IMG/VR virus record: IMGVR_UViG_3300025889_013270 | Coordinates: 1 to 21,057 of that record | Reading direction: 5' to 3' (one strand) | Source of the DNA: a virus | DNA: 21,057 nt | Notes under the pieces: generated by a model | The model's input: the letters and a program-made list of their open reading frames with translations, nothing else | Database searches by the model: none | What the model was told of the DNA's origin: nothing | Translations under genes and position numbers: made by a program | Shown here: positions 1-21,057 of the stretch, piece after piece | How positions within the stretch are numbered: the stretch's first letter is position 1 | Layout of the letters: each line of letters opens with the position of its first letter

Positions 1-681
1 TCTAGCTATGTTGGTTCAGCGGTAGAGGTTTACAACGGCTCGAGTTATGCGGACATCGGATTCAACATATTCGGCGAGTTGGATACGGTTGCACTGGCCG
101 CGCATTGCGGAAGTAACGACGGGTTCATTCGGACTTGGTACGACCAATCAGGCAACGCTGCCGACTTGGTGCAAACAACAACCTCGCAAATGCCAAAGAT
201 TTACGACGGGTCGACGGGCGTATTGAAGGACTCGAATAATCGCGTTTATGCGGACTGTTCGGCAGCTTTATTTTTCAACGCTACAACGGTTGCGCAACCA
301 TATACAGTATTTGCAGCGGTTCAACTTAGCTTAAATTTCCAAAGAGTCCTTGGCGGTGTACCCGATTGGAGTCCGTCCACATATATGCGATTTGCAAGCC
401 CTACAACGCTAACAGGTACAAACGCAGTAACATTTAATCAGAGGCAATTGTTTACGGCTTTGGCGAATGGTACAAGCTCGGCAATGTGGTACGACGGCAC
501 GGCAGACGCAACAGGCGACGCGGGTACGGGTTCATATATTACGGGAGGCACTACGTTTACAAGGTCGTCAGCTTCAGGTGGAACACCACGAGCGTACGAG
601 TTTATCATTTACCCCTCCGACCAATCCAGCAACCGCACAAACATCGAGGACAACATAAACACCTTCTATAACATCTACTGA
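1..681 (+). CDS. Tail/fibre protein with lectin-like domain, 5' end missing
   Basis: The frame is open from the first base, so this is the C-terminal 226 residues of a longer protein cut by the window edge; the first available alternative start (TTG at 79) is not a real start. Around residues 40-52 the motif DGFIRTWYDQSGN is the hallmark of the arabinofuranosidase-B-like / concanavalin-A-like jelly-roll found in many Bacteroidetes phage tail and surface proteins. The rest is Thr/Ser/Gly-rich with alternating hydrophobic residues, as expected of a beta sandwich, ending in an aromatic INTFYNIY tail. Likely role (inference): carbohydrate or host-surface binding at the tail tip. Its stop overlaps the next start by one base (TGATG). 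Local G+C is higher than in the genes that follow. Confidence 0.75.
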   Translation, partial: SSYVGSAVEVYNGSSYADIGFNIFGELDTVALAAHCGSNDGFIRTWYDQSGNAADLVQTTTSQMPKIYDGSTGVLKDSNNRVYADCSAALFFNATTVAQPYTVFAAVQLSLNFQRVLGGVPDWSPSTYMRFASPTTLTGTNAVTFNQRQLFTALANGTSSAMWYDGTADATGDAGTGSYITGGTTFTRSSASGGTPRAYEFIIYPSDQSSNRTNIEDNINTFYNIY

Positions 682-1079
682 TGAACGGATATATAATCGT
701 ACTTCCAACCGCAACGCAGACAAGCGAAGCACGGGCAAAGCAAATCACGCGAGAACTCTACAACATCTCGCGGCCCGTTCTCATTCAGGCAGAAGGCGAA
801 AAGGCGTCAACCGTCTTTGGAATCGTTACGCACCCCGACGGAATCCAAAACGCTTTGCAGGTGAATACGGATTACCTCATCTTCGTTCACGCCGCCGCAA
901 CGCTTGAGAAGCTCGTCGCTTGCTTCCCTGAACTCTCCTCGGATGAGCGTTTCGCCCTTTCCTCCTTCGTTCAAACAAACGCGAAGTTTCCTTTCGGATA
1001 CATCATTCCCTCAACTACGACCGTTCGAGACTATCAATATATGGTGGATAATGGCTGGTTTCCTGAAGAAGATATTTAA
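681..1079 (+). CDS. Small conserved-looking virion-region protein, function unknown
   Basis: 132 residues. The ATG overlaps the upstream fibre stop by one base, so it is translationally coupled to it. There is no signal peptide or membrane segment. The C-terminal half has the pattern FPFGYIIPSTTTVRDYQYMVDNGWF, split here as FPFGYIIPS and YMVDNGWF, which resembles small proteins found next to tail genes in Bacteroidetes phages; I cannot name a family. The position directly after a receptor-binding type protein suggests a tail accessory or assembly role, which is inference only. Its 3' end overlaps the next gene by 29 bases. Confidence 0.65.
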   Translation: MNGYIIVLPTATQTSEARAKQITRELYNISRPVLIQAEGEKASTVFGIVTHPDGIQNALQVNTDYLIFVHAAATLEKLVACFPELSSDERFALSSFVQTNAKFPFGYIIPSTTTVRDYQYMVDNGWFPEEDI

Positions 1080-1431
1080 GGTTCTATGCCTTGTTGTTTT
1101 AGCAGCTCTGGCTATACCTGTAGGCATACTCTTTACTGTAGCGCACGCTTTATGGTTTTGCCTGGAAAACATTAGTAGCGCAATTTGGATGCTCATATAC
1201 GACTTCTTTAGCTCTGTAAGTAAAGTAGTATCAGTTTGTGCGGCATCGTTTTTAAACGCGACTTTAATTAAGCAAGAGGGCATACCGTTTGGCACGCATT
1301 CCGTATCTGCTGTGCTGGGAGCAAATCAACGGGAGATGACACTTACTGATTTAGGTATTTGGCTGTCAGATTTTTTGGACAGCATCGAAAAACATCACTG
1401 TCGCACGGCGGCACAAAAAGCAGACATATGA
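1051..1431 (+). CDS. Small inner-membrane protein, function unknown
   Basis: 126 residues from the ATG at 1051. A longer reading from the TTG at 904 is possible but that extension lies entirely inside the preceding gene in another frame and is Pro/Ser-rich, so it is rejected. Residues 8-35 are strongly hydrophobic (CLVVLAALAIPVGILFTVAH) with a second, weaker hydrophobic stretch at about 36-60, so one or two membrane passes with a Lys-containing N-terminus are likely. The C-terminal third is soluble and ends in Cys/His/Lys-rich sequence. It overlaps the previous gene by 29 bases and the next one by four (ATGA). A role at the host membrane is inference; it is not a recognisable holin. Confidence 0.6.
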   Translation: MAGFLKKIFKVLCLVVLAALAIPVGILFTVAHALWFCLENISSAIWMLIYDFFSSVSKVVSVCAASFLNATLIKQEGIPFGTHSVSAVLGANQREMTLTDLGIWLSDFLDSIEKHHCRTAAQKADI

Positions 1432-1553
1432 GTCAAACACTTCTAAGTATCCTCCAATACTTCAACGGAACTCCACCTCCTTATAACGCAGCCTTAGATT
1501 TAAATAACGACGGATGGATTACCGTTTTGGATTTGTTGCTTGCTTTATCGTAG
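1428..1553 (+). CDS. Dockerin-like EF-hand micro-ORF (41 aa)
   Basis: A 41-residue reading frame starting with ATG at 1428 in an ATGA overlap with the membrane protein. The last 18 residues, DLNNDGWITVLDLLLALS, match the calcium-binding loop plus helix of a type I dockerin / EF-hand repeat (Asp/Asn at positions 1, 3 and 5, Gly at 6, Asp at 12). The preceding LLSILQYF stretch resembles the linker between two dockerin repeats. The sequence parallels the C-terminal module of the metalloprotease just downstream. Its 3' end overlaps the protease start (1514) by 40 bases in another frame. It could be a genuine peptide, a remnant of a deleted larger protein, or part of a frameshifted gene. Confidence 0.5.
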   Translation: MSQTLLSILQYFNGTPPPYNAALDLNNDGWITVLDLLLALS

Positions 1554-2518
1554 GCGCGTTAAACGCTCAAGAATTGTGTTATGCTTTTGGCAACAATCCT
1601 CCAGAGGATGTGTCGAACAGAAGCGAAACGAATTGGAAGTACGTACACAGCGTAGTTCACATACATTATCCTGATGCGGCAAGTTTGGCAAACATCGAGC
1701 CTACTATTGTTTACGATGCCATTAGTTCTGTAAACGAAGAATTTGCTTCTGCCGAAGTCAGTGTAAGCCTTGTAGCACTTGAGTACCACGAAATACCTGA
1801 GTTAGATAGTACGGTTTGTTTTCCGTACAATATCAACGCTATGCAAGCATACATTGCACCGTTGCAATGGGACATAGCTTCTTATATGAACATACACGTA
1901 TTTCCAGAATTTTGTGGAGGCATCTTGGGATTCGCGTATTTGTACTACCTGTCATCTCAATACGCTGACGGTGTTTATGTTCGAAGCGATTGTTTTGGAA
2001 GAATGGGTAACCACCTACTGGAAGACAGAAATCTGAACAAAACGCTTATTCACGAAGTCGGTCATTACGTAGGTTTGTATCACGTCTTCCAAGGTATCGA
2101 CTACTGCGGTGAAGAAGAATCGGATTGTCAGGCTGTCAACGACCGAGTGTGCGACACACCACCTACAAAAGTGAATTGGAGTTGTGAAAACCCTATCTGC
2201 CCTACTGGGGCATACAATTACGAAACGAATAACCATATGGATTATTACGTTGATTCTTGTCGCACTACTTTTACTTATGGACAAATTGAACGTATACACA
2301 ACACCTTACCTTCTTGGCGACCTGATGTTTTACAAGAAAATGTATATTGTATAGGAGACGTAAACAATGATTTAAACGTAGGCATCCAAGATTTGCTGAT
2401 TCTTTTTTCGCATTTTGGCACATCATACGATGGTCAAGCTGACATCAACAAAGACGGCATCATAAGCGTACACGATTTAAATGAAATATTCAGTAATTGG
2501 TCAAGTAGTTGCCAGTAA
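1514..2518 (+). CDS. Secreted pappalysin-like (M43-type) zinc metalloprotease with dockerin-like C-terminus
   Basis: 334 residues. Residues 1-18 form a Sec signal peptide (hydrophobic FGFVACFIVGA, probable cleavage ALNA|QE). The zinc motif HEVGHYVGLYH at 180-190 is a full HExxHxxGxxH metzincin site with catalytic Glu181, and NHMDY at 240-244 supplies the Met-turn. The Cys-rich stretch between them (C198, C205, C213, C224, C229) and a second aromatic/Asp segment after the Met-turn resemble the M43 cytophagalysin/pappalysin subfamily. Residues 279-333 form a dockerin-like pair of EF-hand loops (GDVNNDLNVGIQDLL and ADINKDGIISVHDL) bracketed by C279 and C333. The gene sits eleven bases before the portal gene. 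A signal peptide implies export from the infected cell, unlike a prohead protease. Family level is inferred from motifs only. Confidence 0.85.
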   Translation: MDYRFGFVACFIVGALNAQELCYAFGNNPPEDVSNRSETNWKYVHSVVHIHYPDAASLANIEPTIVYDAISSVNEEFASAEVSVSLVALEYHEIPELDSTVCFPYNINAMQAYIAPLQWDIASYMNIHVFPEFCGGILGFAYLYYLSSQYADGVYVRSDCFGRMGNHLLEDRNLNKTLIHEVGHYVGLYHVFQGIDYCGEEESDCQAVNDRVCDTPPTKVNWSCENPICPTGAYNYETNNHMDYYVDSCRTTFTYGQIERIHNTLPSWRPDVLQENVYCIGDVNNDLNVGIQDLLILFSHFGTSYDGQADINKDGIISVHDLNEIFSNWSSSCQ

Positions 2519-2528
2519 AAAAAGTTAG

Positions 2529-4280
2529 ATGAAAACGAAGCTAGGAGTAGTAGACTATATGCGGTACGAGAAACCGCTGTTTTATAGCGATTCAAACAAA
2601 GACTGGGTATTCTTTGGAGAAGACAATTTGTACCCAAACTACCTAGATGACTTGTTTATTTCAAGTTCAATTCACGGAGCAATCGTTACGGGTAGTGCCG
2701 ATATGATTTATGGTGAAGGATTAGAATCAGACGGCAAGGATGACAACGTAGACCAATGGTTAAAGCTAAAGGGATTGTTTCGTCACAATTGTTTGAAGCG
2801 TGCAGCGTTTGATTTAAAGCTATATGGCAACGCTTACTTGCAAGTCATTTGGTCACAAGACCGCAGCGTGATAAGCGAGGTATACCACGTCCCTGCGAGT
2901 ACAATTCGTTGCGGCAAGGCAGACGACAACGACCAAGTAGAAGTGTATTATCACAGCACGAACTGGATGGAGTGCGACAAGTCTACATTTAAGCCAACTC
3001 CTATCCCGCGTTTCAATACTAGCGACCGCACTGCACCTAGCCAAATCCTGCACATCAAATCGTATAGCCCAGTCAGTTTTTTCTATGGCTTGCCTGATTA
3101 TGCTGGAGCTACTTCGTACATCGAACTCGACAAAAACATTGCTGAGTTCCACTTGCAAAACATCAAAAACGGATTGTTTCCAAGTATGGTACTTTCGTTT
3201 AACGGAGGTATTCCTACGGACGATGAGCGACGAGATTTGGAGCGATTGATTTACGACAAGTTTGGAGGGGCAAGTAACGCGGGAAAGATTCTGATGACTT
3301 TCAACGACGGGCAAGATTCAGCACCTACAGTTGAGCCTTTCAACTTAGCCAACCCACACGACACGTATGACTTCTTAGCAAAGCAAACCTTCCAAGAAAT
3401 ATTGTCGGGTCACCGTGTGACCAGTCCGTTGTTGTTTGGGCTGCGTTCAGAAGGTGGAGGCTTTGGAAGCAACGCCGATGAAATGAAGGACGCATACGAC
3501 CTATACAGCAAGACGGTAATCGAGCCGTTCCAAAATATTTTGCTAGAAGGTATCGAGCCTTTGCTTGCGACCAACAGCATCATTTTGGATGTGTACTTCA
3601 AAGACCTCGTGCCAGCGTCATTTATGGAACAAAAAGCCGAAGAAGAGGAAGTAAAAAAAAAAATCTTTTCGGAGCAACCAGTTCGAATCACAGAGACCCA
3701 AGGCTCAATTTGGTTAAATCATCTGGCGGACAAGGATGCACCACTGCCGAAAGAATTCTTTCTGCTGAAGGAGGAGGTAGTCAACGACACGTCCGATGAC
3801 AAACGCCTGCACACGAAATACGAATTTGGTCTGGAAGATTATTCTAATTATGACCTCGTTTCTGATTGGGGCGATGTCGTAAGTCCACAAGGTAATTTGT
3901 TTGCCGTGCGGTATCAATATTTTAAAGCTACCAGTAAACAGCCTGTAGGTGAAAGTCGTGACTTTTGTATTGAGATGATGGACTTGGCTCAAGGGGGAGT
4001 ACAGTACCGTTACGAAGACATTGCTAATATGAGTTCGGACGGGGTGAACGGACAGTTTGCAGCAGCGGGACAAAGCACGTATGATATTTTTGAGTGGGCT
4101 GGCGGAAAGAACTGCTACCACGGATGGAAAAGACTTATATATGTATATGTACCAGATGGTCTTCCAGATACCACGGATGGGCTGTACGAGGATTGGGACG
4201 CAGTTATGCAGCGTGTCGGAAACAATCCTTATGTAGTTCAAAAAGGAGACGAAGCTATCGCACCAATTGACAAGCAATAA
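2529..4280 (+). CDS. Portal protein with C-terminal extension
   Basis: 583 residues. The N-terminal 370 or so residues have the portal pattern seen in Bacteroidetes phages: GEDNLYPNYL, a YGNAYLQVIW strand, the YSPVSFFYGLPDY segment, then the long clip/stem helices and the HRVTSPLLFGL tunnel-loop-like region. The portal forms the dodecameric ring through which DNA enters the capsid. A run of eleven A (3653-3663) at about residue 376 marks the end of the core. The remaining 200 residues (FCIEMMDLAQ, YEDIANMS, YDIFEWAGGKNCYHGWKRLIY) form a second domain seen in head proteins of related phages, perhaps a minor-head-protein-like domain; its function is unclear. The stop overlaps the next start by one base. 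Confidence 0.8.
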   Translation: MKTKLGVVDYMRYEKPLFYSDSNKDWVFFGEDNLYPNYLDDLFISSSIHGAIVTGSADMIYGEGLESDGKDDNVDQWLKLKGLFRHNCLKRAAFDLKLYGNAYLQVIWSQDRSVISEVYHVPASTIRCGKADDNDQVEVYYHSTNWMECDKSTFKPTPIPRFNTSDRTAPSQILHIKSYSPVSFFYGLPDYAGATSYIELDKNIAEFHLQNIKNGLFPSMVLSFNGGIPTDDERRDLERLIYDKFGGASNAGKILMTFNDGQDSAPTVEPFNLANPHDTYDFLAKQTFQEILSGHRVTSPLLFGLRSEGGGFGSNADEMKDAYDLYSKTVIEPFQNILLEGIEPLLATNSIILDVYFKDLVPASFMEQKAEEEEVKKKIFSEQPVRITETQGSIWLNHLADKDAPLPKEFFLLKEEVVNDTSDDKRLHTKYEFGLEDYSNYDLVSDWGDVVSPQGNLFAVRYQYFKATSKQPVGESRDFCIEMMDLAQGGVQYRYEDIANMSSDGVNGQFAAAGQSTYDIFEWAGGKNCYHGWKRLIYVYVPDGLPDTTDGLYEDWDAVMQRVGNNPYVVQKGDEAIAPIDKQ

Positions 4281-4843
4281 TGGCTACACTGTATATCAAC
4301 GCTTCGCGTATAAAGAAGGACACAGCATTGGGTTCTGCTGTCGATGACAACTTGTTGCATCCGTACATTTTGATTGCTCAAGACCGTTGGATTCTACCAG
4401 CCTTGGGAACGGATTTAGACAACAAACTAAAGCAGGACATTATTGACTCTACGCTTACAGGCAACTACGAAACATTGGTGACGGAATACATCCAGCCTAC
4501 TTTGGTTCAACTGGCATTTGCGGAAGTAGCATATGTGATGAGGTTGCGATTCTCAAACAACAGCGTCACTTTGATTAGTAACGAACAAGGCAGTAGCGCA
4601 AGTGTATCTGACATAAAGATGGTGGTACAAAAAGCAACGGAGATTGGTATGTTTTACCGTCAGCGTTTAGTAGATTACTTGTGCCATAACACAGCGTTGT
4701 TTCCTGAATACTCAACTAACACGGGAGCAGACCTGCATCCGTCACGGCACAACTATTTTGGTAATCTCAATGTCGACAGAAACAGACTACTCAGCAACAA
4801 AGAAATCAGAATCGCGCAAGGTATCGGCATCAAAGATTACTAA
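4280..4843 (+). CDS. Head-tail connector-like protein (DUF6712-type)
   Basis: 187 residues, mainly helical, starting at ATG 4280 which shares the last base of the portal stop. The pattern (N-terminal short strand, DDNLLHPYILIAQDRWILPALG, a long helix with a TLVQLAFAEVAY segment, and a C-terminal YRQRLVDYL helix) resembles the small proteins that follow portal or capsid genes in Bacteroidetes phages (DUF6712) and act like HK97 gp6 head completion proteins that join the portal to the tail. The assignment is from memory of the family and from its position next to the portal. It is followed by 42 untranslated bases before the lysis genes. Confidence 0.65.
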   Translation: MATLYINASRIKKDTALGSAVDDNLLHPYILIAQDRWILPALGTDLDNKLKQDIIDSTLTGNYETLVTEYIQPTLVQLAFAEVAYVMRLRFSNNSVTLISNEQGSSASVSDIKMVVQKATEIGMFYRQRLVDYLCHNTALFPEYSTNTGADLHPSRHNYFGNLNVDRNRLLSNKEIRIAQGIGIKDY

Positions 4844-4885
4844 GCGAATTAGGAACGAAGCGAAATTGATAGAGTACATAAAGAG

Positions 4886-5092
4886 ATGGACTACGATTTA
4901 ATTGGTGTCATTATCGGTGCGGTGGGCGGTATCATTGCAACTTGGGTCAAGATGACAAACGAAGTAACGAAAATTAAGAGCCGCCTATACTCGCTCGAAA
5001 AGCAAGAAACCAAGGTTCAAGAGACGCTAGAGGTGTTGGTGAGTGGCATCAACGAAATCAAACTATTGCTGGCTAAAAAAGGCATAGAGTGA
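4886..5092 (+). CDS. Holin-like small membrane protein with coiled coil
   Basis: 68 residues. Residues 3-22 are a transmembrane helix (LIGVIIGAVGGIIATWV), followed by a heptad-like charged coiled coil (residues 25-65, KIKSRLYSLEKQETKVQETL). This layout, one N-terminal membrane span then a cytoplasmic or periplasmic coiled coil, is common for phage holins and holin accessory proteins of the XhlA or pinholin-like type. Its stop overlaps the GTG start of the amidase (GTGA), tying the two together translationally. The leader before its ATG ends with AAAGAG. Function is inferred from size, topology and the lysin next door. Confidence 0.65.
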   Translation: MDYDLIGVIIGAVGGIIATWVKMTNEVTKIKSRLYSLEKQETKVQETLEVLVSGINEIKLLLAKKGIE

Positions 5093-5508
5093 GAACAATA
5101 AACAAAGTCATCCTGCACTGTTCGGATACAATCGAAGGTGCGCATATCAACGTTGATACCATCCGTCAATGGCACGAAGCACGAGGATGGGATGACATTG
5201 GATACCACTACGTAATTTATCTCGACGGCACAATTCATAAAGGTAGAGACCTGGACATAGTAGGTGCGCATTGTCGAGGCAACAACAAAGATTCCATTGG
5301 AGTTTGTTACATAGGCGGGCGTAGTGCCAAGGAAAACAAACCAGCAGATACTATGACAGCCGAACAGGAGTTGGGTTGGTTACAGTTGTGGTATGCTTTA
5401 AAGACTTTATTCGGTAACATCAAATTACACGGTCATAACGAGTTCAGCGAAAAAGCGTGTCCTTCGTTTGACGTACAAGAGAAATACAAATTCCTAATCA
5501 ATGAATAA
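5089..5508 (+). CDS. N-acetylmuramoyl-L-alanine amidase (endolysin)
   Basis: 139 residues, GTG start at 5089 inside the upstream stop. This is a compact Amidase_2 domain of the T7 lysozyme type, close to the usual family length with no extra binding domain. Visible residues: H10 in VILHCSDT (zinc ligand), Y39 in IGYHYVI (counterpart of the T7 catalytic Tyr), H116 in GHNEFS and C124 in KACPSF (zinc ligands, eight apart as in T7 lysozyme), with K122 two residues before the Cys. It cleaves the bond between muramic acid and the stem peptide, releasing progeny phage. No signal peptide, so it would depend on the flanking holin-like proteins for access to the wall. Confidence 0.92.
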   Translation: MRTINKVILHCSDTIEGAHINVDTIRQWHEARGWDDIGYHYVIYLDGTIHKGRDLDIVGAHCRGNNKDSIGVCYIGGRSAKENKPADTMTAEQELGWLQLWYALKTLFGNIKLHGHNEFSEKACPSFDVQEKYKFLINE

Positions 5509-5668
5509 TTTTTTCCTCGAAAACTGGGCTGAAATTTGCCTCATCGTTATTACGGCGGCTGGCTCATATACAGCTCTCACTGAATCGACCAGAGACGATA
5601 AAATCGTAGACGTGCTGAAGCGTATTTTAAACGCGGTGGTACTTGGTCGTAGCAAACGAAATAAGTAA
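5501..5668 (+). CDS. Second holin-like small membrane protein (55 aa)
   Basis: 55 residues starting at ATG 5501, overlapping the amidase stop by eight bases. The sequence begins MNNFFLENWAEI, continues with a single hydrophobic helix (ICLIVITAAGSYTAL, residues 12-26) and ends with a basic amphipathic tail (VLKRILNAVVLGRSKRNK). Small proteins with this ENWAEI / TALTES / DDKIVD / LKRILNAVVLG pattern follow lysins in many Flavobacteriia phages and are thought to be holins or holin partners. Assignment rests on that recollection plus topology and position. A strong terminator follows 55 bases later, making this the last gene of the head/lysis transcript. Confidence 0.7.
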   Translation: MNNFFLENWAEICLIVITAAGSYTALTESTRDDKIVDVLKRILNAVVLGRSKRNK

Positions 5669-5723
5669 CTTCGTCCTTACAAGAGTCATTGCCTTGTAGA
5701 TTTTTTCCTTTGATAAGCGAAAG

Positions 5724-5752
5724 CCCCTGCCTAACGAGGTAGGGGTTTTTTT
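5724..5752 (+). terminator. Intrinsic terminator after the lysis cassette
   Basis: Nine-pair stem CCCCTGCCT / AGGTAGGGG (one G-T pair), loop AACG, followed by seven T. It closes the transcript ending with the second holin-like gene and insulates the downstream early control region. Confidence 0.9.
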
Positions 5753-5760
5753 GTGCCTTA

Positions 5761-5828
5761 CCCGCAAACCCGTAAAATTCCCGCACGATTCACGCAAACA
5801 CGCAAAATCCACGCATTTTTTACGCAAG
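5761..5828 (+). repeat. Two 30-bp repeat units of CGCA-core boxes (iteron/operator-like)
   Basis: CGCA or CGTA cores preceded by C or A start at 5763, 5771, 5782, 5793, 5801, 5812 and 5823, that is with spacing 8, 11, 11, 8, 11, 11. The units 5763-5792 and 5793-5822 are about two-thirds identical and a partial third unit starts at 5823. They lie between the lysis terminator and the early promoter, whose -7 box carries an inverted copy (TTTGCG). Spacing close to one helical turn suggests cooperative binding of a protein on one face of the DNA, as repressor/activator operators or origin iterons. Confidence 0.7.
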
Positions 5829-5830
5829 TC

Positions 5831-5860
5831 TTGGATGTATGTAAATGTTTACTATATTTG
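5831..5860 (+). promoter_or_regulatory. Bacteroidetes-type early promoter
   Basis: TTG at 5831-5833, 19-base spacer, then TATATTTG at 5853-5860, matching the Bacteroidetes consensus TTG/TTTG - 17-23 - TAnnTTTG. It lies about 30 bases before the ATG at 5890 and directly after the CGCA repeats, so it probably drives the early gene block through about 9262. Confidence 0.8.
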
Positions 5861-5889
5861 CGTACAAATTCATTCAAACTATCAAAGAG

Positions 5890-6201
5890 ATGAAAATCAA
5901 CAAGACAAAAGAAGTAGTGAAAGACCTACTCATCAAGTATCCTGAGTTGCGGGATAACGACTATCGCTTGATAGCCAATTACTGGAATATGGAGTTGTTC
6001 TATAAAGGCATCAAAACCAACGAAGCAACTGCTTTGGATTTGCTGGCTATGGTAGCCGCTGGACAACTCAGCAATACGGAGAGCATCCGACGTATGCGAG
6101 CGAAGTTGCAAGAGGAAGAACCTAGCTTGCGAGGTAAGGCGTATGCAAAGCGTCACAAAGCATCGAAAACCGTAAAAGAAGATTTGGGTTATGCAGTATA
6201 G
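5890..6201 (+). CDS. First early protein, function unknown
   Basis: 103 residues from ATG 5890. An in-frame ATG at 5845 exists but precedes the -7 box (5853-5860), so a transcript from that promoter could not include it; the start at 5890 follows a GAGATG leader context seen at several genes here. The protein is hydrophilic and helical, with segments ELRDNDYRLIANYW, LDLLAMVAAGQLSNTESIRRMRAKLQ and a basic C-terminus. Proteins of this look open the early region of other Bacteroidetes phages; no function is known to me. A short DNA-binding or regulatory role is possible given position and basic tail. It overlaps the next gene by 11 bases. Confidence 0.7.
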   Translation: MKINKTKEVVKDLLIKYPELRDNDYRLIANYWNMELFYKGIKTNEATALDLLAMVAAGQLSNTESIRRMRAKLQEEEPSLRGKAYAKRHKASKTVKEDLGYAV

Positions 6202-6517
6202 TCAAGAAGAAACGTGGGTCACTGGTGCTACGAGTAGCACTGAATACGAAACGTACAACAGACATTTGTGGGTTCCGTGTGACGAGGATACGGTTTGGTT
6301 CAATCCAAAATACTACCTTGAAAAAGGGTATCGTTCGTTTGCCTGGACGAAAGGTGCGGTAGGGTATGACAAATGGTTTGTGTCTGATTTGTCCAAGGAT
6401 GAGTTAGAAATTGCCCTGAAGCAAGCTGGATGGGTTTACTACACCGACATCTATTGTCTCAAGCAACAGATAGAAGACCTCGAAGCAAAAGCGAATGGAC
6501 AAGACACAGCTCAATAA
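6191..6517 (+). CDS. Early protein, function unknown
   Basis: 108 residues, ATG at 6191 overlapping the previous gene by 11 bases. Rich in Trp and Tyr (WFNPKYYLEKGYRSFAWTKG, GYDKWFVSDLS, AGWVYYTDIYCL), ending in a short charged helix. No membrane segment, signal peptide or recognised motif. The operon position between an early leader gene and the ssDNA-binding-like gene suggests a host-takeover or replication accessory role, without direct evidence. Confidence 0.65.
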   Translation: MQYSQEETWVTGATSSTEYETYNRHLWVPCDEDTVWFNPKYYLEKGYRSFAWTKGAVGYDKWFVSDLSKDELEIALKQAGWVYYTDIYCLKQQIEDLEAKANGQDTAQ

Positions 6518-6707
6518 ATGGCTTGCGTGGCGGGAAGAACTAGGCTTGCCTCCCGTCTCTCAAGATGCCATAGATAAGATACTTAGCGAATGCGTAATTA
6601 TCGAAACCAAGCCTGAACCACCACTCAAAGTGTACACAGTGAAACGATACCTTTGGGGACTAATCAAAATCTACAAACCATTAAAAATCCATAGAGATGA
6701 ATACTAA
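6495..6707 (+). CDS. Small early protein, function unknown
   Basis: 70 residues, ATG at 6495, overlapping its upstream neighbour by 23 bases and the next gene by 11. An acidic and Pro-containing middle (TKPEPPLKVY) is followed by a basic, aromatic C-terminus (YLWGLIKIYKPLKIHRDEY). No recognised domain. Support is the consistent chain of overlapping same-strand genes around it. Confidence 0.55.
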   Translation: MDKTQLNKWLAWREELGLPPVSQDAIDKILSECVIIETKPEPPLKVYTVKRYLWGLIKIYKPLKIHRDEY

Positions 6708-7137
6708 GATTGCATCAATTGAAAAGACCGACAACAACCCTTGGACGTGGAACGGAAAGACCTTTCACGACTTCTGGGTAAAGCTAGAAAACGGAACGGA
6801 AGGAACAGCGTCTAGCACGTCACCAGAAGCCCCACCTTATGCCGTTGGCGATGAGGTAGAGGTAGAAGTACAGTCCAATAAATGGGGTACAAAACTGAAG
6901 ATTAAAAAGGTCAAGGCTGAAGGTCAAGGCGGTGGAAATAAAGAAGCGTACTGGGCTGAGAAAGACGAACGTATCAGTCGTCAGTGGGCAATCAATGCCG
7001 CGATGGAATACCTTGCTCACGCTACTACGCACGCTTCACAATTCAACGAGCAGGAGATTAAGCAGGCGGCTCGTATGATGCTGCATCTACGCGACACCTT
7101 GACCGAGGATACACTTGAACAAAAAATGCCATTCTAA
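6697..7137 (+). CDS. Probable single-stranded DNA-binding protein (OB-fold type)
   Basis: 146 residues from ATG 6697 (leader ...AGAGATG). Residues 3-75 read as an OB-fold beta barrel: KIASIEKTD, TWNGKTFHDFWVKLENG, PPYAVGDEVEVEVQ, KLKIKKVK, a pattern shared by phage ssDNA-binding-like proteins. A Gly-rich linker (about 76-81) leads to a helical C-terminal part and an acidic/hydrophobic tip ending EQKMPF, reminiscent of the partner-recruiting tail of SSB proteins. It would coat and protect single strands during phage replication, consistent with the replication initiator downstream. Family is inferred from fold pattern, not search. Confidence 0.65.
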   Translation: MNTKIASIEKTDNNPWTWNGKTFHDFWVKLENGTEGTASSTSPEAPPYAVGDEVEVEVQSNKWGTKLKIKKVKAEGQGGGNKEAYWAEKDERISRQWAINAAMEYLAHATTHASQFNEQEIKQAARMMLHLRDTLTEDTLEQKMPF

Positions 7138-7385
7138 TGAATCAAAAAGCATTCTGGTCAGACATAAGAGGAGGAACTGCGGAAGCAGGCAAACCAATAA
7201 CTCCCGAATCAATAGTTACGCTTGACCTACGTATAACGATAAAAACAAAATTTATGCACTCAGACGAGTTTTTTTTCTCCCCGCGCAAACTATCTGATTT
7301 TATCAAACTAATTGAAAACATAGAAGATGAACCAGTTTCTGACCACTGCAACTTCGGAGGAGCAGTACCACGAGATAGTAAATAA
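7137..7385 (+). CDS. Small early protein, function unknown
   Basis: 82 residues. ATG at 7137 shares a base with the upstream stop (TAATG). A run of eight T at 7269-7276 codes for the Phe cluster of DEFFFSPRKL and could be prone to slippage. The rest is a short alpha/beta protein without recognised motifs. Its last 59 bases overlap the next gene in another frame. Confidence 0.55.
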   Translation: MNQKAFWSDIRGGTAEAGKPITPESIVTLDLRITIKTKFMHSDEFFFSPRKLSDFIKLIENIEDEPVSDHCNFGGAVPRDSK

Positions 7386-7593
7386 CTTTTTGTTATGGCT
7401 AAAGCGTCAACCGTATATGCGCCAGCAAATGAATAAGGATAAGGTATCTACACTGGTATTTCAATTGGGGTATACCTTGGTTGACGGCAACGATGGAGAG
7501 AAATTTTTGTTTCCTACGAAGACAGCGGTACAACACGAAAAAGATTACCCTGCGTATTGGGAACAATGGCAAAAAAAACAGAAGAAAAAATGA
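7327..7593 (+). CDS. Small early protein, function unknown
   Basis: 88 residues starting at ATG 7327, inside the end of the preceding gene. Helical N-terminal half, then a beta segment (VSTLVFQLGYTLVDGNDGEKFLF, quoted in part as GYTLVDGNDGEKFLF) and a Lys/Gln tail (WEQWQKKQKKK). No known domain recognised. The stop forms an ATGA overlap with the ATG at 7590 of the following gene. Confidence 0.55.
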   Translation: MNQFLTTATSEEQYHEIVNNFLLWLKRQPYMRQQMNKDKVSTLVFQLGYTLVDGNDGEKFLFPTKTAVQHEKDYPAYWEQWQKKQKKK

Positions 7594-7811
7594 CACTTAA
7601 AACATTTATCGACTACCATTTCGGCACGTTCGAGCATATGAACAAAAAGCTGGGGTGGAAACGTCAAACGAGCAACAGGTACTACAACAAGACTCCACAT
7701 CGTTTTATCGACTTCACTGACGAAATCATAAAGCATACGGACGTGGACAGGGTAGAATGGGCAAATATGGTAGCTTTACGTATGTCCGAGTTGCAGCAGT
7801 ATGGAATTTAA
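7590..7811 (+). CDS. Small protein, possibly HTH-like regulator
   Basis: 73 residues from ATG 7590, chosen because it makes an ATGA junction with the upstream stop; an in-frame ATG at 7566 would add eight residues (MAKKTEEK) and cannot be excluded. The segment MNKKLGWKRQTSNRYYNKTPHRF looks like a helix followed by a basic, aromatic loop; in short form, KKLGWKRQTSNRYYNKTP resembles DNA-binding regions of small phage proteins. No firm family. Overlaps the next small gene by 11 bases. Confidence 0.55.
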   Translation: MTLKTFIDYHFGTFEHMNKKLGWKRQTSNRYYNKTPHRFIDFTDEIIKHTDVDRVEWANMVALRMSELQQYGI

Positions 7812-7971
7812 GGATTGGTCACGATGCACCGTTTCGGAGTTACGATATTACCGTAGGCATTTGCTTGCGTTAATCGTAGCTTCGGACGGAGCAAAGTGTG
7901 CTAAACTCACCGAAATGCTCAATCAATGCAAGTTGGTGTTGAACCAAAAATCAAAGGAAACGAAGTATTAA
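7801..7971 (+). CDS. Small early ORF (56 aa), function unknown
   Basis: 56 codons from ATG 7801 to TAA 7969-7971. It fills an otherwise uncoded stretch, overlaps the gene before by 11 bases and the gene after by one (TAATG), the same junction types used throughout the operon. The protein is helical (SELRYYRRHLLALIVASDG, then KLTEMLNQCKLVLNQK). No function recognised. Confidence 0.55.
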   Translation: MEFKDWSRCTVSELRYYRRHLLALIVASDGAKCAKLTEMLNQCKLVLNQKSKETKY

Positions 7972-8099
7972 TGGAACGGTACGTGTACTTGTATCGAGAT
8001 GACGACGGCAACTATCAGTGGACTGCATCCATAATGGAAGCCGAACTCTTCAGTAACAGCACGTACTTTCAAATCGAAGTAATCTATGAGGCAATTTAA
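7971..8099 (+). CDS. Micro-ORF (42 aa), function unknown
   Basis: 42 codons, ATG at 7971 sharing a base with the upstream stop and ending inside the start of the replication gene (14-base overlap). Sequence begins MERYVYLYRDDDGNYQW and is compatible with a small beta hairpin protein. Support comes mainly from gap-filling and junction geometry. Confidence 0.45.
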   Translation: MERYVYLYRDDDGNYQWTASIMEAELFSNSTYFQIEVIYEAI

Positions 8100-8718
8100 A
8101 GGAATATGGATTCCAAGGGAAATCCTCGAACATCCCTTACTTCAACCCGTAGACAAAATTCTATGGGGTGACATCGACTCGTTTAACTGGAACGAACATA
8201 CGTTCTTTAAGTCGAACGATACGATAGCAGAAGAGTACGGAGTGAGTGAACGAACTATCAGTCGAGCAGTCGGTAGACTCAAAGAAGCTGGGCTGGTTAC
8301 GGTGACTTCAAACGGTCGGACTAGACACCTGTGTCCAGTCAGGGTAGACAATTTGTCTAGTCTGCCTAGACAATATGGCGACTCTGCCTCGCCAATTTGT
8401 CTACCTAATAAGAACAATATAATAAAACAATCTAAGAAAACAATAGATAGGACTCGCACGCCAAAAAACTTTGAAGAATGCGAGGACTATTTCTTTGAGA
8501 TTATGCCCGCAGGCAACGCCAAAGACCAGGCGATAGCGTTCTATGATTACTATTCCGCGAACGGCTGGGTGCAGGGCAAGAACAAACCCTTGAAAGATTG
8601 GAAAGCCTGTGCTAGATTGTGGGTTCGAAGAAGCAATGATTTTAAAAAGGAAAAAAATGGATTCAAAGGAGAAAACTTTAGCGTTGACGGAATCAACGAC
8701 TTTGTTGTTAACGGATAA
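8086..8718 (+). CDS. Replication initiator / replisome organiser (HTH N-terminus, DnaD-like C-terminus)
   Basis: 210 residues. Residues 1-80 form a winged-helix domain: WIPREILEHPLLQPVDKILW, then NDTIAEEYGVSERTISRAVGRLKEAGLV, quoted here in part as VSERTISRAVGRLKEAGLV, a clear HTH that binds DNA. Residues 80-127 are a polar linker of low complexity. Residues 128-185 (AIAFYDYYSANGW, KPLKDWKACARLWVRR) match the C-terminal DnaD-like pattern of phage replisome organisers that help load the helicase. Nucleotides encoding the linker hold clustered inverted repeats and an AT-rich stretch, as expected of an origin embedded in its own initiator gene. The next gene overlaps the end by 62 bases. Confidence 0.82.
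   Translation: MRQFKGIWIPREILEHPLLQPVDKILWGDIDSFNWNEHTFFKSNDTIAEEYGVSERTISRAVGRLKEAGLVTVTSNGRTRHLCPVRVDNLSSLPRQYGDSASPICLPNKNNIIKQSKKTIDRTRTPKNFEECEDYFFEIMPAGNAKDQAIAFYDYYSANGWVQGKNKPLKDWKACARLWVRRSNDFKKEKNGFKGENFSVDGINDFVVNG
8319..8452 (+). other. Candidate replication origin inside the initiator gene
   Basis: Repeats sharing a TAGACA core: an inverted pair CTAGACAC / GTGTCCAG at 8321-8338, the perfect palindrome TAGACAA-T-TTGTCTA at 8345-8359, and a 15-base inverted repeat 8367-8381 / 8389-8403 (13 of 15 matching) with a 7-base spacer. The element TCTGCCT recurs at 8361 and 8383, 22 bases apart. Directly after comes an AT-rich stretch, 8404-8450, with 10 G/C in 47 bases by hand count, a plausible unwinding element. 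The arrangement copies lambda-type origins placed in the linker of gene O. Confidence 0.7.
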
Positions 8719-9262
8719 AGAGGACAAGATGGGGCTAATCACGCCCGCTGACGCTTGGACAAAAGGCACGAACATACAAGTAGCCTTGAAGACTCATCCC
8801 GCTGTATGCCGTGGATGGATTATGTCGGAAGTAGGTAGGCTATGCAAAGACATAGATGCGAAGAAGACGTTGAGCAGTGACGAAGAGATGCGGTTTACGT
8901 GTCGGGCAATCATCGAGGAACACCCTACTATTACGCTTGAAGAAATCAAAGTCTGTTTTGATATGATTCGTATGGGCAAATTCGGGAAGCTGTACGAGCG
9001 TCTGAAGTCGGCAGAAATCCTGGAATGCTTACGGCGTTATGAAGGTGAGGTACGCACGGATATTATGGAAGCCAAACGACAGGCAGAAAAAGACGAATAC
9101 CGCAAATACACGGAGGAGAAACTTGAACCGTTAAATCTGGCGCAATTGGTAAAAGACAGCCCCAAGGCGAAAGGCAAAGGCATAGGAAGCAGACTCCGCG
9201 ACCACCTTGACGCATATGCAGAATATGACCCTACGCTTGCAGAAACGCAAAAAACGAATTAG
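8657..9262 (+). CDS. Replication-associated protein, possibly helicase-loading partner
   Basis: 201 residues from ATG 8657, which follows an AAGGA-rich leader; longer in-frame starts (TTG 8609, ATG 8639) run deeper into the preceding gene. The central part (TLEEIKVCFDMIRMGKFGKLYERLK, shown in part as IRMGKFGKLYERLKSAEILE) is a helical region found in proteins encoded just after HTH/DnaD-like initiators in Bacteroidetes phages. The C-terminal half is a highly charged helix (AEKDEYRKYTEEKLEPLN). There is no Walker A motif, so it is not itself an AAA+ loader. Helicase recruitment is inferred from position only. It overlaps the initiator by 62 bases and is last before a terminator. Confidence 0.65.
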   Translation: MDSKEKTLALTESTTLLLTDKEDKMGLITPADAWTKGTNIQVALKTHPAVCRGWIMSEVGRLCKDIDAKKTLSSDEEMRFTCRAIIEEHPTITLEEIKVCFDMIRMGKFGKLYERLKSAEILECLRRYEGEVRTDIMEAKRQAEKDEYRKYTEEKLEPLNLAQLVKDSPKAKGKGIGSRLRDHLDAYAEYDPTLAETQKTN

Positions 9263-9320
9263 ATTGCAGCACTATCGCTTTGGTTCATTAGGTAGTTTTC
9301 ATTCTTTTTGGGTTGAACGG

Positions 9321-9347
9321 AAAGGGAGGCTTATGCCTCCTTTTCTT
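9321..9347 (+). terminator. Intrinsic terminator after the replication genes
   Basis: Stem 9321-9330 / 9335-9344 (AAAGGGAGGC with GCCTCCTTTT, one G-T pair), loop TTAT, followed by a short T-rich tail. It sits only 13 bases before the NinG start codon, leaving no room for a separate promoter after it. Confidence 0.75.
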
Positions 9348-9359
9348 ATATTGTAAAGC

Positions 9360-9788
9360 GTGAGCGAGCGAACAAAAGCAGTCAAAGCACTAGACGCAGC
9401 GTACAGCATATACGTCCGTAAAAGCCACGCCGATGAATACGGTATGGTAGCTTGCTGGACGTGCGGCAAAAAAACGTACTGGGAAAAAGAAGGGATGCAG
9501 GCAGGACATTTCCAGACACGCAACAAGTACAGCACGCGATGGCATTACGAGGAGATAGGCGGTAAGGTAGTTACGCTGAATTGTAAGCCACAATGCGGTG
9601 GTTGCAATATGGTGATGGGTGGCAGGAACTACGAGTTTGGCAACCGTCTTAACCAAGTGTACGGAGAAGGCACAGCCGAACGTATTATTGCCGAGAGTAA
9701 TGCCTTACGCAAGTTCACCACGCCAGAGTTACGCGAGCTAACTCAATTCTTTAAGAAGCTAACCCACGACTGTGACCTGCATACATAA
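9360..9788 (+). CDS. ninG: NinG-like recombination/HNH-type protein
   Basis: 142 residues from GTG 9360. The signature CWTCG (C32, C35), MQAGHFQTR (His50), then LNCKPQCGGCN (C75, C79, C82) and MGGRNYEF match lambda NinG (Rap), a zinc-containing endonuclease-like protein that acts on recombination intermediates in phage DNA. The length is shorter than lambda NinG (about 200 residues) because the N-terminal part is reduced; this compact form is common in Bacteroidetes phages. Its end overlaps the sigma-like gene by 17 bases. It lies immediately behind a terminator, so its expression depends on read-through or a promoter I cannot see. Confidence 0.85.
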   Translation: MSERTKAVKALDAAYSIYVRKSHADEYGMVACWTCGKKTYWEKEGMQAGHFQTRNKYSTRWHYEEIGGKVVTLNCKPQCGGCNMVMGGRNYEFGNRLNQVYGEGTAERIIAESNALRKFTTPELRELTQFFKKLTHDCDLHT

Positions 9789-10347
9789 ATTTTGGTCGGA
9801 GAACTACAAAGAAATAATCACAATCTCCAGCATATATATAGAATCTAAATACGCTGAAGACTTGGTGAATGACATAGCCTTGACTATCTTCGAACGCGAA
9901 GACGACAAGTACGAGGCGATGTGCGAGCGGGGCGAGTTGCTTTGGTACATCATTAGATGGATTAAAATCTGCAACTTCTCCAAGACCACACGCTTCTACT
10001 ACAAGTACAAGAAATGGCAAGAGCATCTGACTTTCGAATATCCCCTCAATGCTTTGGGTACGATGCCCGACAGCTACAAGGAGATGGACTACAAAGAACA
10101 GCTAGAGAACGTAGAACATCTGCTGGACGATTTGTATTGGTTCGATGCCGAAATTTTCAAGGTATATTACCTGCATAATCACAGCATAAACACACTAACC
10201 GATGCCACAGGAATCAGTAGAAAAACAATCCAAGTCAGTCTCCAAAAAACCAAGGACTACATCAAAGCGAACATCGAAAAAGTCCAAGGGTCTGGGAGAC
10301 ACAATCGAAAAGATAACAGAAGCAACGGGAATAAAGGAGATAGTTGA
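9772..10347 (+). CDS. Sigma-70-like RNA polymerase factor
   Basis: 191 residues from GTG 9772. Residues 22-70 (IESKYAEDLVNDIALTIFER, LLWYIIRWIKICNF) resemble region 2 of small ECF-type sigma factors, which contacts core polymerase and the -10 box; residues 125-165 (AEIFKVYYLHNHSINTLTDATG, shown in part as HSINTLTDATGISRKTI) form a region-4-like HTH. The C-terminal tail after about 170 is polar and Asn/Arg-rich. Similar genes lie before terminase in Bacteroidetes phages. It probably redirects host polymerase to phage genes late in infection. The last 146 bases, including the HTH, overlap the next gene in another frame. Confidence 0.7.
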   Translation: MTCIHKFWSENYKEIITISSIYIESKYAEDLVNDIALTIFEREDDKYEAMCERGELLWYIIRWIKICNFSKTTRFYYKYKKWQEHLTFEYPLNALGTMPDSYKEMDYKEQLENVEHLLDDLYWFDAEIFKVYYLHNHSINTLTDATGISRKTIQVSLQKTKDYIKANIEKVQGSGRHNRKDNRSNGNKGDS

Positions 10348-10627
10348 AGCTATCACCGACGATTGCGGTTGCCAAGAGCGTAAGGAATGGCTCAACAAAC
10401 GCTTTCCATATGCCACCACGATGAACGCACACCAAAAGAAGGTGTACGAAGACATCATTAAACCAGAAGCAGACAAAGGTGTGCTGACGGCAGTAACACA
10501 AAAAGCGGTAAACGAAATGTACCGTGACCTGTACAAGTTCAAAGCACGCTTCACTCGATGCGGTAGCTGCCTCAAAGAACGTCTGGTCAAATTGCAACAG
10601 GTATACGAAGCGTCGTGCGAATCATAA
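10202..10627 (+). CDS. Cys-containing small protein, function unknown
   Basis: 141 residues, ATG 10202, overlapping the sigma-like gene by 146 bases. The N-terminal 30 residues are Lys/Ser-rich and disordered (KSVSKKPRTTSKRTSKKSKG), followed by GLGDTIEKITEATGIKEIVE, and then a helical part with CGCQERKEWLNKRFPY and CGSCLKERL. Cys pairs spaced CxC and CxxC could bind a metal. The KGLGDTIEK...ATGIK and CGCQERKEWLN segments recur in other Bacteroidetes phages near terminase. Function unknown; small basic and metal-binding features would fit nucleic acid contact. Confidence 0.7.
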   Translation: MPQESVEKQSKSVSKKPRTTSKRTSKKSKGLGDTIEKITEATGIKEIVEAITDDCGCQERKEWLNKRFPYATTMNAHQKKVYEDIIKPEADKGVLTAVTQKAVNEMYRDLYKFKARFTRCGSCLKERLVKLQQVYEASCES

Positions 10628-10974
10628 CGGCTGGCATCCTCGATGGCTACCAACGACGGAAAGACAAGACGGTAAGCCTACGCTTTGTAACTCAAGAAAA
10701 GACGAGTAGCGAAGTGATGACCATCGACGAACTGACCGACACTTATGGAATCTTATATTTCAAAGCAGGGGAGACGATGGAGGAATCCGAACTAGAAGAG
10801 TTAGAATCAATTGACCTCGACCTATACGACCAACCAAAGACGCAAAGCCAGAGGCTACGTAATGTCATATACAAGGTGTGGGAGTCACAAGGTAAACGAG
10901 GGGAGTTCAAGACCTTCTACAAGCAAAAGACGGATGCCATTATCGAATACCTCAAAAGTCAAATTGAGTTGTAA
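10615..10974 (+). CDS. Conserved-looking phage protein, function unknown
   Basis: 119 residues from GTG 10615, overlapping the previous stop by 13 bases. Beta-rich N-terminus (RIITAGILDGYQRRKDKTVSL, in part GILDGYQRRKDKTVSLRFVT), an acidic middle (EESELEELESIDLDLYDQ) and a helical C-terminus (RLRNVIYKVWESQGKRGEF, FYKQKTDAIIEYLKSQIE). The pattern is familiar from Bacteroidetes phage genomes just upstream of terminase but has no known role. Twenty-one bases separate it from the small terminase-like gene. Confidence 0.65.
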   Translation: MRIITAGILDGYQRRKDKTVSLRFVTQEKTSSEVMTIDELTDTYGILYFKAGETMEESELEELESIDLDLYDQPKTQSQRLRNVIYKVWESQGKRGEFKTFYKQKTDAIIEYLKSQIEL

Positions 10975-10995
10975 AGAACAAGCAAAAACAAGCAA

Positions 10996-11313
10996 ATGAC
11001 ATTTGTAAAAGGAAAAAGCGGAAATCCAACTGGACGACCCAAGGGTTCTAAAGACAAAGTAGGGTCAGCGGCTCGTGAGTTGTTTGTGCAGGTAATGGAA
11101 GGCGAGATGGAAAACATCCAAGATTCACTTGCCGTCTTGCGAGAGAACAGCGACGAGAAATACCTCAAAGCTCTGAGTAGTCTGATGCCATACTTTATGC
11201 CTAAGCAACAAGAGACCGAGATTAAGTTTGACGAAGCAGTAAAGCCACCATCTTGGTTTGATGAGGTGCTGGAACGTGAAGACCACGACGGTAAGTCAAA
11301 GTTGATTGATTAA
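10996..11313 (+). CDS. Probable small terminase subunit / DNA-binding protein
   Basis: 105 residues from ATG 10996. The N-terminus FVKGKSGNPTGRPKGSKDK has the GNPxGRPKGSxDK signature of phage proteins with an AT-hook-like GRPKGS motif that binds DNA, often annotated as small terminase or DUF5681-type. The rest is helical, ending in PSWFDEVLERE. It lies one gene before the large terminase. If right, it recognises the packaging site and feeds DNA to the large subunit. The assignment is by motif and position; a general DNA-binding protein is the alternative. Confidence 0.6.
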   Translation: MTFVKGKSGNPTGRPKGSKDKVGSAARELFVQVMEGEMENIQDSLAVLRENSDEKYLKALSSLMPYFMPKQQETEIKFDEAVKPPSWFDEVLEREDHDGKSKLID

Positions 11314-11329
11314 AAAAATATGTAGAATG

Positions 11330-11360
11330 TTTGCTTGTTTGTGGAAGATGTGTATATTTG
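11330..11360 (+). promoter_or_regulatory. Consensus Bacteroidetes promoter
   Basis: TTTG at 11330-11333, 19-base spacer, TATATTTG at 11353-11360: the best match to the Bacteroidetes consensus in the window. It sits 24 bases before the ATG at 11385 and drives that gene as a separate unit. Confidence 0.85.
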
Positions 11361-11384
11361 TACAGATTTAAACACCAAACGAAA

Positions 11385-11744
11385 ATGAAAACATTTGCAA
11401 AGAAGATGGACGACAAAAACACCACAAACTTTTTATCGGTTTTTAGCAACGAGGACATTAAAGAAATGTTCGAAGAAGACATTGCAACAACTGCACGTCA
11501 AGCCTGCGACCTGCGTCATCCAAACGTATTAATGCAGGTGACAGATAAACCAAACGAACGTCAATTTGAGGCGTTCTTTTGTGAACGATTGAGCAAAGAT
11601 GACCGTGAGGAATTAACAGCGCAGTTGCAACACAACTTTGGTGAAGAAAATATACTAGTTGTGGCGGCGGAAAAACACTTTATACCAGTGGCACAATTAA
11701 ATACCACGCACGTTTTTAAAGTAGTGTTACACGTAGCAAAGTAA
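11385..11744 (+). CDS. Moron-like single gene, function unknown
   Basis: 119 residues from ATG 11385 (in-frame TTG at 11331 precedes the promoter -7 box and is rejected). It is soluble, acidic in its first half (SNEDIKEMFEEDIATTARQA), with an alpha/beta C-terminal half (ENILVVAAEKHFIPVAQL, VFKVVLHVAK). No family recognised. It has its own consensus promoter 25 bases upstream and its own terminator starting six bases after the stop, and interrupts the usual small/large terminase pair. That layout is typical of phage morons, extra genes that may be expressed early or from a prophage. Confidence 0.7.
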   Translation: MKTFAKKMDDKNTTNFLSVFSNEDIKEMFEEDIATTARQACDLRHPNVLMQVTDKPNERQFEAFFCERLSKDDREELTAQLQHNFGEENILVVAAEKHFIPVAQLNTTHVFKVVLHVAK

Positions 11745-11749
11745 GAAAG

Positions 11750-11770
11750 TAGGGCGCAAGCCCTATTTTT
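11750..11770 (+). terminator. Intrinsic terminator between moron-like gene and terminase
   Basis: Stem TAGGGC / GCCCTA with a GCAA (GNRA) tetraloop, then five T; flanking A/T pairs extend the stem. It ends six bases before the terminase start codon. Confidence 0.88.
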
Positions 11771-11776
11771 GTTTAG

Positions 11777-12943
11777 ATGCGTCAAGCCAAAGCATATTAC
11801 GATTTATTGCATTGCAAGACGAGGATTGCTGTACTGCAAGGTGGCACTCGTAGTGGCAAGACTTTCTCAACTATTACGCTGCTGTGCGAGTGGTGCTATC
11901 GCAATCCAAACGCAGGCTACCTCATCACCGTAGTGCGGAAATCATTTCCCTCTTTGCGTGCGTCTGTGATGCGGGACTTCTTCTTCATCTTAGACAGAGA
12001 GGATTGGTACGACGAACGCAACCACAACAAGACAGAGAACACGTACAGCCTATTTGGAAATACGTGGGAGTTTATTTCCATTGACCAGCCTCAAAAGATA
12101 CGAGGAGCGAAACGACAGTTCTGTTTTATCAACGAAGCCAACGAGCTAGACCTCGAATCGTACAGGCAGTTAGCTTTGCGTACCTCCAATGACTTCCAAG
12201 GCATTTCTATGATTCTGGACTACAACCCGTCCGATGAATACCACTGGATATATGACCACGTAATTCCACGCGACGATGCTTCTTTTTACAAGTCTACATA
12301 TTTAGACAACCCGTTTCTTAATCAGGAGACCATAGACGAGATTGAAAGGCTCAGAGATACCGACGAGTACTACTGGACGGTTTATGGTCTAGGTGAGCGC
12401 GGAATTAGCCGAGAGACTATCTTTAGGTCTGACGTGTACAGCGAGTTGCCAGAGCGAGCAAAGTTCTTGGCTTGGGGATTAGACTGGGGATACGCTAACG
12501 ACCCGACGGCTTTAGTTAAAGTCTATGAACACGACCACGCTCTGTATATTGAAGAGGTACTGTACAGCGGTGGATTAACGAACAGCGACATAGGCGACAA
12601 GCTCAAGGATTTCGGCATTACAAGGCACGAAGAAATCATAGCAGACAGCAGTGAACCGAAGAGTATCGAGGAGATTCACCGTATGAACTTTAACATCAAA
12701 CCAGCCAAGAAAGGAGCAGACAGCGTGAGGATTGGTATTGACCTGATGCGTAGGTACAAGTTGTACATCAAAGACACGAGTACCAATGCTCAAAAAGAAT
12801 TCCGCAACTACAAGTGGATGACCGACAAAAACGGCAAGGTGCTGAATCAACCCAAAGACGAATGGAATCACTGTATCGACGCAGTGCGGTATGTTTGTCT
12901 TAATAAACTGCTTCGTAGAACGGGCAAATACTTTATCCAATGA
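11777..12943 (+). CDS. terL: Terminase large subunit
   Basis: 388 residues. ATPase domain: Walker A GGTRSGKT at 22-29, Walker B FCFINE at 115-120 with catalytic Glu120, coupling-type segment SMILDYNPS at 144-152. RNase H-like nuclease domain: Asp236 in GLDWGYANDPTALV, Asp290 in IIADSSEPKS and Asp368 in HCIDAVRY, the three expected acidic residues. The length is slightly below the usual 420-550 because the N-terminus before Walker A is short. It pumps DNA into the capsid through the portal and cuts it. The start lies directly after a terminator hairpin. It ends in an ATGA overlap with the next gene. Confidence 0.95.
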   Translation: MRQAKAYYDLLHCKTRIAVLQGGTRSGKTFSTITLLCEWCYRNPNAGYLITVVRKSFPSLRASVMRDFFFILDREDWYDERNHNKTENTYSLFGNTWEFISIDQPQKIRGAKRQFCFINEANELDLESYRQLALRTSNDFQGISMILDYNPSDEYHWIYDHVIPRDDASFYKSTYLDNPFLNQETIDEIERLRDTDEYYWTVYGLGERGISRETIFRSDVYSELPERAKFLAWGLDWGYANDPTALVKVYEHDHALYIEEVLYSGGLTNSDIGDKLKDFGITRHEEIIADSSEPKSIEEIHRMNFNIKPAKKGADSVRIGIDLMRRYKLYIKDTSTNAQKEFRNYKWMTDKNGKVLNQPKDEWNHCIDAVRYVCLNKLLRRTGKYFIQ

Positions 12944-13518
12944 AGGTACGCATTACAATTCCAGAGAGCTACGCAGACATTACCATCTCTCAATACAAAG
13001 AGATGATGAAGCGATGGAAGGACGGGCAGCGAAACAAGAAGACTATCACGGACGTGCTGGAAGTTTTATGCGGTGCAGAAGCAGACCTCGTGGAACGGAT
13101 GCACGTAGAAGATGTTGCCAAGCTCACGAAGGATTTGTTTTGGCTGTTCCAAGAACCACAAGTACACGAGTTTCCTTTGAAACAAACCTTTATGCTACAC
13201 GGTGTAGAGTATGGGTTTATTCCGAATATGCAGGAATTGACGGTAGGTGAGTTTGCCGATTTAGAAACGTACTTAGAGAAAGGTATGTATGAAAACTTGC
13301 AAGAAGTGATGGCAGTTTTGTACCGACCTGTGATTGCCAAGAAAGCACAGTTGTACGAAATCGAAGCGTACAGCCCCAGCAAGATAAAAATAGATGCAAT
13401 GAGCGAATGCCCGATGGACGTAGCAATCGGTGCGGTGGTTTTTTTTTATCGTATCGAGATTCTATTAGCAAACGCTTTAGAGCGTTATTCACCAGCAGTG
13501 GAGAGCAAGACAAGATGA
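12940..13518 (+). CDS. Tail assembly chaperone-like protein
   Basis: 192 residues, ATGA overlap with terminase. Helical, with segments TISQYKEMMKRWKDG, LTVGEFADLETYLEKGMYEN and VMAVLYRPV, and a C-terminal region MDVAIGAVVFFYRIEILLANAL. The position between terminase and tail genes and the pattern suggest a tail assembly chaperone, though this is inference. A run of nine T (13439-13447) sits in the FF codons near the end; a -1 shift there enters the frame that continues into the next gene, as in gpG/gpGT-type chaperones. The stop forms ATGA with the ATG at 13515. Confidence 0.55.
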   Translation: MKVRITIPESYADITISQYKEMMKRWKDGQRNKKTITDVLEVLCGAEADLVERMHVEDVAKLTKDLFWLFQEPQVHEFPLKQTFMLHGVEYGFIPNMQELTVGEFADLETYLEKGMYENLQEVMAVLYRPVIAKKAQLYEIEAYSPSKIKIDAMSECPMDVAIGAVVFFYRIEILLANALERYSPAVESKTR

Positions 13519-13691
13519 GTCAAAAGTGGGGATGGTACGCAATCATCTACCAACTTGCTGACGGCGATATATTAAGAATGGAAGGAGTCACACGTATATT
13601 GGTAGAGGAAGCCTTTACCTTCTTGGCTTATGAAAAAGACCTCAACTTGTCTCAGAAAATAAATATCAATGCAGACCGTAAACGACGTTAA
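13515..13691 (+). CDS. Small tail-region protein, possible second chaperone part
   Basis: 58 residues from ATG 13515 within an ATGA junction. The same frame is open back to 13407, so it can be reached also by -1 frameshift from the T-run at 13439-13447, which would give a fused product with about 25 linking residues. The protein starts MSQKWGWYAIIYQLADGDIL and has a Lys/Arg-rich end. KWGWY and YQLADGDI segments appear at the end of chaperone-like proteins in other Bacteroidetes phages, as I recall. Overlaps the next gene by 23 bases. Confidence 0.55.
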   Translation: MSQKWGWYAIIYQLADGDILRMEGVTRILVEEAFTFLAYEKDLNLSQKININADRKRR

Positions 13692-14130
13692 CGACGTATT
13701 TCAAACCATCGTTACCAACCACCAGCAACTCAAATCGTTCTACACGCATTCCGTGGATGAGGTAGACATCGACCAGATTACGATTGACCAGTTTCCTTTG
13801 TTGTATGCTCAGGTCACGGAAGCCAGCGTACAGGGGACGCATACCGAATTTACATACGAGGTATTTGTAGCTACCGTGGTATTTGAAAACCAACGCGACT
13901 TTGTAACGCAAATCTATTCTGAGACGCTGGGCATTATGCAAGATGTCATCGCTGAGTTTCATCTCGCTTCGTCAGGTCAGAACAATTTTACGCCTTCGGA
14001 CTGGTCATTTGAGATGCCTGTGTCGTGTGAGCCGTTTACAGCTAAGTTGACAAACAGCCTTACGGGATGGTCTGCTTCGTTTACCATCAAAGTACCAAGC
14101 CCAACTAACTTGTGTAATGCCCTCTATTAA
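13669..14130 (+). CDS. Neck / tail completion-like protein
   Basis: 153 residues from ATG 13669. Helix at the N-terminus (VFQTIVTNHQQLKSFYTH), then strands PLLYAQVTE and FTYEVFVATVVF, a helix SETLGIMQDVIAEF, and beta strands at the C-terminus (WSASFTIKVPS). This order resembles small tail terminator/neck proteins located between terminase and the major tail proteins in Bacteroidetes phages. The function, capping the tail or joining it to the head, is inferred from position and size. Overlaps the next gene by 14 bases. Confidence 0.55.
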   Translation: MQTVNDVNDVFQTIVTNHQQLKSFYTHSVDEVDIDQITIDQFPLLYAQVTEASVQGTHTEFTYEVFVATVVFENQRDFVTQIYSETLGIMQDVIAEFHLASSGQNNFTPSDWSFEMPVSCEPFTAKLTNSLTGWSASFTIKVPSPTNLCNALY

Positions 14131-14722
14131 GTATCTCCTAGACATCGGCGGTGAAACTAAGAAATTGGAAATGTACCGAACTCAAAAAGAGTTCGAGAAC
14201 TATGCCAACGCAGTCATAAAGCAAGCACGGTTCATCCTCGAAGAAGAAGACAAAAACGCTTCAGGGAATTTGAGCAAGTCGATGAATCATAGCTTTCAGA
14301 TTGACGACAAACAATTCGTTTTGAGTTTCGATTTTGAAGGCGCACCGTATTGGGATTTTGTAGAGTCAGGTGTTCGTGGTGCTGTGTCTGAAAAGAAAGC
14401 ACCAGACAGCCCATTTAAATTTGGGTCAGGCACGGGAGAGAAAGGAAAGCTAGTGCCAGCCATTGACCGCTGGACGGTGGTTAAACCTATCAAAGCCGTG
14501 CGAGATGCCAAGGGACGGTTTATCCCTCGTAAGGAATTAGTACGAAAGATTGCCATCAACGTGTATCGTCACGGCATCAAACCAACTCCATTTATACGTC
14601 CTACAATGCGTATATTGTTTAAAAAGTACAAGAGCAAAATTGAAGAAGCTATGGCTTCAGACATCTGGCACTTTTACAATAAAGAACTGCCCACCAACTT
14701 TGAAATCGTAATCACACTGTAA
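14117..14722 (+). CDS. HK97 gp10-like tail/neck protein
   Basis: 201 residues, ATG 14117. A helix-rich start is followed by APYWDFVESGVRG, a strong match to the core motif of HK97 gp10-like neck proteins (the YWxFxExG pattern), then SPFKFGSGTG, an IRPTMR segment near the C-terminus (GIKPTPFIRPTM) and a final helix. Such proteins link the head completion ring and the tail tube. The stop shares a base with the following start (TAATG). Confidence 0.72.
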   Translation: MPSIKYLLDIGGETKKLEMYRTQKEFENYANAVIKQARFILEEEDKNASGNLSKSMNHSFQIDDKQFVLSFDFEGAPYWDFVESGVRGAVSEKKAPDSPFKFGSGTGEKGKLVPAIDRWTVVKPIKAVRDAKGRFIPRKELVRKIAINVYRHGIKPTPFIRPTMRILFKKYKSKIEEAMASDIWHFYNKELPTNFEIVITL

Positions 14723-15996
14723 TGGCTATTAGCATTACCCAAGCACCCACACCAGATTTGCTCGGTTCAGCAGACCGAATCGTATACGTAGTATTTGAAA
14801 ACACTGGTCTGCCTTCTAACGCCAAGTTTCGATACATCTGCGAAATTACTCGTGAGTCAACTATCGTAGCGAAGCTGAAGCAATTACCAAACTCCGCTGA
14901 TTGTGGGGTGTTTGATGTGTCGGGAGTCATTCACGCTTACCAACAGCAAGACCAGAATAAACACGACCTCGCAGAGTTTTCTGGAAACGTAGATGCGATG
15001 AACAAGTTTACGTGCAAGTTCTACTACGAGTACGCTACCACGACATCGGACACGCCAGTAGAATATCCAGGTGCTGGAGTTACCGATGTGACGTATGTAG
15101 TGAACGGGACATTCACGCCAGTGTACAACGCTTATGACAGTACGAATTACGCCACGTATGTGTTGGACGGCAGCACCAAAAAATTCTTGTCTGTATACCA
15201 GCCTCAGAAGTTGGTTGCCCAACCGACCGACGAAGGCATCGTAGGCTTAATTAACGGCACTACAAGTGCGCCTTGGTCATCGAACCCAGCGTACATACAC
15301 GTCAAGTATTACGATGGCACTACCGCCCTTAATTCAGGCTACTTTACATCTCCATATGTGCCGAGCGTAGTTACGACCTCATCGAATTTTTTGATATGGT
15401 TTGGTATCTATCCTGCTAACCTAGAAGCGCAAACTTCTGTTACTACTTTACAACCTAGCGATACAGGTAACGTCGGCTGGACTCACTATACCGTACAGGC
15501 GGCAAGCAGCACTACGTTATCTGGAAACGAAACCAGCATAGAGTACAAGGTGACTCGCAAGCCCGCGTGCAAATACACGGCTATTCGTTTGGCTTGGTGG
15601 AATGAGTTGGGAGGTTGGGATTACTACACCTTCTACTCGAAGAACACGCACAGCGAAAAGATACAGCGCAGCACATACCGAGAGGTAGGAGGCAATAGTT
15701 ACGTAGCGGACGGAAGCACTACCAATTTTGCTGTGTTGCCTTATGAAGGTGGACTGAAAGTAAGCAACGTCCGAACCACTAACGAGTGGGTGTTGAACAC
15801 AGACCCAGAAGACGAAGACTTCAACTTTGTCGTCGACAGCATAATGAACAGTCCAATGGTTTTGTGGAATTACAACAACGTCTGGCGTGGATGCGTAGTC
15901 ACGGATACAGGCATCGACTTTAAGACGAGCGTAAACGATAAAGGCATCGTCTATACGGTTACGATTGAAGAATCACGATACAAAGTCACGATATGA
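14722..15996 (+). CDS. Beta-rich tail structural protein
   Basis: 424 residues. Mostly beta, Thr/Ser/Tyr/Asn-rich: IVYVVFENTG, GVFDVSGVIHAY, TFTPVYNAYDS, then IEYKVTRKPACKYTAIRLAWWNELGGW (key part LAWWNELGGWDYYTF) and repeated strand-turn segments to the end (GIVYTVTIEESRYKV). The AIRLAWWNELGGWDYYTF core occurs in large tail or baseplate proteins of Bacteroidetes phages. It is followed with a four-base overlap by the largest tail gene. Exact role (tail tube tip, distal tail) cannot be read from sequence. Confidence 0.65.
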   Translation: MAISITQAPTPDLLGSADRIVYVVFENTGLPSNAKFRYICEITRESTIVAKLKQLPNSADCGVFDVSGVIHAYQQQDQNKHDLAEFSGNVDAMNKFTCKFYYEYATTTSDTPVEYPGAGVTDVTYVVNGTFTPVYNAYDSTNYATYVLDGSTKKFLSVYQPQKLVAQPTDEGIVGLINGTTSAPWSSNPAYIHVKYYDGTTALNSGYFTSPYVPSVVTTSSNFLIWFGIYPANLEAQTSVTTLQPSDTGNVGWTHYTVQAASSTTLSGNETSIEYKVTRKPACKYTAIRLAWWNELGGWDYYTFYSKNTHSEKIQRSTYREVGGNSYVADGSTTNFAVLPYEGGLKVSNVRTTNEWVLNTDPEDEDFNFVVDSIMNSPMVLWNYNNVWRGCVVTDTGIDFKTSVNDKGIVYTVTIEESRYKVTI

Positions 15997-18824
15997 CAGA
16001 GGTACTGGTAAAAGTTCAAGACGATGTACAGCAGGTCAGCCTCGACCTACAAGACCCACGGGTAGAACTCAACTTTGAGATTCAAAACAATACAAAGCTC
16101 AGTGAGCGTAGTAGCCCGCACAGCCTTTCGTTTAATTGCCCACGCACAAAGAAGAACAACCAATTCTTTGAGCATTATCACAACGTCAATATCTCGACAT
16201 CTACCTGGTCAGCATATAGCGATACCATAGTCGAGGTGCTGGATGATGGTATCTTGGTATTGAGTGGTGTACTTCAATTGAATGAAGTAAACGACGATGC
16301 GTATAGCGTCAACATAATGGGCATTACTGCCGATTTGTTTCGAGCAATACGCGGGAAGTCATTTAGCGATTTGTTTGATTTCATAGGCACGGATACTGAC
16401 CACGCCTTGACTGCCACCAACATTATCGACTCGTGGACAGAGACGAACGATATTACAAACGGAAGTGTGGGCAATGCTACGGTAGTTTATCCTTTGGTAG
16501 ACCACGGGCATTACCCGTTTGGATGGTATCTAGCAGGCGACTTTCCTTTTAGTGGATTGAACAACAACTGGGTCATTCAACCTAGTCATTTGAAACCAGC
16601 TATTAAAGTTGAATACCTGTTTAACCAAATACTCAATTACGCTGGGTACACATCATTTGTGGATTCAGAATTAAAATCTGTTCGCTGGAGGAAGTTGTAT
16701 ATGTTGACGGCAACAGAGCAGAAGTCGGTAGCAGTACGACCTATGTACGGTGCTAAGGTGCGTCTCAATAGTTTGCTGACTATTCCTGCCAATAGCCAAA
16801 CGACTACAACCCTACAATTTATTTATGAAACAGGGGCGTATTTTGACCCAGACAATTTGTTTCAAAGTGGATTATTTGTAGCCCCATTCACAGGGACGTT
16901 TACTTTCTTCATTCAACTCGTGACTCGAACCACGGCGGGAGCAGATTACTATTTAAACGTAAACATCGAAAGCCCTACGGAGACTTTTAACGACCAGGTG
17001 ATTGTCCCAGCGTCTGCTAACTCTGGCTATGTCTATACGCAAACTTTTGTGATGAACGTCACATCAGGTGATAGTGTAACAGTCAATGTAGGTGCGAACT
17101 GTTCTGCGACGGTTGAGGTTCACCCATCATTGGTTATAGGCGATTCCTTTATTAGCGTGCCACAATACAATACGCAAAACCCAACGGGAGCAATTGTCGA
17201 TATGGCAGCTAATATGCCTGATATGACTTTGGACAAATGGTTAAAAGCTATCATTGACAAATTCAATATCATCCTTCAATACGACAACGATACGCCTACA
17301 CGCATCAATGTAAGTACAGCCCTTACGTACTTCAGTAATGGAGAGGAAAAGGACTGGACAGCAAAGCTAGACTTAAGCAAAGACAAGGTAATTAAACCCA
17401 CGACCGAGTTACAGAGCAAGCGAATCATCTTTGAAGACCACGAAGGTGAAGACCATCGTAACGAATGGTGGCAACGTAACTGGGGTTGGGTCAAAGGAAA
17501 ATACACATATGAAAACGACAATGATTTTGCGGTTGATGAAGAAACTATTGGCGGAACATTTGTTCCGTTTCGTAGTCAGGCAATTCGTAAAAACTCGCAA
17601 ACGGAAGAAACCCTAGTACCGAACGTGCTGGTTAGTCGCCAGTGGCTTAATTCGGAAAACGGAGCGCAAAACATCAGCAACAAACCGATATTAGCGTACT
17701 ACAACGGATTAAAAAATATAGATAACGGTTACGATTTTATTGTTGACACAACATCGGTTACGCAGTATCCATTGTTTAGTCCGTACAGTACGTTGCCTGT
17801 CGATTCAACTACGGTGCATTTAAATTGGGGATACGACTATCCAGATGATGATTCTCACCCACTTGTAGATGGAATTCCGTTTTACTTTATGTTCCGTAAA
17901 TACTGGGCGAAGTACATTAACGAGATTTATAGCGACGATGCGCGATTGATGGAATGCTCTGTTTATCTCACGCCCCAGGACGTGCGAGATATGCGGCATA
18001 ACGACAATATATGGATTGAGGATTCCTACTGGCGCATTATAAGCATCAGCAATTACGTAGTCAATGGCAGCCAGCCGTGTAAGGCAAGGTTACTCAAGGT
18101 CATCGACAAAGGCGATTGGGAATGCAGGTATTATCCAAAGGATTACAACGCCAACGGAACAATCACCTTTACTGATTCCTTGACGGGAAGTACGAGTGAC
18201 GGCAATAAAGGATGCTGTGAGCTATTTGGCTACAAATGGAATACGGCGACAAGCAAATGCCACTACATAGCATCAGGCGGTACGATAGGTGGTAACCCTA
18301 CCGTCCCCAGCTTTGAGTCTGCGTACACCTTAGACGGAGGTGCTACCGACACGCCACTGCCTATTCCAAACTCCTTTAACAAGAGTTACAACGCCAGTAC
18401 GTTTACAGCTACGCAAGCTATGTTCGCTATGGAAGGCGAAACTACCAGCAACACGTATGTAACGCTTAAAATCATTGGCGGTGGCTATGACATACCTTTA
18501 GAGCCTAACACTTTTTATGGTGTCGAGCTAGACGTTTTGGTAATTCAGACGGGAGGCACTTCAGGGACAGTAGGTGACATAGACTACATTAAAGCTACTA
18601 CGGCAGTCAAGTCAATAGCAGGCACTAGTAGAGCCGTGGGTAATTTCGTTACGTTAAGCTCGCAGTCTGACCACAATCACGTCCACGGTTTGCAATGGAT
18701 TTTTTCAGGTGGGGCTACTTCTCCTACGATTATGCGCCTGCAAGTATCGGGACAAAATAACCACACCTTGACGTGGTATGTGAATGCCAAGGTCACGGCT
18801 ATGAACGCAATCAATTTACTGTGA
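15993..18824 (+). CDS. Large tail/baseplate protein (943 aa)
   Basis: 943 residues, the longest protein in the window. The first 120 residues (LDLQDPRVELNFEIQN, SLSFNCPRTKKNNQFFEHYHN) match a domain that opens many Bacteroidetes phage tail proteins. Central parts are beta-rich; a middle region (LDKWLKAIIDKFNIILQYD) resembles baseplate hub-like folds. About residues 746-758 carry CCELFGYKWNTAT..C, a Cys motif known from Bacteroidetes phage tail proteins, and the last 190 residues form a Gly/Thr-rich beta domain that may contact the host surface. Likely tail tip/baseplate component. ATGA overlap upstream and TGATG overlap downstream. Confidence 0.7.
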   Translation: MTEVLVKVQDDVQQVSLDLQDPRVELNFEIQNNTKLSERSSPHSLSFNCPRTKKNNQFFEHYHNVNISTSTWSAYSDTIVEVLDDGILVLSGVLQLNEVNDDAYSVNIMGITADLFRAIRGKSFSDLFDFIGTDTDHALTATNIIDSWTETNDITNGSVGNATVVYPLVDHGHYPFGWYLAGDFPFSGLNNNWVIQPSHLKPAIKVEYLFNQILNYAGYTSFVDSELKSVRWRKLYMLTATEQKSVAVRPMYGAKVRLNSLLTIPANSQTTTTLQFIYETGAYFDPDNLFQSGLFVAPFTGTFTFFIQLVTRTTAGADYYLNVNIESPTETFNDQVIVPASANSGYVYTQTFVMNVTSGDSVTVNVGANCSATVEVHPSLVIGDSFISVPQYNTQNPTGAIVDMAANMPDMTLDKWLKAIIDKFNIILQYDNDTPTRINVSTALTYFSNGEEKDWTAKLDLSKDKVIKPTTELQSKRIIFEDHEGEDHRNEWWQRNWGWVKGKYTYENDNDFAVDEETIGGTFVPFRSQAIRKNSQTEETLVPNVLVSRQWLNSENGAQNISNKPILAYYNGLKNIDNGYDFIVDTTSVTQYPLFSPYSTLPVDSTTVHLNWGYDYPDDDSHPLVDGIPFYFMFRKYWAKYINEIYSDDARLMECSVYLTPQDVRDMRHNDNIWIEDSYWRIISISNYVVNGSQPCKARLLKVIDKGDWECRYYPKDYNANGTITFTDSLTGSTSDGNKGCCELFGYKWNTATSKCHYIASGGTIGGNPTVPSFESAYTLDGGATDTPLPIPNSFNKSYNASTFTATQAMFAMEGETTSNTYVTLKIIGGGYDIPLEPNTFYGVELDVLVIQTGGTSGTVGDIDYIKATTAVKSIAGTSRAVGNFVTLSSQSDHNHVHGLQWIFSGGATSPTIMRLQVSGQNNHTLTWYVNAKVTAMNAINLL

Positions 18825-18988
18825 TGGACACATTTATGAATAACGTGGGGCGAGGCATTACGCCTACCATTTTTTTGATGAACCAGCGTATATATAAAGG
18901 TAGCCCACTGTACAAGCAATGGTACGGCAGGTATGCTTTGGACGGTAAGTTCTGGCGTAAACTAAAACTAGCAATCTATAATGGCTAA
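18824..18988 (+). CDS. Small tail-region protein (54 aa), function unknown
   Basis: 54 residues from ATG 18824, which shares a base with the upstream stop; a longer reading from 18773 would lie inside the large tail gene and is rejected. Sequence is aromatic and basic (YKGSPLYKQWYGRYALDGKFWRK, key part LYKQWYGRYALDGKFW). It overlaps the tape measure start by eight bases. Small proteins of this type precede the tape measure gene in related phages; role unknown. Confidence 0.5.
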   Translation: MDTFMNNVGRGITPTIFLMNQRIYKGSPLYKQWYGRYALDGKFWRKLKLAIYNG

Positions 18989-20600
18989 GACAGCAGTAAT
19001 TGAGACCAAGGTAAAGGCGGAAGTAAAAGAAGCAATTGAGGACGTAAAGAAGTTTGGTGATTCGGTAGACGACCTGCGTAAAAAGGTAGGGGAAGGCGGA
19101 AAAGATGCATCCAAAGATTGGGGAGGTTTTGCCAAGTTGTTTACTGGCTTGTTGCCTCGGAACGTCCAAATGATGATTCGAAAGTTCGAAAGCACTTCGC
19201 GTGCTGTAGGGCGTTTATCAAAAGGACTCAAGTTTTTAAAAGGCGCATTTGCTGGTCTTGGAATCGGTTTGCTCATCATTGCACTTGAAACGCTTATTGA
19301 CCGTTGGGACGACATCACGCGATTGATTAGCGGTGTTACAAAGGAACAGGAACGATACAATGAAAGAATCAATGCAGGCACAAAAGCCCTGGAAGAATAC
19401 AACACTCGCAACTCGGAATACATTCGAATTGTCAATGACACTGCGGAAAAAACCAATTTGCGTAGCGAAGCGTTAAGCAACCTTGCTACGTCACTGCGCG
19501 AAGTACGTGACCTAGATATTGAATCAGCCGACGGATTAGAACGATTTAACAAGGCTATTGAACGCCAGTTAGATTTAGTTAGGATTCAGAATGAGGAACA
19601 GACATTGCTGAATCAGATAGCCGATTTGCGCATCGAAAACAACGAAGCAGAAGGCAGTTGGTGGCAGCGTGCTGGACAAGATATGTTTAGGCGTGGTGGC
19701 GCAGCAGGAGCGTTAGAAGAAAAACGCGCAGGTATTCAAGCGCAGATGAACGCTTTGATTGCAGATTACCAACAACTGCAAAAAGACCGATTAGCGTTAG
19801 AAGCGGAAACCACTGCCGAATTAGACCGACAAGCAGCGGAACAAGAACGTCTGCGATTGCTTGAAGCCGCACGATTGAAGTACGGCAAGGACTGGGAATT
19901 CCAGATGCAACAGATGGAGGAGGCAGATGACGAGGCATTTGAGCGTGAAGCTAATAATGAGTTGATGGCTCAGTTTCGCCGTGACCAAGCATTAGAAGAG
20001 CGCAACCGTAGACAGAAAGAAGCGGACGAAGCTATGTATGCCGAGATGGACGCACAGCGTTTAGCAAATCAGTTGGCAGAAGAAGCAGCGAGAGATAAAG
20101 AATTGCGGGACGAGTTACGACTACTGGATTTAATTGCTCAAGCGAGAAACTCTAATTTCCGTGCAGCAGAAAACATCAGCACGCAACTGGAGCGATTGAG
20201 CGAAGAAGGGACAAACGCCCAAAAAGCCTTTGCGGTCACAAGCGTGTTGTTGAGTCAAGCTCAAGCAGTACAGTCAGCTATTACGGGAGCATTAAAAGCA
20301 GCAGCACAAACGGGTGCAGCAGCACCATTTACAGCACCTTTGTTTATCGCTCAAATGGTAGGTATTGCCTTAAGTTCGTTTGCACAAGTACGTTCTATCC
20401 TTCAGCAAGCAGGAGCAAGCGCACCTACTGGCAGTCGAGGCGGTGGAGCAAGAGGTGGTTCTACCAACGCTCTAGTGCCTCAAGGAGCAGGTGGGCGACA
20501 ATTAGATTTAGGTACACCAGCGCAAGCATACGTAGTTCAGAGCCAGCTACAAGGACAGATGCACTTCCAATCGAGTCTAGAAAAAAGGTTACACCTTTAA
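18981..20600 (+). CDS. Tape measure protein
   Basis: 539 residues. N-terminal helix with Lys/Val heptads (TAVIETKVKAEVKEAIED), a hydrophobic span at 88-106 (GAFAGLGIGLLIIALETLI), then a long highly charged, Ala/Gln/Glu/Arg-rich coiled coil over about 200-400, and a second hydrophobic segment near 446-468 (APLFIAQMVGIALSSFAQV). A Gly/Ser-rich stretch and PAQAYVVQSQLQ close the protein, the ending typical of Bacteroidetes phage tape measures. It sets tail length: at about 1.5 angstrom per residue the tail would be near 80 nm, fitting a siphovirus. Last gene of the late tail transcript seen here. Confidence 0.88.
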   Translation: MAKTAVIETKVKAEVKEAIEDVKKFGDSVDDLRKKVGEGGKDASKDWGGFAKLFTGLLPRNVQMMIRKFESTSRAVGRLSKGLKFLKGAFAGLGIGLLIIALETLIDRWDDITRLISGVTKEQERYNERINAGTKALEEYNTRNSEYIRIVNDTAEKTNLRSEALSNLATSLREVRDLDIESADGLERFNKAIERQLDLVRIQNEEQTLLNQIADLRIENNEAEGSWWQRAGQDMFRRGGAAGALEEKRAGIQAQMNALIADYQQLQKDRLALEAETTAELDRQAAEQERLRLLEAARLKYGKDWEFQMQQMEEADDEAFEREANNELMAQFRRDQALEERNRRQKEADEAMYAEMDAQRLANQLAEEAARDKELRDELRLLDLIAQARNSNFRAAENISTQLERLSEEGTNAQKAFAVTSVLLSQAQAVQSAITGALKAAAQTGAAAPFTAPLFIAQMVGIALSSFAQVRSILQQAGASAPTGSRGGGARGGSTNALVPQGAGGRQLDLGTPAQAYVVQSQLQGQMHFQSSLEKRLHL

Positions 20601-20662
20601 GGATTGGTATATTTATGAATGAAGGGCAAATCATAGGTACTAGGATTTTATGTAAAAGTACA

Positions 20663-20670
20663 TATATTTG
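20663..20670 (+). promoter_or_regulatory. Bacteroidetes-type -7 box (TATATTTG) before the right-end genes
   Basis: TATATTTG, identical to the -7 boxes at 5853 and 11353 and 17 bases before the ATG at 20688. At the expected -33 distance I see no good TTTG, so the promoter may be weaker or factor-dependent. Confidence 0.65.
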
Positions 20671-20674
20671 CACA

Positions 20675-20691
20675 AAACAACAGAGATATGA
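20675..20691 (+). repeat. Leader repeat AAACAACAGAGATATGA, copy 1
   Basis: This 17-base sequence spans the start codon of the gene at 20688 and recurs exactly at 20932-20948 across the start of the next gene. It probably acts as a shared translation initiation leader; Bacteroidetes mRNAs usually lack strong Shine-Dalgarno sites. Confidence 0.7.
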
Positions 20692-20933
20692 TTCTAGAAA
20701 TCGAAACAGGCGGCGATTCGTTCTCAGAAATTGAGAATCGTATCTACGAGGCAGCGATGGTGTTAGGCGTTACCGAGGGTATGGTAGATACTTACCTTAA
20801 TATCGATGATTATGGTGACATTGTAGAAGTAAGCGAAAGCGAAGCAGGTCGTTGGACAGGAGGTTATTACGAAGATGTCATAGAACACATTGCAAACGAC
20901 CTAGACGTAGACTACCGAGTAGCAATCATTTAA
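20688..20933 (+). CDS. Small acidic protein, function unknown
   Basis: 81 residues, ATG 20688, 17 bases after a TATATTTG box. Very acidic (many Asp/Glu: NIDDYGDIVEVSESEAGRW), alpha/beta, with no membrane segment. An acidic surface could mimic DNA or bind a basic partner, but nothing firm supports this. First gene of a new transcript after the tape measure, using a leader identical to that of the next gene. Confidence 0.7.
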   Translation: MILEIETGGDSFSEIENRIYEAAMVLGVTEGMVDTYLNIDDYGDIVEVSESEAGRWTGGYYEDVIEHIANDLDVDYRVAII

Positions 20934-20948
20934 ACAACAGAGATATGA
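20932..20948 (+). repeat. Leader repeat AAACAACAGAGATATGA, copy 2
   Basis: Exact second copy of the 20675-20691 leader, here overlapping the stop of the preceding gene (TAA) and the ATG at 20945. Confidence 0.7.
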
Positions 20949-21057
20949 GAGAAAAAGCACCAGTAAAAGTTTTAGCAGCAATAGCTGAATGCATACAGGT
21001 AATTGATAAATACCAACGTTTGGGTGAAGGTGATGCAGAAGCAATGGATGAAATATA
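20945..21057 (+). CDS. Small protein, 3' end beyond the window
   Basis: ATG at 20945 opens a frame that runs off the right edge (37 complete codons, MREKAPVKVLAAIAECIQ and on). Helical, with a KYQRLGEGDAEAMDE segment. The start is supported by the leader shared with the gene before it. Function unknown. Confidence 0.6.
   Translation, partial: MREKAPVKVLAAIAECIQVIDKYQRLGEGDAEAMDEI

Follow-up and report, generated by a model that had tools for sequence, protein, structure and literature searches.

What use would a phage have for an exported metalloprotease that ends in a dockerin-like tail, and why is the gene for it found immediately upstream of a portal gene? The question is raised by an IMG/VR record of 21,057 bases (the window, meaning the whole stretch of DNA analysed), which carries genes for a portal protein, a terminase, a DUF6712 protein, a LamG-like virion protein and an amidase. 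The relevant features, all on the plus strand, are:

1033-1431, +: small membrane protein, upstream of the protease; a homologue precedes the holin in contigs L030, L040 and L139 (tblastn)
1428-1553, +: mini-dockerin ORF, 41 aa, one calcium loop, overlapping the protease start by 40 bp
1514-2518, +: M43 (pappalysin) metalloprotease with a dockerin-fold tail, predicted to be exported, 334 aa (Pfam PF05572, fold match)
1514-1570, +: putative Sec signal peptide, residues 1-19, read from sequence
1577-1579, +: Cys22, candidate cysteine switch (zymogen latency), invariant just past the leader in 74/74 sequences
2051-2083, +: zinc motif HEVGHYVGLYH, residues 180-190; His180, Glu181, His184 and His190 in 74/74 sequences
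2231-2245, +: Met-turn NHMDY, residues 240-244; Met242 and Tyr244 in 74/74 sequences
2348-2512, +: dockerin-fold tail, residues 279-333; two calcium-loop-like repeats between Cys279 and Cys333
2529-4280, +: portal protein, 11 bp downstream of the protease (phrog_33693, E 6.6e-75)
4886-5092, +: XhlA/Rz-like small membrane protein with a coiled coil; weak PHROG and Pfam matches only; homologues adjoin the protease elsewhere
5089-5508, +: N-acetylmuramoyl-L-alanine amidase endolysin (phrog_822, E 6e-51); homologues lie shortly after the protease in L028, L030 and L139

No PHROG match was obtained for the small membrane protein at 1033-1431.

The protease was assigned to the pappalysin family by a Pfam profile search (PF05572 Peptidase_M43, E 4.9e-16, 59.4 bits against a cut-off of 23), and its matches among PDB sequences (phmmer) included ulilysin (2e-11), mirolysin (4e-10) and PAPP-A. 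In structure comparison, a full-length AlphaFold2 model based on an alignment of 36 phage sequences (mean pLDDT 71) matched ulilysin (3lum) with Z 18.0 and mirolysin (7od0) with Z 17.8; for non-pappalysin metzincins, Z was 13.1 or lower. The first-pass annotation had proposed an exported M43-type protease with an HExxHxxGxxH site and the Met-turn MDY, and had looked to structure prediction for a metzincin fold; all of these elements are borne out by the profile, the fold and a leader-like N-terminus throughout the family. Among the 74 full-length ORFs (the window's included), 41 of which are less than 85% identical, every catalytic residue is retained: His, Glu and Met are kept in 74/74, and the Gly of the zinc motif is replaced by Ser in some relatives. 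Prohead proteases are cytoplasmic serine-type enzymes (ClpP/U9/S78) of the capsid operon; the window protein, a zinc metzincin with an export leader and no prohead-protease profile match, is not one of them, as had been stated from the letters.

The hydrophobic N-terminus ends NAQ/ELC, and a comparable leader is present in 74/74 full-length sequences. A lipoprotein reading of this leader (FVAC, residues 7-10) was rejected, since the h-region is too short and Cys10 occurs in only 2/74 sequences. Spanin-type anchoring was likewise not found: the 74 sequences share no conserved lipobox, and no membrane segment past the leader was recognised by reading. Invariant Cys22 occupies the same place as Cys23 of mirolysin, which blocks the zinc of the zymogen and is followed by Gly (PMC6949598); unlike in mirolysin, the residue after Cys22 is not Gly, a comparison made on sequence only. 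Both a cysteine switch and calcium dependence are known in the M43 family (PMC6949598). Ten further near-invariant Cys residues in the 74 phage ORFs could form five pairs, with Cys22 left free.

The tail was modelled separately because residues 192-239 were of low confidence in the first full-length model. The resulting model (pLDDT 91) matched dockerin 2y3n with Z 11.2 and an rmsd of 1.4 over 59 residues, and the Dockerin_1 profile (PF00404) scored just below its cut-off at residues 281-323 (22.7 against 22.9 bits); the earlier suggestion of two C-terminal calcium-loop repeats in a dockerin-like tail thus holds at the level of the fold. Six loop positions, five Asp and one Gly, are invariant in 40 sequences. 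A profile search for cohesin (PF00963) found none on 30 phage records, the only records searched, and docking through a cohesin partner is therefore unsupported. The mini-dockerin ORF, which differs between the window and contig L001 by four synonymous changes and one nonsynonymous change, is related to ORFs of 42-53 aa in further phages. As a separate observation, stand-alone one-loop dockerin-like ORFs of 41-62 aa occur in phages that carry the protease and in others that lack it (window 1428-1553; L184 3529-3657; L189 3096-3245; L197 4820-4954; L102 17775-17936; L060 13395-13583) and possibly represent a family of phage half-dockerin peptides; contig G003 also begins with an ORF that has a dockerin-like motif.

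The possibility of an assembly chimera, with differing junctions, had been raised for this locus. The same arrangement recurs on two independent contigs, L001 (96.6% nucleotide identity over 9.9 kb) and L002 (99.8%), and the protease gene is therefore not a product of misassembly. Between the window and L001 it has accumulated nine substitutions, all at third codon positions and eight of them synonymous; the gene is under purifying selection. Nor are the homologues confined to bacterial chromosomes, the other case considered in the first-pass annotation: alignment-based scans of viral contigs identified relatives on about 90 IMG/VR contigs, and a second scan found a relative encoded in 104 of 149 stretches. 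Contigs from L063 onward were left uncounted as more distant M43 forms, many with a bacterial-type architecture, which lie outside the core in the tree. The only protease match among 50,697 GenBank phage records, MT837139, was rejected as a phage homologue, as its ORFs indicate a bacterial chromosome fragment. This entry (MT837139.1, L004), filed as "Bacteriophage sp.", is GC-rich, encodes trigger factor, other housekeeping-like ORFs and its own M43 protease, and is probably a piece of an actinobacterial chromosome.

Two scans of a genome collection brought up no prophage carriers and only nine distant relatives, all Bacteroidota exoproteases and at most 38% identical. These exoproteases (e.g., L104 and L106) are the closest cellular relatives of the phage form. 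They end in a type 9 secretion system (T9SS) sorting tail (TIGR04183, detected by HMM in the two tested, with a similar tail seen by eye in several others), whereas this tail is missing from nearly all phage forms: TIGR04183 and PF18962 gave no match in the window protein or in L018, L037, L046 and L053. In a tree of 63 rows, the bacterial rows all lie outside the phage core, and viral contig L058 alone interrupts that core. The best explanation of this distribution is a phage-specific M43 metzincin lineage, in phages of Bacteroidota-type bacteria. The lineage shares with ulilysin and mirolysin (MEROPS M43B) the catalytic domain, zinc motif, Met-turn, fold (Z 18), a Cys in a short pro-segment and secretion; it differs in being only about 22-25% identical to them, in its dockerin-fold tail, its Cys without Gly, its extra conserved Cys residues and its lysis-gene neighbours. 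Four tested members gave no PHROG match with an E value of 0.01 or lower, and the window protein none above noise; the literature searched yielded no matching description.

The position next to the portal gene turned out to be a local feature. Among isolated phages, the Nonlabens phages P12024S/L have the closest portal, with 30% identity, and 31 contigs encode a portal related to that of the window. Among these, the protease adjoins the portal only in one phage species (window, L001, L002). L184 and L185, with portals 97% identical to the window's, have no protease, and the mini-dockerin homologue directly precedes the portal in both; the remaining related-portal contigs, among those listed with a readable upstream side, also lack it. 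As the junctions show on comparison, the protease is lodged between the mini-dockerin and the portal. Since close relatives are without the gene, it is accessory in the window group, and it is therefore not essential for lysis there. The description of the gene as lying between virion genes is accordingly correct for the window, with the portal 11 bp downstream, and incorrect for the family, in which the neighbours are lysis genes; the proposed tie to virion genes did not survive the search beside other portals.

Throughout the family, the protease gene is accompanied by genes for lysis. A holin-like gene lies within 1.5 kb on the same strand in 34 of 41 non-redundant members, and some lysis gene in 37 of 41, against 15% and 26%, respectively, for the other genes on the same fetched pieces; this is a conservative baseline, since each piece had the protease at its centre, and the contigs counted, though not fully independent, include several different genome types. 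The genes scored were holins of two families, Amidase_2, M15 peptidase and DUF5675, whose function is not established. The window is an exception, as its nearest recognised lysis genes (XhlA-like and amidase) lie 2.4 kb downstream, past the portal and DUF6712 genes. Immediately upstream of the protease there is usually a holin of neighbour cluster C1 (phrog_3427, E 2e-19; 35 of 45 records), and the start of the protease often overlaps the holin stop (e.g., 226-657 and 654-1814 in L028). The upstream pair in L019, L021 and L025 includes a holin of a second family (phrog_2359, E 5e-12 in L025), unrelated to the first. Amidase_2 is found near the protease in L028, L030, L043 and L139, an M15 peptidase (E 1.6e-17) is nearby in L181, and proteins with a transmembrane segment plus coiled coil adjoin the protease in many phages. 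In L015-type contigs, the protease gene ends the forward-strand late block. The idea that the protease could be the sole endolysin-like gene was discarded: Amidase_2 is present on 3 of 31 records, with M15 or DUF5675 beside others. A virion protein of the L018 type gave a weak match to an endolysin profile.

Taken from the side of the holin, the association is looser. With the same holin family as anchor, the following slot is variable, since it holds the protease in 20 of 76 loci and other genes elsewhere, namely XhlA-like genes, thioredoxin-like genes and, in nine loci, an exported protein with a T9SS-like tail. The post-holin position may thus serve for cargo in general and not for lysis in particular.

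Phages of Bacteroidota-type bacteria appear to share a widespread, previously undescribed gene whose product is an exported zinc protease with a putative calcium-binding tail; its almost constant position next to lysis genes suggests a role in release. The reading that we prefer, with a probability of about 0.5, is that the M43 lineage belongs to the lysis or release module in phages of Bacteroidota, a function that we infer from the sequence, gene context and lineage established above. Late in infection, the protease would be exported via Sec as a latent zymogen, held inactive by the cysteine switch as in its relatives, and would be retained in the periplasm, a location suggested by the loss of the T9SS tail of the bacterial relatives. 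Once holin and endolysin had breached the cell, calcium from outside and self-cleavage would activate the enzyme, again as suggested by its relatives. It might then cut envelope and surface proteins, with the result that the outer envelope or extracellular matrix opens; alternatively, it might keep progeny from being trapped by stripping debris of receptors. This reading is favoured by the proximity to a holin in 34/41 members, by the two unrelated holin families, by three kinds of cell-wall or lysis-region enzyme among the neighbours, by the overlap with the holin stop, by the separation from the bacterial relatives, by purifying selection, by the known cysteine switch and calcium dependence of the family and by the record of spanin-less phages; against it stand the 20/76 occupancy of the slot, the 2.4-kb distance to the lysis genes in the window, the absence of the gene from close relatives of the window phage and the missing Gly after Cys22. 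Release or matrix breakdown after lysis had been among the roles listed in the first-pass annotation and is kept here as one option, without a tie to virion genes. As a conserved exported protein tied to two unrelated holin families, the protease is a specific candidate, open to experiment, for an additional factor in lysis or release.

Predicted export is also compatible with action before lysis, in which the protease would remove receptors or other surface proteins and bring about superinfection exclusion or altered contacts with neighbouring cells. The bacterial relatives are T9SS exoenzymes, and the post-holin slot of other phages encodes secreted proteins with T9SS-like tails and a secreted protein of 347 aa, all of which fits such remodelling. 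However, the window protein and the tested core members have no T9SS tail and hence no known route across the outer membrane, and the coupling to holins points to very late expression; we consider this surface role unlikely, albeit the strongest of the competitors.

Slightly less probable in our estimate is a host-derived moron, an exoprotease that is freed with the lysate and digests matrix or algal protein with no direct part in lysis. Lambdoid phages carry toxin genes next to their lysis genes, which offers a parallel for a moron parked at the end of a late operon; the protease is accessory in the window group and closes the forward-strand late block in L015-type contigs. A matrix-degrading role was proposed for the metallopeptidase of Maribacter phage Molly (PMC8776804), and this proposal, together with the question of spanin-less phages (PMC6139136), is the extent of the literature precedent. 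The enzyme of Molly and Colly_1 (PMC8776804) resembles the window protease as a short exported zinc peptidase of a flavobacterial phage, but it has 199 aa and a lipoprotein domain, is named matrixin in a structure library, and matches the window protease only partially by fold (TM 0.33) and not by sequence. In Tenacibaculum phage Larrie, a metallopeptidase gene and the holin gene bear consecutive ORF numbers (ORF 103/104; PMC10013915), a comparison made by numbering only. Chance parking of a moron is countered by the long conservation of the protease alongside several cell-wall enzymes and holins of two unrelated families, which suggests partnership.

Lysis by phages of Gram-negative bacteria is described as the work of holin, endolysin and spanin. 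About 13% of surveyed phages, including phages of Bacteroides and Croceibacter, have no identifiable spanin, and the means by which such phages disrupt the outer membrane are an acknowledged gap (PMC6139136). A special form of the release reading, counted within its probability, would have the protease itself disrupt the outer membrane as a spanin substitute. A strict lipobox scan of five long M43 contigs and the window called only one lipoprotein ORF, a rough rule that is no proof of missing spanins, and spanin-less Bacteroidota phages are on record (PMC6139136). The likeness to spanins is nevertheless one of analogy only, to an envelope-acting function of the lysis cassette: spanins are lipoproteins or transmembrane proteins with no enzyme domain, whereas the window protein is predicted to be a soluble exported protease. 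We know of no soluble protease that fuses or breaches membranes, and the adjoining proteins with a transmembrane segment plus coiled coil could act as i-spanins in many phages, so that full substitution seems doubtful. More tentatively than the release role as such, yet less doubtfully than full substitution, we propose a new class of lysis factor for Bacteroidota hosts: an exported latent zinc protease, controlled by a cysteine switch and calcium, that would act with holin and endolysin and partly replace spanins.

A virion-associated protease that aids entry, its tail attached to a virion protein, is very improbable: the portal neighbour in the window and the dockerin-like motifs in stand-alone ORFs and G003 could be cited for it, but no cohesin was found on the 30 phage records, the family neighbours are lysis rather than tail genes, and the signal peptide would direct the protein away from cytoplasmic virion assembly, so that nothing indicates the virion membership and help in penetration envisaged earlier.

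Several other genes near the slot deserve mention. In nine contigs (L241, L252, L260, L263, L265, L267, L270, L273 and L279), the holin is directly or closely followed by a gene for an exported protein (690-844 aa) in which GCTDP..NY motifs recur and which ends in a T9SS-like tail; PF18962 matched the four tested just below its cut-off (E 1.7e-3 to 7e-6), and these phages seem, as judged from their sequences, to encode cargo for the host type 9 secretion system. The 347-aa exported protein that follows the T9SS-tailed protein (L265 6543-7586 and homologues) has only a weak SH3_5 match in Pfam and by eye could be an outer-membrane barrel. An exported thioredoxin-like protein of about 105-123 aa (PF00085, E 5e-6 for that of L271) is encoded between holin and protease or nearby in L013, L022, L029, L034 and L271; its neighbour in the lysis region is a protein with a transmembrane segment plus coiled coil. 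A basic peptide of 43-46 aa (SRPGVHAKTKTSKNKKSKNYKKxYRGQGR) is conserved beside the protease in several phages (L028 1811-1942, L030 9095-9226, L019 2421-2555, L025 7249-7383 and others), and a GroES-like cpn10 gene, named from sequence, lies near the protease in L016 (7682-7966), L030 (9668-9946) and L176 (2771-3052).

Follow-up and report, generated by a model that had tools for sequence, protein, structure and literature searches.

Replication origins located inside genes, as well as their exchange, are already known. In lambda-phi80 and lambda-82 hybrids, the N-terminal part of O reportedly travels together with its own ori. According to the lambda record and an excerpt of PMC7466680, initiator gene O contains in its central part four iterons of inverted symmetry with an AT-rich tract on their downstream side, and is followed by a second replication gene. 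For plasmid pSK41, an excerpt of PMC5703833 describes that Rep contacts, through its N-terminal domain, four boxes lying centrally inside rep, and that the middle of the protein is a dispensable linker. According to the same excerpt, the hybrid Rep of pPR9/pUSA03 has had its RepA_N domain replaced by a pfam13730 domain, whereby the replaced region includes the origin and the C-terminal part stays constant (PMC5703833).

The window analysed here, i.e., the whole stretch of 21,057 bases of virus record IMGVR_UViG_3300025889_013270, carries portal, terminase and NinG-like genes as well as an O-like initiator gene, in which the linker DNA between two folded halves harbors four sites arranged in tandem every 22 bp (Table 1). 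Both tandem repeats inside the initiator coding sequence and an adjoining AT-rich segment, as looked for in an in-gene iteron origin, were found. Judged from the sequence, array and AT-rich segment very probably constitute a phage replication origin, which lies in the linker codons of the initiator gene and would be bound by the winged helix of the initiator itself. This reading, already put forward in a preliminary description of the locus, is supported by most sequence tests, including the synonymous constraint on the linker, the conservation of the array, its AT-rich neighbor, the covariation of helix and site and the joint swaps of domain and array.

The preliminary description had termed the origin “lambda-like”, which holds for the architecture but not for homology. 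Like lambda, the locus has four iterons of inverted symmetry placed centrally in the initiator gene, an AT-rich tract downstream of them and a putative second replication gene behind the initiator, as far as lambda is covered by its record and the excerpt (PMC7466680), and the CCCCAAAATGGGG dyads of some relatives resemble lambda’s CCCTCAAAACGAGGG. However, the starts of lambda iterons are separated by 20, 24 and 23 bp, whereas the pitch in the window is 22 bp throughout, and the CAG box described below is absent between lambda iterons. Moreover, the profile of the initiator family (A5) did not match lambda O (best domain –1.9 bits), and that of the next gene (A4) did not match lambda P (best domain –3.0 bits). 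With respect to plasmids, the window carries the anatomical parts of the pSK41/pPR9 scheme, and its initiator resembles pPR9 Rep, as described in the excerpt, in featuring a PF13730 N-terminal domain (PMC5703833). Unlike RepA_N plasmids, it belongs to a phage, RepA_N (PF06970) is absent among the 18 Pfam families listed for the initiator up to E 0.05, and the likeness to pSK41 is drawn from the description in that excerpt. In its way of working, the system would resemble both lambda ori/O and the in-gene origins of RepA_N plasmids. Since neither a lambda O/P profile match nor a listed RepA_N match was obtained, we did not assign the system to either group. Among the open-licence PubMed Central papers listed by literature searches, no description was found of this initiator family, of a fixed 22-bp pitch combined with an unvarying CAG or of the pairing between helix and site.

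Table 1. Features of the initiator gene and its surroundings (window coordinates).
Feature	Position	Strand	Remark
Initiator gene	8086..8718	+	210 aa: HTH_36 (PF13730) winged helix, linker, C-terminal domain
HTH_36 codons, aa 21-71	8146..8298	+	Pfam PF13730
Iteron 1 dyad	8319..8340	.	GACTAGACAC-CT-GTGTCCAGTC; 9/10 paired
CAG spacer, iterons 1/2	8340..8342	+	phase-fitted alignment of arrays
Iteron 2 dyad	8345..8359	.	TAGACAATTTGTCTA; perfect 7+1+7
CTG spacer (other strand CAG), iterons 2/3	8362..8364	-	phase-fitted alignment of arrays
Iteron 3 dyad	8367..8381	.	TAGACAATATGGCGA; mixed half-sites
CTG spacer, iterons 3/4	8384..8386	-	phase-fitted alignment of arrays
Iteron 4 dyad	8389..8403	.	TCGCCAATTTGTCTA; mixed half-sites
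AT-rich segment	8404..8447	.	79.5% AT; candidate DNA unwinding element
DUF6633-like gene, 201 aa	8657..9262	+	candidate helicase loader/primosome partner, by position only

On the protein level, the match of the initiator to PF13730 reached 33.5 bits (cut-off 25), with a recognition helix placed by the predicted model at about aa 55-67, and the C-terminal domain displays the motif YYxANGW...KDWKAxAR. In PHROG, the initiator matched families designated DnaD-like helicase loader, replication initiation protein and O-like, the O-like matches (e.g., phrog_678, E 1.6e-8) falling within the HTH. The linker, previously described as of low complexity, is not striking by eye in this respect; its residues 99-120 are, however, predicted to be disordered (pLDDT < 50). 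Among the solved structures nearest to the N-terminal model are 4pql (Z 9.6), 4pt7 (Z 9.4) and 5kbj (Z 8.9), which we take to be RepA proteins of staphylococcal plasmids, and other winged helices tie with them. Most structural neighbors of the N-terminal model are in fact transcription regulators, and the dyads resemble ordinary winged-helix operators; both would suit an operator bound within the gene by a phage regulator, be it the initiator or a different one, that tunes or blocks transcription with no origin function. We nevertheless regard this as unlikely, as the array lies about 230-320 bases inside the gene, and the downstream AT-rich segment and the matches to replication-initiator families are better explained by an origin. 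Autoregulation alongside the origin could coexist with it.

Aligned in register, the four units of the presumed origin read CTAGACACCTGTGTCCAGTCAG / GGTAGACAATTTGTCTAGTCTG / CCTAGACAATATGGCGACTCTG / CCTCGCCAATTTGTCTACCTAA and are followed by the AT-rich segment. Inverted repeats with TAGACA-type arms, a perfect 15-base palindrome and a 22-base-spaced direct repeat had all been noted before and are indeed present in the linker, the direct repeat in three copies. The earlier division into a direct repeat and three inverted ones does not stand, as the array consists of four 22-bp units. The dyad of iteron 2 represents the sole perfect 7+1+7 palindrome of the whole window, and outside the array the core pattern is matched with three mismatches at best; the counterpart of iteron 1 in relatives is AGGACAATATGTCCA. 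Likewise, the supposed “15/15 hairpin” does pair, but at 13 of 15 positions, and its two sides are the adjacent iterons 3 and 4. A role of the inverted repeats as mRNA hairpins controlling translation or decay appears very unlikely to us: a strong fold is predicted for the window (z –5.27) and for the relative L097 (z –3.54), but in two of the four sequences it is not kept (L045, z –0.37; L067, z –1.20) while the array is kept in both. In addition, the arms of iterons 3 and 4 mismatch each other, yet every arm fits one half-site type, no Rfam match was obtained, and hairpins do not predict the covariation with the recognition helix described below.

The 44 bases of the AT-rich segment are the most AT-rich in the window, no other stretch reaching that level, and their location right downstream of the repeats, as initially reported, was confirmed. 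For 20 of the 27 clusters analysed, the gene-wide AT maximum starts at most 22 nt from where the array ends; it does not lie beside the array in the remaining seven, including three (L045, L053 and L055) in which the fitted array itself extends into the AT segment. GC skew shows no sign change at 8.4 kb and thus gives the origin reading no support, and an exact-pattern search detected no DnaA box.

The preliminary description had proposed a comparison of the linker DNA in related phages, and the array turned out to be kept despite protein divergence. Relatives of 57-63% protein identity (L007-like, L014, L015, L030-like, L033 and L034) retain four 22-bp units with changed dyads, and in some relatives the dyads are altered on both arms, e.g., GGAC/GTCC in unit 1 beside AGAC/GTCT in unit 2. 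For a broader survey, the best 80 of 191 confirmed relatives from a scan with the C-terminal domain were used, giving 31 protein clusters together with the window, and the strongest in-gene repeat at lags of 14 to 30 was evaluated by its shuffle p. In this set, 24 of 31 initiator clusters feature an in-gene 22-bp array (p ≤ 0.0015), and a clear one is missing in seven. These seven comprise L069 (lag 22 bp, p 0.017), L103 and L112 (lag 23 bp, p 0.003 and 0.41, respectively), L120 and L076, whose lags of 18 bp (p 0.001) and 24 bp (p 0.0005) are multiples of 3 and lie inside repetitive peptides, and finally L074 (p 0.15) and L116 (p 0.066), for which no in-gene array was found at lags 14 to 30.

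Further genes were taken from the best 80 of each scan (160 rows, 347 confirmed relatives), where most contigs were already in the set; 17 new-looking ones were analysed, a number that does not include, among others, L188, L200, L208 and L209. Lag 22 was obtained at p ≤ 0.005 in seven of the 17 and lag 23 at p 0.0005 in three. The other seven show neither: L199 and L239 have lag 21 (p 0.035 and 0.0075), L197, L280 and L281 lag 16 (p 0.023, 0.027 and 0.002), and in L185 and L267 the in-gene repeat test gave nothing significant. In L194, L196 and L198, the in-gene arrays are 23-bp instead of 22-bp and come with other recognition helices. None of 104 neighboring control ORFs had lag 22 at a score of at least 16, and three reached p < 0.005; these ORFs, from the window and from downstream of initiators, were chosen mechanically and include some spurious frames. 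Psychrobacter phage Y8A (L039), a named and annotated relative, has no linker array, its best repeat lying in the C-terminal part, while 23-bp linker repeats occur in faecal phage L040 and 18-bp ones in L038 (all three assessed without codon shuffles). In the L040 initiator (1417-2112), the repeats contain CTGCA/TGCAG dyads and are followed by A-rich DNA, although the N-terminal domain of this protein differs. A tblastn search retrieved no relatives in genome contigs.

Apart from the pitch, the arrays have a constant element in common. After phase fitting, CAG or CTG stands between dyads in 89 of 98 units, compared with a mean of 30.5 and a maximum of 45 in 1,000 codon shuffles evaluated in the same, fixed phases; as phase fitting maximises shared information, the box is partly selected by the fit. 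It occurs in all three reading phases, where it codes for different residues, and in the window it is on the other strand in two of the three spacers. Of the nine units lacking it, seven are trailing ones that lie within the AT segment or next to it (L045, L053, L055 and L069).

The half-sites, in turn, vary with the recognition helix. Helices of the S(E/Q)RT type go along with TAGACA arms, those of the SRPT type with CCGTAAA or GGAAAG arms and those of the S(R/K)NT type with CCCC arms, while the PRTVQR helix is paired with TCGCC and the SQTKVSN helix with CTTACAA arms. Across 27 clusters, site distance correlates with helix distance (Mantel r 0.57, p 0.0002; r 0.53 with residues 1-45 partialled out), although p values of this kind are too small, since clusters related by descent are counted as separate points. 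There was no correlation of site distance with the C-terminal domain (r 0.08, p 0.13, 27 clusters) or, once the helix was allowed for, with residues 1-45 (r –0.01, p 0.49). The sets for covariation, phase fit, AT position and CAG shuffles consist of clusters with a clear 22-bp array plus L069, leaving aside L119 and L115, which have 22-bp arrays but other N-terminal domains, and L203, L191 and L207, near-duplicates among the further genes.

Closely related pairs point in the same direction. In L096/L097, the C-terminal codons are 99% identical and the wing-linker 50%, and the helices SRNTVGR and SRPTVSK go with CCCCAAAATGGGG and CCGTAAAATATTTACGG dyads, respectively. Considering L096/L097, L067/L068/L078 and L100/L114 together, 94-99% identity in the C-terminal codons stands against 44-67% in the helix and 46-62% in the wing-linker. 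By sequence comparison, DNA-binding domain and array have thus been exchanged jointly against a near-identical C-terminal half. In contrast to the lambdoid O/ori exchange, these are natural swaps among environmental phages and involve a different initiator family. The breakpoints of module exchange lie near the array, as could be expected if it had another DNA function, i.e., as a recombination hot spot, a packaging start or an incompatibility site. Such a function is extremely unlikely in our view: the large terminase gene is about 3 kb away, and a packaging site is not expected to track the helix of the initiator.

A more specific proposal for the in-gene origin is a two-part code, for and against which we see the case as evenly balanced. 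The 22-bp pitch, the CAG separating the dyads and a CAA-type center would make up its invariant part, recognised through DNA shape or by conserved portions of the initiator, and the recognition helix would read the variable half-site. As the sites lie in the codons that directly follow the helix, helix and origin would travel as a single cassette. If true, a single crossover would swap replication specificity, while the C-terminal domain and the next gene are kept.

The array is also distinguished from what the protein alone would impose. In 20,000 codon shuffles, which preserve the protein and redraw codons from window usage, the 22-bp self-similarity was equalled once, and 22 was the best lag of the linker between 9 and 33. 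The best palindrome was rarely matched (p 0.017), whereas the palindrome density of the linker was not unusual against the same shuffles (p 0.32). Because 22 is not divisible by 3, the reading frame changes from one unit to the next, and no protein repeat accounts for the units. Consistently, synonymous codons are kept in the linker and not in the flanking domain, which bears out the earlier suggestion of a constraint on the linker DNA beyond the protein: at conserved residues, codons identical between the window and L007 amount to 14/20 in the iterons, 9/10 in the AT segment and 17/48 in residues 1-75, with corresponding values of 16/22, 9/9 and 14/46 for L014 and 12/18, 6/8 and 19/46 for L015. 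A chance or protein-driven repeat, for which the predicted disorder of a tolerant linker might speak, is contradicted by the protein-preserving shuffles, the three reading frames and the conservation, and we practically discard it. At positions 5734-5853, the window has its sole other place where 93-base short-lag self-similarity equals that of the origin.

Regarding the mechanism, binding, opening, helicase loading and origin activity are inferred from lambda and RepA_N plasmids. In this scheme, the initiator would bind with its N-terminal winged helix to the four 22-bp-spaced dyads, which, being about two helical turns apart, would all be presented on one face, and the resulting strain would open the neighboring AT-rich segment. 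Recruiting the helicase would then fall to the C-terminal domain together with the next gene’s product, as suggested by the gene order and by analogy to lambda. The match of this next gene to DUF6633 is weak and found in 16 of 24 members of its family. Judged by eye, an AAA+ (DnaC-like) gene occupies its place in L115 and a DnaB-like gene in L116, hinting at its product as a candidate helicase loader. A structure search with its model (mean pLDDT 70.6) gave no useful match, the lambda P fold included, and since this search was uninformative, the proposed role is based on position. In many relatives, this next gene (8657-9262) retains its position.

Systems of this kind are also of interest beyond the single phage, as they offer a sequence-only route to origins of uncultured phages. 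The five half-site types of the covariation set provide a natural matched set of recognition helices and DNA sites, allowing a direct test of the protein-DNA recognition code and of whether in-gene origins keep initiator and origin compatible.

Further genes of the window were noted in passing. Downstream of the replication genes, 9772-10347 encodes a weakly sigma-factor-like protein (phrog_1740, E 0.0027), and similar proteins occur in relatives. ORF 1514-2518, directly ahead of the portal gene, shows, by eye, a metalloprotease motif of HExxH-like type as well as dockerin-like Asp/Asn repeats at its C-terminus, an unusual finding in a phage.
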